Positions 1-55,301 of a stretch of 55,301 bases of DNA are shown piece by piece. The notes under the pieces are model-generated. The model was not told the origin of the DNA. It saw nothing but the letters and a program-made list of their open reading frames with translations, and did not search any database. Position 1 is the stretch's first letter. Every line of letters starts with the position of its first letter. The translations under genes were made by a program, and so were the position numbers. Source of the stretch: Alphaproteobacteria bacterium (GTDB lineage Bacteria > Pseudomonadota > Alphaproteobacteria > GCA-2731375); the NCBI GenBank assembly GCA_021776235.1, contig JAJFGG010000052.1, positions 1 through 55,301 of the forward strand, in the 5' to 3' direction.

Positions 1-1152
1 ATGGGTGAGCGCACGATTTTGCATTCCGGGCCGCCCGTGGATTGGCAGGATGTCTGCGGCCCCGTTTCCGGGGCGATCATTGGCGCCACCATCTTCGAAG
101 GCTGGGCCAGGGACCAGGCTTCCGCGGTGGAGCTGCTTCGCCGTGGCGAAGTCACGATCGAACCCTGCCATCATCATGCGACCGTTGGACCCATGGCGGG
201 CATAACCAGCCCTTCGATGCCGGTCTGGGTCGTCTCGAACGCGACGGGCGGAAACAAGGCGTTTGCCAACCTGAATGAAGGTCTGGGCAAGGTTCTCCGC
301 TTTGGTGCCAACAGCCCTGAAGTGATCGAGCGTCTTCGATGGATGGGGACAACATTGGCCGCGGTACTTTCAGCAGCGCTGGGCGCCAGCAAAGGCATTG
401 ATATCAAGACGATCATGGCGCAAGCGCTTTACATGGGGGACGAGGTTCATAACAGGAATGCCGCGGCGACCGGGTTGCTGTTCAAGCAGCTGGTGCCCCA
501 TGCCTTGCGCTCCGGTTTGCCTGCTGATCAGATTGCCCAGGCGATGGAGTTTATTGCCGGGAACGATCACTTTTTTCTGAATGTGTCCATGGCGGCGTGC
601 AAATCCATGCTTGATGCGGCCCATGGCGTGCCCAGGTCCACCATGGTGACGGCCATGGCGCGGAATGGTGTCGAATTTGGAATTCGGGTCAGTGGCTGTG
701 GCGACCAGTGGTTCACTACATCTGCTCCGGTGGTCGACGGCCTTTATTTTCCGTCCTATTCCATCGTCGATGCCGCCCCGGACCTGGGCGACAGCGCCAT
801 AACTGAAACCGCGGGTCTGGGCGGCTTTGCCATGGCCGCCTCGCCGGCGATTGTTCAGTTTGTCGGTGGCACGCCGGCGGACGCCATCGCGCGCAGCCGC
901 GAAATGCAATTGATTACAATCGGGCGCAACAACGCCCTCACCATTCCCGCCCTGGACTTCACCGGCACCGCCGCCGGCATTGATGTCAGGAAAGTTGTCG
1001 ATACGGGCATCCTGCCGATCATCAATACCGGCATCGCACACAAGGAAGCGGGGATAGGCCAAATCGGCGCCGGGATTACCCAGGCTCCAATGGCCTGTTT
1101 TGCCGAGGCCATTTTATCTTTGTTTGAGACCCATTCTGATTCACCCGCTTAA
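1..1152 (+). CDS. DUF1116 (AllG/YlbE-like) protein, 5' end cut by window
   Basis: The 383 visible residues match the DUF1116 family, whose E. coli member AllG (formerly YlbE) is one of three subunits of oxamate carbamoyltransferase, which phosphorolyses oxalurate to oxamate and carbamoyl phosphate. The frame starts with ATG at base 1, but the visible opening (GERTILHSGPP, then CGP and GA-rich helices) corresponds to an internal part of family members. The true N-terminus therefore probably lies upstream of the window. Visible family-like stretches include CHHHATVGPMAG and the Gly-rich end GIAHKEAGIGQIGAG. Carbamate kinase begins 15 bases downstream, which is the partner expected for using carbamoyl phosphate. 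The family call is firm; the oxalurate substrate is inferred from context only, since the FdrA-like subunit would be outside the window. Confidence 0.85.
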   Translation: MGERTILHSGPPVDWQDVCGPVSGAIIGATIFEGWARDQASAVELLRRGEVTIEPCHHHATVGPMAGITSPSMPVWVVSNATGGNKAFANLNEGLGKVLRFGANSPEVIERLRWMGTTLAAVLSAALGASKGIDIKTIMAQALYMGDEVHNRNAAATGLLFKQLVPHALRSGLPADQIAQAMEFIAGNDHFFLNVSMAACKSMLDAAHGVPRSTMVTAMARNGVEFGIRVSGCGDQWFTTSAPVVDGLYFPSYSIVDAAPDLGDSAITETAGLGGFAMAASPAIVQFVGGTPADAIARSREMQLITIGRNNALTIPALDFTGTAAGIDVRKVVDTGILPIINTGIAHKEAGIGQIGAGITQAPMACFAEAILSLFETHSDSPA

Positions 1153-1167
1153 TCGGGAGTCCGGCTA

Positions 1168-2127
1168 TTGACGCAAAGACAAAGGACAGCTGTCGTCGCC
1201 GTTGGCGGAAATTCCCTGATCACAGACGAATTTCACCAGGCAATACCGGACCAGTATGAAGCTGCCGTTGCGACGGTCAAACGGGTCGTCGACATGATGG
1301 AGCTGGGTTGGAATATTGTTCTGACCCACGGCAGCGGGCCGCAAGTCGGTTATATATTACGGCGATCGGAACTTGCCATAGAGGAAGTCGCGCCGGTGCC
1401 AATGGACTATGCCGACGCGGACATACAGGGGGCTGTCGGTTATATGTTTCAACGGGCCTTCCACAATGAATTCGTAAAGCGTGGATTGCCCGGACATGCC
1501 ATCGCCATCGTCAGCCAGGTTCTGGTCGGTCAGGAAGACCCTGCCTTTGTCAATCCAACAAAGCCGATCGGTCCGCAATTGGACGAAACAACGGCCAAGG
1601 CACGCGCGGCGGAACTGGATTGGATTGTGAAAGAGGACGCCGGGCGCGGCTGGCGGCGCGTCGTGCCGTCGCCGGTCCCAAAGAAAATACTGGAGCTTGA
1701 GCAAATCAAGCTTCTGGCCAACAACGGCTTCGTCGTCATCGCCTGTGGCGGCGGCGGTATTCCCGTTATCGAGAACGAGAAACGCTACCTTGTTGGCGTG
1801 GAAGCGGTCGTTGACAAGGATCTGGCTTCCAGCCTGCTTGCCATTGATCTCGCCGCAGACGTTTTCATCATTACGACCGGCGTGGACCGCGTTGCGATCA
1901 ACTATGGCGCCCCGAACCAGGAATGGCTGGATTCCCTGGAACTGAACCGCGCCCGTGAACTTTATGACACGAACCACTTCGATCCGGGCAGCATGGGACC
2001 AAAAGTTCTGGCCATGATCAACTATCTCGAAAGCGGTGGTGCGAAAGGTATCATCACAAGCCCGGACAACCTGATAGAAGCGCTTGACGACAAATCGGGC
2101 ACAGTCTTCTTTCGCGCAAATTCATAG
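1168..2127 (+). CDS. arcC: Carbamate kinase
   Basis: The 319-residue product has the usual length and motifs of carbamate kinase, which transfers phosphate from carbamoyl phosphate to ADP, giving ATP plus carbamate. The N-terminal VAVGGNSL loop, the LTHGSGPQVG motif, the CGGGGIPV segment and the VDKDLASSLLA stretch are characteristic of the amino-acid kinase fold in this enzyme. The start is TTG at 1168, placed 15 bases after the stop of the DUF1116 gene, so the two are probably cotranscribed. This pairing parallels the E. coli allantoin/oxalurate branch, where carbamoyl phosphate is cashed in for ATP. An arginine deiminase role is possible in principle, but no arginine genes are visible nearby. 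Confidence 0.93.
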   Translation: MTQRQRTAVVAVGGNSLITDEFHQAIPDQYEAAVATVKRVVDMMELGWNIVLTHGSGPQVGYILRRSELAIEEVAPVPMDYADADIQGAVGYMFQRAFHNEFVKRGLPGHAIAIVSQVLVGQEDPAFVNPTKPIGPQLDETTAKARAAELDWIVKEDAGRGWRRVVPSPVPKKILELEQIKLLANNGFVVIACGGGGIPVIENEKRYLVGVEAVVDKDLASSLLAIDLAADVFIITTGVDRVAINYGAPNQEWLDSLELNRARELYDTNHFDPGSMGPKVLAMINYLESGGAKGIITSPDNLIEALDDKSGTVFFRANS

Positions 2128-2179
2128 CTCAATTTCCGGCTCCTCAATCGGCTGCCGGCGCCGCCTGGCAGACATAAAC

Positions 2180-2680
2180 CTACAAGGGGATTGCCAACAA
2201 AGTGTCGATCTTGTCGCTGTCCAGGACGATCAATTTCTCGGCAAAACGCGGACGCGCGCCCGAGAAATCGATGCTGTCCAGATAGCGGCCGCTGACGAAC
2301 AGATCCTGGCTGCCGTCGATCATGGTGCGGACCACCAGAAAGCCGGCCTCGGCCTGGATCAGGCCGTCCGCGGATCCGGTGAGACGGACGACCGAGATTA
2401 TGTGGCGGTAGCGCTGGGGCTCATAGATGTTGGCTTTGCGCAGGGCGGTGACGCGGTCTTCCAGCATGTTGCGGTTCCTGGCATCGATGATGCCGATAGG
2501 CAGGCCGCGGGCATGGTTGAAGGCAGTGGTTATGCGGTATTGCGCCTGGGCCGTGAAATACCCGGGCCAGCGTTCCAGTTCGTCATCATCGATGCAGGCG
2601 GCATAGTCAGCCAGCAGAGCCGTCACCTTGCCGATCAGGTTGCTGTCGCCGGATGCTCCATCGTCGTCTACCGGGGGCAT
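2180..2680 (-). CDS. Aromatic-ring-hydroxylating dioxygenase, beta (small) subunit
   Basis: The 166-residue protein belongs to the SnoaL/NTF2-fold beta subunits of ring-hydroxylating oxygenases, resembling anthranilate and benzoate dioxygenase small subunits. Family-like signs are the early ADYAACIDDDELERWPGYF segment, the RYRHIIS stretch and the LFVSGRYLDSID strand. Beta subunits have no cofactor and stabilise the alpha3beta3 hexamer. The ATG overlaps the TAA stop of the alpha-subunit gene by one base (TAATG), so translation is probably coupled. The gene ends the minus-strand operon and is convergent with the carbamate kinase gene. The ferredoxin and reductase components needed for electron supply are not in the window. 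The substrate cannot be read from sequence. Confidence 0.88.
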   Translation of the reverse strand: MPPVDDDGASGDSNLIGKVTALLADYAACIDDDELERWPGYFTAQAQYRITTAFNHARGLPIGIIDARNRNMLEDRVTALRKANIYEPQRYRHIISVVRLTGSADGLIQAEAGFLVVRTMIDGSQDLFVSGRYLDSIDFSGARPRFAEKLIVLDSDKIDTLLAIPL

Positions 2681-3936
2681 TAGATATTCATCACCTTGCG
2701 GTAGGCTTTCCAGAAGCCACGGATCGAGGTTTCGGTGGCGCGGCTGGCCGAGGACGCCGCTTCATCGCCGCCCATCATGACGATTGAGGTATCTCCAACC
2801 GTACCCGGCAGCGCGCGCTGGATGAAATCACCGACCGCGCCATCTTCCATGGAGATATAGCCGGCGGGACCGATGAAATTCGATTGCAGCAGCCGCAAGT
2901 CCGCCAGATCCTCATCATCGTCCTCAAAACCATAGTTGATCCAAACCAGATCCGTTTGGTCGACCCCTCTGGGTACGATCTGGCGCATCACCAGGTTGTT
3001 CCGTACCTGTTGCAGGACCAGGTTGGGAAATACCGTGAGGATCTGCAGGGTAATGCCGTCGCCGAATTCATCGCGCCCACCCAACAGCGCCGGTTCCTTA
3101 AGCCCGAAATCGTCATGGTCGGCGCGTAGTATTGCCGCTTCATAGTCCCGATCATCGCCCTTCTGCTCCGGCTGGTCATCCAGTTTGGAATAGCTGACAT
3201 GATGACCGCCACTGTCATCGACGATAATGCCGCCCGTCTGCGACAACCGATTGACCCGGAAGGTAGTAAAAAACAGATGCAGGATGCTGGCGTGGTAGGG
3301 ATCCTTGACGTTTTCGAAATAAAGTTTCCAGTTGTTGCGCAGGGTTTGGGTGTAATAGCCCAGCACCTTCACGGGACGTGGCAGAACCCGCCGGATCCGC
3401 TGCACGATCTCCGGGCCAAGGTATTCTTCCAGGGGCGGAACCCTTGCATCGAAACTGCCAAACACCAGGCCGGCCAGAGCCGCCACTTTCAGCCGGCGCA
3501 GGCCATGATCCTCGCGGCGGAAGTCGTCCGGCATGCCGCCCTCGCCCTTGACCCCGTTTTGAAAGGCGACGCCGGTGAGGTTGCCGTCATGGTCATAGGA
3601 CCAGGCGTGGTAGATGCAGGTGAAGGCCTTGGCATTGCCAAAGCGTTCCAGGCATAACAGTGCGCCGCGGTGGGCGCAGCGGTTCTCGAACCCCTTCAGA
3701 CTGCCGTCTTTGCCACGCACCAGCACCACCGGCACATCCCCAAGAAAGGTGGTCTTGTAGTCGCCTGGATTGGGAATTTCGCATTCAAGGCCGAGGACGT
3801 TCCAGGTTGGCCCCATGAACAGACGTTGCCGCTCCCGGTCGTAAATCTCTTGATCGTCATAAAGGGCATAGGGAACCCGGGTCAGGCCATCATTCGGCCA
3901 AAGCGCCGTTGCCGGGTTGATCGGGGCTTGGCTCAT
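2680..3936 (-). CDS. Aromatic-ring-hydroxylating dioxygenase, alpha (Rieske) subunit
   Basis: The 418-residue catalytic subunit carries a Rieske [2Fe-2S] site with C87-x-H89 and C107-x2-H110, and a mononuclear iron site with H215 and H220 in the ENVKDPYHASILH motif, D212 as the likely bridging residue, and D365 (SMEDGAV) as the third ligand. The length fits the family. It most resembles the anthranilate/salicylate-type group by general organisation, but the substrate is not decidable. The start ATG has an AGGA about 10 bases upstream and lies 17 bases after the stop of the GFA gene. The gene sits in an operon with a flavin monooxygenase and the beta subunit, opposite an acyl-CoA ligase, consistent with a catabolic role (inference). 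Confidence 0.92.
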   Translation of the reverse strand: MSQAPINPATALWPNDGLTRVPYALYDDQEIYDRERQRLFMGPTWNVLGLECEIPNPGDYKTTFLGDVPVVLVRGKDGSLKGFENRCAHRGALLCLERFGNAKAFTCIYHAWSYDHDGNLTGVAFQNGVKGEGGMPDDFRREDHGLRRLKVAALAGLVFGSFDARVPPLEEYLGPEIVQRIRRVLPRPVKVLGYYTQTLRNNWKLYFENVKDPYHASILHLFFTTFRVNRLSQTGGIIVDDSGGHHVSYSKLDDQPEQKGDDRDYEAAILRADHDDFGLKEPALLGGRDEFGDGITLQILTVFPNLVLQQVRNNLVMRQIVPRGVDQTDLVWINYGFEDDDEDLADLRLLQSNFIGPAGYISMEDGAVGDFIQRALPGTVGDTSIVMMGGDEAASSASRATETSIRGFWKAYRKVMNI

Positions 3937-3953
3937 GCCGCGAGTTTCCTTTG

Positions 3954-4412
3954 CTAATCTGCCGTGACCGCCGCGAAACGCGCTAAACTCTCGGGCGGCC
4001 AGACCAGTTTCCGGTCATAATATGCCTCGAACACGGGAACGTCCCCGGACAATGCCAGCCAGGACTGCTTTGACCGGGCAAATATGTGCATATCCGGGGC
4101 GAAAGTTTCCGAATCGTCGAGCGCTCCGACCCGAACGAACCAAAATCCCGGCATGTACTCGGTCCAAATATAGGTACCACATTGCCGGCAAAAATGGACT
4201 CGATTGTTCCGGCCCTTGTCCGTGAACTTGAACGAAGCGGGTACGCCTGAAAGCAGATCCACCTGAGCTTTCTCAATCCAGGCGTTGATCACGAAGGCGC
4301 TGCCCGTCAGACGCTGGCAATCGCTGCAATGGCAGGCGTGCACGATGATGGGCCTTGCTTTCAGAGCAAAGCGGACGTCGCCACAGGCGCAGCCGCCTTG
4401 AACGCTAGTCAT
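3954..4412 (-). CDS. GFA/CENP-V family zinc protein
   Basis: This 152-residue product has the Gfa-like fold signature: C8-x-C10-G, C27-H-C29-x2-C32 and C75-x2-C78-G, which in the founding glutathione-dependent formaldehyde-activating enzyme bind two zinc ions. Most relatives have no proven substrate and may bind glutathione or other thiols. The start chosen is the ATG at 4412, because the conserved GGCACG motif follows at once and because this ATG overlaps the end of the upstream flavin monooxygenase gene by 8 bases (ATGACTAG), a typical coupled junction. A longer frame reaching 4568 would lie wholly inside that gene and encodes low-complexity residues. A role in handling a small reactive product of the neighbouring oxygenases is a guess. 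Confidence 0.85.
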   Translation of the reverse strand: MTSVQGGCACGDVRFALKARPIIVHACHCSDCQRLTGSAFVINAWIEKAQVDLLSGVPASFKFTDKGRNNRVHFCRQCGTYIWTEYMPGFWFVRVGALDDSETFAPDMHIFARSKQSWLALSGDVPVFEAYYDRKLVWPPESLARFAAVTAD

Positions 4413-5571
4413 CGCCAGCCAGGGATCCAGCCTCTTTCTTGGCGTGGCGTTCAATTTCGCTTTCCACCGCTGCCTGGGCCGCCCCGACGAAGACCTCGCG
4501 GTTCTTGTGGCTGTGATCATAGGAGATCCGGCGCAATTTGTTCTTGTTCTGGAAATGGGGCACCACATAGCGGGCCATCAACTCGAAATGTTCCAACGTC
4601 GCATCAAAGTCGGCCCAGTTGTGGGCCAGCTCCAGAAAGACGCCAAAGCCGCCTGATCCATCCAGCAGTTTCTCGATATGCCGGATTGCGTCATCGGGAT
4701 CGCCGATTACCGCCATGCCGTTCTCCGTCAGATACCGGTAGGCATCATCGATTTCCGGCGGGACAATGGGGAAAGTGGCAATATCACGGAAGTATTGCGC
4801 CCAGGCGTCCAGGCCATGCTCCACGTTGCGTTTGGCCTGCTCGCGGCTGCGGGCGACGTGGGCCAGCGTGACGACGCGCCATTTGTTCCGACTGACCATA
4901 TGGCCGGATGCCTTCGCTGTCTCTTCGCACAGACGCCAGTTATTGGCATGCGCCTCCAAGGCCTCGTCCGACGTGCCGCCGATGGAAAGCATGCCCAGGC
5001 CGTGCCGGCCCGAGGCCAGGGCGCCGGCCGGAGAACGCGCGCAGGCCACGGCCATTTCAATGCGCGGCCGGCTAAAACAAGGCAACTGCATCTGGGCTTC
5101 GCGCAACTCAAACCAGTCGGTCTTCATGTTGACCCGTTCACCATCCAGCAAAGGCACAATGGCATCCAGCGCCTCGTTCATCATGCGCCGCTGATTGGCC
5201 GGGTCTATCCCCATACGGAAAGCATCACCCACCAACGCCCCCGGCCCGACGCCGAACATGGCCCGCCCCTTGGTCATATGGTCCAGTTGCACCATGCGTC
5301 CGGCATTGGTGAAGGGGTGGTGATAGGGCAGGGAAGAGACGCCGGTGCCCAGGCGAATATGTTTGGTGCGTTCTGCGGCAGCGGCGATGAACAGGTCCGG
5401 CGCGGCGATGATTTCGTACCCACCGGAATGATGCTCGCCGATCCAGGCTTCGTCATAGCCCAGGTGGTCCAGATGCTCCACCAGCGCCATATCCCGGTCC
5501 AACGCCGCCGTGGGGTCTTCGTCCACGGTGTGAAACGGCGCCAGGAAAATACCGAATCCCAAATCCTTCAT
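4405..5571 (-). CDS. LLM-class (luciferase-like) flavin-dependent monooxygenase
   Basis: The 388-residue protein has a TIM-barrel luciferase-like monooxygenase sequence: an N-terminal GFGIFLAPFH strand, WIGEHHSGGYE, the LGTGVSSLPYHHPF loop, GRAMFGVGPGAL, and a C-terminal helix region. Members use reduced FMN or F420 to oxidise varied substrates. The N-terminal part resembles long-chain alkanal/nitrilotriacetate-type LLM enzymes. The ATG at 5571 is preferred to an upstream ATG at 5619 because it is preceded by AAGGA at proper spacing and starts at the conserved first strand. It is the first gene of a four-gene minus-strand operon. An FMN reductase is not visible nearby. The substrate is unknown. 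Confidence 0.88.
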   Translation of the reverse strand: MKDLGFGIFLAPFHTVDEDPTAALDRDMALVEHLDHLGYDEAWIGEHHSGGYEIIAAPDLFIAAAAERTKHIRLGTGVSSLPYHHPFTNAGRMVQLDHMTKGRAMFGVGPGALVGDAFRMGIDPANQRRMMNEALDAIVPLLDGERVNMKTDWFELREAQMQLPCFSRPRIEMAVACARSPAGALASGRHGLGMLSIGGTSDEALEAHANNWRLCEETAKASGHMVSRNKWRVVTLAHVARSREQAKRNVEHGLDAWAQYFRDIATFPIVPPEIDDAYRYLTENGMAVIGDPDDAIRHIEKLLDGSGGFGVFLELAHNWADFDATLEHFELMARYVVPHFQNKNKLRRISYDHSHKNREVFVGAAQAAVESEIERHAKKEAGSLAGDD

Positions 5572-5778
5572 GACGGGAAATCCTTCTTTTTCGAACGGTC
5601 CATGCGGGCTGCAATGCAACTCTATCCATCATACGCAATTCCGACTTCATTCCAGCGGCAAAATTTCAAATCATTTGGAAATTTGCCGCCACCATCGCGG
5701 CCTTGATCGACTATTTCATTATCGATGCCGCTGCTTAGGCGCTATTCTTGCGCAACGGAACAGTGGTAGGGCGGTGTT

Positions 5779-7725
5779 ATGAGTGAGATTGTCTGGCAGG
5801 CGGAACCCTCGGATCTTGCGGCGAGCAATATCCAGGATTTCACTAATTCCCTGGGCGCGGCGGACTATGACGATCTGCTGGCCAAGGCGGCCGCCGATCC
5901 CGACTGGTTCTGGGACCGGACCATCCGCTATATGAATTTTGTCTTCGAGCGGCCCTATGACCGGGTCCGCGACGTATCCGCCGGTGCACCATGGACGAAA
6001 TGGTGCCTGGGCGGCACCACCAACGCCACCCTAAGCCTGTTGGACAAACACCGCGATACGCCAACCTACGAGAAGGAGGCCATTCGTTTCGAGGCGGAAG
6101 ACGGCAGCGTACGCGTCTGGAGTTACCGGGAACTTGACCAGCAGACCTGCCGGCTTGCCGCCGCACTGAAGGAACTGGGACTGGGGCCGGATGACAAGGT
6201 GGGCATCTATATGCCCATGGTGCCGGAGGTCGTGGCGGCGTTTTTTGCCACCGCCCGGATCGGGGCCGTGGCGGTGCCGCTGTTTTCCGGCTTTGGCCAT
6301 GAAGCGATTGCGACCCGCCTGAACGATGCCGGCGCGTCCGCCGTGATCACCATCGATGGCACCCAACGCCGGGGCCGGCCCATCCCCATGAAACCGGTGA
6401 TGGACCAGGCACTACAGAATGTCCCGTCGGTCCGCCACCAGATCGTCCTGCGAAGCCATGACGACGCCCTGGCCTGGAATGCTGGGCGGGATCATGACTG
6501 GACCCAGATCATCGCGGATAAACCCGATTTCATGCCTGCGGCGATCGTTGACGCCGAACATCCATTGCTGCTGGTCTACACCTCCGGCACGACCGGCAAA
6601 CCAAAAGGCACCATCCAGACCCACGTTGGCTTCACCGTGAAAATCGGTTTTGATCTATTGGTCTGTATGGATTTGAAGCCGGACGACCGGATGATGTGGA
6701 TCAGCGATTTCGGCTGGGTCGTGGGGCCGATGATCACCACCGTTTGCTGCCTGGCCGGCGCCACTATGGTGCTGGTTGAAGGCACCCCGGATTATCCTGA
6801 CCCGGACCGGATGTGGCGCCTTTGCGAACAGCACAAGGTGAGTTTTCTGGGCGTCGCGCCGACCACCATTCGCGGCTTAATGCGAGGCGGCAGCGATGAC
6901 ATCAAGAAATGGGATTTGCGCGGCCTGCGCGTGGTCGCCTCGACCGGTGAACCCTGGACCGATGAAGCCTGGAACTGGTGCTTTGAGCATGTCTGCCAAC
7001 GCCGCGCGCCCCTGTTCAACTGGACGGGAGGTACCGAGATTGGCGGCGGCATTCTGGTCAGCACATTCATGCATCCCTTGAAGCCATGTTGCTTCGGCGG
7101 CTCGGTGCCGGGTATGGAGGCCGATATCCTGGACGATGCTGGTCGGCCCGTGGCGGCCGGAGAGGTCGGTGAACTGATTCTGCGCGCCCCTTCCATCGGT
7201 TTGACCCGCGGCCTGTGGCAGGACCCGTCGCGTTATCTGGAGACCTATTGGAGTCAGTATCCGGATATCTGGCGCCACGGTGATTGGGCCAGCCGGGATG
7301 AAGACGGTCTATGGTATGTGCATGGGCGTTCCGACGATACCTTGAAGATCGGCGGCAAACGCACCGGCCCGGCCGAGATCGAGGGTTTGGTCATGGCCAC
7401 TGGTTTGATCACGGAAACCGCTGCCATTGGCCTGCCTGATCCACGCGCCGGCCAATCGGTGATGTGTGTCTGCATTCCAGGTCCTGGCGTCCTTTCGGAC
7501 GAGGGCACCGCCAATCAGGTCCGCGATGCCGTGGCGGCCGGTCTGGGCCATGCCTTCCGGCCCAAGGACGTTCTGTTCGTGTCGGACCTGCCGAAAACGC
7601 GAAACATGAAAATCATGCGCCGAGTCGTTAAGGCGGCGGTTTTGGGGCAGGCCCCCGGTGATTTGACCGCCCTGGTCAATCCCGAAGCCGTCGACGAGGT
7701 TGCCCGCGCAGCAGGGCAGGGGTGA
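5779..7725 (+). CDS. AMP-forming acyl-CoA synthetase (acetyl/acetoacetyl-CoA synthetase-like)
   Basis: The 648-residue ANL-superfamily ligase activates a carboxylic acid with ATP and joins it to CoA. The P-loop motif YTSGTTGKPKG is at residues 267-277, and the C-terminal catalytic lysine is K611 in the PKTRNMKIMRR motif. In that motif the usual Ser-Gly before the lysine is Asn-Met, a mild deviation. The length and an N-terminal FWDRTIRYMNF-like region place it with acetyl-CoA/acetoacetyl-CoA/propionyl-CoA synthetases rather than with short fatty-acyl ligases. It diverges from the dioxygenase operon, with about 207 bases between the two start codons, room for back-to-back promoters. Activating the acid made by those oxygenases would be a reasonable role, but that is inference. 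Confidence 0.88.
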   Translation: MSEIVWQAEPSDLAASNIQDFTNSLGAADYDDLLAKAAADPDWFWDRTIRYMNFVFERPYDRVRDVSAGAPWTKWCLGGTTNATLSLLDKHRDTPTYEKEAIRFEAEDGSVRVWSYRELDQQTCRLAAALKELGLGPDDKVGIYMPMVPEVVAAFFATARIGAVAVPLFSGFGHEAIATRLNDAGASAVITIDGTQRRGRPIPMKPVMDQALQNVPSVRHQIVLRSHDDALAWNAGRDHDWTQIIADKPDFMPAAIVDAEHPLLLVYTSGTTGKPKGTIQTHVGFTVKIGFDLLVCMDLKPDDRMMWISDFGWVVGPMITTVCCLAGATMVLVEGTPDYPDPDRMWRLCEQHKVSFLGVAPTTIRGLMRGGSDDIKKWDLRGLRVVASTGEPWTDEAWNWCFEHVCQRRAPLFNWTGGTEIGGGILVSTFMHPLKPCCFGGSVPGMEADILDDAGRPVAAGEVGELILRAPSIGLTRGLWQDPSRYLETYWSQYPDIWRHGDWASRDEDGLWYVHGRSDDTLKIGGKRTGPAEIEGLVMATGLITETAAIGLPDPRAGQSVMCVCIPGPGVLSDEGTANQVRDAVAAGLGHAFRPKDVLFVSDLPKTRNMKIMRRVVKAAVLGQAPGDLTALVNPEAVDEVARAAGQG

Positions 7726-7735
7726 GTTGGTATAA
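7726..7735 (+). repeat. Decamer GTTGGTATAA, copy 1
   Basis: The ten bases directly after the TGA of the acyl-CoA synthetase gene are GTTGGTATAA. The same decamer occurs at 38643-38652, and its reverse complement at 20774-20783 directly after the cpdR stop. Its function is unknown; it may be a piece of an intergenic repeat or a protein-binding site. Confidence 0.4.
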
Positions 7736-7812
7736 CTGCCAAATTGACCGCCGACAGACACGATTTGGCGGCCGAGCGCCGCCGGAATGATAGGCGTGTA
7801 TGGCGTTGATAT

Positions 7813-7859
7813 TAGACCACGTTTACAGAACATAGATCCGTTTGATGGCGCGTGGTCTA
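7813..7859. repeat. 9-bp inverted repeat with 29-base spacer
   Basis: TAGACCACG at 7813-7821 is matched perfectly by CGTGGTCTA at 7851-7859. The right arm ends exactly on the stop codon of the STAS-like gene (minus strand). It could form a long-loop hairpin between the two convergent genes and act as a terminator or a binding site. No T-run follows in either direction, so an intrinsic terminator is uncertain. Confidence 0.4.
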
Positions 7860-8276
7860 GAAGCTAGAAGGCAGTCCAAGCCAGGTGTTGGCCTCGTTAC
7901 GGTCCCGAAACACGGCCATATCCGCACTTAGCCGGTCTGCGATGGAGGAAAACATGCGCATCAATCCGAAGTCAAAATTTTTCGCAACGAGGAATGCCAC
8001 CTTGCGTTTTCCGTGCACAGCGTCATCGTCCTGTAGCGCCTTGTAAATCGTGCGAAACTGGTCCGACTGCAAATCGATCTTGGCGTCGCGGAAATCGTAG
8101 AGCCGATCCAGATCTTTTCGAAAGTCCGGGTGTTCCAAAAATTCTTTGGTAAAGGTCAGAAATGCTGACATTGTCAGGTCACCGGACCAGGTCACAACTG
8201 CGATATTTTTCGCGCAATTTATCTCTATGTCATAAACAGGCGTACGCGGTTCTGAACTATCGGATTCATCAGACAT
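7857..8276 (-). CDS. STAS/SEC14-like small cytoplasmic protein
   Basis: The 139-residue protein resembles the SpoIIAA-like/STAS-SEC14 group: beta strands (AVVTWSGDLTM, KVAFLVAK) alternating with helices, including the family-like LYDFRDAKID segment and a C-terminal EANTWLGL helix. Such proteins have no known enzyme activity and are often called STAS/SEC14 domain proteins. I assign the fold with moderate certainty and no function. The start ATG overlaps the stop of a 43-codon frame just upstream by eight bases. It is the last gene of a minus-strand group with two other small proteins and a GcrA-like zinc protein. Confidence 0.65.
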   Translation of the reverse strand: MSDESDSSEPRTPVYDIEINCAKNIAVVTWSGDLTMSAFLTFTKEFLEHPDFRKDLDRLYDFRDAKIDLQSDQFRTIYKALQDDDAVHGKRKVAFLVAKNFDFGLMRMFSSIADRLSADMAVFRDRNEANTWLGLPSSF

Positions 8277-8400
8277 TTACATTGCCACCTGCAGTCCGCA
8301 ATTGGGATAAATCGCTCCCGTCGGGACGCCCGATAGAAAAGATAGGGTCGCGATCGAATTTGTCCATCCAACGATGCATTTTTGCCTTGTTCCGGCTCAT
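8269..8400 (-). CDS. Small 43-residue protein of unknown function
   Basis: A short frame begins at ATG 8400, with GAAGG nine bases upstream, and ends in a TGA that overlaps the start of the STAS-like gene by eight bases (ATGTCTGA). This is the same overlap geometry seen at other real junctions here (LLM/GFA and pqiA/pqiB). The product starts MSRNKAKMHRWMDKF, contains FDRDPIFSIGRPDGSD, and has no membrane segment. I do not recognise a family. The spacing to its neighbours (28 bases after the upstream gene) and the coupled junction argue for a real gene, but its small size keeps confidence moderate. Confidence 0.45.
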   Translation of the reverse strand: MSRNKAKMHRWMDKFDRDPIFSIGRPDGSDLSQLRTAGGNVNV

Positions 8401-8428
8401 GATCCGGGACCTTCGTCATGCATGGGAC

Positions 8429-8611
8429 TTATTGACGGGTATCGTCAGATTGTTCCGTGAGAACCCGCCGCACCTCGCGCCAAACACTCAGGCGATAGTT
8501 GTCGCCAAGATTTTGCGCCTTCAATACCGCGTCCAGCACCAGTTGCCGGGCCTCCTGAAGACCGTTTTCCTCAATCAGCCAATTCGCAATTTCTTTCGGG
8601 TCGTTGTTCAT
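8429..8611 (-). CDS. Small hypothetical protein, 60 residues
   Basis: The product begins MNNDPKEIANWLIEENG and continues as mostly helix (EARQLVLDAVLKAQN, then YRLSVWREVRRVL). I do not recognise a family with certainty. The ATG at 8611 is preferred to an upstream ATG at 8662 because the extra residues are hydrophobic and unlike the rest. It lies between the GcrA-like gene and the 43-residue frame on the same strand, with short gaps, so it is probably in one transcript with them. No catalytic or metal-binding motif is visible. Confidence 0.55.
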   Translation of the reverse strand: MNNDPKEIANWLIEENGLQEARQLVLDAVLKAQNLGDNYRLSVWREVRRVLTEQSDDTRQ

Positions 8612-8701
8612 TGTCAATGAATAGGGAAGGGTTGAAAAAATTGATATTGCGGCCGGTGACACGGATTCGTGCCGGGTTAGGGATCCGGTGAAACACCGTT
8701 T

Positions 8702-8953
8702 TCAGCTCAGCAGCATCGGATCTTCGAGACTAGTGGGAGAGCGGGCGGGCGCTGGTGTTACGGTGATGGTGGTTTCCTTAACTCGCTTTGCCTTGGACGC
8801 TCCGTAGACCACGGCGCGATGCTCTTCACACCAGGATGATTTGTGCCCAACCGGTCTTTTGCCACAATATGACCAACCGCTTTCACCCGGATGGCCGGTA
8901 ATGAACTTACAACCTCGTGCCGGAATAATGATCGGTTCTTTGCCCGATAACAT
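8702..8953 (-). CDS. Small protein with GcrA-like zinc motif
   Basis: The 83-residue protein has C15, C30, C42 and H45 in the pattern C-x14-C-x11-C-x2-H, with GCKFITGHPGESGWSYCG and SSWCEEHR. This is the pattern of the C-terminal part of GcrA-family cell-cycle regulators of alphaproteobacteria. The N-terminal helix-turn-helix of GcrA is missing, so this is either a stand-alone zinc-motif protein or a degenerate relative. ATG 8953 is chosen because AGGGAG lies seven bases upstream; an in-frame ATG at 8974 lacks such a site. A likely promoter is at 9003-9032. It probably leads the group of small genes down to 7857. Confidence 0.65.
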   Translation of the reverse strand: MLSGKEPIIIPARGCKFITGHPGESGWSYCGKRPVGHKSSWCEEHRAVVYGASKAKRVKETTITVTPAPARSPTSLEDPMLLS

Positions 8954-9263
8954 CGGTTTCTCCCTCAAGCGCAATTTTTGTTGCTTAGACTACAATATCC
9001 CAATTCTAGGCGAGAGTCCCAGGCGCCGTCAAAAAATTAGCTATAAGGGTGCAGTATGGCGAATATGTGACGCTTTATGTCGATGCCGGCAAAGCGGGAA
9101 CGAAGTATGTCAATGACATTGGGGCCTTGCCAGGCACGGTCCCGGGAAAAATCACGTCTATCAGCGCTCGTTGGCATAAATCGCACGTTTCACGGACACT
9201 ATCGCGGATGCCCGCGGTCATGTTCCCTTGGTTGAAATGTGCTTTCGGCAGGTTGCGGTAGGA
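8954..9263. other. Intergenic stretch between GcrA-like gene and pqiC
   Basis: About 310 bases without a convincing gene. The part near 9003-9032 holds the promoter described separately. A plus-strand frame at 9049-9261 has no ribosome binding site, no family resemblance and an atypical composition, so I do not call it. A terminator for the pqi operon could lie near 9200-9263, but no clear hairpin is visible. Confidence 0.5.
9003..9032 (-). promoter_or_regulatory. Predicted sigma-70-type promoter for the GcrA-like gene
   Basis: On the minus strand, TTGACG (9032-9027) is followed after 18 bases by TAGAAT (9008-9003). Each is one base away from the consensus hexamer. Transcription would start near 8996, giving a leader of about 40 bases before ATG 8953. 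Confidence 0.5.
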
Positions 9264-9872
9264 CTATAACGGCCGAATTTCCCGAATGGCTTGCGTTATC
9301 TGCCGCGATAGCTCGCCCAGCACTTCGCTCAAGGCCTGAACTTCGGCATCGGTATTGTCACCGTTGACCGCTCGCCGAACCAGCAGACGTCCGGCGCGCA
9401 ACGGCTCGTCCTCCTTGGGCGCATATACGCTCCAACGGGCGATCATTTCAGCCTCACCATTGCTGCCGATGTCAAATCGGACGAAGTCCACTTCGGCTTG
9501 AAAATCCACCATCCGGCGGCGACGCTGCGGCAGAATGAAAACATTCGTCGTTTTCAAAAGCGCGCCGATATTCTCAGCCAGGACACGTGGAATCATATCA
9601 GCCAGGGGCTCTGACCACGCGTGGAATTCCTTGATCACGACCCGCGTGCCGCTCGCCCGGATCACCACGCCGGTGCGATCCAGGTATTGGGGTATGGTGA
9701 TGGGACCTACTGCAATAACAAGATCATTGGCGTCAGTGTCGCCTGGGCCGGACGTAGCAATTGGCGTCAACGTGTAGTACTGCGTTGCCGGGCTTTCGCT
9801 GCAGGCAACCGCAATTTGCAGCAAGGCGATTGCGAAAACGGCTTTGGCAACAATTCTGGACTTCGATTTCAT
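9264..9872 (-). CDS. pqiC: PqiC-like ABC-type transport auxiliary lipoprotein
   Basis: This 202-residue protein begins with a lipoprotein signal peptide (Lys/Arg start, hydrophobic FAIALLQIAVA, then the lipobox cysteine C24) and continues with the YYTLTP motif of the DUF330/PqiC family. PqiC is an outer-membrane-anchored partner of the MCE protein PqiB, with which it forms a lipid conduit across the periplasm. The start codon overlaps the pqiB stop by four bases (ATGA), and the gene is the last of pqiA-pqiB-pqiC. The short spacing and full set of partners make the call firm. Confidence 0.9.
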   Translation of the reverse strand: MKSKSRIVAKAVFAIALLQIAVACSESPATQYYTLTPIATSGPGDTDANDLVIAVGPITIPQYLDRTGVVIRASGTRVVIKEFHAWSEPLADMIPRVLAENIGALLKTTNVFILPQRRRRMVDFQAEVDFVRFDIGSNGEAEMIARWSVYAPKEDEPLRAGRLLVRRAVNGDNTDAEVQALSEVLGELSRQITQAIREIRPL

Positions 9873-11545
9873 CGTGTCGCCCCGCCTGCTTTGCCCTGGA
9901 TCAGTGCTTCGGGATGCCGTTCCAAATACGTTGCCAGCGAATTTATGGACTGCGCTGCGCTGGCAAGTTCTCGAAGGGCTTCCAAGAGCATTTCGCGCCC
10001 TTCCGAATCCCGATTGATTAACTCGTCGGTGCTGGCCAAAGCCTTGGCGGCCTGCTCGACGGCCACCTCGGCCTTATCGGAGGTCCGCTTCAGTGAATTC
10101 AGAAGTGGCCCGATCTCGCCGTCGACGTCGTTCACGACTCGTTCCACGGCGGAGAGTGAACGGTCGAGCGATGCCAGGGAAGACTGCAGTTCAGGCGCCT
10201 CGGCCAGTTTTCCCGCAGCGCGCACCGTATTTCGGACATCTTCGATCAGTTCCGCCATCGGCAGCGCAGAGAGCTTTGCCAGGACCGTATTGACGGACCC
10301 GGAGATCTGCTCGAAATCAGAGGGTACAGTCGGCATTTCGGGAACCTGGCCGTCGCGTTTGATGACAGCGGGCGGGCTGTCCGGGAAGAAGTCCCAGTTC
10401 ACCAAAAGCTGGCCCGTGAGCAAACTTCCCGATTGCAGCTGAGCCCGCATGCCCTTGGCAACCAGTTTTTCCAGCGTGGCGTAAGGGTCGGCGGTCGCTT
10501 GTTCGGTCGGTGGGCGGATCCGTTCAGGCTCGATATTCAGCAGAACGGCAATACCTAACGACAGGGTTTTAGGGTCGGATTCGAAGGTGATGGCCGCAAC
10601 GGTACCAATTCGGATGCCACGAAATTCGATCGGCGCGCCAACCTTTAGCCCACGCACCGAGTCGTCGAACCGCGCCAGAACCGGAATGATCTCGGCCAGG
10701 GACTCGTCTTCCTGCATCTCCCGGTCGCGGAACAACCGGAACACCTGTCCCACCTTGGCCAAATCGACGGCCGTTGCCGAGGTTGGCGTCTCGAACGTTA
10801 TGCCGCCTGCCAACAGGGCTTGTGCGGACTCTGTCCGGATCCGAATGCCGTCCGCGTTCAGGACGATATCAATGCCGCTGGAGTTCCAAAACACGGTTTC
10901 TTTGCGGACCAGCGCGTCGTAGGGGGCCTTAATGAAAATGGGCAGCCGCACACCGCGGGCATCCGGACGCAGTTCGAAACCCATGATCTCTCCGACCTCG
11001 ATACCCCGAAAGTAAATTGGCACACCGGGACCGAGAGATCCGAGCCGGTCTGCTTCGAGCACGAACTCCTTTCCAGGCACATCCGAGCGGATAACCGGCG
11101 GCACTTCCAGGCCAACATAACTCTCTGCCCGGTCGCCGTCACCGGGATCCATTTCAATGTACGCCCCGGATACTAGCGTACTCAACCCGGATACGCCGCT
11201 CAGGGCCAGGCGGGGGCGCACGACCCAGAACCGTGTGTTCGTGCGCAGAAAGCCATCCACGCCTTTTTGCATTTTTGCCGTGACGACGACATGCGCCAGT
11301 TTGGCATCCAGGGTTACCGTGTCGACGATGCCGATCTCGACGTCCTTATGTTTGATCTTTGTTTTACCGGCTTCAAGTCCTTGGGCGGTCTCGAAGCGTA
11401 TTGCAATTTCGGGCCCCTTTTCCAGTATGGTTGTAACGACGAGCCAGGCGCCGATGGCCGCCGCGACCAGTGGAATGATCCAAATGACCGGTAATCGGCG
11501 TTGCTTTCTTACGTCGACCTCGGGAATCTGGCCAGGATCAGTCAT
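9869..11545 (-). CDS. pqiB: PqiB-like MCE-domain lipid transport protein
   Basis: The 558-residue protein has one N-terminal transmembrane helix (LPVIWIIPLVAAAIGAWLV) followed by repeated MCE/MlaD domains, seen as the recurring pattern of a Gly-rich hairpin: GLEAGKTKIKHKDVEIG, GVPIYFRGIEVGE and GAPIEFRGIRIGTV. It ends in a long helical segment. In E. coli PqiB stacks hexameric MCE rings into a tube spanning the periplasm. Here three MCE repeats are visible, and the length is close to that protein. ATG 11545 is chosen over 11581 because it overlaps the pqiA stop by eight bases and starts the soluble leader before the membrane helix. Confidence 0.93.
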   Translation of the reverse strand: MTDPGQIPEVDVRKQRRLPVIWIIPLVAAAIGAWLVVTTILEKGPEIAIRFETAQGLEAGKTKIKHKDVEIGIVDTVTLDAKLAHVVVTAKMQKGVDGFLRTNTRFWVVRPRLALSGVSGLSTLVSGAYIEMDPGDGDRAESYVGLEVPPVIRSDVPGKEFVLEADRLGSLGPGVPIYFRGIEVGEIMGFELRPDARGVRLPIFIKAPYDALVRKETVFWNSSGIDIVLNADGIRIRTESAQALLAGGITFETPTSATAVDLAKVGQVFRLFRDREMQEDESLAEIIPVLARFDDSVRGLKVGAPIEFRGIRIGTVAAITFESDPKTLSLGIAVLLNIEPERIRPPTEQATADPYATLEKLVAKGMRAQLQSGSLLTGQLLVNWDFFPDSPPAVIKRDGQVPEMPTVPSDFEQISGSVNTVLAKLSALPMAELIEDVRNTVRAAGKLAEAPELQSSLASLDRSLSAVERVVNDVDGEIGPLLNSLKRTSDKAEVAVEQAAKALASTDELINRDSEGREMLLEALRELASAAQSINSLATYLERHPEALIQGKAGGATR

Positions 11546-12824
11546 TCTTGGCTTTGTCCTTCCGGCCGCCAGCGGCGGCATCCCATATCAACCGTGGGTC
11601 AAATGTTTCGGCTGCAATCATCGTGATGACGACGACAGCGGCGAATGACGTTGCCGCCAACCCCGGTTCAATAGACGCGACACTTCCCAACTTCACCAAC
11701 GCCACCAAGATGGCAATCATGAAGACATCGATCATCGACCATCGGCCCACGGCCTCGACCATGCGATACAAGACGGTCCTTTCCCTGGGCCGCCATTTGA
11801 AATCCAGCTGCACGGTCACAAGAAGAAAAGACAGACCGATGAGTTTCGCCATGGGCACCATCACGCTGGCGAAGAAAACCAGCAAGGCCAGCGGCCACAT
11901 GCCGGCCCCGGCCAAATGCACAACACCGCTGATTATCGTGTCCGGCGCCCCTTGTCCGAAAGAAACGACGGTCATAATTGGATAAACGTTTGCCGGAATA
12001 TAAAGGATGAAGGCGCTAAGAAGCAGGGCCCATGTTCGGCTCAAACTGTTGGGCTTTCTGGCATGCAGTGCGGCGCCACAGCGGGGGCAGGGCGCCTGTG
12101 CTGAAGACGTATCTAGTTCGCCCAGCAAGCTGCAGGAATGGCAACTTACATAGTCCGCGTCGAGACGGGGCGGAAGCAGACCGTTTTCCTGGCCTCCGTT
12201 GAACTTGTCCCACATCTGTTTCGGTTCAAGCGCCCGGTCGGCCGACACCATGACAATGATTGCACCGACAAGCGCGAACATTGACGCGCCCAGCGCGATA
12301 TCGGCGAGGTCAATTAGCTTGACGTATGCGACCAGGACGCCCAACAGAAAGACCTCTGTCATTGCCCAGGAATGCAACGTTTCGACGAAACGGAAGGTCT
12401 TTGCCAGACCGGTCCCGGTGCGGCCGCTCAATACGCTGACGAGCAGAAAAGAGGTTAGAGACAGCTTCAATGCGGGTAGGATCACGGCGAGCGCAAGGAC
12501 CAGTATGCCAAGCGGCAGGAACCCCTGGTCCAGGAATTCCAACGCGCCTGATATCAGTGTGCTTTGCTGCTCCCGGCCTTCCAACCTAAATGTCATGAAG
12601 GGAAAGGTGTTCGCGGCGGCAAACAGTATCAATGCGCTGATGTTCAGCGCCAATGCACGGCGCAGGCCATCCTCAGGCTCGCGATAAAGCGTGTGACCGC
12701 AACGGGAGCATACGGCCCGAAATCCTGACGCCAGTTCCTGCTGACGTTGCAGAAGACCGCACTCCTGGCATTCGAACGCGGCGACCGGGCGGAACAACGC
12801 CGGTGGGTCGGCATAATCACTCAT
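11538..12824 (-). CDS. pqiA: PqiA-like inner-membrane protein
   Basis: The 428-residue protein consists of two similar halves. Each opens with a zinc-ribbon-like pair of CxxC motifs (CQECG and CSRCG; CHSCS and CPRCG) and continues into about four transmembrane helices with the LALNISALILFAAANTFPFM and ALLLSAFILYIPANVYPIM signatures. PqiA works with the PqiB tube in moving lipids between membranes. The start ATG at 12824 precedes the first ribbon by a sensible 17 residues. It is the first gene of pqiABC, and its promoter should lie in the 350-base stretch upstream. Confidence 0.93.
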   Translation of the reverse strand: MSDYADPPALFRPVAAFECQECGLLQRQQELASGFRAVCSRCGHTLYREPEDGLRRALALNISALILFAAANTFPFMTFRLEGREQQSTLISGALEFLDQGFLPLGILVLALAVILPALKLSLTSFLLVSVLSGRTGTGLAKTFRFVETLHSWAMTEVFLLGVLVAYVKLIDLADIALGASMFALVGAIIVMVSADRALEPKQMWDKFNGGQENGLLPPRLDADYVSCHSCSLLGELDTSSAQAPCPRCGAALHARKPNSLSRTWALLLSAFILYIPANVYPIMTVVSFGQGAPDTIISGVVHLAGAGMWPLALLVFFASVMVPMAKLIGLSFLLVTVQLDFKWRPRERTVLYRMVEAVGRWSMIDVFMIAILVALVKLGSVASIEPGLAATSFAAVVVITMIAAETFDPRLIWDAAAGGRKDKAKND

Positions 12825-13173
12825 CGTGTCGTCTTAAGGACAACTTGCATTTTTGCTCCTCGCATTGCCACCCGGCCCGTGCCTCGACAAAGGCGGTAAT
12901 CTGTTTACCAGCAAGCTTCCGATGGCCGACGAAATGGCGAAGCGCGCCAACCAGTCCGGTCGAACTTTGTCAGTCCGCTGGACGAAAGACCGCGCCTGCA
13001 ATTGTAAACTTTACACGCGATGTCACCAAACTCAACATCAGGGCAATGTCTATGCCTGTTGGGACTGATAACAAGGACCATTGGTAAAATTCGGCATTTA
13101 TCCATATTCGTCGTGTGTTTCAGTCAATCGCAAATATGCTCCGGCGAGAGGACGGGATTAATCTTGGCGCGGC
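12825..13173. other. Intergenic stretch upstream of pqiA
   Basis: About 350 bases without a convincing gene. It should contain the pqiABC promoter and the end of the TauD-family transcript coming from the other side. The clearest structure is the 13-bp palindrome at 13003-13015. Plus-strand frames here (12853-13068, 12653-13087) lack ribosome binding sites and family resemblance. Confidence 0.5.
13003..13015. promoter_or_regulatory. Palindrome TGTAAA-C-TTTACA, possible operator
   Basis: A perfect 6+1+6 palindrome lies about 180 bases upstream of the pqiA start codon. Its symmetry and AT-rich arms suit a dimeric regulator, but no cognate regulator is identified. Confidence 0.3.
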
Positions 13174-14049
13174 CTATGCCGTAGGGCCGTCGCCCGCAAC
13201 GGTAGTGCGGCGCATCACCCGGCGAAAGCTGTTGTCCCAGGGACGGCCGCGATGCAGGGTCGCGCGGTCATCCCAGATGACCAGATCGCCGACCTGCCAG
13301 TGATGATGATACTGCAAATGCGGTTGCGTCGCCTGTTCCCGCAACGCCGCCAACAGGGCATCGCTTTCCGCCCGTGCCAGGCCGATGATGCCCGCGACGT
13401 GAGAGCCGGCGTAAAGCGCCTTGCGGCCTGTGCGGGAATTGGTTTGCACCAGGGCCTGGGGCACGGGGGGTACTTCAGCTTTTTCTGCATCGAGGAATTT
13501 CGCATCTGCGTCATAGCCCATGGCGGCGCGGGAATGGGCCAGGCTATGTTCGCCGACCATGCCGTCGATCCGGGCCTGCATATCGGCAGACAGGCTATCC
13601 CAGGCGGCGCGTTGATCGGCGAACTCGGTGGCGCCGCCCTCGGGCGGGACTTCGCAGGCGTGCAACAAAGAGGCCAGGGCGGGGATCGCCTTGAAAGATG
13701 AATCCGCATGCCACAATTGATTGCCCAGATTGTAGGACATATGCTCGCTATCAATGGGATAGATCGTGCCGTCCGGGGCAACATTGGTGATATCCGAGAT
13801 TTCATCATGGTTGACGGCCCGGGCTCGATGGCGGCGAATAGACTTTTCCAGGGCGCCGAAATGGCGGGAAAAAGCAATCTGGCTGTCTTCGTCCAGATCC
13901 TGACCGCGGAAAACCAGTACGGCATACTCATCAAGGCCATCCCGGATCGGCAGAAAAGCATCGTGATCCAGGGGTTGGCGCAAATCCATGCCTGTTGCTT
14001 CGGCAGCGAAGCCGATGGCCGCGTTGATGGGCCGAAAGGTTATGCTCAT
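13174..14049 (-). CDS. TauD/TfdA-family Fe(II)/2-oxoglutarate dioxygenase
   Basis: The 291-residue protein carries the iron-binding facial triad of this family: H114-x-D116 in the NQLWHADSSF motif and the distal H266 in DDRATLHRGRPWD, followed by arginines around 277-281 that would bind the 2-oxoglutarate carboxylate. Related enzymes hydroxylate taurine, 2,4-D or alkyl sulfates; the substrate here is open. The ATG at 14049 starts the conserved first strand (ITFRPI). It is downstream of the tandem EthD gene and of a short carboxyltransferase-like fragment on the same strand, so it may belong to a catabolic unit. Confidence 0.92.
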   Translation of the reverse strand: MSITFRPINAAIGFAAEATGMDLRQPLDHDAFLPIRDGLDEYAVLVFRGQDLDEDSQIAFSRHFGALEKSIRRHRARAVNHDEISDITNVAPDGTIYPIDSEHMSYNLGNQLWHADSSFKAIPALASLLHACEVPPEGGATEFADQRAAWDSLSADMQARIDGMVGEHSLAHSRAAMGYDADAKFLDAEKAEVPPVPQALVQTNSRTGRKALYAGSHVAGIIGLARAESDALLAALREQATQPHLQYHHHWQVGDLVIWDDRATLHRGRPWDNSFRRVMRRTTVAGDGPTA

Positions 14050-14086
14050 GAGCTGATCCTACTATGGCTCTTACAGTGGTATTCGT

Positions 14087-14314
14087 TCACGCGCCGTTGA
14101 TGATCCTTTTCCGCTGGTTTCGAAGCGGCGGCGCAGGTATCGCCCGTAGCGTCAGAACCAGAAAATGACGGGTATCCGCCGGCTCGGTTATAGCATCAAT
14201 CTGCTCCTGCGCGCTCCAATGGCCTGTCTTGCGCCGTTTTGCCACCGCCTCCGGCCGGGCCGTATCCAACACCTCAGCCCGCAATTGCGGTATCTTCGAA
14301 ACGTCCCTCCGCAT
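14087..14314 (-). pseudogene. Fragment resembling the N-terminal part of an acyl-CoA carboxyltransferase
   Basis: The 75-residue frame contains VLDTARPEAVAKRRKTGHW and a following AQEQIDAITEP, which closely resembles the N-terminal segment of biotin-dependent carboxyltransferases (typically ARPEAVAKRR, then TARENIADLxDPGSF). After that point the similarity fades and the frame stops; no biotin carboxylase or carboxyltransferase core follows. I read it as a decayed remnant, or a small protein derived from one. It sits between the EthD and TauD genes on the same strand with short gaps (22 and 37 bases), so it may still be transcribed. The resemblance is from memory of the family, not from a search. 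Confidence 0.45.
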
Positions 14315-14336
14315 AGCGGTCTACTGCCCCTGTTGT

Positions 14337-15011
14337 TCAGGCCACGATGACATGTTCGGTGGTGATGATGAAATCAATCTCGGAATCGGTATTCAGAAAA
14401 TTCGGTTCGTCCTCGCGGGTGCGGTCGTAGGCTTCACTTTGCGCCGATTCACGCATCGCTGCCACGGAATCGAACCAGGTGATGGCGCAGCCATCAAACG
14501 GCGGTTGCCGGCCGTCGCGGTAGCCGCCCAACAGGACATGGCTTTGCACATAACGGCGGATGACCTGAATTTGGGCCGCGATCGGGCCGTGGACATCACG
14601 CCAATATGCCTGGAAGGCGGCCACATCCATACCTGTTTTCCGGGGCACGAATTCAATATTCTTCACCGCGCCGTCGGGAATGGGACCATCCTTGATGACA
14701 TGCTCCTGGGTCAGGAGCAGGGCCATTTTTGACCGATCAATAAAATTTTCTTCGTCCGCCTGCACCGCCGCATAGGCATCCGTCCCGGCCATGGCTCGCA
14801 GGGCGGCGACATCATCGACCCAGATTTCGGCAATGCCGTCATAGGGCAGGTCGCCCTTGCGGTAGCCCCCCAATAGAGCGTGGGATTGTATGTAACGGCG
14901 AATGTCGGGCAGGTGCTTTACCACCGCCGCATGTTCGCCGCGCCAATAGCTCTGAAAGTCCTCGACCAGCATGCCGGGTTTCCGCTTGATGCAGGTAATG
15001 GCCTTAATCAT
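14337..15011 (-). CDS. Tandem EthD-domain protein
   Basis: The 224-residue protein contains two EthD-like (dimeric alpha-beta barrel) repeats. Each begins with a strand and an RKPGM / RKTGM segment followed by FQSYWRGEH or FQAYWRDVH, and each contains the QSHALLGGYR / QSHVLLGGYR motif before a W-containing strand. EthD domains were found with an ether-degrading P450 and often act in small-molecule degradation, but their chemistry is rarely known. The duplication within one chain would create an intramolecular barrel pair. ATG 15011 is chosen over 15107 because GGGAGAAGG lies just upstream and because MIKAITCIKR is the natural first strand. Confidence 0.85.
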   Translation of the reverse strand: MIKAITCIKRKPGMLVEDFQSYWRGEHAAVVKHLPDIRRYIQSHALLGGYRKGDLPYDGIAEIWVDDVAALRAMAGTDAYAAVQADEENFIDRSKMALLLTQEHVIKDGPIPDGAVKNIEFVPRKTGMDVAAFQAYWRDVHGPIAAQIQVIRRYVQSHVLLGGYRDGRQPPFDGCAITWFDSVAAMRESAQSEAYDRTREDEPNFLNTDSEIDFIITTEHVIVA

Positions 15012-15116
15012 GGCTGCCCTTCTCCCTGTTTCCAGACATTGACACTTTTTCCGAGCCGGCACCGGCGCCACAGCTCCATCCACCATTGCCCGGTAGAGGC
15101 AAAGCATCGCGGATAT

Positions 15117-15140
15117 TTACCAATTCCTATGGTTTGGTAA
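15117..15140. promoter_or_regulatory. Inverted repeat TTACCAA-N10-TTGGTAA
   Basis: A perfect 7-bp inverted repeat with a 10-base spacer lies between the divergent EthD and histidine kinase genes. Position and symmetry suit a regulator-binding site for either gene; no regulator is identified. Confidence 0.35.
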
Positions 15141-15277
15141 CCACTCGTTAACCATTCTTTCCGCATATTAAGACTTCGGCAAGGCATGAGCCTGCGGCGC
15201 GCCGGCCCCGGCGGCGCACGGCGGGCCAGAATTCGAGCGGCCGCCGGGACCCCGGCCCTCAAAATTGGGACGTTAAT

Positions 15278-16813
15278 ATGAGTCATTCCGCAAGTGGATC
15301 GATTAAGAGCGTTGCCGAGGGCATGATGCCGGCGGTCAATACGCAGGCCTTTGGCCGGCTCATCACCTTGGAACAGAGTCTGGATCACCTGCCCATCGGC
15401 ATCACGGTTTTTGATGAATACTTTCAACTCATCGCCTGGAACAAGACCGTCATCGATATTCTGCGGGCGCCACCGGAGATATTTCAGGCCGGGATGCCGA
15501 TCAGCGAATTCATCAGACATCTGGCAGCCTCGGGCTTTTACGGTGAGGGTGGCAACGAGCCGTTGACCACCCAGCGGCTGCAGGATCTGGCCGAGGGTGA
15601 GCTGACCCGAGAGCATGCTCTGAACGACGGGCGAATCCTGGAAATTCAGGGCTTTCGCCACCCCAATGAGGGCTACATCTATATCACCCAGGATGTCACC
15701 GCCCAGCGTCAGGCGGAAAGCGCGAACAAGGAACTGGCGGCAATTGTGTCGGCTTCGGAAGCATCGATACTGGGCCTTTCTCCAGATGGCATCATTACGT
15801 CCTGGAACGCGGGCGCGGAACAGCTATATGGCTATGCCGCCGACGAAGCGATTGGCCAGCCATTCCAACTGCTATCGGGTAATCCGCTGCAGTCCGAGAG
15901 CCAGGAACTCATATGGCGCAAGGTTCTGCGCGGCGAGCGGGTATTGCAACAGGTCGCTCAACGGACCCACAGGGATGGCCATACCATCTCCATCACTTTG
16001 AGCATGTCGCCAATGTTCGGCGATGATGGCGCCGTCATCGGTGTCTCGGGCGTTGCCTATGACATGACCGAGCGTCTGCTCGCGGAACAGGACCTCGCCA
16101 AACAACGGGACGAATTGGCGCGCCTCGACGGACAAAAGAACCGCCTATTCTCCATCATCGCCCACGACCTGCGCACACCGTTTAACAGCCTGCTGGGCTT
16201 TTCCGAAATCCTCAGCGATCACGCCGCCACGCTGGGTCCCGAGGAAGTCAGTGAATACGCCGGGATGATGCATGAGTCGGCGCGCCAGGCCAATGGTCTG
16301 CTGGAAACCCTGTTGGAATGGTCGCGCCTGCAAATGGGCGGACTGCAAAGTGAACCTCGTCCCTTCGATGTGGCCGGCGCCATTGACAAGGCGCTCGACT
16401 TTAATGCCACCGTCGCGGCCAACAAGGATATCACAACAGAACGCCTGGAAAGCCCCTTGCTGACGGCCTTTGCCGATCCGCGGATGGTCGAAACCGTTTT
16501 GCGCAACCTGATTGGCAACGCCATAAAATTCACCGAACGAGGTGGCGATGTGTCACTGCAGGCCAGCCGGCGCGACGGTGAAATTGCGATCTCCGTTCAT
16601 GATAGCGGCATCGGCATTCCCACCGCACGCCTGACCAAAATGTTCCAATTTGAAACCGACGCTTCGACCGTCGGCACGGATGGTGAAAAAGGCACCGGTC
16701 TTGGCCTGCAGCTATGCAAGGAACTGGTGGAGTTGCAAGGCGGCGCCATCACGGTTGAAAGCACCCCGGGCCACGGTTCCATTTTCTGCTTTACGTTGCC
16801 ATCGGCCATCTAA
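15278..16813 (+). CDS. PAS-domain sensor histidine kinase
   Basis: The 511-residue kinase has no transmembrane helix, so it is probably a soluble sensor. Residues about 30-145 form a PAS_7-type domain (LPIGITVFDEYFQLIAWN), and 150-275 a second PAS domain (LGLSPDGIITSWNAGAEQLYG). The HisKA phosphoacceptor is H296 in SIIAHDLRTPFNSLLGFSE. The ATPase domain shows the N box (N410, N414), the G1 box DSGIGI around 442 and the G2 box GTGLGL around 472-477. No response regulator gene lies directly beside it, so it is an orphan kinase in this window; cpdR is about 3.6 kb away and usually answers to CckA/ChpT. The signal sensed is unknown. Confidence 0.93.
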   Translation: MSHSASGSIKSVAEGMMPAVNTQAFGRLITLEQSLDHLPIGITVFDEYFQLIAWNKTVIDILRAPPEIFQAGMPISEFIRHLAASGFYGEGGNEPLTTQRLQDLAEGELTREHALNDGRILEIQGFRHPNEGYIYITQDVTAQRQAESANKELAAIVSASEASILGLSPDGIITSWNAGAEQLYGYAADEAIGQPFQLLSGNPLQSESQELIWRKVLRGERVLQQVAQRTHRDGHTISITLSMSPMFGDDGAVIGVSGVAYDMTERLLAEQDLAKQRDELARLDGQKNRLFSIIAHDLRTPFNSLLGFSEILSDHAATLGPEEVSEYAGMMHESARQANGLLETLLEWSRLQMGGLQSEPRPFDVAGAIDKALDFNATVAANKDITTERLESPLLTAFADPRMVETVLRNLIGNAIKFTERGGDVSLQASRRDGEIAISVHDSGIGIPTARLTKMFQFETDASTVGTDGEKGTGLGLQLCKELVELQGGAITVESTPGHGSIFCFTLPSAI

Positions 16814-16831
16814 AACCACCTTGCGGTGATA

Positions 16832-16864
16832 GCGTCCGGATTTCCCATTGTACTATCCGGGCGC
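16832..16864 (+). terminator. Possible terminator after the histidine kinase gene
   Basis: GCGTCCGGAT (16832-16841) pairs with ATCCGGGCGC (16855-16864) over ten bases with one G-T pair and a 13-base loop. It begins 18 bases after the stop codon. The following TTGTCT is only weakly T-rich. Confidence 0.45.
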
Positions 16865-16953
16865 TTGTCTGCTTGATCGCTGCCCGCGGGCCTCTTATGT
16901 GAGAGCCATGGTGTTGTTTTTCAACGCACGGACATAAGCAGGGAACCATTATT

Positions 16954-17931
16954 ATGGCAACGGAACGGTTGATGGGGCAGGCCCGGCAACTGCTGCCGAA
17001 TTTCAGCGGCATCCGCCTACGCACCGCGAGAGGCATTGGTTTGGCTTTGCTGGTTGCGGCGTTGTTCTATTATCCCGTTGGCATGTTGATCACCCATGCC
17101 ATCGACGATGATGCCGACTACCAGTTGTCCGACGCCAGTTTACCCGAAGGGGGCAGCCGCGCCGTGGCCATGGCCGCCGCCTTGATCGAACGCGAAGTTG
17201 ACGAGAACCGCTGGGTCGCCAACGATCCCTTCTTCCTGCCGCCGGCGGCCCTGGACAACATGCCGAATTTTCAACAGGGCATTGTTTCCGCACTTGCCCG
17301 ATTTGCATTTGAACTGACCGACCAGATCGGCCGTACGCGGGGCACGTCGCAAACCGATAAGGATCTGCAGGAAGCCGCGGGTCAATTGCAATACGCCGGC
17401 GATGTTTGGGTCTTTGATCTGTCAACCTCGTTGGCTCCGACTACGACCTCGGAAGCGCGTTACCGCAAGGCCGCCCGTTCGCTGCGGAACTATAATCAGC
17501 GTCTGGTTGACGGCAACGCGGTATTTGAAAAGCGGGCCGACAATCTGCTGGCCACTCTGGACCGCTTCGCCCTGGATATGGGGGCTTCGTCCGCCAATCT
17601 GGACCGCCATATCGCCGAACATGCGGGCGATCTCATCGATACCCGTGGCGACGACGTCTTCTATGGCATCAAGGGACAAAGTTATGCCTACTACCTGATC
17701 ATCCGGGAATTGGGCCTTGACTTTGAGCATCTGTTGACGGAGCGGGAGTTGACCAACGCCTGGGCGAAGATGATGGATAGCTTGCGGCTGACGGCGGAGT
17801 TATCGCCCATCGTGGTGGTCAACGGCGCTCCGGATTCCCAAATTCTGCCCAGCCATCTGGCCGCCCAGGGCTTCTATCTGTTGCGCGCCCGGACAAAATT
17901 GCGTGAAATCACCAACATCCTGTTGAAATGA
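16954..17931 (+). CDS. DUF2333 family membrane-anchored protein
   Basis: The 325-residue protein has one transmembrane helix near residues 27-48 (GLALLVAALFYYPVGMLI) and a large, probably periplasmic helical domain, matching the DUF2333 family of proteobacteria, whose function is unknown. Family-like segments include RWVANDPFFLPPAALDNMPNFQQG, YNQRLVDGNAVFEKRADNL and the DDVFYGIKGQSYAYYLI stretch. It is followed by a universal stress protein 70 bases later on the same strand. Nothing in the sequence suggests an enzyme. Confidence 0.85.
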   Translation: MATERLMGQARQLLPNFSGIRLRTARGIGLALLVAALFYYPVGMLITHAIDDDADYQLSDASLPEGGSRAVAMAAALIEREVDENRWVANDPFFLPPAALDNMPNFQQGIVSALARFAFELTDQIGRTRGTSQTDKDLQEAAGQLQYAGDVWVFDLSTSLAPTTTSEARYRKAARSLRNYNQRLVDGNAVFEKRADNLLATLDRFALDMGASSANLDRHIAEHAGDLIDTRGDDVFYGIKGQSYAYYLIIRELGLDFEHLLTERELTNAWAKMMDSLRLTAELSPIVVVNGAPDSQILPSHLAAQGFYLLRARTKLREITNILLK

Positions 17932-18001
17932 CCGCCGCCGCATTCTGGTTGCTCTTACCCCACGGTGCTGGCACCATGCTGGCTATGAAGAGGGCAAAAT
18001 C

Positions 18002-18490
18002 ATGGAAGAGCTGCAACAGGGTACCCTGATACGCCGAAAATTTGTGTGCGTGGTGGATGATTCCCCCGAATGCCGATTGGCCCTGCGCTTTGCCTTTCGC
18101 CGGGCCGCGCGCACGGGCGGCGGCGTGGTTTTGCTGTATGTCATTGAACCGGGCGACTTTCAACATTGGGTGGCGGTGGAAAACCTGATGCGTGAAGAGG
18201 CGCGGGACGCGGCCGAGGAAGTCTTGCAAACCCTGGCCGATGAAGTCAGCAAATGGTCGGGAATCATGCCGGAATTCGCCATTCGCGAAGGCCGCAAGCA
18301 GGACGAAGTTATCGCGCTGCTGGAGGCGGAGCCGGAAATCCGACTGCTGGTACTGGGCGCCTCGGCCGAGAAAGACGGGCCCGGTCCATTGGTCAGCGCC
18401 CTCGCGGGTCCCATGTCAGCGAACATGCGGGTGCCCGTCACTGTCGTGCCGGGCAATCTGAGCATCGAGCAAATCGACGAAATTACCTAA
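18002..18490 (+). CDS. Universal stress protein (UspA family)
   Basis: The 162-residue protein has the single Usp domain: the first strand ends in CVVDDSPECRLALRFAF, and the C-terminal region has LLVLGASAEKDGPGPLVSAL with a following VPVTVVPG. This approximates the G-x2-G-x9-G(S/T) nucleotide-binding loop of ATP-binding Usp proteins, but the glycine pattern is imperfect, so ATP binding is uncertain. Such proteins respond to stress or starvation. The 3' end overlaps the end of the convergent lytic transglycosylase gene by four bases. Confidence 0.9.
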   Translation: MEELQQGTLIRRKFVCVVDDSPECRLALRFAFRRAARTGGGVVLLYVIEPGDFQHWVAVENLMREEARDAAEEVLQTLADEVSKWSGIMPEFAIREGRKQDEVIALLEAEPEIRLLVLGASAEKDGPGPLVSALAGPMSANMRVPVTVVPGNLSIEQIDEIT

Positions 18491-19164
18491 CGCCGGCTGG
18501 CGGCGCGGCGGCGTTTGTAGGCGGCCTGTACCATGGCGCGGCGTTGACTGTTGGCCCAGCGCCGTTCCTTGTGCCAGAGGCGCATTACCTTGCGGCGATA
18601 GGGTTTGTTCAGCGCCTTGGTGGCGGAATGGTAGTGGGCCACCGCCTGGGTCCAGGAACGATGCCGCAGGTACAACCGGCGCAGCAGACGCGCCGCATAA
18701 TCGATATTGGCGTCAGGGTTCAGAGCCTCCTGCAAAGTGTCAAAAGCATTCGGGTGATAGTGCAGGTTGACCTGCATGCAGCCCACGTCAATATTGCGTA
18801 CACCTTGGGCCAACAACGCCCGCACAGCCGTCACCGCGGCCGCCTGATCGGGAAAATGCCGTCCCCTGCCTTGGGCATATACGGTCCAGGGCCAGGCAAC
18901 AAATGCCTGCTGTTCGGCCTTCCAGCGCCCGGACTCCGCCAGTGAAATGGCGGCCAGCATCTCTGAGGGAATGCGATGGCGGGCCTCGGCGGCGCCCACC
19001 ATGCGGCGGCAATCAAGGCCCCCGGGTGGCCTATCCAACATATTTTCTTCTTTGTTTTCAGCGCCTTGAGATATGGTTCGCGCCGTGGCCTGGGGCGCGG
19101 CGGCAAGCCACCCCAACAGTAATCCCAGAATAAATCCCAACCCCATGCTTCGTCTGATTGCCAT
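18487..19164 (-). CDS. Lytic transglycosylase (SLT domain)
   Basis: The 225-residue protein starts with a signal peptide (Arg-rich start, hydrophobic LGFILGLLLGWLAAA, cleavage likely after residues 24-29) and has a lysozyme-like SLT domain. The probable catalytic glutamate is E77 in the AAISLAESGR motif. The usual GLMQIN motif appears as GCMQVN at 128-133, and AVAHYHSAT continues the fold. Such enzymes cut murein glycan strands in the periplasm. The C-terminal 35 residues are very basic, ending in RRRAASRR, which may bind the cell wall. The gene lies back to back with usp and downstream of the N-formylglutamate amidohydrolase gene. Confidence 0.88.
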   Translation of the reverse strand: MAIRRSMGLGFILGLLLGWLAAAPQATARTISQGAENKEENMLDRPPGGLDCRRMVGAAEARHRIPSEMLAAISLAESGRWKAEQQAFVAWPWTVYAQGRGRHFPDQAAAVTAVRALLAQGVRNIDVGCMQVNLHYHPNAFDTLQEALNPDANIDYAARLLRRLYLRHRSWTQAVAHYHSATKALNKPYRRKVMRLWHKERRWANSQRRAMVQAAYKRRRAASRR

Positions 19165-19227
19165 GACCCTCTCTGCCCCCTCGACTTTTCCCTACAGAGG
19201 GGAGAAGCAAGAAGCGTGCCATTTTGA

Positions 19228-20130
19228 TTATTCGGCGGCGGCGTCCAGGGTTTCGAAATTGGCCGCGGGCAGACCGCAGACGGCTGCGATCACGGCTGTC
19301 ATGGCTTCACGGATACGTTCCATGCCAGGCAAGGGAATGACCTCAATTTCGTCCATGTATAAGCGCCGATTGATCTCTATCTGCAGGACATGCACGCCGG
19401 CGCCGGGACGGCCATAGTGGTAGGTGGTAAAGCCCCCTGCATAGGGATTGTTCCGCTGCACCCGGAAGCCGAGGCCGGACAGGGTGCGATGGACACAATC
19501 AGTCAATTCCGGGGCGCAGGTGGCGCCGAAACGGTCCCCCAGGACAATATCGGCCCGCTGGTCGCCGCCACGGGGCGCCGGACCCAGGCCGCTGGTCGAG
19601 GGCATGGAATGACAATCGATCAACAGACAGTGGCCAAACGCCAACTGGGTATCTTCGATCATCCGCGCCAGAGAATGGTGATAAGGAAAATACACCCGGT
19701 TCAGCCGCTGCCGCACTTCGGTGAAATCCAGTTTCTGCCGATAAATATCACGCCCGTCCGCGGCCAATCGGGGAATGGTGCCCAGGCCGCCCGCCACCCG
19801 CAAAGAGGTGGCGTTGATATGGCTTGGCAGGTTTTCATCGAACATCTGCGGGTCCAGCTCCCACGGCTCCCGGTTCAGGTCCAGATAGGCGCGGGCATAG
19901 GCGGCCTTTAACAAGGGCGCGCCGTGTTCGGGGGCGGCGGCAAACAACTGATCGACGAAATTATCGGCAGTGCGGCGCAACAATAATTCCGGCAGCGTGG
20001 TCGCGGCCATCAGGTCGGCCGGATAGTATTGCCCACTATGAGGCGAGGCAAAGACAACAGGTACCAGTTGTCTGGCGGGTCCGAGCACGGTGAACGGCGG
20101 TGGCGATGTTGCTGCATTACCCATTGTCAT
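19228..20130 (-). CDS. N-formylglutamate amidohydrolase family protein
   Basis: The 300-residue protein shows the family's zinc-site regions: VVFASPHSGQYYP near the N-terminus, RAYLDLNREPWELDP, and LLIDCHSMPS. In the five-step histidine pathway (HutG type) this enzyme cleaves N-formylglutamate to formate and glutamate, but no hut genes are near, so a different amide substrate is possible. The ATG at 20130 gives the natural N-terminus; a second ATG is two codons in. The upstream region up to the cpdR start at 20414 must contain back-to-back promoters. Confidence 0.87.
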   Translation of the reverse strand: MTMGNAATSPPPFTVLGPARQLVPVVFASPHSGQYYPADLMAATTLPELLLRRTADNFVDQLFAAAPEHGAPLLKAAYARAYLDLNREPWELDPQMFDENLPSHINATSLRVAGGLGTIPRLAADGRDIYRQKLDFTEVRQRLNRVYFPYHHSLARMIEDTQLAFGHCLLIDCHSMPSTSGLGPAPRGGDQRADIVLGDRFGATCAPELTDCVHRTLSGLGFRVQRNNPYAGGFTTYHYGRPGAGVHVLQIEINRRLYMDEIEVIPLPGMERIREAMTAVIAAVCGLPAANFETLDAAAE

Positions 20131-20413
20131 CCACCAGCCCCCATCCGGTAGTCGGTACCCGAAATCGCACTCACCGTGATCGGCGGACCAATACCAGCCA
20201 AACCGGTCAGTTTCCCGATCGGAATGCTAGCACGTGGAGGCGCGGACGCCATAGGGTCGGGATTGGCTATTTCGTGGCGAAAACGAAAAATAATAATAGT
20301 TTACCAGCTGCATCTTTACTCTTTGCTAGGCATGTCGGACTATCGTCCGCCCAAAGCGAGGCGTTGGCTGGAGTCTCTGGTGCTCTGGAGATTAGCGGGT
20401 ATTGAGGATATTG

Positions 20414-20773
20414 ATGGCGAAGATCCTTTTAGCGGAAGATGACGATTCCATGCGGCACTTTCTCGGCCGGGCCCTGGAACGGGCAGGTCATGAGGTATTT
20501 TCCGTAAGCCAGGGTGACGAGGCCTTGCCGGTTCTGGCGGAAGGCCGGTTTGATTTGCTGTTGGCGGATATCGTGATGCCGGAGATGGATGGCATCGAAT
20601 TGGCCCGCCGCGCGGTGGCTGTGGACCCGGCAATCCGCATCATGTTTATCACCGGCTTTGCCGCCGTGGCCCTGCGCAACCGGGAGACCTCGCGCACCGA
20701 CGCGAAAGTCCTCTCAAAACCCTTCCATTTGCGGGATCTGGTCGATGAAATCGACAAGACCCTGGCGGCCTGA
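20414..20773 (+). CDS. cpdR: CpdR-type single-domain response regulator
   Basis: The 119-residue protein is a stand-alone receiver domain: acidic pocket E8-D9-D10, phosphoacceptor D52 in LLLADIVMPEMDG, T80, and K102 in VLSKPFHLRDLV. The opening MAKILLAEDDDSMRHFL and the length match CpdR, which in Caulobacter is phosphorylated through CckA-ChpT and, when unphosphorylated, helps ClpXP degrade CtrA and other proteins. ATG 20414 is preferred over an upstream in-frame start at 20402 because GAGG lies seven bases before it. Assignment as CpdR rather than another single receiver is by similarity and is likely but not certain. Confidence 0.82.
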   Translation: MAKILLAEDDDSMRHFLGRALERAGHEVFSVSQGDEALPVLAEGRFDLLLADIVMPEMDGIELARRAVAVDPAIRIMFITGFAAVALRNRETSRTDAKVLSKPFHLRDLVDEIDKTLAA

Positions 20774-20783
20774 TTATACCAAC
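20774..20783 (-). repeat. Decamer GTTGGTATAA, copy 2 (inverted)
   Basis: TTATACCAAC on the plus strand, directly after the cpdR stop codon, is the reverse complement of the decamer at 7726-7735 and 38643-38652. Confidence 0.4.
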
Positions 20784-20794
20784 ATGGGTTGGTA
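20777..20794. terminator. Short hairpin between cpdR and mrp
   Basis: TACCAAC and GTTGGTA form a perfect 7-bp stem with a 4-base loop, starting three bases after the cpdR stop codon, between two convergent genes. A GGGGCCCC palindrome follows. There is no T-run, so intrinsic termination is uncertain. Confidence 0.4.
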
Positions 20795-20825
20795 GGGGCC
20801 CCCTGGAGATCGCCTCCGCGCAGCC

Positions 20826-21932
20826 TCACAAACGCTGTTTTACCTCGTTGGCGATATCCATGAAGGCTTGCGCCTGAGGCGAGGCCGGATCCGACGCCGC
20901 AATTGGCGTGCCCGCATCCGAGGTTTCGCGCAGGCTGATATGCAGGGGAATTTCGCCCAGGAAATCACAGCCCAGTTCCTCCGCCGTCTCTCTGGCGCCA
21001 CCATGGCCGAATATTTCGGCACGGTGGCCGCAACTGGGGCAATGAAAATAGCTCATATTCTCGATAATCCCCATGACCGGGACCTCTGTTTGGCGGAACA
21101 TGTTCAGACCCTTGCGGGCGTCAATCAGGGCAATATCCTGGGGGGTCGAGACAATGATGGCGCCGACCAAGGGCACCTTCTGCGCCATGGTCAACTGGGC
21201 ATCACCCGTACCGGGGGGCATATCAACCAGCAATAAATCCAGTTCGCCCCAGTTCACATCGCCCAGCAGTTGTTCCAGCGCTCCCATCACCATGGGCCCG
21301 CGCCAGATCGTCGGCTGGTCCGGGTCAACCAGAAATCCGATGGACATGCAGGCCACCCCATGGCCTCGCATGGTCTCCAACTTGTCGCCGTCCGAGCGCG
21401 GCTGGCCCGAGATCCCCAGCATACGCGGCATGGAGGGGCCATAAATATCCGCATCCAGGATGCCCACTTTCAGGCCCAGACGATGCAGGGATACCGCCAG
21501 ATTGACGGTCACCGTGGATTTGCCCACGCCGCCCTTGCCCGAAGCAACGGCGACCACCGCCTTGATTCCCGGCAGTTCCATCTTTTGGTTCCCGGCGCTG
21601 CCATGGCGGCCAATTCTTGGCGCCTGTTGGCCCCCGGGTTGCTGCTGCTGTTGTTGCGGACTTGGCGTCGGCGGCGGGGTCGCCCGCTCGGCGGTCAATA
21701 CGGCGGTGACCGACAAGGCACCCGGCAGGCCCGCGACCACCTGTTCACAAGCACGGCGCAGGCTTTCCATCTCGGGCGCGCGGGATGCCTCGATTTCGAT
21801 GGAGAAGGCCACATTCCCATCCCGCACGGCCAGACCGGTGATCATACCCAGGTCGACCACATTGCCCTCACGGGCAGGATCACCGACCCGCCGCAATGCC
21901 TCTAAAACTTCCTCTTCGCTGACCCGCGCCAT
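20826..21932 (-). CDS. mrp: Mrp/ApbC/NBP35-type iron-sulfur carrier ATPase
   Basis: The 368-residue protein has an N-terminal MIP18/DUF59 domain (residues 5-80), a Pro/Gln-rich linker (PSPQQQQQQPGGQQ) and a P-loop ATPase domain with the deviant Walker A GKGGVGKST at 132-140 and a CPSC motif that ligates a bridging [4Fe-4S] cluster in ApbC. Such proteins carry Fe-S clusters to apo-enzymes in the cytoplasm. ATG 21932 is preferred to upstream candidates because it has GGGGAG before it and begins the DUF59 domain; the longer frame to 22067 adds an unrelated Arg/Cys-rich leader. It diverges from hflK, with about 160 bases between the start codons. Confidence 0.95.
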   Translation of the reverse strand: MARVSEEEVLEALRRVGDPAREGNVVDLGMITGLAVRDGNVAFSIEIEASRAPEMESLRRACEQVVAGLPGALSVTAVLTAERATPPPTPSPQQQQQQPGGQQAPRIGRHGSAGNQKMELPGIKAVVAVASGKGGVGKSTVTVNLAVSLHRLGLKVGILDADIYGPSMPRMLGISGQPRSDGDKLETMRGHGVACMSIGFLVDPDQPTIWRGPMVMGALEQLLGDVNWGELDLLLVDMPPGTGDAQLTMAQKVPLVGAIIVSTPQDIALIDARKGLNMFRQTEVPVMGIIENMSYFHCPSCGHRAEIFGHGGARETAEELGCDFLGEIPLHISLRETSDAGTPIAASDPASPQAQAFMDIANEVKQRL

Positions 21933-22096
21933 TATCTTTGCTCCCCAAATTTTCGACCCTGTCGGGCATCCGTTGCACCCAGCGCCGCAAGGTGTCATAT
22001 AACGTCTTGGCAGGCCGTGGCAACGCGTCCTGGTCCGTGTTCTTTGAACACGTTCTGACTGCATCATTATTTTGATAATCGGAGATTGGAAATTTC

Positions 22097-23212
22097 ATGC
22101 CGTGGAGCAATCAAGGCGGTAGTGGCGGTGGCGGCGGCGGTTGGCAAGGCGGTGGCCGCGGGCCTTGGGGCCAGGGCGGCGGCCCACAGCCGCCAAATCT
22201 GGAAGAGCTGTTGCGCAAAGGCCAGGACCGCTTCAAAGGCGCCCTGCCGGGCGGGCGCTGGGGTGGCCGGGGCGTGTTCCTGATCCTGTTGGTCATACTC
22301 GTTGGTTGGATGTTGACCGGCTTTTATCGGGTTGGTCCCGACGAATTGGGCGTGGTGCTTCGTTTTGGTGAATTTGTTGAACGAACAAAACCGGGCCTAC
22401 GCTATCATCTACCCTCGCCGATCGAATCGGTGCTGACACCGAAAGTGACCCGGATCAATCGGGTTGAGGTCGGCTTCAAAAGTTCCGGCGACTTTGGCCG
22501 GTCCTCGGCCCTGCGTAATCTGCCGGAGGAAAGCCTGATGTTGACCGGTGACGAAAATATCGTCGACATCAACTTCACGGTGCTGTGGCAAATCAGCGAT
22601 GCCAAGCATTTTCTGTTCAACATCCAGCGGCCGGAAAATACCGTCAAGGCGGTGGCCGAAAGCGTCATGCGCGAGGTTGTCGGCGGTTCGAAAATTGACA
22701 CGGTCCTGACCGAAGGCCGTAACGAAGTCGAGCTGCAGACCCTGAAACTGATGCAGGACACGCTCGATGAATATCAGGCCGGCATCGTTGTGACACAGGT
22801 GAAACTGGCCAAGGCTGATCCGCCGGCAGCGGTAATCGATGCCTTCCGCGATGTGCAGGCGGCCCGGGCCGATGAAGAGCGTCTGGTCAACGAAGCCAAG
22901 GCCTATTCCAACGATATCCTGCCCCGCGCCCGTGGCGAGTCGGAGCGCATCCGCCAGGAAGCGGAGGGTTATCAGAAACAGACCGTGGCCCAGGCCGAGG
23001 GTGAGGTCTCCCGCTATCTGGCTATTCAGCGGGAATACAAGCTGGCGCCGGCGGTGACCCGGCAGCGGCTGTATCTGGAGACCATGGAAACCGTGCTGCA
23101 GGGCACCAACAAAATCGTCATTGACAATGAAGGCGGCAGTCAGGGTGTTTTGCCCTATCTACCGCTGCCCGAACTGCAACGCCGGACCACCGAACAGACG
23201 GGGACCAAGTGA
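22097..23212 (+). CDS. hflK: HflK, FtsH-modulating membrane protein
   Basis: The 371-residue protein begins with a Gly/Trp/Pro-rich disordered segment (residues 6-33), has one transmembrane helix (about 60-77) and a periplasmic SPFH/band-7 domain starting at VGPDELGVVLRFGEFV, followed by the long helical region (residues about 250-300) that builds the HflKC cage. With HflC it surrounds the FtsH protease and tunes membrane-protein turnover. The stop TGA overlaps the hflC ATG by one base. The order hflK-hflC-DUF2065 is conserved in proteobacteria, making the call firm. Confidence 0.96.
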   Translation: MPWSNQGGSGGGGGGWQGGGRGPWGQGGGPQPPNLEELLRKGQDRFKGALPGGRWGGRGVFLILLVILVGWMLTGFYRVGPDELGVVLRFGEFVERTKPGLRYHLPSPIESVLTPKVTRINRVEVGFKSSGDFGRSSALRNLPEESLMLTGDENIVDINFTVLWQISDAKHFLFNIQRPENTVKAVAESVMREVVGGSKIDTVLTEGRNEVELQTLKLMQDTLDEYQAGIVVTQVKLAKADPPAAVIDAFRDVQAARADEERLVNEAKAYSNDILPRARGESERIRQEAEGYQKQTVAQAEGEVSRYLAIQREYKLAPAVTRQRLYLETMETVLQGTNKIVIDNEGGSQGVLPYLPLPELQRRTTEQTGTK

Positions 23213-24102
23213 TGAACCGCAGCGTAGCAACAATATTGGCCATCATCCTGGTAATTCTTGGTGTGATTGGCTATGGCAGTGTCTTTACCGTGCATGAAAC
23301 CCAGCAGGCATTGGTGCTGCAATTTGGTAATCCAATAAAAACGGTTCAGGAATCCGGGCTGAATTTCAAGACGCCCTTCGTCCAGAACGTACAATTCATG
23401 GAAAAGCGCATACTGGACTTTGACGCACCGCCGGTCGAAGCGGTGGCAGCGGACAAGAAGCGGATCGTGGTCGACGCTTACGCCCGCTTCCGCATTGCCG
23501 ATCCGTTGGAGTTCTATAAAACCGTGAACAACGAGATCACGGCCCGTAACCGCTTGGCTCCCATCGTCAATTCCAGTTTGCGTAACGTCATCGGCCGGGT
23601 TGGATTTGAAGCCATACTGTCCGGCGCCCGCGCGAAATTGATGCACGAAATCCGCGGGCTGGTGAATGACGAAGCCGTCAAAATGGGTATTGAGATCATC
23701 GACGTGCGTATAAAGCGCGCCGATTTGCCGGCCGCCAACAGCCAGGCGGTCTACGACCGTATGCGGGCGGAACGGAAACGTATCGCCACGGAAATCAGGG
23801 CCGAGGGCGCGGAACGAAGCCAAAAGATCACCGCCGATGCGGATCGGCAGCGCACTATATTGTTGGCCGACGCGCAAAAATCGGCCGATATCACGCGTGG
23901 CGAGGGTGATGCCCTGCGCAACAAGGTATTCGCCGACGCCTATAAACAGGATCCGGAATTCTTCGGCTTCTATCGTTCCCTGCAGGCCTACCGGACCGCC
24001 CTGCAATCGGGCGACACCACCATGGTATTGTCGCCGAACAGCGATTTCTTCAGCTATTTTGGCAACAGCATGGGGTCCGCGGGCAAGGCTGCGGCAAAAT
24101 AA
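23212..24102 (+). CDS. hflC: HflC, FtsH-modulating membrane protein
   Basis: The 296-residue SPFH protein has an N-terminal membrane anchor (ILAIILVILGVIGYGSVFTV) and the family landmarks ETQQALVLQFGNP, VDAYARFRI, and the DADRQRTILLADAQKSADI coiled helix, with the C-terminal FFGFYRSLQAY segment. ATG 23212 overlaps the hflK stop (TGATG); a GTG one codon earlier is also possible. It assembles with HflK around FtsH. A small DUF2065 gene follows 51 bases later. Confidence 0.96.
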   Translation: MNRSVATILAIILVILGVIGYGSVFTVHETQQALVLQFGNPIKTVQESGLNFKTPFVQNVQFMEKRILDFDAPPVEAVAADKKRIVVDAYARFRIADPLEFYKTVNNEITARNRLAPIVNSSLRNVIGRVGFEAILSGARAKLMHEIRGLVNDEAVKMGIEIIDVRIKRADLPAANSQAVYDRMRAERKRIATEIRAEGAERSQKITADADRQRTILLADAQKSADITRGEGDALRNKVFADAYKQDPEFFGFYRSLQAYRTALQSGDTTMVLSPNSDFFSYFGNSMGSAGKAAAK

Positions 24103-24153
24103 CAAGGCCTTATATTCAACAACCCGCAGCCCCGCTTTGGAGCCCCTGGCGCA

Positions 24154-24345
24154 ATGATCGATCTGTTGGTGGTGGTGGGCCTGATTTTGGTCCTGGAGGG
24201 CGGCTTGTATGCCGCCTTTCCCGCCGGCATGAAACGTTTGATGGCGGTGATGATCCAGCAGCCTGATGAGGCCTTGCGCCTCAGCGGCCTGGGCGCCGCG
24301 ACCTTTGGCGTTGGCATTATCTGGTTGGTGAAGACCTTTGTGTAG
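24154..24345 (+). CDS. DUF2065 (YjeT-like) small membrane protein
   Basis: This 63-residue protein is made of two hydrophobic helices (LLVVVGLILVLEGGLYAAF and GLGAATFGVGIIWLV) joined by a short polar loop. It matches DUF2065, whose E. coli member YjeT is encoded just downstream of hflC. Its function is unknown, but the constant position suggests a role with HflKC-FtsH. A likely terminator follows immediately. Confidence 0.88.
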   Translation: MIDLLVVVGLILVLEGGLYAAFPAGMKRLMAVMIQQPDEALRLSGLGAATFGVGIIWLVKTFV

Positions 24346-24384
24346 CCGGGACCGTGTTCCTGGTCCGCGGAAACATAATATTTT
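24346..24384 (+). terminator. Probable terminator after hflK-hflC-DUF2065
   Basis: CCGGGACC (24346-24353) pairs with GGTCCGCGG (24362-24370) over eight bases with one bulged G, and an A/T-rich stretch ending in TTTT follows. It begins directly after the stop codon and separates the hfl operon from degP. Confidence 0.45.
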
Positions 24385-24560
24385 GACGCTGCCATGGTTT
24401 TGTCACATTCGATCGCGAAATCACGGTTCAACGGCCAACGGGGCGGTTAACTTGCAAGGCGTCATGATTGGCAATACCTATTGGGCCAAGGGATCAGGCC
24501 ATTGAATTCGGCGCCGGATGGCAAGCCATCCCGGCCGACTTTGTGTAAGGGAGAAAATAC

Positions 24561-26087
24561 GTGATCGGGACATTATCCAAATGCTGGACGACCACTGTCA
24601 CCACTTCCGTTGCCGCCACGGGCGCAACCATCGCGTTGCTGCTGCTGCCGATGGCCGGGCAGGCCCGCGGCGCCCCCGATAGTTTCGCGGATCTGGCTGC
24701 CAGCCTGTCACCGGCGGTGGTCAACATTGCGACCACCCAAGTGGTCAAAGGCAACAAGGGCCAACCTGAATTCATGGTGCCTCCCGGTTCCCCATTCGAG
24801 GAATTTTTCAAGGAATTCCTGGAACGAAACCGGCCGAAGAACCGCGGCCCGCGGCGCGCGACGTCGTTGGGTTCGGGTTTTATAATTGACGCCACCGGTC
24901 TGGTCGTCACCAACAACCATGTTATTGCCGAAGCGGATGAGATCAGCGTCCGCCTGTCCGATGGCACGCGCCTCGATGCCGTGTTGGTCGGTCGCGACGT
25001 CAAGACCGACCTGGCGCTGTTGAAAGTGGAGCCGGAAGGCAAGCTGCCGGCCCTGAAATGGGGAGATTCCGAAGCGTCGCGGGTTGGCGACTGGGTGCTG
25101 GCGATCGGCAATCCATTCGGCCTGGGCGGTTCCGTGACGGCCGGGATTATTTCCGCCAGAGGCCGCGATATCAATGCCGGGCCTTACGATGATTTCTTTC
25201 AGACCGACGCCGCCATCAACCGGGGCAATTCCGGTGGCCCTTTGTTCAACCTGGAGGGTGAAGTCATCGGCATCAATACGGCGATTTACTCACCGACCGG
25301 GGGCAGCGTTGGTATCGGCTTTGCCATACCATCGACCTTGGCAAACCGGGTGATCAAGCAACTGGCCGAATTCGGCCGTACCCGGCGTGGCTGGCTTGGA
25401 GTCCGAATCCAAACCGTCACCGAGGAAATCGCTGTTGGTCTGGGCCTGGAGAAAGCCGCCGGCGCCTTGGTCGCCGGCGTTGGCGAGGGCGGCCCGGCAG
25501 GCAAGGCCGGCATCCAGCAAGGCGATGTGATCCTGCGCTTTGATGGCAAGGATGTGGATGAAATGCGGGCCCTGCCGCGGATCGTTGCCGAAACGCGCAT
25601 CGGCAAGACGGTCAAGGTAGATGCCTGGCGCAGGGGCGAATCCATCACCCTTGAAGTCACCATTGCCGAGATGGAGGAAAGTGACGAAAAGCTCGCGCAG
25701 GCCGACGCAGAGGCCAAGCCCGAGCCGGCCAAGGATGTAAAACTGTTGGGGATGCGCCTGTCTACCCTGACCGAGGAAGCGCGGGAATCCTTCAAATTGG
25801 ATGAGGCCGCCAAGGGCGTTCTGGTGCTGGAAGTCGCCGCCGAAAGTTCGGCCGCCAAATTTGGTCTTCGCCCCGGCGATCTGATCGTTGAAGTACAACA
25901 GACCCCGGTCACGACGCCGGGTGATGTGACCAAACAGATCGCGGAAATTCGTACGGCTAACAAGGCACGCACTTCGAAAAAGGTAAAGTCCGTTTTGCTG
26001 TTGGTGCAACAGCGCACCGGCAACCGGCGTTTCGTGGCGGTACAACTGGACGAAGATGCGATGGTGGAAGAGAAGGAAAAGAAATAA
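24561..26087 (+). CDS. degP: DegP/HtrA-family periplasmic serine protease
   Basis: The 508-residue protein has an N-terminal signal peptide (hydrophobic core around 20-32, cleavage near Ala38), a trypsin-like domain with the catalytic triad H120 (VTNNHVIAE), D150 (KTDLALLKV) and S224 (RGNSGGPL), and two PDZ domains (about 265-370 and 385-500). It degrades or refolds damaged periplasmic proteins. The start is GTG 24561, with AAGGGAG seven bases upstream. Its position after hflKC links membrane and periplasmic quality control in one region. The Do/DegP versus DegQ naming is not decidable from sequence alone. Confidence 0.95.
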   Translation: MIGTLSKCWTTTVTTSVAATGATIALLLLPMAGQARGAPDSFADLAASLSPAVVNIATTQVVKGNKGQPEFMVPPGSPFEEFFKEFLERNRPKNRGPRRATSLGSGFIIDATGLVVTNNHVIAEADEISVRLSDGTRLDAVLVGRDVKTDLALLKVEPEGKLPALKWGDSEASRVGDWVLAIGNPFGLGGSVTAGIISARGRDINAGPYDDFFQTDAAINRGNSGGPLFNLEGEVIGINTAIYSPTGGSVGIGFAIPSTLANRVIKQLAEFGRTRRGWLGVRIQTVTEEIAVGLGLEKAAGALVAGVGEGGPAGKAGIQQGDVILRFDGKDVDEMRALPRIVAETRIGKTVKVDAWRRGESITLEVTIAEMEESDEKLAQADAEAKPEPAKDVKLLGMRLSTLTEEARESFKLDEAAKGVLVLEVAAESSAAKFGLRPGDLIVEVQQTPVTTPGDVTKQIAEIRTANKARTSKKVKSVLLLVQQRTGNRRFVAVQLDEDAMVEEKEKK

Positions 26088-26091
26088 TCCT

Positions 26092-26970
26092 TCAGCTTTG
26101 AAATTGCGCGGCCCGATAGCCTTGTAGATACAGCAAGGCTGTCAGGTCGCCATGGTCTATTCGGGTTGTGGCGGCCTGTGCCAATACCGGTTTGGCGTGA
26201 TAGGCGACGCCCAGGCCGGCCGCTTCAACCATGGCCAGATCATTGGCCCCATCGCCTACCGCCAGGGTCGCCTCAAGGGCAAGATTTCCTTGTGCTGCCA
26301 GGGACTGCAACGCGGCCAATTTCGCCTCAGGCCCCAGGATCGGTTCCGCCACCTGGCCGTTCAGGCGACCGTCCACAAAATGCAACCGATTGCCCCGTTG
26401 ATGATCAAAACCGGCGGCGGCCGCCACCCTTTCCGTGAAAAAGCTGAAGCCGCCGGAAACCAATGCGGTTTGGGCGCCGTGGGCGCGCATGGTGGCAACC
26501 AGTTCATTCGCACCTGGGTTAAGCCGGATGCGCTGGTCATAGACCGCTTGCAGATCCGCTTCCGTCAAACCGGCGAGCATGTTGGCCCGCTCCCGCAACG
26601 CCTCGGCAAAGCCGATTTCGCCCGCCATTGTTCTTTCGGTAATGGCCGCCACCCGCGCTTTTTGGCCCAACACATCGGCCATCTCGTCGATACATTCGGT
26701 GGTGATGATGGTCGAATCCATATCCGCCACCAGCAACCGACGCCGCCGGCCCGGCCCAGCCGGTTGGCAAAACAGATCCACCGACGCCTGGCCCAGGGCC
26801 TGCCGAACCGCTGCCTCCTTTGCAACAGCCGTTCCGGAAAACAGCAAATCGCAGGCCTTCCCAGGCGCCAGCCAATCCACCACGGTACCTGTGGGCATGA
26901 CGGAGAGAGCGATACGGACATGGTCGTCCGTCAATTGCTTCGCTATAAGGGTCAGAACCTGCGACATCAT
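26092..26970 (-). CDS. serB: Phosphoserine phosphatase SerB
   Basis: The 292-residue HAD-superfamily enzyme removes phosphate from O-phosphoserine in the last step of serine synthesis. The nucleophile motif is VADMDST with D83 and D85, motif II is ALVSGGFSFF, and motif III/IV includes AVGDGANDLAMVEAAGLGVA. The N-terminal 70 residues form the small ACT-like region seen in long SerB proteins. ATG 26970 is followed at once by another ATG (26967), either of which may be used. The gene ends four bases from the degP stop and starts almost on top of miaA, so both of its neighbours are very tightly packed. Confidence 0.95.
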   Translation of the reverse strand: MMSQVLTLIAKQLTDDHVRIALSVMPTGTVVDWLAPGKACDLLFSGTAVAKEAAVRQALGQASVDLFCQPAGPGRRRRLLVADMDSTIITTECIDEMADVLGQKARVAAITERTMAGEIGFAEALRERANMLAGLTEADLQAVYDQRIRLNPGANELVATMRAHGAQTALVSGGFSFFTERVAAAAGFDHQRGNRLHFVDGRLNGQVAEPILGPEAKLAALQSLAAQGNLALEATLAVGDGANDLAMVEAAGLGVAYHAKPVLAQAATTRIDHGDLTALLYLQGYRAAQFQS

Positions 26971-26992
26971 GGACCATGAAAGACGTTACGGC

Positions 26993-27931
26993 ATGGATAG
27001 TACCATCCTGATAGCCGGACCCACAGCCAGCGGCAAGTCAAGTTTGGCTATTCAGCTGGCCCAGGCGCTTGATGGAATTATCATCAACGCTGACAGCATG
27101 CAGGTTTACAGTGAATTGCGGGTTCTCACGGCGCGCCCCAGCATTCAGGACGAGGCCACCGTACCCCATCGCTTGTACGGCATTACATCGGTGGCGGCAC
27201 CGTTCTCGGTCGGGCGTTGGCTGGAACTGGTTCAGACCGAGATCAGCAATGCCCACGAGGCCGGCCAGTCCGCCATCATCGTCGGCGGCACCGGGCTTTA
27301 TTTTCAGGTCCTGACCGAGGGTATGGCAGAAATTCCCCATATTTCCGAATCGGCGCGGCAAACCGCACGGGCAAAATTGAGCGCCTTGGGCCCAGCCGGT
27401 TTGCATGCCGCCCTGATGGCGCGGGACCCGGTTATGGCCGGGCGCCTGAAGCCGACCGACCCGCAACGCCTGGTGCGGGCCTACGAAGTGATCGAGGGCA
27501 CCGGCGTCTCATTGGCGACGTGGCAGCAGCAATCGGCCACCACTGCCACCCTGCCGCCGCCCTGGCACGGTTTTGTCCTGAACCGGCCGCGCGAACAGCT
27601 TTATCGTCGTTGCGATGAACGGCTGGCGGACATGCTGGACCGAGGTGCCTTGGCGGAAGTGGCCGAATTGGCGGCCTTGGACCTGGACCCCGGGCTGCCC
27701 GCCATGAAGGCGCTGGGCGTACCGGAGCTTATTCGCTACAGCCATGGCGAGATTGGCCGCGCCGAGGCGTTGGCCGCCGCGCAACAGGCCACGCGGCGCT
27801 ATGCCAAAAGGCAGATGACATGGTTCAGAAACAAGATGTGTTCGTGGATCACGGTAAATTCGCAAGATTCGGAAAGTTTTTATGGAAAAAACATTCCATT
27901 TATATTACAAAATCTATTGACCCGCCCCTAA
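26993..27931 (+). CDS. miaA: tRNA dimethylallyltransferase MiaA
   Basis: The 312-residue enzyme transfers a dimethylallyl group to A37 of tRNAs that read U-starting codons. The P-loop is GPTASGKSSLA, followed by NADSMQVY, and PHRLYGI, IIVGGTGLYFQVL and the later KRQMTWFRN are typical. The start at ATG 26993 puts the P-loop close to the N-terminus; an in-frame ATG at 26969 is an alternative, and neither has a strong ribosome binding site. The start is 22 bases from, or overlaps, the start of divergent serB, so its promoter must lie within serB. The stop TAA overlaps a short frame (TAATG) leading to ilvB. Confidence 0.94.
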   Translation: MDSTILIAGPTASGKSSLAIQLAQALDGIIINADSMQVYSELRVLTARPSIQDEATVPHRLYGITSVAAPFSVGRWLELVQTEISNAHEAGQSAIIVGGTGLYFQVLTEGMAEIPHISESARQTARAKLSALGPAGLHAALMARDPVMAGRLKPTDPQRLVRAYEVIEGTGVSLATWQQQSATTATLPPPWHGFVLNRPREQLYRRCDERLADMLDRGALAEVAELAALDLDPGLPAMKALGVPELIRYSHGEIGRAEALAAAQQATRRYAKRQMTWFRNKMCSWITVNSQDSESFYGKNIPFILQNLLTRP

Positions 27932-28041
27932 TGACGCATTATGTTGCGCCCGCCCGTGCCGCTTTCCAGCCGGAAACATTGGTGCGGTGGATTTTTCAAA
28001 GCCTCTCGTTCGAGGGGCTTTGTTGCATTGTCCGGCGCTGA
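27931..28041 (+). CDS. Candidate 36-residue leader peptide before ilvB
   Basis: A short frame starts at an ATG overlapping the miaA stop codon and ends 64 bases before ilvB. The product begins MTHYVAPARAAFQPETL and ends GLCCIVRR; it has Ala, Val, Leu and Ile codons but no long run of them. The hairpin at 27997-28022 lies within its distal half. Caulobacter ilvBN is known to be attenuated through a leader rich in Ala/Val/Leu codons, so a similar role is possible. It could equally be a chance frame. Confidence 0.3.
   Translation: MTHYVAPARAAFQPETLVRWIFQSLSFEGLCCIVRR
27997..28022 (+). terminator. Hairpin upstream of ilvB: miaA terminator or ilv attenuator
   Basis: CAAAGCCTCTCG (27997-28008) pairs with CGAGGGGCTTTG (28011-28022) over 12 bases with one T-G pair and a 2-base loop drawn minimally (four bases in practice). 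It is followed by TTGCATTG, only weakly T-rich. The location, 66 bases after the miaA stop and 83 before the ilvB ATG, fits either use. Confidence 0.5.
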
Positions 28042-28105
28042 TTTATTCAGTGTTGGATCCGACCGGCGATGGGCGCTGGACGGTAACCCGCATTAGGAGC
28101 AGGTC

Positions 28106-29896
28106 ATGTCGGGTACGGAACAGAATAGCGAAACGACAACCCTGAGCGGCGCGGAGATCTTGATCCGGGCGCTAACGGACCAGGGCGTAGAGGTTATTTT
28201 CGGCTATCCCGGCGGTGCCGTACTTCCCATATACGACGCCCTGTTCGCGCAGAACAATATTCGCCATATTCTGGTCCGTCAGGAAGGCGGCGCGGTACAT
28301 GCCGCAGAAGGTTATGCGCGCTCCACCGGCAAACCAGGCGTGGTGCTGGTCACGTCCGGGCCCGGCGCCACCAATGCGGTCACCGGGTTGACCGATGCCA
28401 TGATGGATTCCATTCCCATCATCTGCTTGACCGGCCAGGTTGCCTCGCACCTGATTGGCAACGACGCCTTTCAAGAGGCCGACACCATCGGCATAACCCG
28501 GCCTTGCACCAAGCATAACTATCTGGTCCAGGATACGGATGAAATGGGCCGTATCGTCCACGAGGCATTTTATGTCGCGACGCACGGTCGTCCGGGTCCG
28601 GTGGTAATCGATCTGCCCAAGGATATCTGTGTAAACCAGGGGCACTACGAAAAACCCGATTTGGAGAACCTGCACCATAAAACCTACCGTCCGCCGATGG
28701 AGGGCAAAGCGACGTCCATCATGAGGGCGGTAGAGATGATGGCCGGGGCCAGACGGCCGATCTTTTATACCGGCGGCGGTCTGATCAATTCCGGACCGGA
28801 GGCATGCGCCCGCTTGCGCGAGCTGGTGCGGCTGACGGGTTATCCCATCACCAGCACACTGATGGGCCTGGGAGCCTACCCGGCTTCGGATGACCGGTTT
28901 TTGGGCATGTTGGGGATGCACGGCACTTATGAAGCCAACAATGCCATGCATGATTGCGACGTGATGATTTGTCTCGGCGCCCGCTTCGACGACCGCATTA
29001 CCGGCCGCCTGGATGCCTTTTCGCCCAATTCGAGAAAGATCCATGTGGACATCGATCCTTCTTCAATCAACAAGAACATCAGCGTTGACCTGCCGGTGAT
29101 CGGCGATGTGGGCAAGGTCATCGAGCAGATGCTGGCGCAATGGAAGAGTGGCGGCTACAAGCCCGACCCGTCGGCCTTGAATGATTGGTGGACGACGATC
29201 CAAAAGTGGCGCTCGCGCGATTGTCTGGCCTATACCCAGGACACGGATATCATCAAGCCGCAGTATGCGATCCAACGGCTGTACGAACTCACCAAGGACC
29301 AGGATACCTATATCACGACCGAAGTCGGCCAGCATCAGATGTGGGCGGCGCAGTTCTATAAATTCGAGGAACCGAACCGGTGGATGACATCCGGCGGCCT
29401 GGGCACCATGGGCTATGGCTTACCCGCGGCGGTCGGTGTGCAGATCGCCCACCCCAACTCGTTGGTGGTCGATATCTCCGGCGAAGCCTCGTTCATGATG
29501 AACGTTCAGGAACTGTCCACCGCCATGCAGTATCGGCTGCCCTTGAAGATTTTTATCCTGAATAATCGGTGGATGGGAATGGTGCGGCAATGGCAGCAAT
29601 TGCTGCATGGCAGCCGATTTTCGGAAACCTATAGCGAGGCCTTGCCTGATTTCGTAAAGCTGGCGGATAGTTTCGGGGCCACCGGCCTGGTGATTGAACG
29701 GTCCGGCGAGCTAGACGACAGTATCCGGAAAATGCTGGAGACCGATGGCCTTGTGATTGCCGACGTACGCGTGGCGCAAGAGGAAAACTGCTTTCCCATG
29801 GTGCCCTCGGGCGCGGCCCACAATGAAATGATTTTGGCCGATGATCAAAACGCCGAGCGCCCGAAAGTAACCGGCGACGGCATGGCGCTGGTTTAA
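28106..29896 (+). CDS. ilvB: Acetolactate synthase, large (catalytic) subunit
   Basis: The 596-residue thiamine-diphosphate enzyme makes acetolactate or acetohydroxybutyrate in branched-chain amino-acid synthesis. The N-terminal domain shows GYPGGAVLPIYDAL, the catalytic glutamate in HILVRQEGGAVHAAEGYAR, and TSGPGATNAVTGL. The C-terminal ThDP domain has GGLGTMGYGLPAAVG, and a metal-binding motif that reads SGEASFMMN instead of the more usual GDG/GDAS, followed by ILNNRWMGMVRQWQ. The Glu is a variant that still can bind metal. ATG 28106 has AGGAGCAGG just upstream. The small subunit follows 48 bases later and ilvC after that. Confidence 0.96.
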   Translation: MSGTEQNSETTTLSGAEILIRALTDQGVEVIFGYPGGAVLPIYDALFAQNNIRHILVRQEGGAVHAAEGYARSTGKPGVVLVTSGPGATNAVTGLTDAMMDSIPIICLTGQVASHLIGNDAFQEADTIGITRPCTKHNYLVQDTDEMGRIVHEAFYVATHGRPGPVVIDLPKDICVNQGHYEKPDLENLHHKTYRPPMEGKATSIMRAVEMMAGARRPIFYTGGGLINSGPEACARLRELVRLTGYPITSTLMGLGAYPASDDRFLGMLGMHGTYEANNAMHDCDVMICLGARFDDRITGRLDAFSPNSRKIHVDIDPSSINKNISVDLPVIGDVGKVIEQMLAQWKSGGYKPDPSALNDWWTTIQKWRSRDCLAYTQDTDIIKPQYAIQRLYELTKDQDTYITTEVGQHQMWAAQFYKFEEPNRWMTSGGLGTMGYGLPAAVGVQIAHPNSLVVDISGEASFMMNVQELSTAMQYRLPLKIFILNNRWMGMVRQWQQLLHGSRFSETYSEALPDFVKLADSFGATGLVIERSGELDDSIRKMLETDGLVIADVRVAQEENCFPMVPSGAAHNEMILADDQNAERPKVTGDGMALV

Positions 29897-29944
29897 CCGC
29901 CTCCGGACTGGCGGTTCGGCTGAAAAGATTCTATCGAGGACAGC

Positions 29945-30460
29945 ATGAGTGAAAAGCCTGAAATTGCGCCGAAGCATACCATTGCTGTGCTTGTCGATAA
30001 CGAGCCGGGCGTCCTGGCCCGGGTCGTCGGATTGTTCTCCGGCCGGGGCTATAACATCGAAAGTCTGACCGTGGCTGAGGTTGATGCCAGCCAGGACCGC
30101 TCGCGCATCAACATCGTCACCTCTGGCAGCGAGATGATCATCGATCAGATCCGGGCCCAACTGGAGCGCCTGGTGCCGGTCTTCAACGTGGTCGATCTGA
30201 CCGAGGACGGACCGTCGGTCGAGCGGGAACTGGCGCTGGTCAAAGTGGTTGGCAAAGGTGAAAACCGCATCGAGGCATTGCGGGTCGCGGATATTTTTCG
30301 CGCCCGGGCCGTGGATTCCACGCTGGGCTCGTTCGTCTTTGAAGTCACGGGTGACAGCGGCAAGGTCAACGCCTTCATCGATCTGATGCAACCCCTGGGA
30401 TTGACTGAAGTATCCCGCACCGGTGTGGTCGCCATTGCACGCGGCGCGGACGCCATGTAG
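29945..30460 (+). CDS. ilvN: Acetolactate synthase, small (regulatory) subunit
   Basis: The 171-residue protein has an N-terminal ACT domain (HTIAVLVDNEPGVLARVVGLFSGRGYNIESL) and a C-terminal domain with the family motif RADIFRARAVD-like (VADIFRARAVDSTLGSFVFE). It activates the large subunit and carries the valine feedback site. In the ACT domain the GVLARVVGLFSGRGYNI loop is intact, so feedback inhibition is expected. The ATG has GAGGA upstream. The name ilvH is used for the same family in some genomes. Confidence 0.95.
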   Translation: MSEKPEIAPKHTIAVLVDNEPGVLARVVGLFSGRGYNIESLTVAEVDASQDRSRINIVTSGSEMIIDQIRAQLERLVPVFNVVDLTEDGPSVERELALVKVVGKGENRIEALRVADIFRARAVDSTLGSFVFEVTGDSGKVNAFIDLMQPLGLTEVSRTGVVAIARGADAM

Positions 30461-30536
30461 ACAGGCCATAACAACAACCCCAATCAAGAGCTGCCCGGGT
30501 TAGGTGGCGCAACCAGCAACGAAGAGGATATCAATC

Positions 30537-31556
30537 ATGCGCGTCTACTATGACCGCGATGCCGATGTGAACCTGATCAAAGGCAAGAATGTGGCCATTT
30601 TCGGCTATGGCAGCCAGGGCCATGCCCACGCCAATAACCTGAAGGATTCGGGCTGCGAGAACGTCATTGTCGCCTTGCGTCCGGGCAGCGGCTCCATTCC
30701 CAAGGCCGAAGCCGCGGGCTTCCAGGTGATGACCCCGGGCGAGGCCGCCGCCTGGGCCGATCTGGCCATGGTTTTGACCCCGGACGAGGGTCAGGCCGAT
30801 CTTTGGCTGGACGATTTGCGCGACAACATGCGTCAGGGCACGGCCATTGCCTTTGCTCACGGGCTGTCCATACATTTCAATTTGATCGAGCCCCGGGATG
30901 ACATGGATGTCTTCATGATCGCACCAAAAGGCCCCGGCCACACTGTCCGTTCGGAATATGTTCGCGGGGCCGGTGTGCCCTGCCTGGTGGCGGTGGAGCA
31001 AAACGCCTCCGGCAACGCTCTGGAGATTGGCCTCAGCTACTCGTCCGCCATTGGCGGCGGCCGTGCGGGCACGATCGAGACCACGTTCCGCGAAGAATGC
31101 GAAACCGATCTGTTCGGCGAGCAGACGGTGCTGTGTGGCGGCGTCTGTGAACTGATGCGGGCGGGCTTCGAAATTCTGGTGGAAGCCGGATACGCGCCGG
31201 AAATGGCTTATTTTGAGTGCATGCACGAAATGAAGCTGATCGTGGATCTGATTTATGAAGGCGGTATCGCCAACATGAACTACTCCGTTTCCAACACCGC
31301 CGAATATGGCGAATATATTTCCGGGCCACGGGTCATTGACGCACGTGTCAAAGACAACATGCGCCAGGTCCTTGCGCGCATTCAGTCCGGGGAATTCGCG
31401 GCCCAGTGGATGCTGGAGAACAAAGTGAACCAAGCCTCGTTCAAGGCCATGCGCCGGCGCTCATCTGAACATCTATCGGAGGATGTGGGCGAAAAACTGC
31501 GGGCCATGATGCCGTGGATCGCCGAAGGCCGCCTTGTGGATAAGGCAAAGAACTAA
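30537..31556 (+). CDS. ilvC: Ketol-acid reductoisomerase (class I)
   Basis: The 339-residue enzyme isomerises and reduces acetolactate with NADPH. The Rossmann motif [17 protein letters not shown] is near residue 23, and the loop ALRPGSGS contains the arginine and serines expected for NADPH use. The catalytic metal-binding acids sit in the C-terminal knotted domain (EEQTVLCGG-like segment [10 protein letters not shown], and [12 protein letters not shown]). The length is that of class I (short) enzymes. ATG 30537 is chosen over a GTG at 30504 because GAAGAGGA lies eight bases before it and [10 protein letters not shown] is the family start. Confidence 0.96.
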
Positions 31557-31927
31557 AACAGGACTCCAACCGGGTAGAATTCGTCACCTTCCTTTGTTTT
31601 CAGGGTAGTGCTGCCATAAATGTACTTGCGGCGCGAGTCGAATTAGTCGTAATAACTATTTGGAATCGGGTAATAATGCCCGGTTGGTTGGTTCTGTATC
31701 AAATGTTCGGTGCCGGTTGGCGTTCATTCGCCTTATTGCTGCCCATATTTCCCATTAAGGGCATCACATGGGCCTGTTGTCCAAGATCGCCAAATCCGAC
31801 CGTTGGTACAGACGTTGTCAACGCTAGGATTTGTTTAACCTTAGGACTTGGTTAACGGATTTCGGTCTATACAGACCATTGTTTGACAATGAATAACTTG
31901 AGGCCTTTGGGCCGGGGGCGGAATTAG
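31557..31927. other. Intergenic region before mreB
   Basis: About 370 bases without a gene. It must hold the end of the ilv transcript and the promoter of the mreB operon. Visible elements are an inverted repeat TTAACC / GGTTAA near 31832-31856 and the two adjoining palindromes at 31864-31891. A TTGACA occurs at 31883-31888 but no good -10 follows at the right spacing. Confidence 0.6.
31864..31891. promoter_or_regulatory. Two abutting palindromes upstream of mreB
   Basis: GGTCT-ATAC-AGACC (31864-31877) runs into CATTGT-TTG-ACAATG (31877-31891), sharing one base. They end 36 bases before the GTG of mreB. Paired dyads this close to a start codon suggest binding of one or two dimeric regulators or a leader hairpin. 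Confidence 0.4.
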
Positions 31928-32974
<1,047 letters not shown>

Positions 32975-33040
32975 TTTAGCTGCGGCGCCTGATGTTTGGC
33001 GGTGGGGGCAGTAAGGGTAGCAAGACAGGCAGGAACGGCA

Positions 33041-33976
33041 GTGGCGAAAGGGCCAAGATTAAGCAGTTTGTCGCGGGTCGCCGCGCCCGCGCGTGGGGTG
33101 GCGCAACGCTTTGGCCTGCTACTGCTAATGACTGCCGCCGTGGCCCTGTTGGTTCTTGGCAAGACCCACAGCGATGCCATTCGCCATCTGCGGGTCATGG
33201 CGGTCGAAGCTGTCGCACCGGTCCTGGAGGTGTTGAGCGCGCCGGTCATCTCGGCCCGCCACGCCATTGCCGAAATCGAGAATTTCTGGAATACCGGCCG
33301 TGACAACCGGTCGCTGCGCGAACAAGTGGCGCGGCTGTCGAAATGGCAGATCATTGCCCGCAACCTGGAACAGGAAAACGCCAGCCTGCGGGCTCTGCTC
33401 GTCCCGGTCCTGGACCCCGCGCCGCAGTTCATTTCAGCCCGGGTGATCGGCGATACCAGCGGGCTGTTTGTGCAATCGGCGCTTTTGAACGCTGGCAAAC
33501 AGGACGGCGTGGAACGGGGCCAGGCCGTGACAACGGGCCAAGGCCTTGCTGGACGGGTGGTCGAGGTCGGGCAGCGTTCGTCCCGTCTGCTGCTGCTGAC
33601 TGATTTGAACTCGCGGGTGCCCGTGACAATGGAACATAGCCGTCACCGGGCCGTCCTGGCGGGCGACAATTCCGCCCGCCCACGGCTGACATTTCTGCCG
33701 GCAAATGCCAACGTCAATCCTGGTGACCGGGTGGTGACATCGGGTCATGCCGGGGTATTTCCCCCGGGCCTGCCGGTCGGCATTGTGTCCTCCGTCATGG
33801 ACGGGGAGGCGCACATCCAGCCCTATGTGGATTGGGCTAGGCTGGAATATGTCACCATACTGCGCTACCGCGCGGTCCCGGTCGGAGACATCGAACGGCG
33901 GAACGAGGCCGCCGCCGATGCCGCGGACGCCACGGCGCTTGATGGCGCCAGTTCCACGGCCGGAACGGATCCGTAA
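33041..33976 (+). CDS. mreC: Rod-shape-determining protein MreC
   Basis: The 311-residue protein has one N-terminal membrane helix (LLLLMTAAVALLVLGK), a coiled-coil region (LREQVARLSKWQIIARNLEQE) and the beta-rich periplasmic domain with FISARVIGDTSGLFVQSALLNAG and GDRVVTSGHAGVFPPGLPVGIV. It bridges MreB to PBP2. I place the start at GTG 33041, where AGGA lies six bases upstream; a TTG at 32996 in the same frame would add 15 residues but has no such site. The C-terminus is Ala/Asp-rich and probably disordered. Confidence 0.9.
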   Translation: MAKGPRLSSLSRVAAPARGVAQRFGLLLLMTAAVALLVLGKTHSDAIRHLRVMAVEAVAPVLEVLSAPVISARHAIAEIENFWNTGRDNRSLREQVARLSKWQIIARNLEQENASLRALLVPVLDPAPQFISARVIGDTSGLFVQSALLNAGKQDGVERGQAVTTGQGLAGRVVEVGQRSSRLLLLTDLNSRVPVTMEHSRHRAVLAGDNSARPRLTFLPANANVNPGDRVVTSGHAGVFPPGLPVGIVSSVMDGEAHIQPYVDWARLEYVTILRYRAVPVGDIERRNEAAADAADATALDGASSTAGTDP

Positions 33977-34489
33977 ATGGAATCGTCACTGGCCAATAAG
34001 GCCGCCAACCTGGTTAGAGCCGGGGTCCCGTTCTCGATCTCGGCAGTTCTTATTCTGGCGGCGATGTTGCCCTATGGCCTGCCCAAATCATCGCTGGCGG
34101 CGCCGGTCCTAGCCTTGATTTCAGTTTATTATTGGAGCGTTTTTCGCCCGGAGTTGATGCCCGCCAGCGCCGCTTTCCTGTTGGGACTGTTGGTGGATGT
34201 GTTGAGCGGGGGACCGCCGGGATTGAATGCCCTGGTCTTGATCCTGGTGCATTGGGCCGCTGCCGGTCAGCGCCGCACCCTGGCCGGCAAGTCATTTGCC
34301 GTCAGTTGGCTGGGATATTTGCTGATCGCCGCGGGGGCTGCCGTCATTAACTGGTTTTTCGCTTCGCTGTTTCACACCACGGCGATCGAGTCCGTACCGT
34401 TGGTTGTCAGCCATGCCATTGGCACCGCCGCCTATCCCCTGGTGGCGTTGTTCCTGGCCCGCATGCAACCCCTGACCCAGCAAGGCTGA
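33977..34489 (+). CDS. mreD: Rod-shape-determining protein MreD
   Basis: The 170-residue membrane protein has five or so hydrophobic helices and the family pattern PELMPASAAFLLGLLVDVLSGGPPGLNAL. It is a component of the elongasome of unclear biochemical role. The ATG abuts the mreC stop codon (TAAATG), so translation is likely coupled. mrdA starts two bases after its stop. Confidence 0.92.
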   Translation: MESSLANKAANLVRAGVPFSISAVLILAAMLPYGLPKSSLAAPVLALISVYYWSVFRPELMPASAAFLLGLLVDVLSGGPPGLNALVLILVHWAAAGQRRTLAGKSFAVSWLGYLLIAAGAAVINWFFASLFHTTAIESVPLVVSHAIGTAAYPLVALFLARMQPLTQQG

Positions 34490-34491
34490 GG

Positions 34492-36438
34492 ATGACCATG
34501 GAACGGGATGGCAGCCGCTATAAAGCCTTTAGCCGCCGTCTGGCCCTGCTGGGGGGCGGCCAACTGGGCCTGGCCGGATTATTAATGGCGCGGATGTATT
34601 ATCTGCAAGTGCTGGAATCTGATCAATATAAGATGCTGGCCGAGGAAAACCGCATCTCCATGCGCCTGTTGGCCCCGCCCCGCGGCCTGGTGCTGGACCG
34701 CTTCGGCCAGGAGCTGGCCTCGAACCGGCAAAATTATCGGGTCGTTCTGATAGCGGAACAAACAAAGGGCGTGGCGGAAACCCTGGATCGATTGTCCCGT
34801 ATAATTCCCATCAATTCGCATCAGCGGAGCCGCGTGTTGCGCGAAGTCAAGCGCAAGCGCCCCTTCGTACCCATCAAGGTGGCGGAGAACCTGACCTGGG
34901 AGCAGTTTGCCCGTGTCAATGTGCAATTGCCTGATTTGCCTGGGGTGCAGCCGGATGTCGGCGAAGGCCGATTCTATCCGTCCGGGTTCGAAACGGCCCA
35001 CATCGTCGGCTATGTCTCGTCCGTGTCGGAAGCCGATTTGACCGGCGACCCGCTGCTGGAACTGCCGGGATTTCGCATCGGTAAAAACGGTATCGAGAAA
35101 CTCTATGACGAAACTCTGAGGGGTAAGGCTGGCAATTCACGGGTCGAGGTTAACGCTTATGGCCGGGTGATCCGGGAATTGGCGCGACATGATGGCCAGT
35201 CTGGCGACAATGTCGTCCTGACCATTGATTCCGGATTACAGGAGAAGATTTCCCGCCGCCTGGCCGATGAAAGCGCAGCCGCCGTGGTCATGGATATTCA
35301 CCAGGGTGAAGTCCTGGCCATGGTGTCGTCCCCCAGTTATGACCCCAACGCCTTTAATCTGGGCATGTCCAACAAGGCCTGGCGGAGCTTGGTGCAACAT
35401 CCCCGTAAACCTCTGATCAACAAGGCCATCGCCGGACAATACCCGCCTGGTTCAACCTTCAAAATGATTGTCGCCTTGGCGGCGATGGAGGCAGGCATCG
35501 CCGGGCCCGGCCATCGGGTCTTTTGCAACGGTGTCGTCAAACTGGGCAGAAGCAAGTTCCACTGCTGGCGCCACCGCTACGGTGGGCACGGCTGGGTTGA
35601 TATGAAACAGGCCATCGCCCAGTCCTGTGACCTTTATTTCTATGACCTGGCCCGTCGTATAGGAGTTGACCGCATTGGCGCCATGGCCCGGCGCTTTGGC
35701 CTGGGCGAGGCTTTTGGTATCGAGCTGGTCGGTGAAAAAGATGGCTTGGTGCCCAGCAAGGACTGGAAGCTCGCCGTTACCGGTGAACCCTGGCAATTAG
35801 GCGAAACCCTGATCACCGGGATTGGCCAGGCCTACCTGCTGGCGACGCCGCTGCAACTGGCGGTCATGACCGCCCGCCTGGCCAATGGTGGCATGGCCGT
35901 GCGCCCCAGATTGTCCAGGCGACAGGGCGCCAGGAATGTGCCTGGTGAGGGCGCCAGGCCAGCCGTGGGCGATGGGCCGGGTGAAGACGGTGCTGCCCGG
36001 CAATTGGATAGCGCCGCCCAACCCATTGGCGTTTCGGCGGCCAATCTGAAAGTTATCACCGAGGCCATGTCGGATGTGGTGAACGGCGCCCGCGGCACGG
36101 CACGCAAGTACAAGCTGGATAAGGAAATGAACGCCAAAATGGCTGGCAAGACCGGCACCGCGCAGGTTCGCCGGATTACCAAGGCCGAACGAAGCGCCGG
36201 CGGCAAACTAAGCAAGGAAACCCCGTGGCAAGAGCGCGACCACGCCCTGTTCACCGCCTTCGCGCCGGTCGGCGCGCCGCGGTATGCAATTGCGGTCGTG
36301 GTTGAACATGGCGGTTCGGGCACCTATGCCGCGAAATTGACCAAAGACATCATGACCGAAGTGCTACGCGATGACCCTCTGGGGCGATCGGCCGTGGGCA
36401 TGAGTGCCGGTGGGCGCGGCAAAGAGCGGAAAATCTAG
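34492..36438 (+). CDS. mrdA: Penicillin-binding protein 2 (MrdA)
   Basis: The 648-residue class B PBP is the transpeptidase of cell elongation. It has an N-terminal membrane helix (about 15-35), the non-catalytic pedestal (PPRGLVLDRFGQELASN) and a transpeptidase domain with S321-T-F-K324 (PPGSTFKM), S378-C-D380 and K553-T-G (GKTGTAQ). The second motif reads SCD instead of SxN, which is normal for PBP2. A low-complexity Gly/Pro/Ala insert sits at about 478-510 before the KTG motif. It forms a complex with RodA, encoded three bases downstream. Confidence 0.95.
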   Translation: MTMERDGSRYKAFSRRLALLGGGQLGLAGLLMARMYYLQVLESDQYKMLAEENRISMRLLAPPRGLVLDRFGQELASNRQNYRVVLIAEQTKGVAETLDRLSRIIPINSHQRSRVLREVKRKRPFVPIKVAENLTWEQFARVNVQLPDLPGVQPDVGEGRFYPSGFETAHIVGYVSSVSEADLTGDPLLELPGFRIGKNGIEKLYDETLRGKAGNSRVEVNAYGRVIRELARHDGQSGDNVVLTIDSGLQEKISRRLADESAAAVVMDIHQGEVLAMVSSPSYDPNAFNLGMSNKAWRSLVQHPRKPLINKAIAGQYPPGSTFKMIVALAAMEAGIAGPGHRVFCNGVVKLGRSKFHCWRHRYGGHGWVDMKQAIAQSCDLYFYDLARRIGVDRIGAMARRFGLGEAFGIELVGEKDGLVPSKDWKLAVTGEPWQLGETLITGIGQAYLLATPLQLAVMTARLANGGMAVRPRLSRRQGARNVPGEGARPAVGDGPGEDGAARQLDSAAQPIGVSAANLKVITEAMSDVVNGARGTARKYKLDKEMNAKMAGKTGTAQVRRITKAERSAGGKLSKETPWQERDHALFTAFAPVGAPRYAIAVVVEHGGSGTYAAKLTKDIMTEVLRDDPLGRSAVGMSAGGRGKERKI

Positions 36439-36441
36439 ATC

Positions 36442-37596
36442 ATGTCACTGGGCGGACAAATGGGCCGACAGGTCGATCTGACCCTGCTGCAGAAGCTGGC
36501 GCAGATCAACTGGTTCCTGATATTGTTGATCTCGCTGATTGCCGGTGTTGGCTTCGCCATGTTGTATTCCGCCGCCAACGGCAGTATCGATCCCTGGGCG
36601 TCGCGGCAAATGTTCCGCTTTGCCGCCGGCCTCGGCTTGATGCTGCTCATTGCCCTGATTGATGTCCGTGCCTGGCTGCGCCACGCCTATCTAATCTATG
36701 CCGCGGCCTTGCTGCTGTTGGTGGCGGTGGAGGTTATGGGCGTCGTCGGCATGGGCGCGCGGCGCTGGGTTGATCTGGGCCTGTTCCAGCTACAGCCCTC
36801 CGAGGTAATGAAAATCGCCCTGGTTCTGGCGCTGGCTCGCTTTTACCATGGCTTGCCCTTGGAAGAGGTAGGCCGAATACGTTGGTTGGTAATGCCGGCC
36901 GGGTTGATCCTGATACCTGTCGCTCTGGTCATGCGCCAGCCCGACCTGGGTACGGCGATCCTGCTGCTGGCAACGGCAACGGCGATCATGTTGTTGGCCG
37001 GGGTGAGGCTGTGGAAATTTGCCGTCGCTTTGGGCGCCATTCTGCTGGCGATCCCGCTGGCCTGGCGGTTCATGCTGCACGGCTATCAAAAGGACCGGGT
37101 GCTCACCTACCTGAACCCGGAACGCGATCCCCTGGGCGCCGGCTATCACATCATGCAGTCAAAGATCGCCCTGGGTTCCGGCGGCCTGTTCGGCAAGGGC
37201 TTTATGCAAGGCACGCAAAGTCATTTGGCCTTTTTGCCGGAACGGCAAACCGACTTCATCTTTACCATGCTGGCCGAGGAATTCGGCCTCATTGGCTGCC
37301 TTGGATTATTGAGTCTTTATATACTGATCATCGCCTACGGCTATGCCATCGCCATGCGTTCGCGCAATCAATTCGGGCGTCTTTTGGCCGCCGGCGTGAT
37401 CTCCACATTCTTCCTGTATGTCTTCATCAATATGGCGATGGTCATGGGCCTGATCCCGGTGGTCGGGGTGCCGTTGCCCCTGGTCTCTTATGGCGGCACC
37501 TCGATGATGTCCCTATTGATCGGCTTTGGCCTGTTACTCAGTGTTTATGTTCACCGCGATGTGGTCATATCCCGCCGCCCCAGCTATTCCGGATAG
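36442..37596 (+). CDS. rodA: Peptidoglycan polymerase RodA
   Basis: The 384-residue SEDS-family glycosyltransferase polymerises lipid II during elongation, together with PBP2. About ten hydrophobic helices are visible, with the family loop around GMGARRWVDLGLFQLQPSEVMKIA, the QPDLGTA motif, and FLPERQTDFIFTMLAEEFGLIG. The final helices contain GVPLPLVSYGGTSM. The length and motifs are standard. It ends the mreBCD-mrdA-rodA operon and is convergent with an Lrp-type gene. Confidence 0.96.
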   Translation: MSLGGQMGRQVDLTLLQKLAQINWFLILLISLIAGVGFAMLYSAANGSIDPWASRQMFRFAAGLGLMLLIALIDVRAWLRHAYLIYAAALLLLVAVEVMGVVGMGARRWVDLGLFQLQPSEVMKIALVLALARFYHGLPLEEVGRIRWLVMPAGLILIPVALVMRQPDLGTAILLLATATAIMLLAGVRLWKFAVALGAILLAIPLAWRFMLHGYQKDRVLTYLNPERDPLGAGYHIMQSKIALGSGGLFGKGFMQGTQSHLAFLPERQTDFIFTMLAEEFGLIGCLGLLSLYILIIAYGYAIAMRSRNQFGRLLAAGVISTFFLYVFINMAMVMGLIPVVGVPLPLVSYGGTSMMSLLIGFGLLLSVYVHRDVVISRRPSYSG

Positions 37597-37632
37597 TTTC
37601 CTCCCGGTGCCGTGATGAATATCAACATTGGT

Positions 37633-38091
37633 CTAAAGATGAGCCAGTGGCAGGGCCGTGGTATATTTTATCTGCTCCATGGAGAAACTGGAGGAGACAT
37701 CGTTAAGCCCTTCAATTTCGATTAGGTGCTTGTAGAATTGATCATAGGCAGGCATGTCGGTGACCAATACGCGCAGCAGATAATCCCAGTTACCGGCCAG
37801 ACGATCAACTTCCAGAACCTCGGGCATGGCCATGACGGTGCGGGTGAATTGATCCAGCCAATCTTTGCCATGCCGGGCAATGCGCAAATGGACAAAGACT
37901 GTCAGACCCAGGGCCAGCCGCGCTGGGTCCAACAAAGCCACCCGTCCCCGAATAACGCCGCTGGCCTCCAGCTTCTGGATCCGCCGCCAGCAAGGCGTTG
38001 GCGACAATCCCACCCGTTCGGCAATTGCAGCCACCGACAGCGAGGCATCTTCCTGCAACAGCTGCAATATCCGGTAATCGAAATCGTCCAA
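37633..38091 (-). CDS. Lrp/AsnC family transcriptional regulator
   Basis: The 152-residue protein has the Lrp winged-helix domain (residues 1-60: DYRILQLLQEDASLSVAAIAERVGLSPTPCWRRIQKLE) and a RAM ligand-binding domain with GNWDYLLRVLVTDMPAYDQFY. Such regulators bind amino acids and often control their own genes and the neighbouring ones. The upstream region is unusually AT-rich and holds an inverted repeat (38129-38155), as expected for an autoregulated Lrp gene. The target is not known; the ilv genes 7 kb away are only one possibility. Confidence 0.92.
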   Translation of the reverse strand: MDDFDYRILQLLQEDASLSVAAIAERVGLSPTPCWRRIQKLEASGVIRGRVALLDPARLALGLTVFVHLRIARHGKDWLDQFTRTVMAMPEVLEVDRLAGNWDYLLRVLVTDMPAYDQFYKHLIEIEGLNDVSSSFSMEQIKYTTALPLAHL

Positions 38092-38128
38092 AGGTAGGCG
38101 TCCCGTTGCAATCCGATAATGGAATTGT

Positions 38129-38155
38129 ATTCTAAAAAATTCAGATTATTAGAAT
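38129..38155. promoter_or_regulatory. AT-rich inverted repeat, probable Lrp operator
   Basis: ATTCTAA (38129-38135) and TTAGAAT (38149-38155) are perfect arms separated by 13 bases, inside a run that is much more AT-rich than its surroundings. It lies 38-64 bases upstream of the lrp-like ATG. Lrp dimers favour such AT-rich dyads. Confidence 0.45.
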
Positions 38156-38264
38156 AAATTTTACAAAATTGTATAAATTAATGGAAAAATTGCAACAAAT
38201 TTTCTCACTCCTGGCATCATACTAAGCAAGTGATTCAGCTTGGCGAACTTGGGGGAATTTTTTC

Positions 38265-38528
38265 ATGGCGCTGATATCTTTTACTGAGCACCCGGCTTCG
38301 GTGGGCGAAAGCTATGGTGAGCATTTCGTGACGGCCTCGGGCTTTGGTATGACCATGCTGGCGGCCGGACTGGCCTGTCTGTTGCATGGCGTCTTTCCCT
38401 TTCTGTTCCACCGCACCGGCAGCAACGCCATCACCGCCCTCTACCGCCGCATGGTGACCCATCGGGTTGGCGGCGAAGCTCCCTTGCCGGGTGCCGATCT
38501 GTCCCTGGATGGGGCCGTGGACGGCTGA
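38265..38528 (+). CDS. DUF6356 family small membrane protein
   Basis: The 87-residue protein has the family opening FTEHPASVGESYGEH, one hydrophobic helix (MTMLAAGLACLLHGVFPFLF) and the HRTGSNAITALYRRMV segment. DUF6356 proteins are common in alphaproteobacteria and have no known function; a capsule-biosynthesis name is sometimes attached without proof. The ATG has a GGGGGA ribosome binding site. It diverges from the Lrp-type gene and might be one of its targets. Confidence 0.85.
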   Translation: MALISFTEHPASVGESYGEHFVTASGFGMTMLAAGLACLLHGVFPFLFHRTGSNAITALYRRMVTHRVGGEAPLPGADLSLDGAVDG

Positions 38529-38642
38529 TTACCCGCCCGACCCGCCGCCTCCGGCCGGTCGAAAAATTTGCCGCACACCACTGCGTGATATCGGCGCAGC
38601 CGTGATAAGCTCTCTGTCTGTTCCGGGGCCCTATCAGCGCGG

Positions 38643-38652
38643 GTTGGTATAA
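38643..38652 (+). repeat. Decamer GTTGGTATAA, copy 3
   Basis: Third copy of the decamer at 7726-7735 and 20774-20783, here in the gap before the alpha/beta hydrolase gene, seven bases ahead of that gene's AAGGA. Confidence 0.4.
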
Positions 38653-38670
38653 GCGGCAAGGATGTGACAG

Positions 38671-39519
38671 GTGCCACGTATCGTAGTTCATGGCTTGACG
38701 GCACACTACGCCGATATTGGCCATGGCGTGCCGGTGCTGATGGTGCACGCCGCCACCAATCATGGCGGCCAATGGGAACAGGTTCGTGGCGCCATGGACG
38801 GGGCCGGAAACCTTGCCTATCGGTATCTGTTGCCCGATCTGTTCAACAGCGGCAAGACCGCCCCCTGGCCGGCCGGGCCGTCGCGTCACGCGCTGACATT
38901 CGACGACGAAGCGGACATCATCCTGGCCCTGCTGGATGCGGTGGGCGTCGCGGTTCATCTGGTGGGCCATTCCTATGGCGGTGCGGTGGCACTGCGCGCC
39001 GCGGTGCGTAGGGCGCCGGGAATACGGTCTCTTTGCCTGATCGAACCGGGTGGCTGCCCATTGCTGGCAGCAGCTGGCCGGCAATTGGAATATGACGAGT
39101 ATGTGGCGGTGATGAAGACCTTTTTGAGGGCGCTTGACAGTGATGATCCGCCGGGCGCCTGGCGCGGTTTTCTCAATTATTATCGCGGCCACCCCCATGC
39201 CTGGGATAGCCTGGATCAGGACACCCAGGCGAAGATCATCGCGAAATCGCAAACCCAGAGGCAGGTTTATCGCGCGCAGATGAGCAATCCAACCTCACTG
39301 GCCGAGCTGCGCGCCTTGCCGGTCGAGACCATGATCATTACCGGCGGCGCCACCACGGCGCCGGAGGCCGGTGTTTGCCAGGTCCTGCATGAATATCTGC
39401 CCAACGCCAGGCTGCGGACCATTCCGGGGGCCGGGCATCCCATGCCCGCCACTCATCCGGAGGCCGTGGCCGCCCTGCTGTACGAACATATCCAAAGGGT
39501 AAGCAACCGGGCATTGTGA
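38671..39519 (+). CDS. Alpha/beta-fold hydrolase
   Basis: The 282-residue protein has the alpha/beta-hydrolase layout: an oxyanion region HAATNHGGQW, the nucleophile elbow GHSYGG with S101, and the histidine in GAGHPMPATHP near residue 256. At the usual acid position the sequence reads GGATTAPEAG, where an Asp would be expected, so the acid may be supplied elsewhere (for example the Glu just after). GTG 38671 is chosen because AAGGA lies seven bases upstream. The substrate is unknown. An MFS transporter gene follows 73 bases later. Confidence 0.85.
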   Translation: MPRIVVHGLTAHYADIGHGVPVLMVHAATNHGGQWEQVRGAMDGAGNLAYRYLLPDLFNSGKTAPWPAGPSRHALTFDDEADIILALLDAVGVAVHLVGHSYGGAVALRAAVRRAPGIRSLCLIEPGGCPLLAAAGRQLEYDEYVAVMKTFLRALDSDDPPGAWRGFLNYYRGHPHAWDSLDQDTQAKIIAKSQTQRQVYRAQMSNPTSLAELRALPVETMIITGGATTAPEAGVCQVLHEYLPNARLRTIPGAGHPMPATHPEAVAALLYEHIQRVSNRAL

Positions 39520-39592
39520 CCGTAGCCGGGGCCACCGCGGACAGGCGAATAATAAACCGCCCATGATGACCGTGGCCTGATATCTTGCCGCC

Positions 39593-41113
39593 ATGACCAT
39601 GACCGCCGAAGCGGCCCTAGTGATGCCGGCGACGCGTCGGTACATTATTCTGGCCACCGTTTCCTCTGCCACCATGCTGTATGCCATGGCGATCACCATC
39701 GCCAATGTGGTGCTGCCCCAAATGCGCGGCGCCCTGTCGGCAACGCCGGATCAGATCGCCTGGGTGATCACTTTCAATCTGGTTGCCACCGCCGTCATGA
39801 CACCAATATCGGGCTGGTTGTCGAACCGGTTTGGCCGGCGCAACGTTCTACTGACGGGCACTTTGGGCTTTACCATAGCCTCTGTTCTATGCGGCTTGGC
39901 CGATAGCTTGGAAGCCCTGGTGCTGTACCGGGTCCTGCAGGGCGCTTTCGGCGCGCCCCTGGTGCCGGTATCACAGGCCATCATTCTGGACATATTTCCC
40001 CGTCATCAGCATAGCCTGGCCACCGCGCTATGGGGTGTGGGCGTGGTCATGGGGCCGATTATCGGCCCGACCTTCGGTGGCGCCATTGCCGAGGAATACA
40101 GTTGGCGCTGGGTTTTTTTCATGATCGTGCCGTTCGGCGCCATAACTTTTGCCGCCATCTGGACGTTTATCAAAAGACGGCCCAACCGGCCCCAGGGACC
40201 ACCCCTGGACTGGCTGGGCTTCCTGGCCCTGGCCGCCGCGCTGGCGGCGTTTCAGTTCATGTTTGACCGCGGCGAGCGCAATTCCTGGTTCGAGTCGCCT
40301 GAAACCATCATCGAATGCACCGCCGGTTTCCTGGCCGCGTATATATTTCTGGTACATATCAATACGGCGAAACGACCCTTCATAAATCCGCGACTGTTTC
40401 TAAACCGCAATTATTCCCTTGGCCTGGTGCTGGCCTTCATGTTCGGCATGCTGAACTTCGTGCCGTTGGTGCTGATGCCGTCCATGCTGCAGGATTTGCG
40501 CGGTTATCCGGACTCGACAATCGGCATACTGTTGGCAATCCGCGGCGCCGGAAATTTGCTGTCGTTCCTGCTGGTCATCCGCCTGGCGCAATGGAGCGTC
40601 CATTCCGCCCTGACCTTCGGCTTTCTCTGCCAGGCTGTCTCCGGCTACGCCATTGCGCAATACGATATCAACCTGACCTATTTTGGCATGGCCTGGACCG
40701 GCGCCCTGCAGGGCCTTGGCATCGGCATGTCATGGGTGCCCCTGACCTTGATCATGTTTTCCACGGTGCGCCCCGAATTTCTTGATGACGCCTCGGCGGT
40801 TTTCCACATGTTTCGCAATTTTTCCTCGTCACTGTTCATATCCATTTGTGTGGCCGTGGTGATCCGCTCCACTTACATCAACAGCGTCGAACTGGGCATC
40901 CCGCTTTCCGAATATTCCAAAATGTTGTCCTGGCCCTGGGTCATCGGAAATCTGAACTTCGATACGGTGAAAGGCCTGTCCGCGGCCTCGGCGGAGGTCA
41001 AGCGCCAGGCCGCGATGATTGGCTACATCAATGCCTTCCGCCTGTACGCCATCATCGCAGTCCTGCCCATACCCCTGATCTGGCTGGCCCGGATGCCAAA
41101 GCAAGATGGCTAG
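39593..41113 (+). CDS. MFS transporter, DHA2 (EmrB/QacA) family
   Basis: The 506-residue membrane protein has about 14 hydrophobic helices, as in the DHA2 proton-driven drug exporters. The A-like motif is seen as SGWLSNRFGRRNVLLTG, and the YRVLQGAFGAPLVPVSQAIILD segment with ALWGVGVVMGPIIGPTFGG contains the antiporter motif C. An EmrA-type adaptor gene is not adjacent, so it may work alone. The ATG is 39593 or 39599. The adjoining hydrolase and amidohydrolase genes suggest an accessory metabolic or detoxification unit. Confidence 0.9.
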   Translation: MTMTAEAALVMPATRRYIILATVSSATMLYAMAITIANVVLPQMRGALSATPDQIAWVITFNLVATAVMTPISGWLSNRFGRRNVLLTGTLGFTIASVLCGLADSLEALVLYRVLQGAFGAPLVPVSQAIILDIFPRHQHSLATALWGVGVVMGPIIGPTFGGAIAEEYSWRWVFFMIVPFGAITFAAIWTFIKRRPNRPQGPPLDWLGFLALAAALAAFQFMFDRGERNSWFESPETIIECTAGFLAAYIFLVHINTAKRPFINPRLFLNRNYSLGLVLAFMFGMLNFVPLVLMPSMLQDLRGYPDSTIGILLAIRGAGNLLSFLLVIRLAQWSVHSALTFGFLCQAVSGYAIAQYDINLTYFGMAWTGALQGLGIGMSWVPLTLIMFSTVRPEFLDDASAVFHMFRNFSSSLFISICVAVVIRSTYINSVELGIPLSEYSKMLSWPWVIGNLNFDTVKGLSAASAEVKRQAAMIGYINAFRLYAIIAVLPIPLIWLARMPKQDG

Positions 41114-41209
41114 CCCATAAATGCTCTAGAATAATGCTACCCTGGTTTTCCGGGTCGTAGGAGTCAGCGATTTCCGAGTCTGGACATTAGCGCAGCGGTG
41201 GAGACGAAA

Positions 41210-42865
41210 ATGGCGGAGATTACGGTCTATACGGCGCGTGCGGTGCGGACCATGGAGCCCGCCCTGCCCCTGGCCCAGGCGGTGGCGGTACGCGATGGAC
41301 GCATCATTGAAGTCGGCAGCCTGGAAACCATGCGGCCCTGGTTGCAGGCCCATCCCCACAAGATCGACGCGCGCTTCAGCGGCCATGTCATTATGCCGGG
41401 ATTTATCGATCCGCACCTGCATCCTTCCATGGCGGCGCTGTTGTTGCCTATGCATTTCACCACGGCCATGGAATGGCGCCTGCCCTGGCAGGATGTGCCG
41501 GCGACCAGGGGCCACAACGAATTCCTGAATCGGTTGAAAGAGATCGATTTAAGCATGGCGGATGCACAGGAGCCTCTGTTCGCCTGGGGCCATCATCCGA
41601 TCTGGCATGGCGAGGTCAACCGCCAAATCCTGAACGGCATATCCGCCACCCGGCCGATGATTGTCTGGCATCGCGGCTTCCATACCCTGGTCGTCAATGA
41701 CGCCGCCCTGGATTGGATGGGCCTGGATGCGGCCGAGGCCGACCGGCATCCTCAGGTTAATGCGGATGAAGGGCGCTTTTACGAAACCGGCCTATCCCTG
41801 GCATTTCGCTATTTCAACCCCTACACCCTGGCACCGAAGCGTTTCACCGGCGGTCTCGAACGCTTGCGACAGGTCGTCCACCACGGCGGCCATACCACGA
41901 TCGGCGATATGGCCGCCGGGATGTTTGATCTGGATATGGAATGGGATGCCCTGGTCAAGGTGCTGGAACAGGATGACACGCCGTTCCGGGTACAGATGAT
42001 ACCGCCGGGTACGCCGCTGGGTGGTGCGCCGAAAGACGCCGCCAAACTGATCGAGCGGACCATGGGACTGCGCCAACGCAATACTCACCGTCTGCAATTT
42101 TACGATCATGTAAAACTATTTGCCGACGGCGGCTTTTATGCCGGCTTGATGCAATTGGGCCTGCCGGGCGCCATTGACGGCTCGATTGGAGAATGGATGA
42201 CACCGCCTGAACACTTCGAGGCGGTGGCGCGGGTCTACTGGAACGAAGGCTTCAAGATCCACGTCCATTGTTCCGGTGATCTGGGGGTGGAACTGGCCTT
42301 GGATACCCTGGAAAAGTTGCAATGGGAGCGGCCCCGCTTCGATCACCGTTTCACCATAGAGCATTTTGGCGTTTCCACGCCCGAGCAGGTGCGCCGCATG
42401 GCGGCCCTGGGCGCCCTGGCCTCGGTCAATGTCTACTATGTCTACGAGCTGGGTGATGCTTATTGGAAGCACAAACTTGGCTATGAGCGCGCCTCGCAAA
42501 TGGCCCGCCTGGGTACCCTGGCGCGCCACAATATTCCCACTGCCCTGCACACGGACTTTACCATGGCGCCGGCCCTGCCGCTGAACAGTGCCTGGGTCGC
42601 GGCCAACCGGATTAGTGAAAATGGCCTGGTCATGGGGCCGGAAGAACGCCTGACCCTGGATCAGGCGATGCGGGCGATCACCATCGATGCCGCCTATGTT
42701 CTGGGGCTGGAGCACGAGATCGGCACCATCCGGGCCGGCAAGAAGGCGGACTTCACGATCCTGGAACAGGACCCTTACGAGGTGGGGGCGGAGAACCTGC
42801 GTGAGATCCCCATCTGGGGTACGGTTTTTGAAGGACAGCCGTTTCCGGTCAAGGCCCAGCGATGA
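41210..42865 (+). CDS. YtcJ-type amidohydrolase
   Basis: The 551-residue metal-dependent hydrolase of the amidohydrolase-3 group has the N-terminal metal motif GFIDPHLHPS, a later HVHCSGD strand, the HRFTIEHFGV segment and an HTDFTMAPALP motif that supply the other ligands. The enzyme class acts on C-N bonds such as in exoenzyme-processed amides or cyclic amides, but the substrate is open. ATG 41210 has GGAGA eight bases before it; a GTG four codons upstream is less likely. The stop overlaps the CobW-type gene by four bases (ATGA), so the two are coupled and the GTPase might insert the metal (inference). Confidence 0.9.
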   Translation: MAEITVYTARAVRTMEPALPLAQAVAVRDGRIIEVGSLETMRPWLQAHPHKIDARFSGHVIMPGFIDPHLHPSMAALLLPMHFTTAMEWRLPWQDVPATRGHNEFLNRLKEIDLSMADAQEPLFAWGHHPIWHGEVNRQILNGISATRPMIVWHRGFHTLVVNDAALDWMGLDAAEADRHPQVNADEGRFYETGLSLAFRYFNPYTLAPKRFTGGLERLRQVVHHGGHTTIGDMAAGMFDLDMEWDALVKVLEQDDTPFRVQMIPPGTPLGGAPKDAAKLIERTMGLRQRNTHRLQFYDHVKLFADGGFYAGLMQLGLPGAIDGSIGEWMTPPEHFEAVARVYWNEGFKIHVHCSGDLGVELALDTLEKLQWERPRFDHRFTIEHFGVSTPEQVRRMAALGALASVNVYYVYELGDAYWKHKLGYERASQMARLGTLARHNIPTALHTDFTMAPALPLNSAWVAANRISENGLVMGPEERLTLDQAMRAITIDAAYVLGLEHEIGTIRAGKKADFTILEQDPYEVGAENLREIPIWGTVFEGQPFPVKAQR

Positions 42866-43785
42866 TCCCGGTTACCGTCATCGGTGGTTATCTGGGCAGC
42901 GGCAAAACGACCCTGATCAACGCTCTGCTGCGGGGCGGCCATGAAAGGCGCCTGGCGGTGCTGGTCAATGATTTCGGCGCCATCGACATTGACGCCAAGC
43001 TGATCCTCGACCATGACGGCGATACCATCAGTCTGGCCAATGGCTGTGTCTGTTGCACCATTGCCGATGCCCTGGGTGACGCCCTGGACAAGGTATTGAC
43101 CATGCAGCCACCTCCCGATCATATCGTGATCGAAGCCAGCGGCGTGGCCAATCCGGCCAGAATTGCCATGTACGGCCAGGGTTGGCCGGGCCTGCGCCTG
43201 GACGGGATCGTCGTCGTGGCCGATGGCGAGAATGTACAGATGCGCTCGGAGGACAAGTTCGTCGGCGCCACGGTACGCCAGCAACTGGCCGCCGCCGATT
43301 TGCTGATCCTCAGCAAGCTGGATTTGTTGAGCGCGGATCAGCGTGACGGGGCCCGGCGATGGCTGGAACAACAGGCACCGGATGGGCGCATAGCCATGGC
43401 CTGTCATGGCGATCTACCCGCGGCCGTCTTGCTGGGCCAGACCGCCGTCCAGGGTCGCCGGTACCCGGCCCAGGATCACGAGACCGCAGGGCATGAGGCT
43501 TACCGCACCGTGGCCTTCCGCACTGCCCGACCGTTGGACAGGACCCGCTTGGGTGCGCAGATCGCGACCTGGCCGAGCGGGGTGATGCGGGCCAAGGGCC
43601 TGTTACATATTTGTGATGACCCGGGCCACGCCCACATATTGCAGTTGGTGGGCCGGCGTTATAGTCTCGAGCAAGGTCCGGCCTGGGGCGATGGGCGGCC
43701 GGTAACCGAAATTGTAATCATTGGTACCACCGTGGACCTGGATCTAGCGCGTTTGGAAAGTTCCCTATTGTCAGCGTGCTTGTGA
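42862..43785 (+). CDS. CobW/G3E-type GTPase, putative metal chaperone
   Basis: The 307-residue protein has the Walker A GGYLGSGKTTLIN (8-20), the metal-binding CxCC motif C62-V-C64-C65 (NGCVCCT), a later SKLD guanine-specificity motif (LLILSKLDLL), and a C-terminal CobW_C domain. G3E GTPases of this class carry zinc, nickel or cobalt to client enzymes. The gene overlaps the amidohydrolase stop by four bases, which makes the amidohydrolase a natural client candidate. The metal and the client are not shown by sequence. Confidence 0.92.
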   Translation: MIPVTVIGGYLGSGKTTLINALLRGGHERRLAVLVNDFGAIDIDAKLILDHDGDTISLANGCVCCTIADALGDALDKVLTMQPPPDHIVIEASGVANPARIAMYGQGWPGLRLDGIVVVADGENVQMRSEDKFVGATVRQQLAAADLLILSKLDLLSADQRDGARRWLEQQAPDGRIAMACHGDLPAAVLLGQTAVQGRRYPAQDHETAGHEAYRTVAFRTARPLDRTRLGAQIATWPSGVMRAKGLLHICDDPGHAHILQLVGRRYSLEQGPAWGDGRPVTEIVIIGTTVDLDLARLESSLLSACL

Positions 43786-43853
43786 TTTGGTTGCCCTATG
43801 TCGGTTGACCAGTTTGAGAGGCGGCGAAAGAACGCGGCGCCATAACGAAACGC

Positions 43854-43863
43854 AAGGAGGTGA
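43854..43863 (+). promoter_or_regulatory. Strong ribosome binding site of the peroxiredoxin gene
   Basis: AAGGAGGTGA is a full match to the anti-Shine-Dalgarno end of 16S rRNA, with GGAGG ending six bases before ATG 43867. It is the strongest site in the window and suggests high expression. Confidence 0.75.
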
Positions 43864-43866
43864 ATA

Positions 43867-44526
43867 ATGTCCTTAAGAATCAATGACGAAGCGCCGAATT
43901 TTACGGCGGAAACCACCGATGGCAGCATCAACTTCCATGATTGGATTGGCGATGGCTGGGCAATTTTGTTTTCCCATCCCAAAGACTTCACGCCCGTCTG
44001 CACCACCGAGTTGGGCTATATGGCGGGTCTGAAGCCGGAATTCGAAAAACGCAATTGCAAGATCATCGGCCTGTCAGTGGATCCGGTCGACAACCACGCC
44101 GCATGGGCCAAGGATATTGAGGACGTGCAGGGCCACGCGGTGACCTATCCGATGATCGGCGATACCGAACTTGCCGTAGCAAAACTGTACGAGATGCTGC
44201 CCGCCGATGAAGGCAGCTCGTCCGATGGCCGCACGGCGGTGAACAACGCCACGGTGCGCACGGTATTCCTGATTGGCCCGGACAAAAAGATCAAGCTGTC
44301 CCTGACCTATCCCATGAGTACGGGGCGGAATTTCGATGAAGTGCTGCGGGTCCTGGATTCCTGTCAATTGACGGCCCAGCATCAGGTGGCCACGCCGGTT
44401 AACTGGAAGAAGGGCGAGGATGTAATCATCGTGCCGGCAGTATCCGACGACGCGGCGAAAGAAAAGTATCCCGGCGGCTGGAAGGCGCCCAAGCCTTACC
44501 TGCGTTTCGTGCCTGATCCGAGCTAG
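43867..44526 (+). CDS. Peroxiredoxin, 1-Cys (Prx6-like)
   Basis: The 219-residue thiol peroxidase reduces hydrogen peroxide and organic hydroperoxides. The peroxidatic cysteine is C45 in the FSHPKDFTPVCTTEL motif. The length with a long C-terminal domain (TPVNWKKGEDVIIVP, then YPGGWKAPKPYLR) is that of the 1-Cys Prx6 group. Other cysteines (C64 and one in LDSCQL) do not sit where a resolving Cys of the 2-Cys type would be. It is preceded by a very strong ribosome binding site and followed by a strong bidirectional terminator. Confidence 0.94.
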   Translation: MSLRINDEAPNFTAETTDGSINFHDWIGDGWAILFSHPKDFTPVCTTELGYMAGLKPEFEKRNCKIIGLSVDPVDNHAAWAKDIEDVQGHAVTYPMIGDTELAVAKLYEMLPADEGSSSDGRTAVNNATVRTVFLIGPDKKIKLSLTYPMSTGRNFDEVLRVLDSCQLTAQHQVATPVNWKKGEDVIIVPAVSDDAAKEKYPGGWKAPKPYLRFVPDPS

Positions 44527-44606
44527 CGCAAATTCAGTGGGCCCCGGTGTATGCCGGGTTGCTTCATCGAACATCGTAGCGGCTGCAACCGCGCGCAAAA
44601 TAGAAC

Positions 44607-44636
44607 CGGTCCCGCGGCCATCGCGCCGCGGGACCG
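44607..44636. terminator. Strong bidirectional terminator
   Basis: CGGTCCCGCGGC (44607-44618) pairs perfectly with GCCGCGGGACCG (44625-44636) around a 6-base loop. On the plus side TAATTT follows, and on the minus side TTCTATTTT follows. It separates the peroxiredoxin gene from the convergent adenylate cyclase gene. Confidence 0.8.
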
Positions 44637-44670
44637 TAATTTGTGAGATGTAGAAGGCGTTGGCGCTGCC

Positions 44671-45801
44671 CTACAGGCGGGTTTCACGGCGAATGGTGGT
44701 GCGTTCCTTTTCGCCCTCCAGGAAGAAAAGCTCCATGGAGCCAAATCCCTTGACGTCGTGATCGCCCCGTTCTTCAAAGACAAAATCTTCCTGGATCGAA
44801 TCGAAGGTTTCCGATGAAATGGTGATCCGCATGGGTTCGGACAGGCCTTCCATGCGTGCCGCCAGGTTCACGCCAGGGCCAAAAATGTCATAAACATACT
44901 TCTGAATGCCGACGATAGAGCCAATTACCGGCCCTGTGGCGATGCCGATACGGCAATTCCAGGTCCGGGTATGGGCGGCGTTTCGACGGTCTATATAGCG
45001 CCGGATCCGCAGAGCGACGCGGGCCATGTCGGCGGCGTGATCCGGGCTGGGTTCCGGCAAACCGGCGACAGCCATATAGGCATCGCCCATGGTCTTGATC
45101 CGTTCGCAGCCAAACATTTCCACGATCCGGTCGAAGGCGGAAAATATGTCGTTCAACTCCGAGATCAGCTCGCCGGGTTCCCGGCTGACGGCCATTTCGG
45201 TGAAATCGACAAAATCCAGCAGCATGATCGTCGCGTTTTCATAACGTTGCGGTGTCACCGTGCCGTAGTCTTTCATCTCCTCATAGACCGAGCGCGGCAT
45301 GACGTTCAACAACAGCCGTTCCACCCGGTCCTTTTCCTTCTGCAATTCGCGGGTATTGCGTTCGGAGACATCGGAATAGGATTCCAGCATATACTCGGCC
45401 CGCTTTTGCGCCGTCATGTCGCGAATTTCCAACACGGCATGGTCAGCGCTACCGTCAAAGGCGCGCATACTGATTTCCAGCCAGGTCGAGCGGGCCCCTT
45501 CGCGGGTTTCCAGCTCTTGCCGATAGGGCCGGTTTTTTTCAATGCGGTCGCGCGCCCGTTCCGCCTTGAAGCCGGGCAGGCGGTCATTCAGGGGCGCGTC
45601 GGCGTCGCCCGTAGGGGGACACCATTGGAAAAACCGGCCATTCTCAAAAACGATACGCCAGTCCGCCAAAGCCACGACGGCGACACCAATCTCCAGAGTC
45701 CGCAGCAGATCCGCCAAGCTCTCCAGTGGCAGCGCATCTGGTAGATCCTGTGACGAAATTCCGCTCGCGCCGGTCTCGTCAATCTCTGGGGCTTCTGACA
45801 T
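44671..45801 (-). CDS. Class III adenylate cyclase with N-terminal PAS-like domain
   Basis: The 376-residue protein has a PAS-like sensor region (residues about 25-135, ending ILEIRDMTA-like EIRDMTAQKRA), a coiled linker (140-168, the signalling helix before cyclases) and a catalytic domain. Metal ligands are D196 (LLDFVDF) and D240 (MGDAY). The adenine-selecting pair is K236 and D305 (YDIFGPG), and N312 and R316 (VNLAARM) stabilise the transition state, so ATP rather than GTP is the likely substrate and cAMP the product. ATG 45801 has AGAGGAGA upstream. The truncated hemoglobin gene ends 43 bases before it on the same strand. Confidence 0.93.
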   Translation of the reverse strand: MSEAPEIDETGASGISSQDLPDALPLESLADLLRTLEIGVAVVALADWRIVFENGRFFQWCPPTGDADAPLNDRLPGFKAERARDRIEKNRPYRQELETREGARSTWLEISMRAFDGSADHAVLEIRDMTAQKRAEYMLESYSDVSERNTRELQKEKDRVERLLLNVMPRSVYEEMKDYGTVTPQRYENATIMLLDFVDFTEMAVSREPGELISELNDIFSAFDRIVEMFGCERIKTMGDAYMAVAGLPEPSPDHAADMARVALRIRRYIDRRNAAHTRTWNCRIGIATGPVIGSIVGIQKYVYDIFGPGVNLAARMEGLSEPMRITISSETFDSIQEDFVFEERGDHDVKGFGSMELFFLEGEKERTTIRRETRL

Positions 45802-45844
45802 CAAGTCGTCTCCTCTGGCGCCGCCGCTTCCATGGCGCGTCCCG

Positions 45845-46204
45845 TCAACCACGAATTACAAAATTGGCCCGGCTGTTGAAATTTTGCACGACTTCGGTGA
45901 CATCGTCGTCGTCGAGTTCGAAATCTTCCAAAGTTTCCTGCAACAATTCCATCATTTCGTCGAACTCGGCGCGGTTGATGTTGAAACGGGCATGGGCGCG
46001 TTCCAACTCCTGATTGGTAAAACTGGCCGGGCCGCCCATCAATGACGCAATAAACTTGGTCTGGTGATCAATCTGCCGGCGCATATCGATGGCTTCGAAG
46101 TATTTACTCAAAACCGGTGAATCAAGAACCTTATCGTAGAAGGCCGTGACGACGCGGTTGATTTTGGCGAAGCCGCCATAGCGTTCAAAAGTGGATTTCG
46201 TCAT
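45845..46204 (-). CDS. Truncated hemoglobin, group I
   Basis: The 119-residue globin has the compact truncated fold: N-terminal GG turn (YGGFAKI), the B9-B10 pair F22-Y23 (VTAFYDKVL), the FIASLMGGP stretch of helix E, and the proximal heme-ligand H71 in ELERAHARFNI. The Tyr at B10 points to tight binding of oxygen or nitric oxide. ATG 46204 is chosen because the domain starts directly with the family pattern and a GGGGATG site lies just upstream; a longer frame to 46387 encodes an unlikely leader. It is immediately upstream of a PAS-adenylate cyclase gene and probably cotranscribed. Confidence 0.92.
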   Translation of the reverse strand: MTKSTFERYGGFAKINRVVTAFYDKVLDSPVLSKYFEAIDMRRQIDHQTKFIASLMGGPASFTNQELERAHARFNINRAEFDEMMELLQETLEDFELDDDDVTEVVQNFNSRANFVIRG

Positions 46205-46691
46205 CGCGTCATCCCCCGCTGCGAGGTTGGTCTCCCTTTGGCGATTGCGACACTCCAATCCAGAGTTCCCAATGCGCCCAGGCCTGCGTTGCGACCGGAT
46301 TGTTGATAGTACATGGAACGGTCCGCCTTTTCGCTTGGAAACCGGCGTTGCATGGCGCTTGCGCGGCCAGTTCCAAGAAGCCGTCACCTGGGTTTGATCT
46401 CAGCCCCTGGGGTGAATTGCATCAAATGCTTCAGTTCAAAATAGGCCATGCCGGATAATTGCGCTAGGCCGGAGTGCAAGTATCACCCTTGCCCGGCAGC
46501 AGCATCATGGCCTTTGTTTGCTGTCTTCCCGAACGAAACCCCTAAATGAGGTCTTGCCGCGCGATCAGGTGGCGCCGGAGAACCGCTCCGCCCCGGGGAC
46601 GCTTCACGTAATCGGCCCGTGGTAATTTTGTTTGCTTTAAGCATTTAATTATTTGCTATCATCATGTAAGTGAAAAATTTGGAGTGCGGGC
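46205..46691. other. Intergenic region between hemoglobin and MarR-GNAT genes
   Basis: About 490 bases with no convincing gene. It must contain promoters for the minus-strand hemoglobin-cyclase unit and the plus-strand MarR-GNAT unit. The stretch 46620-46690 is AT-rich and includes the palindrome at 46633-46643. A widely spaced TTGAT / ATCAA pair near 46394-46424 is not the FNR spacing. No hairpin terminator is obvious. Confidence 0.6.
46633..46643. promoter_or_regulatory. Palindrome TGCTT-T-AAGCA, possible MarR operator
   Basis: An 11-bp palindrome lies 49 bases before the MarR-GNAT ATG, inside the AT-rich promoter stretch. MarR proteins usually bind such dyads and repress their own genes. 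Confidence 0.35.
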
Positions 46692-47627
46692 ATGGTGGGG
46701 AAAGCGGCAGTCAGCAGGGACCGGGTGGAAGCGGTTCGCGCCTTCAACCGATTCTACACGGCGCAAATTGGCGTCCTGCGGCATGGCTTTCTGGACAGTG
46801 AATTCTCGCTTACTGAAGCCCGGGTGCTGTATGAACTGGCGGCCCGGGGCGAGACAATGGCCAAGGAATTAAGCCGGGACCTGAACCTCGACCCCGGCTA
46901 TATCAGCCGGATCCTGGGCACCCTGCGCTCGCGGGGCCTGGTGGATAAGCGCCCCGCGGCGGTCGACCGGCGAAACAACATCCTCAGTCTCAGTGCTGCC
47001 GGCGGCCAGGTGTTCATTGAATTGGAAAAGAACTCTCGCATCGTGAACGCGGAACTGCTTGCCCCGTTGTCGGAGGCTGATCAGTTGCGCCTGGTGGAAG
47101 CCATGAGCCGCATCCGCAGCCTGCTGGCAAAAGACGATGACAAAGCCAAGGCCTATGTGCTGCGCCCCCACCGCCCCGGCGACATGGGCCAGGTCGTCGC
47201 CCTGCATGGCCGGCTCTATGTCGAAATGTTCGGCTGGGACGAAACCTTCGAGGCTCTGGTTGCCGGCATCGCCGCTGACTTCATCCGCAACTTCGACCCC
47301 GAATGGGAATGCAGTTGGATTGCCGAAGTGGACGGTGATTTCGTCGGCTCGGCCTTTGTGGTGAAGGTGGACGAAAATATTTCCAAACTGCGCCTGATGA
47401 TCATCGACCAAAGGGCGCAGGGGATGGGCGTTGGCCGCGCCTTGCTCAACGAATGTCTCCGCTTTGCCCGGCGCAAGGGCTACAAAAAAATGACCCTATG
47501 GACCAATGACGTACAAAAGGCGGCGCGCGGCCTATATGCCAGTGCCGGGTTTGAACTGGTGCATGCGGAACCCGGCCATGACTTCGGCGTTGATCTGGTG
47601 GCTGAAACCTGGGAATTGGCCCTTTGA
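46692..47627 (+). CDS. MarR-type regulator fused to GNAT acetyltransferase
   Basis: The 311-residue protein joins a MarR winged-helix domain (residues about 1-148; LTEARVLYELAARGETMAKELSRDLNLD is the HTH) to a GNAT N-acetyltransferase domain (about 152-311) with the acetyl-CoA loop RAQGMGVGRALLNECL. This fusion is a known arrangement (bifunctional HTH/GNAT proteins) of unknown substrate. It may autoregulate through the palindrome at 46633-46643. Its stop overlaps the TTG start of an EamA transporter gene, so the transporter is the likely functional partner. Confidence 0.93.
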   Translation: MVGKAAVSRDRVEAVRAFNRFYTAQIGVLRHGFLDSEFSLTEARVLYELAARGETMAKELSRDLNLDPGYISRILGTLRSRGLVDKRPAAVDRRNNILSLSAAGGQVFIELEKNSRIVNAELLAPLSEADQLRLVEAMSRIRSLLAKDDDKAKAYVLRPHRPGDMGQVVALHGRLYVEMFGWDETFEALVAGIAADFIRNFDPEWECSWIAEVDGDFVGSAFVVKVDENISKLRLMIIDQRAQGMGVGRALLNECLRFARRKGYKKMTLWTNDVQKAARGLYASAGFELVHAEPGHDFGVDLVAETWELAL

Positions 47628-48508
47628 ACCGGCCCGAAGCCCTGGCGATCCTTGCCGGCACGACCACCGGGATTACGGTGGGATCGGCAATGGTGGCCAC
47701 TCGTTTTGTCATCATACAAACCGACCCCGCGTCGCTGGCCCTGTTGCGCTATGGCATCGGCACCCTGGGCCTGATCGTACCGCTTTTGCTGATCCACCGT
47801 GTCGCCTTCAAGCGCCGGGATCTGCTGCCCATCGCCATGTTGGGCATCGGTCAGTTCGGCATTCTTGTGGCCTTGCTGAACTACGGTTTGCAGTTCATCG
47901 GCTCCGGCCTGGGCGCGTTGCTGTTCGCGACCTTTCCTTTGATGACCATGGCCCTGGCCGCCGCCCTGCGGCTGGAAGCATTGACCATGGCGAAGCTTGC
48001 CGGCGTGCTGCTGAGCGCCGCCGGCGTCGGCCTTGCCGTTTCCGATCGTATCGCCCTGCCCGACCCCGGCGGAGACAATTATCTGGGTATCATCGCCGTG
48101 CTCGCCTCGGCCCTGACAGGCGCGGTGTGTTCGGTTTTTTACCGCCCCTACCTGGAAAAATACCCGCCCCTGCAGGTCAGCGTTTTCGCGATGCTGGCTT
48201 CGGTGCTGTTTTTGACCTTGCCCGCCGCGGGGGAGGGTTTTTTCGCTACCCTGCCGGCCTTTACCTTGGCGGGGTGGTTGGCGGTGCTGTTCATTGGTCT
48301 GGCCTCCAGCCTTGGCTATTACACTTGGCTTTTGGCCCTGAAGCACGCCAGTCCCACCCGCGTCGCCATGTTTCTGGCGCTGGGTCCGGTCACCGCCACC
48401 GCCCTTGGCGCGGTGCTGCTGGACGAACCGGTCAGTCCGCTTTTCCTGGCCGGCCTCGCCGCCGTGGTCGGCGGTCTGTGGCTGGCTCACAGGCCAGGCC
48501 CGCGATGA
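47624..48508 (+). CDS. EamA/DMT-family transporter
   Basis: The 294-residue protein has about ten hydrophobic helices arranged as two EamA repeats, the second ending in GPVTATALGAVLLDEPVSPLFLAG. DMT proteins export amino acids, nucleotides or toxic metabolites. The start is TTG 47624, overlapping the stop of the MarR-GNAT gene by four bases (TTGA), so expression is coupled. The link to a MarR regulator suggests an exporter switched on by a small molecule (inference). Confidence 0.88.
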   Translation: MNRPEALAILAGTTTGITVGSAMVATRFVIIQTDPASLALLRYGIGTLGLIVPLLLIHRVAFKRRDLLPIAMLGIGQFGILVALLNYGLQFIGSGLGALLFATFPLMTMALAAALRLEALTMAKLAGVLLSAAGVGLAVSDRIALPDPGGDNYLGIIAVLASALTGAVCSVFYRPYLEKYPPLQVSVFAMLASVLFLTLPAAGEGFFATLPAFTLAGWLAVLFIGLASSLGYYTWLLALKHASPTRVAMFLALGPVTATALGAVLLDEPVSPLFLAGLAAVVGGLWLAHRPGPR

Positions 48509-48535
48509 CTATGCGGCGATAACTGTGCCGCGACG

Positions 48536-48569
48536 ACTGGGCCACGCTGACTGGGCCACGCTGACTGGG
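48536..48569. repeat. 14-bp tandem repeat, about 2.4 copies
   Basis: ACTGGGCCACGCTG is repeated directly at 48536-48549 and 48550-48563, followed by a partial copy ACTGGG to 48569, in the gap between the transporter and SDR genes. It looks like a simple replication-slippage repeat. Confidence 0.8.
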
Positions 48570-48611
48570 ACTGCTACACTTTCACCAACAACTTCCGGCG
48601 GAGAAATCACC

Positions 48612-49352
48612 ATGAGCCGACGCGTAGCCTTGATAACCGATGCCAACCTGCATCTGGGACCCGATCTGGCGCGCATCCTGGCTGCACGGCAGCACGATCT
48701 GGTGCTGGGCGATCCCCTGCCGGGTCTGGTTGCCGAGGTCGAGGCCATGGGCGCGGCCGTTGTCACCCAGACCGGCATGCACGATCTGGATGACGGCAGC
48801 GCCATTGCCCGCCTGATCGAGGCCGGGTTGCAGCGTTTCGGACGCCTGGATGCCGCCTGTGTACGGACCGGCGTGATCATTGGCGGCGCCTTCATGGAGG
48901 CCGGTCTTGAACAACTGCAAACCCTGCAACGGGCCAATCTGGAAGCGGTCTTTCATAGCCTGCAAGCCCTGTTGCGGGTGATGGTGCCCGCTGGTCATGG
49001 CCAGGTGGTGATTGTCACCTCGGCCACCGGCCGCCGCCCCATGCCCAATGCGCCGCTTTATTCCGCGACGCGGGCCGGCGCCAACATGATGGTCAAGGCC
49101 GCGGCCCTGGAAGTTGCGGACAAGGGGGTATGCGTCAATGCCCTGGGCACGGCCTATTTGGACTATCCTGGTTTCATCAAGGCGACCGGGTCCGATGACC
49201 CGGAGGTGCGCCGGAAGGTCGAGCAGCAAACACCCATGCACAGATTTGGCAGGCCCGAGGAAATCGCGCATTTCGCGGCCGCCTTGCTGGACGGGGGCAA
49301 CCAGTTCCAGACCGGGCAGTTCTTTTCCCTGAGCGGCGGTTGGAGCGACTAG
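48612..49352 (+). CDS. SDR-family protein with altered active site
   Basis: The 246-residue protein has the length and fold of short-chain dehydrogenases. The usual Gly-rich TGxxxGxG motif reads TDANLHLGPDLA, so several glycines are missing, and the YxxxK motif reads YSATR: the catalytic lysine is replaced by arginine. The Ser is kept (VTSATG) and the Tyr is kept. The later GRPEEIAHFAAALLDGG and SGGWSD end are typical. It may be an SDR that does not reduce its ligand, or a lineage-specific variant. ATG 48612 has GGAG upstream; a longer frame to 48405 lies inside the transporter gene. Confidence 0.85.
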   Translation: MSRRVALITDANLHLGPDLARILAARQHDLVLGDPLPGLVAEVEAMGAAVVTQTGMHDLDDGSAIARLIEAGLQRFGRLDAACVRTGVIIGGAFMEAGLEQLQTLQRANLEAVFHSLQALLRVMVPAGHGQVVIVTSATGRRPMPNAPLYSATRAGANMMVKAAALEVADKGVCVNALGTAYLDYPGFIKATGSDDPEVRRKVEQQTPMHRFGRPEEIAHFAAALLDGGNQFQTGQFFSLSGGWSD

Positions 49353-49380
49353 TTGGAACAAGGCGCCTAAGGGGCAAAAT

Positions 49381-50250
49381 ATGACAGAGCAAGCAAGTAC
49401 GGGAAAAAACGCCGGGCAGTTCGAATTCTGGAATTCTACCAGCGGCGAAAAATGGGTGGCAAATCAGGTGGCGCTGGACCGTCATTTGAGTTCCCTGACC
49501 GATCGTCTGTTTCATCATGCCGCCATTCAGCCTGGTGAGCGGATCATCGATATCGGTTGCGGCACCGGTACCACGGCCCTGCGCGCGGCAGCGGCTGCCG
49601 GCTCGGAGGGCACGGTGCTGGGCATCGATCTATCCAATCCCATGCTGGGCCTGGCCCGCACCCGGGCGCAGGCCCAGGGCGGCGTCGCGAACCTGAGCCT
49701 GGAGATCGCCGATGGGCAAAGCCATGTTTTCGATCCGGCCGCCTTTGATCTGCTGCAATCACGCTTTGGCGTGATGTTCTTCGAGAATCCAACGGCCGCT
49801 TTCGCCAATCTTCGCACAGCGTTGCGCCCAGGCGGGCGGCTATGTTTTGTTTGTTGGGGGCCCCTGTCGGACAATCCCTGGTTTGCCATCCCGCGCGCGG
49901 CCGCCGTTCGTCAACTGGGCGCGCCGGAGGCGACGCCGCCGCGGGCGCCCGGGCCCATGGCCTTTGCCGAGACCGCCTATGTGACCGAGATATTAAGCGG
50001 CGCAGGGTTTCAGGATGTAGAAGTGAAAACAGAGACATGTGACCTGATCGGCGCATCAGACATCTCAGCGACTGCCGACTTTGCCTTGAACGTGGGACCG
50101 GCCAGCCGGCTGATCAGGCTGCATGAACCGTCCCCTACTACCATTGCGGCCATCCACGCCGAAGTTGAGACTGAGCTAACGCCGTACCATGGCGCGGGCG
50201 GCGTAAAAGTTCCGGCCCGGTTGAACTTTGTCCAGGCGCGACAGCCATAG
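49381..50250 (+). CDS. Class I SAM-dependent methyltransferase
   Basis: The 289-residue protein has the SAM-binding motif I (IDIGCGTGTTALRAA), followed by LGIDLSNPMLGLAR (motif post-I) and ALRPGGRLCFVCWG (motif III). The overall form resembles UbiE/COQ5-type and other small-molecule methyltransferases, and the substrate is not evident. It lies 28 bases after the SDR gene and is probably in the same unit. A likely promoter for the next operon follows right after its stop. Confidence 0.9.
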   Translation: MTEQASTGKNAGQFEFWNSTSGEKWVANQVALDRHLSSLTDRLFHHAAIQPGERIIDIGCGTGTTALRAAAAAGSEGTVLGIDLSNPMLGLARTRAQAQGGVANLSLEIADGQSHVFDPAAFDLLQSRFGVMFFENPTAAFANLRTALRPGGRLCFVCWGPLSDNPWFAIPRAAAVRQLGAPEATPPRAPGPMAFAETAYVTEILSGAGFQDVEVKTETCDLIGASDISATADFALNVGPASRLIRLHEPSPTTIAAIHAEVETELTPYHGAGGVKVPARLNFVQARQP

Positions 50251-50257
50251 CCACCTG

Positions 50258-50284
50258 TTGACAAAGTTAAGAAGGGGCTATAAC
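50258..50284 (+). promoter_or_regulatory. Predicted sigma-70-type promoter of the MNIO operon
   Basis: TTGACA (50258-50263) is a perfect -35 hexamer; TATAAC (50279-50284) is a near-perfect -10 after 15 bases, which is slightly short. The ferritin-like gene begins about 180 bases downstream, so a leader of that length would be made. No other convincing promoter is seen in the 218-base gap. Confidence 0.45.
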
Positions 50285-50468
50285 CTTTGGTTGTGTTTTC
50301 TGGTCCTGCTAACTCGGAGAAGTGCTGCTAAGTCTCGAGCCAGGGTGACTCATGGCCCGACCCGTAGGATTTCTGCGGAACGATAGAAAATGATGGACTG
50401 GCCAATGCCGGGGGAGGAGACCAGGCTTTGGTCTTCACAAGGTAGCTGACATCGAGGGGTGTTGTTCC

Positions 50469-52004
50469 ATGACCAATGACGAGAAATTTATTGTTGCGCC
50501 ACCGCAAGACCCTGCGACGTGGTTAACGCCGGCGGAGTTGGCGCTCGTCGCGGACCTCGACCTGAATTCCAACAGGGACGACGTCCTGGCCAGATTGAAA
50601 GGGGACCTCCAGGGGGCGATCGAGGTCGAGCTGGCGACCATTCCGATTTATCTCTACAGCTACTATTCAGTTAAACGAACGGAAAAGACCGGCGAGAACA
50701 TCCGGCCGTGCGACCTGTATGCGAATAAGGCCGGCGGGATGATCATGAGCGTTGCCATCGAGGAAATGCTGCACATGACGTTGTCGTGCAATATCCTCTA
50801 TTCCCTGGGCGTGCAGCCGCAACTCTACAAAAAGGCGCCGGGTCCCTACCCGACCGGCCTGCCCTACCACAAGAAGACGGGACCGGTTGGGCCGGATGGC
50901 AGCGACAAGGTTTTGATCCCGCTCTCGAAACTGTCGTACGAGCAGCTCTGGCATTTCCTGCAGATCGAGTATCCGGAAACGGCCGATGCCTGGCCCGAGG
51001 ACCGGAACTGGCAGACTATCGGCCAGTTCTACTCCTACATCCGCTGCCTTGTCTGCACCAAATTCATCACCGACGATGATTTCACGGCGGGCAGCAAAAA
51101 TACCCAGGTGCAAAGCGACAACTATTCCCCCAACTGTGTGAATTCGATCTACCCGGACGACAGGTTCGATCCGTGGGCCATGCCACCGCCCAACGGCAGC
51201 AGCGGTCAGAGCGCGGCGGCGGTGGCGCAGTACCCAAATTCCCCGGACAGCCATGCCGGCCTGGTGGAGTTATTAACGGTCGATACCAAGAGCTTGGCGC
51301 TGTTGGCGATGGATACGATCTGCGACCAGGGCGAAGGTTACGCGCGGCCATGGGGAGCGGCGGAGCCGACCGACGATCCGTCTAAATCGGAATTTTCCCA
51401 CTACTTCAAGTTTCTCAGGTTGCAGGCGCAGATGGAGGAATACGGGCTGAACCCGAGCCACCAGGAAGGCCTGCCGGCAAACCCCAAGGCCCCGGATGCG
51501 ATCTCGCCGGCGGTGAGCCAGACCGAGCTGGATGAGGTTATCGTAAACTTTCCCGACAACCCGATCACCGCCTGCTATCCGCCCGACCTTCAACCAATAT
51601 CGGACTTCTGCAACGGCGTCTTTCAGTACATGCTGATTATGACCGAGACGGTCTACAAGCTGCCGCCCGAGGAGCAGAAACTCTTCTTCAATATTGGCAT
51701 GCACCGGTCGATGATCTGGGTGCTGGATCCCTTGATCGACATGATGCGCGACATCGAGATCACGGAAGGCCCTTACGCTGGCCCGTCCACGGCCCCGGTC
51801 TTCATGGCGCCGACGTTTGAGAACATCAACCTCGGGACGCGCAAGACCGCGTTTAGCGCTCTGGTCGGCTTGGGCAAAGCAGCCGTCGCTGCATCGGCGG
51901 ATAAATCGTATGCCAGCAGCGTGACAGGCCTTGTCGCGACCGCCACTACGGCCAAAAGCGATGGGCAATCCATGCATCTACCGGATGTGAGCCCATACTG
52001 GTGA
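50469..52004 (+). CDS. Ferritin-like (VioB-type) protein
   Basis: The 511-residue protein contains a ferritin-like domain of the kind found in VioB (iminophenyl-pyruvate dimer synthase) and relatives. A first helix AIEVELATIPIYLYSYYS supplies E52/E54, and a second helix AIEEMLHMTLSCNIL supplies E99 and H102 (ExxH), a likely metal-binding set. The C-terminal region adds helices (FCNGVFQYMLIMTETVYK and MHRSMIWVLDPLIDMM). No signal peptide is seen. It is first in an operon with a Cys-rich protein, an MNIO enzyme and a DUF2063 protein. Its chemistry is unknown; oxidation or metal handling for the Cys-rich partner is a hypothesis. Confidence 0.8.
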   Translation: MTNDEKFIVAPPQDPATWLTPAELALVADLDLNSNRDDVLARLKGDLQGAIEVELATIPIYLYSYYSVKRTEKTGENIRPCDLYANKAGGMIMSVAIEEMLHMTLSCNILYSLGVQPQLYKKAPGPYPTGLPYHKKTGPVGPDGSDKVLIPLSKLSYEQLWHFLQIEYPETADAWPEDRNWQTIGQFYSYIRCLVCTKFITDDDFTAGSKNTQVQSDNYSPNCVNSIYPDDRFDPWAMPPPNGSSGQSAAAVAQYPNSPDSHAGLVELLTVDTKSLALLAMDTICDQGEGYARPWGAAEPTDDPSKSEFSHYFKFLRLQAQMEEYGLNPSHQEGLPANPKAPDAISPAVSQTELDEVIVNFPDNPITACYPPDLQPISDFCNGVFQYMLIMTETVYKLPPEEQKLFFNIGMHRSMIWVLDPLIDMMRDIEITEGPYAGPSTAPVFMAPTFENINLGTRKTAFSALVGLGKAAVAASADKSYASSVTGLVATATTAKSDGQSMHLPDVSPYW

Positions 52005-52056
52005 GCCGCACAAAGCGCTTGAATGTCTCAAAACCTATTTGATGAGTGAGGAAAAA

Positions 52057-52707
52057 ATGTCTGATTCCGGTATCGGCGACCCGACCCCAAAACCGTACCC
52101 TTACGAAGATGCGCCGGATTTTCCCACGGAAATTGGTGTACAGCCCGAGGGTATGCCGTTGCACGCCTGCATGGGGCTGAACAGTTGTCAGGGCGCGGAC
52201 CGTTTCGGCATCGCCGGGCATCCGGTAGACGGGATGCCCAACCAGCAGAATGATTGTGCCGGCCAGGGCTATTGCTCGACGACCGCCAGTCATTCTTGCC
52301 ATGTTCAAAACAATTGCGCCAACCAGGGCGGTTGCGGGCTGTACGGCACAGGCGAGGAAATGAATCAACCTGGCCAGAACGCCTGCCGCTCGCTGGGCTC
52401 ATGTGCGACGCCGATCAACGCGGAGCGCTTCAGCACCAATGGGCCGAACAAGGGCAAGAGCGTTTGGCTGCGCGCTCGTGCCGTTTTCGAGGACAACTGG
52501 CCGACGCTGCAAAAAGAACTGGCCCAGAAACAGACAGATGGAAAAGTTAACTCCGGCCAGCCGTTGCCCAGTACGCCCGGCTCAGTTCCGTCGCTGTTCG
52601 AGGGAAAGGGCCCGGCCTACCTCTGGGTTTCCGATGATAACGAGCAGAGGGGCCATATGGCGGCTTGCGGTTCCAGCGGGCTGAGCGGCGCCGGTGGCTG
52701 TTCCTAA
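52057..52707 (+). CDS. Cysteine-rich protein with C-x5-C repeats, putative MNIO substrate
   Basis: The 216-residue protein has 11 cysteines, at 38, 44, 67, 73, 81, 87, 93, 110, 116, 204 and 215. Five C-x5-C units are visible (38-44, 67-73, 81-87, 87-93, 110-116), with recurring N/G-rich spacers such as CMGLNSC and CAGQGYC. A compact segment KGKSVWLRARAVFE and a Gly-rich end GSSGLSGAGGCS follow. There is no signal peptide, unlike bufferins. ATG 52057 has GAGGA just upstream; ATG 52042 is an alternative. It is followed by an MNIO gene 15 bases later, so it is the natural candidate for modification or metal binding. I do not recognise a named family. Confidence 0.75.
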   Translation: MSDSGIGDPTPKPYPYEDAPDFPTEIGVQPEGMPLHACMGLNSCQGADRFGIAGHPVDGMPNQQNDCAGQGYCSTTASHSCHVQNNCANQGGCGLYGTGEEMNQPGQNACRSLGSCATPINAERFSTNGPNKGKSVWLRARAVFEDNWPTLQKELAQKQTDGKVNSGQPLPSTPGSVPSLFEGKGPAYLWVSDDNEQRGHMAACGSSGLSGAGGCS

Positions 52708-52722
52708 GCCAGAGGCAGCCAC

Positions 52723-53679
52723 ATGGCGGATGCGCATCGCGGCATTGAGACCACGGACCCGCCGAAGCTTGGCCTTGGCCTTGGCCTTCGCAACGTACAT
52801 TTCGACCATATTCTGTCCGAATGGCCAAAGGTCGATTGGTTCGAGGCGATCTCGGAGAACTTCATGGACTCGGGCGGGCGCCCGCGCCATGTCATCCGCC
52901 AGGTGGCCGAGCGCTATCCGGTGGTTTTGCATGGCGTTTCACTGTCGATCGGCAGCAGCGACCCGCTGAACTTCAGCTATCTCGGCAAGTTGAAAGTGCT
53001 GGCCGAGGAGGTGAAACCAGTCTGGATTAGCGATCATTTGTGCTGGACCGGGGTTTTGGGCATGAATTCCCATGATCTTTTGCCGCTGCCGCTGACCGAG
53101 GAAACCCTGAAGCACGTCATCGAGCGGGTCCGCGTGGTGCAGGATTTTCTCGAGCGTCCGCTGATCGTGGAGAATCCGAGCAGCTATTTGACTTTTGCCC
53201 AGTCCACCATCACCGAGCCCGACTTCCTGCGCCGGTTGTCCGACGAGACTGGCTGCGGCCTGTTGCTCGATGTCAACAATGTCTATGTGAGCTGCTTCAA
53301 CGCCGGCACTGATCCGGCTGCCTATATCGAGGCGTTCGCCTGCGAACGGGTGGCGCAGATGCACCTGGCCGGCCATCAGCATTGCGGCACGCATATTATC
53401 GACACCCACGACCAGCCCGTGCGCGCCGATGTCTGGGAGCTGTACCGGCTGGCCTGGAGGCAGACCAACGGCGCCGCCACGTTGCTGGAATGGGATGGCA
53501 ACATCCCGTCGTTCGCGGAATGTCATGCCGAGGTGCTGAAAGCCAAACGCTACATGCACGGGCGCTTCGATCCCGGGCGTGTGACGATGCCGGCCGGCGA
53601 GGGGCCGGAAGCGGTCTCTAACCCCGTGGATTTTCTGGTGCCGGCGGTGATGGGCAGCACGGTCCTGGAGGAGGCATGA
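52723..53679 (+). CDS. DUF692/MNIO multinuclear iron oxygenase-like protein
   Basis: The 318-residue TIM-barrel protein matches DUF692, now called MNIO, whose members MbnB and TglH use two or three iron ions to remodel cysteines in peptides. Family landmarks are GLGLGLRNVHF, ENFMD with E45, VVLHGVSLSIGS (H70), ISDHLCW (103-107), IVENPSSY (E150), LLDVNNVYVS (D183, N185), HLAGH (214-218), DTHDQPV (227-233) and EWDGN (256-260). It overlaps the DUF2063 gene by four bases (ATGA) and follows the Cys-rich gene by 15 bases. Such MNIO-DUF2063 pairs modify a Cys-containing precursor, here most likely the upstream protein. Confidence 0.93.
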   Translation: MADAHRGIETTDPPKLGLGLGLRNVHFDHILSEWPKVDWFEAISENFMDSGGRPRHVIRQVAERYPVVLHGVSLSIGSSDPLNFSYLGKLKVLAEEVKPVWISDHLCWTGVLGMNSHDLLPLPLTEETLKHVIERVRVVQDFLERPLIVENPSSYLTFAQSTITEPDFLRRLSDETGCGLLLDVNNVYVSCFNAGTDPAAYIEAFACERVAQMHLAGHQHCGTHIIDTHDQPVRADVWELYRLAWRQTNGAATLLEWDGNIPSFAECHAEVLKAKRYMHGRFDPGRVTMPAGEGPEAVSNPVDFLVPAVMGSTVLEEA

Positions 53680-54521
53680 GCGCTGACGGTCAGCCTCTGG
53701 AAGCGCTGCAGGGGTGGATGATGAATGCGCTGGTTTTTCCGGGTATGACGCCGCGCGATGAGGTCGAGCAGGTCGTCGCCCATTCGGCGCGCCTAAACGG
53801 CGACGAATGCCTGGCAATCTATCAGCGCAGCTATTACCTGCGGATCCTGAAATGCATGCGCGAGCAGTTCCCAGCCCTCTGCCACGCACTGGGCGAGGAA
53901 TTGTTCACGGATTTCGCACGCGAATACCTCAGGGCGCATCCGCCCGAGAGCTATACGCTGTATGATCTCGGCCGCCGCTTCCCGGGCTATCTGGCTGAAA
54001 CCCGTCCGGACCGTGACGCTGCGGCTGCGCACCGCGAGAGCTGGATCGATTTCATGATCGATCTGGCGACGTTCGAGCGCCAGGTCTTCGTCATGTTCGA
54101 CGCGCCCGGGCACGAGGGCAAGCCATTCGCCGGTGCCGGCGTCGCGGACAACCAACTGCGTTTGCAGCCCTGTTTCGCCCTTGGCGCTTACCAGTTTCCC
54201 GTGGCCTGGTACTATCATGAGGTGCGCAAGGGAAACGACCCACAGTTTCCGCCACACGAAACCTCCTTCGTGGCGCTGGTGCGAAAAGATTATCTGACCC
54301 GTACCCTGCTTCTGAGCCAGTCACACTACATCTTTCTAACCGCTTTGGCCGAGAGCGGTAGCGTCGAACACGCGATCAGTGCCGTGGCCCGGCAATTGGC
54401 TGTACCGCCAGACGATGTGCGGCAGTCCTGGTGGGCACAGGATGGTATTCGACAACGCTGGATCAAGGCCGGGTTTTTTATTTGCGCCGGCTCCGGTCAG
54501 GCTTCGGTTTCAGGTTGTTAG
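53676..54521 (+). CDS. DUF2063/HvfC-type MNIO partner protein
   Basis: The 281-residue protein has the DUF2063 pattern in its N-terminal half: a helix QGWMMNALVFP, RLNGDECLAIYQRSYYLRILKCMREQFPALCHALGEELF, then a Y/L-rich ARE-YLRAHPPESYTLYDLGRRFPGYL region. The C-terminal half is a second alpha/beta region that ends QRWIKAGFFICAGSG. In bufferin and related clusters this protein binds the precursor leader and delivers it to the MNIO enzyme. The start overlaps the MNIO stop by four bases, as is usual for the pair. A 'DNA-binding' name is sometimes given to the N-terminal domain but is not supported here. Confidence 0.88.
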   Translation: MSADGQPLEALQGWMMNALVFPGMTPRDEVEQVVAHSARLNGDECLAIYQRSYYLRILKCMREQFPALCHALGEELFTDFAREYLRAHPPESYTLYDLGRRFPGYLAETRPDRDAAAAHRESWIDFMIDLATFERQVFVMFDAPGHEGKPFAGAGVADNQLRLQPCFALGAYQFPVAWYYHEVRKGNDPQFPPHETSFVALVRKDYLTRTLLLSQSHYIFLTALAESGSVEHAISAVARQLAVPPDDVRQSWWAQDGIRQRWIKAGFFICAGSGQASVSGC

Positions 54522-54525
54522 ACCG

Positions 54526-54541
54526 AATTCGATTTCGAATT
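54526..54541. repeat. Palindrome AATTCGA-TT-TCGAATT after the MNIO operon
   Basis: A perfect 7-bp dyad with a two-base centre lies five bases after the DUF2063 stop codon, between convergent genes. It may help end transcription, though it lacks a T-run and has too small a loop for a standard hairpin. Confidence 0.35.
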
Positions 54542-54584
54542 ACGCAATCCAGGCCGCGACGGCGGCCCGGCGCCCCGACTTGCT

Positions 54585-55301
54585 CTAGACCTCGGCGTAT
54601 TTTTCCACGACATCGCGCCAGGCCAGGACTTCATCCGGGGTGCCAAGGCGTGTCTGCAGACCGGCCATGGGTGTCACGGGGACCAGCAGGCGGCTGACGC
54701 CGGCGGCGGCCAGGGCCGGGATTTCATCCAGGTCGTTGGGCAGCGAGGTGGTAATCTCGATCGCATCGGGATCACGGCCGTGTTCAACCGCGCTGTCCCT
54801 GGCGATGGCAATCAATTCCGCGGGCGCGCCCCGGGCCGGAAAAAAGCCGTCGCCCAGGCGGCCCGCGCGACGGGCTGCCGGCCTGGAATGGCCGCCGACG
54901 ATGATCGGGACGCTGCCGTTGACGGGTTGCGGCCGGCAATAAATGTTGTCGAAGCTGGCGAAGTCACCCTGATAGCTGGCTTTCTCCTGGCCCCACAAGG
55001 CCCGCATGGCGCCGACATAATCATCGGTCCGCGGCCCGCGGTCATCAAACGGCGTACCGATGGCGTCGAACTCCTCGCGCATCCAGCCCACACCGATGCC
55101 CAACAGCACACGCCCGCCGGACATATAATCCAAGGTCGCGATCTGTTTCGCTGTGATCACCGGATTGTGCTGGGGCAGGATCAGGATACCCGTGGCCAGC
55201 TTGATGCGCCGGGTCGCCGCCGCCACATAGGCCATCCAGATCAAGGGGTCCGGCAAGGGCACATCGTCCTGCCCGCCGGCCATCTTGCCGTCATCGGAAT
55301 A
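54585..55301 (-). CDS. LLM-class F420-dependent oxidoreductase, N-terminal part cut by window
   Basis: The frame is open to the end of the window (translation starts ..YSDDGKM), and 238 residues are visible. It matches the F420-dependent LLM subfamily (often TIGR03619-like): DPLIWMAYVAAATRRIKLATGILILPQHNPVITAKQ, GGRVLLGIGVGWMREEFDAIGTPF and PIIVGGHSRPAARRAGRLGDGFFP. Such enzymes reduce or oxidise a substrate using F420 or FMN. The missing N-terminus (about 50-60 residues) lies beyond the window. It is convergent with the MNIO operon and is unlikely to belong to it. Confidence 0.88.
   Translation of the reverse strand, partial: YSDDGKMAGGQDDVPLPDPLIWMAYVAAATRRIKLATGILILPQHNPVITAKQIATLDYMSGGRVLLGIGVGWMREEFDAIGTPFDDRGPRTDDYVGAMRALWGQEKASYQGDFASFDNIYCRPQPVNGSVPIIVGGHSRPAARRAGRLGDGFFPARGAPAELIAIARDSAVEHGRDPDAIEITTSLPNDLDEIPALAAAGVSRLLVPVTPMAGLQTRLGTPDEVLAWRDVVEKYAEV

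Follow-up and report, generated by a model that had tools for sequence, protein, structure and literature searches.

The window, a 55,301-nucleotide stretch of alphaproteobacterial DNA, contains four genes that follow one another on the forward strand: a gene for a ferritin-like protein (50469–52004, 511 aa), a gene for a Cys-rich protein (52057–52707, 216 aa), an MNIO (DUF692) gene (52723–53679, 318 aa), and a gene for a DUF2063 partner of PME-type 1 (53676–54521, 281 aa). The gene order, strand and spacing reported in an earlier note on this DNA, with gaps of 52, 15 and −4 bases, were exact on recheck, and the MNIO and DUF2063 genes share 4 bases. The start of the Cys-rich gene is ambiguous: ATG at 52057 competes with upstream in-frame starts at 52039 and 52042. 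The TTGACA-type promoter proposed in the same note did not hold up: the possible site (TTGACA-15-TATAAC, 50258–50284, forward strand) is weak and known from sequence only, its spacer to TATAAC is 15 bases, and a scan of 50150–54800 that required a spacer of 16–18 bases gave 0 sites, compared with 1.4 expected in shuffles. No Rfam match above gathering was found anywhere in the window, and an RNA element was rejected accordingly. Anti-phage defence was rejected as well (a PADLOC search with the four proteins gave nothing at E 0.01), as were a phage origin (the ferritin-like and Cys-rich proteins match nothing in PHROG at E 0.01) and plasmid copies of the Cys-rich protein (none at E 1e-5).

The ferritin-like protein belongs to PF12902 (Pfam, 119.2 bits, cut-off 22.3), and no signal peptide is seen in it. 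It carries six putative diiron ligands (E54, E99, H102, E167, E289 and H311), which are invariant in every row covering them in an alignment of 32 domains. Its AF2 model reaches a pTM of 0.81, and the fold is like that of CC_0557 of Caulobacter (PDB 3hl1; Z 24.1, rmsd 2.7, 271 residues). The DQGEG motif is common to the window protein, CC_0557 and other PF12902 proteins; unlike these, the window-type ferritin is linked with a proposed MNIO substrate, either as its neighbour or in a fusion. The label "VioB-like" stands at the level of the domain, where there is a partial match to the model of VioB, the iminophenyl-pyruvate dimer synthase, but not at the level of the family: the NCBIfam VioB score of 11.6 bits, where the cut-off is 1250, rules out VioB identity, the protein is about half as long as VioB, and its gene partners are MNIO genes.

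The identities assigned earlier to the enzyme pair were confirmed, with 352 bits to PF05114 (MbnB_TglH_ChrH) for the MNIO and 65 bits to PF09836 (cut-off 27.2) for its partner; the latter family is also above cut-off in the 4 relatives scanned. The MNIO is of the BufB type, with 351 bits to the NCBIfam bufferin maturase BufB (cut-off 310), and not of the methanobactin type, with 61.1 bits to the MbnB equivalog (cut-off 325). The partner reaches 61.6 bits of the 142 for the HvfC NCBIfam. The putative metal-site residues are kept in all 33 ferritin-associated MNIOs; the comparison set of 59 other MNIOs in this residue count takes in loci L011, L013 and L015.

As the earlier note had stated, the Cys-rich protein contains C-x5-C repeats: it has 11 Cys and five C-x5-C pairs. 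When its own sequence was shuffled 20000 times, five pairs were never reached. It has no Pfam match at E 1. Its similarity to the Buf2 precursors is seen in an hhalign comparison of its profile with Buf2 proteins (97.9%) and in alignments A1 and A2, and it displays the C-x5-C-x5-C arrangement of Buf2, with its N and G residues. Counting against a Buf2 reading, a BufA2 match at E 0.1 appeared in just 4 of 8 ferritin-type relatives scanned, and the window protein itself scores 14.4 bits against a BufA2 cut-off of 60. Profile matches of this kind may be inflated by Cys-rich composition. The hydropathy of the N terminus is 0.72 in the window protein and 0.08–1.47 in 11 tested unfused proteins, compared with 1.70–2.43 in ordinary Buf2-type proteins (8, from 20 control loci); judged by hydropathy only, the signal peptide of Buf2 precursors is absent. 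The family score and the hydropathy together rule out a plain BufA2 bufferin.

It is instructive to compare the module with the Buf2 system (BufA2-BufB-BufC) and the proposed captophorin class. In each, a BufB-type MNIO lies directly 3' of the Cys gene and a DUF2063 partner comes next. The window Cys protein is larger, however, and the Cys proteins of the ferritin type have an extra conserved C-terminal region, ATPINAERF...SVW.RAR..F, relative to Buf2. The ferritin-like partner or fusion belongs to the window-type module and not to Buf2, and DoxX was not seen among the neighbours tested. The earlier proposal, which made the Cys-rich protein the substrate of the MNIO, is strengthened, since this protein is Buf2-like, is encoded directly 5' of the MNIO gene, and accompanies the only MNIO found in its genome (98% complete).

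The neighbourhood extends well beyond this strain, a point on which the proposal had been staked beforehand: the four-part set occurs in 34 genomes, including that of the window, from two phyla and in three layouts. The window's order (ferritin, Cys, MNIO, DUF2063) is found in 10 genomes of Pseudomonadota; the order Cys, MNIO, DUF2063, ferritin is found in 12 genomes of Actinomycetota; and in another 12 genomes the ferritin and Cys parts form a single chain of 559–769 aa, encoded in each case directly 5' of MNIO and DUF2063. The fusion chain of Collimonas has 691 aa. These counts refer to the genomes drawn in the search, in some cases including the already known genome at its centre. The distribution is patchy: the set is present in 1 of 11 genomes of the window's genus and, by a single-sequence query, in 1 of 289 genomes of the class. 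Truncated or broken genes occur in 3 of the 34 genomes, two streptomycete copies appear decayed, and loci L003 (C-terminal part of the ferritin only), L012, L141, L143 and L144 have broken, partial or missing genes. In the window, open frames throughout and intact key residues rule out a strain-specific or decayed operon.

To compare these loci with other MNIO neighbourhoods, we scanned 52 control loci with wide flanks, 51 of which hold an MNIO, and found a ferritin gene in none, within flanks of mostly ∼5 kb. These controls comprise 32 MNIO loci (L017–L048) with up to 5 kb per side, seven of which run into a contig end on one or both sides and are shorter there, plus 20 Buf2-type places with flanks of ∼5–6 kb (L183 shorter); the same scan refound L016, L169 and the window as ferritin-positive. 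An earlier scan had found a ferritin gene in 0 of 71 control loci, from a starting set of 72 out of which L160 was removed, as it matched the ferritin and belongs to the G1480 fusion locus. Many flanks in that scan were only ∼1.5 kb and several loci were duplicates of one place; the wide-flank rerun was made because short flanks miss a ferritin gene 3' of DUF2063 and because of this duplication. Because the ferritin loci themselves were the source of the search profile for the ferritin, these counts could overlook a distant subtype. Together, the conservation, the fusions and the wide-flank controls rule out a chance neighbourhood.

The controls also bear on whether the ferritin-like protein serves the MNIO itself. 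MNIOs need several irons, which a protein of ferritin fold whose putative diiron ligands are invariant could supply or protect; it could also scavenge peroxide nearby. Such a role is quite improbable: a general need for iron logistics is at odds with MNIO-bearing controls that have no ferritin gene, and in the fusions the ferritin domain is joined to the proposed substrate rather than to the MNIO.

In the MNIO tree, all 33 ferritin-associated MNIOs fall in one 36-row group (support 98/89), the other members of which are one contig-edge locus and two ordinary Buf2-like loci; the tree was calculated without L143 (a fragment), L144 (no MNIO retrieved) and L169 (fetched later). Ferritin and MNIO distances are correlated across 29 loci, with L144, L012 and L008 left out (r 0.878; 0 of 999 permutations as high).

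Genes for P450, patatin-like, THAP4-like and DyP-type proteins recur near the set in some relatives only, and therefore lie outside the core. Of the neighbours tested, none was recognised as a copper gene, beyond a sub-threshold ScsC_N match that lies within a P450. These neighbours weigh on the idea of a cytoplasmic copper buffer, in which the Cys protein would be a bufferin kept inside the cell and the ferritin-like domain a mere scaffold. The BufB-type MNIO and the Buf2-like Cys motifs agree with it, as does the protection against copper that PMC12452194, in its main text, ascribes to bufferins. We consider it very unlikely: a scaffold has no need of six invariant putative metal ligands, and some of the neighbours are P450, DyP-type peroxidase and THAP4-like proteins, not copper genes.

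How, then, might the ferritin-like and Cys-rich parts work together? On balance we lean toward a module that is a cytoplasmic, protein-sized relative of the bufferins, in which an MNIO-modified Cys domain is attached to, or sits beside, a diiron domain. The MNIO and its DUF2063 partner would act on the C-x5-C motifs of the Buf2-like Cys domain and oxidise their cysteines, the most likely product, judging from bufferins and captophorins, being 5-thiooxazoles. For Buf1 and Buf2, PMC12452194 reports an absorbance near 305 nm. The modified domain would then remain with the ferritin-like diiron protein, the two being separate subunits in the window and parts of one chain in the fusions, and the product would be a modified cytoplasmic protein, not an exported peptide. 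Together the two parts may constitute a protein that handles metal, or O2 or peroxide. We infer that the modified Cys arm might bind Cu(I) or another soft metal, and that the diiron domain might perform redox chemistry jointly with it in such a physiological role. In the AF2 model of a fusion the Cys half is poor (pLDDT mostly <50), which we counted against this reading; the model therefore does not establish contact between the halves. The patchy distribution, the decayed or partial copies and the lack of a recognised copper gene among the neighbours tested also speak against it.

The fusions also bear on another possibility, in which the ferritin-like protein would be an additional tailoring oxidase that treats the Cys precursor either ahead of the MNIO or following it, with a freed peptide or small protein as the product. 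Its weak matches to VioB, a biosynthetic protein, its intact putative diiron ligands and the variable position of its gene, as for a tailoring enzyme, are all compatible with this role. It is nevertheless unlikely, given that in those 12 genomes it is the proposed substrate to which the ferritin domain is joined and that no recurrent protease or exporter was seen among the neighbours listed. A tentative extension of the reading we prefer, possible but rather doubtful, is that a diiron enzyme uses the MNIO-made heterocycles as built-in ligands for metal. Copper, or some other electron carrier, would be delivered to, or held for, the O2/peroxide site of the ferritin-like domain by the modified Cys arm. 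The result would be an oxidase with two metal sites, the second of which arises through RiPP-type modification of a full-size cytoplasmic protein.

Another close published counterpart is the adjamnio-I group of PMC12452194, here compared by description only. According to the main text of that paper, its putative precursors lack a signal peptide, have 122–293 aa and 8–21 Cys, and are encoded before the MNIO; the window protein resembles them in all these respects. The reported adjamnio-I partners, however, are of PME-type 2, without the DUF2063 signature, whereas that signature is present in the window partner. The group could include Cys proteins of the window type. The same text describes bufferin domains fused to MerC or to cytochrome c / FGE-sulfatase, likewise joining a bufferin domain to a metal- or redox-related one, although in the MerC fusions the bufferin domain is periplasmic. 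Ferritin is not mentioned in that main text, and in the literature searched, supplements excepted, we found no description of an MNIO accompanied by a ferritin-like protein of this kind. The earlier note's claim that no such system had been described thus stands for the main literature searched, and is weakened by a possible overlap with adjamnio-I in the supplement of PMC12452194.

According to the main text of PMC12452194, MNIOs with PME-type 1 partners go with Sec-signal precursors and those with PME-type 2 partners go with signal-less ones, and the PME-type 1 partner was proposed possibly to mask the signal peptide. Here a PME-type 1 enzyme pair accompanies putative substrates that are protein-sized and lack a signal peptide, some being domains within long ferritin-like chains. 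If this reading is true, the rule that ties PME-type 1 to signal peptides would have to be revised, MNIO chemistry would reach beyond peptides to full-size proteins that carry a second metal domain, and the PF12902 ferritin-like family would gain a testable role.

The four genes form a conserved set in which the Cys protein can be joined covalently to the ferritin-like protein. In the window they lie on the + strand, and the positions and spacing reported in the earlier note (gaps of 52, 15 and -4 bases) are confirmed: a ferritin-like PF12902 protein (Pfam; 50469-52004), a Cys-rich protein with no Pfam match (52057-52707), an MNIO/DUF692 enzyme (Pfam, and above the NCBIfam cut-off for the BufB maturase; 52723-53679) and a DUF2063 protein (Pfam; 53676-54521). 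The promoter proposed in that note proved weak, with 15 bases between TTGACA and TATAAC, and a promoter scan counted none. The genome, which is 98% complete, contains one PF05114 match. The 11 Cys residues of the Cys-rich protein (38, 44, 67, 73, 81, 87, 93, 110, 116, 204 and 215) include five C-x5-C pairs, a number found in 0 of 20000 shuffles. Convergent with the operon is a gene for an F420-type luciferase-like oxidoreductase (54585-55301, - strand), which continues past the window end.

An MNIO-based scan of public genomes yielded 46 loci, and a Cys-protein match is present at 14: 12 of the window type and two ordinary Buf2-like (L013 and L015), the L013 protein having a Tat-like N-terminus whose match falls under the model's cut-off. 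The ferritin-like gene adjoins the Cys gene in 11 of the 12 window-type loci (only its C-terminal part in L003), and in the twelfth, L011, the contig starts just ahead of the Cys gene; within the sequence retrieved, it is absent from the 32 remaining MNIO loci (L017-L048). With a single-sequence query, the window itself is the one match among 11 genomes of its genus and among 289 of its class. Profile searches gave matches in 2/15 genomes of its order, the second being weak and in a short frame, and in 15/329 of its phylum; three of the 15 (window, G1077, G1480) belong to the ferritin type; the other 12 are weaker, the best E value in each genome lying between 2.9e-8 and 8.8e-4, and, part of them having been inspected, Buf2-like in appearance. 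Profile matches were also found in 3/345 genomes in the family of L012, 10/343 in that of Collimonas (nine in fused frames, one an ordinary short protein), and 13/249 in the family and 2/198 in the phylum of the Streptomyces locus, counts that include the already known central genome. By these genome counts, the distribution of the module is widespread yet patchy.

The set occurs in 34 genomes, in three layouts, with L003, L012 and L141 truncated or broken. Ten genomes have the gene order of the window (window, L003, L004, L005, L006, L008, L009, L010, L012, L014), the ferritin-like gene being truncated in L003 and the ferritin-like and DUF2063 frames broken in L012. In 12 others (Collimonas, L007; G783, G436, G818, G785, G955, G917, G965, G840, G893, G1077, G1480), the ferritin and Cys domains share a single open frame, 559-769 aa long when the earliest possible start is taken, with MNIO and DUF2063 downstream. 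The last 12 have the ferritin-like gene at the end, after Cys, MNIO and DUF2063: Streptomyces cahuitamycinicus (L016), G1639 and 10 of 12 additional streptomycete loci (L133-L142), with broken frames in L141. L143 and L144, outside this count, appear decayed, and the broken or missing parts of the streptomycete loci L141, L143 and L144 suggest loss of the set. In the MNIO tree, fused forms sit apart from one another with split forms separating them, and we read this as fusion or fission on more than one occasion.

The ferritin profile, which recovered the included positive loci, matched in none of 52 wide-flank controls, made up of 32 MNIO loci and 20 places of the Buf2 type (51 contain an MNIO); an earlier shorter-flank scan gave 0/71, after removal of one locus that was part of a fusion locus. 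In a tree of 92 MNIOs, all 33 ferritin-associated rows fall inside one 36-row set (98/89), where the three remaining rows are L011, which lies at a contig edge, and two ordinary Buf2-like loci, L013 and L015; the window's MNIO lies within a 15-row set (100/99). Ferritin-domain and MNIO distances correlate (r 0.878, 29 loci, 0/999 permutations as high), which shows joint inheritance, not separated from organism relatedness. Residue D49 marks the ferritin-associated MNIOs, occurring in 31/33 of them versus 3/59 others (L011, L013, L018).

Ten MNIO residues (H70, H105, E150, N151, D183, N186, H214, D227, H229, E256), which we take from MNIO structures to be the putative metal site, are kept in 33/33 ferritin-associated and 59/59 other MNIOs. 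In the ferritin-like protein, E54, E99, H102, E167, E289 and H311 are invariant in all covering rows (31 or 32 of 32), and as a set would fit a putative carboxylate/His diiron site. The AF2 model of this protein (pLDDT 74.7, pTM 0.81) best matches 3hl1, the structure of Caulobacter CC_0557 (Z 24.1, rmsd 2.7, 271 residues), followed by bacterioferritin and Dps proteins (Z ~10-12). We regard only the match of the model to 3hl1 as firm, because helical bundles readily reach Z ~10-12.

The Cys protein appears related to Buf2, a bufferin precursor family. Its profile matched six ordinary Buf2-type proteins with 97.9% probability in a profile comparison, the BufA2 model weakly matched the window's protein (E 0.033) and 4/8 ferritin-type relatives scanned, and C-x5-C-x5-C is common to both groups. 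This evidence is weakened by composition bias; the placement of the MNIOs beside Buf2-like loci in the tree lends the likeness separate support. By hydropathy, which is not a trained predictor, 0/11 unfused Cys proteins have a hydrophobic N-terminal stretch, versus eight ordinary Buf2-type proteins that have one; seven streptomycete Cys frames, whose starts are unsure, agree. The fusion model gives no fold or contacts for the Cys half, because pLDDT there is mostly <50. The verrucomicrobial Buf2-like protein with the Tat-like N-terminus (L013 4389-4823) has a W.KAR..FE segment common to signal-less Cys proteins, and another Buf2 protein (L101 1471-1944) is built from two copies of a six-Cys unit and has an N-terminus resembling a lipobox.

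MNIO neighbourhoods were surveyed by Antoine et al. 2025 (PMC12452194), in whose main text the words 'ferritin' and 'VioB' are absent. As that survey describes them, PME-type 1 partners accompany MNIOs whose precursors bear a signal peptide, and PME-type 2 partners accompany MNIOs whose precursors have none; the ferritin-type group departs from the pattern so described, combining a signal-less Cys protein with a PME-type 1 (DUF2063) partner. In size and Cys count the window's Cys protein resembles the survey's adjamnio-I precursors, which lack a signal peptide and have 122-293 aa and 8-21 Cys. Adjamnio-I, however, goes with PME-type 2; the two groups may overlap. Searches of full-text, mostly non-subscription literature for DUF692, MNIO or DUF2063 with ferritin gave nothing or other subjects (some judged by title). 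We file the module among bufferin-type MNIO systems, as a new variant form.

Divergent P450 genes, one with a DyP-type peroxidase beside it, lie near the module in distant relatives (L091 10712-11938, L094 5305-6678, L094 3639-5321). Five Burkholderiales-type loci have a related gene of ~450-490 aa close to the fusion gene (L091 14688-16031, L082 2994-4457, L090 2471-3961, L084 3266-4642, L086 3588-4934), with a sub-threshold THAP4-like heme-binding match in both members scanned (2/5). Although not universal, the P450, DyP-type peroxidase and weak THAP4-like match in some relatives suggest heme and redox chemistry. L094 (G300) carries HopA1-family and LanC-like genes (11793-14107) immediately upstream of its ferritin-like gene and in the same orientation, seen again in L006 and L008 (~74-2388), only two close relatives; this pair might add a second modification of RiPP type to the module's product.

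According to the text of PMC12668002, every MNIO-PME1 system that has been characterised introduces 5-thiooxazoles, and products of these systems generally bind copper (see also the discussion in PMC12452194). By analogy with known families, 5-thiooxazole chemistry would take place on the Cys protein in the cytoplasm, and the modified Cys domain would act beside the putative diiron domain. The existence of fusions is an argument for the ferritin domain staying with the product and against a freed peptide. The role of the module may be either copper handling or peroxide/O2 chemistry.
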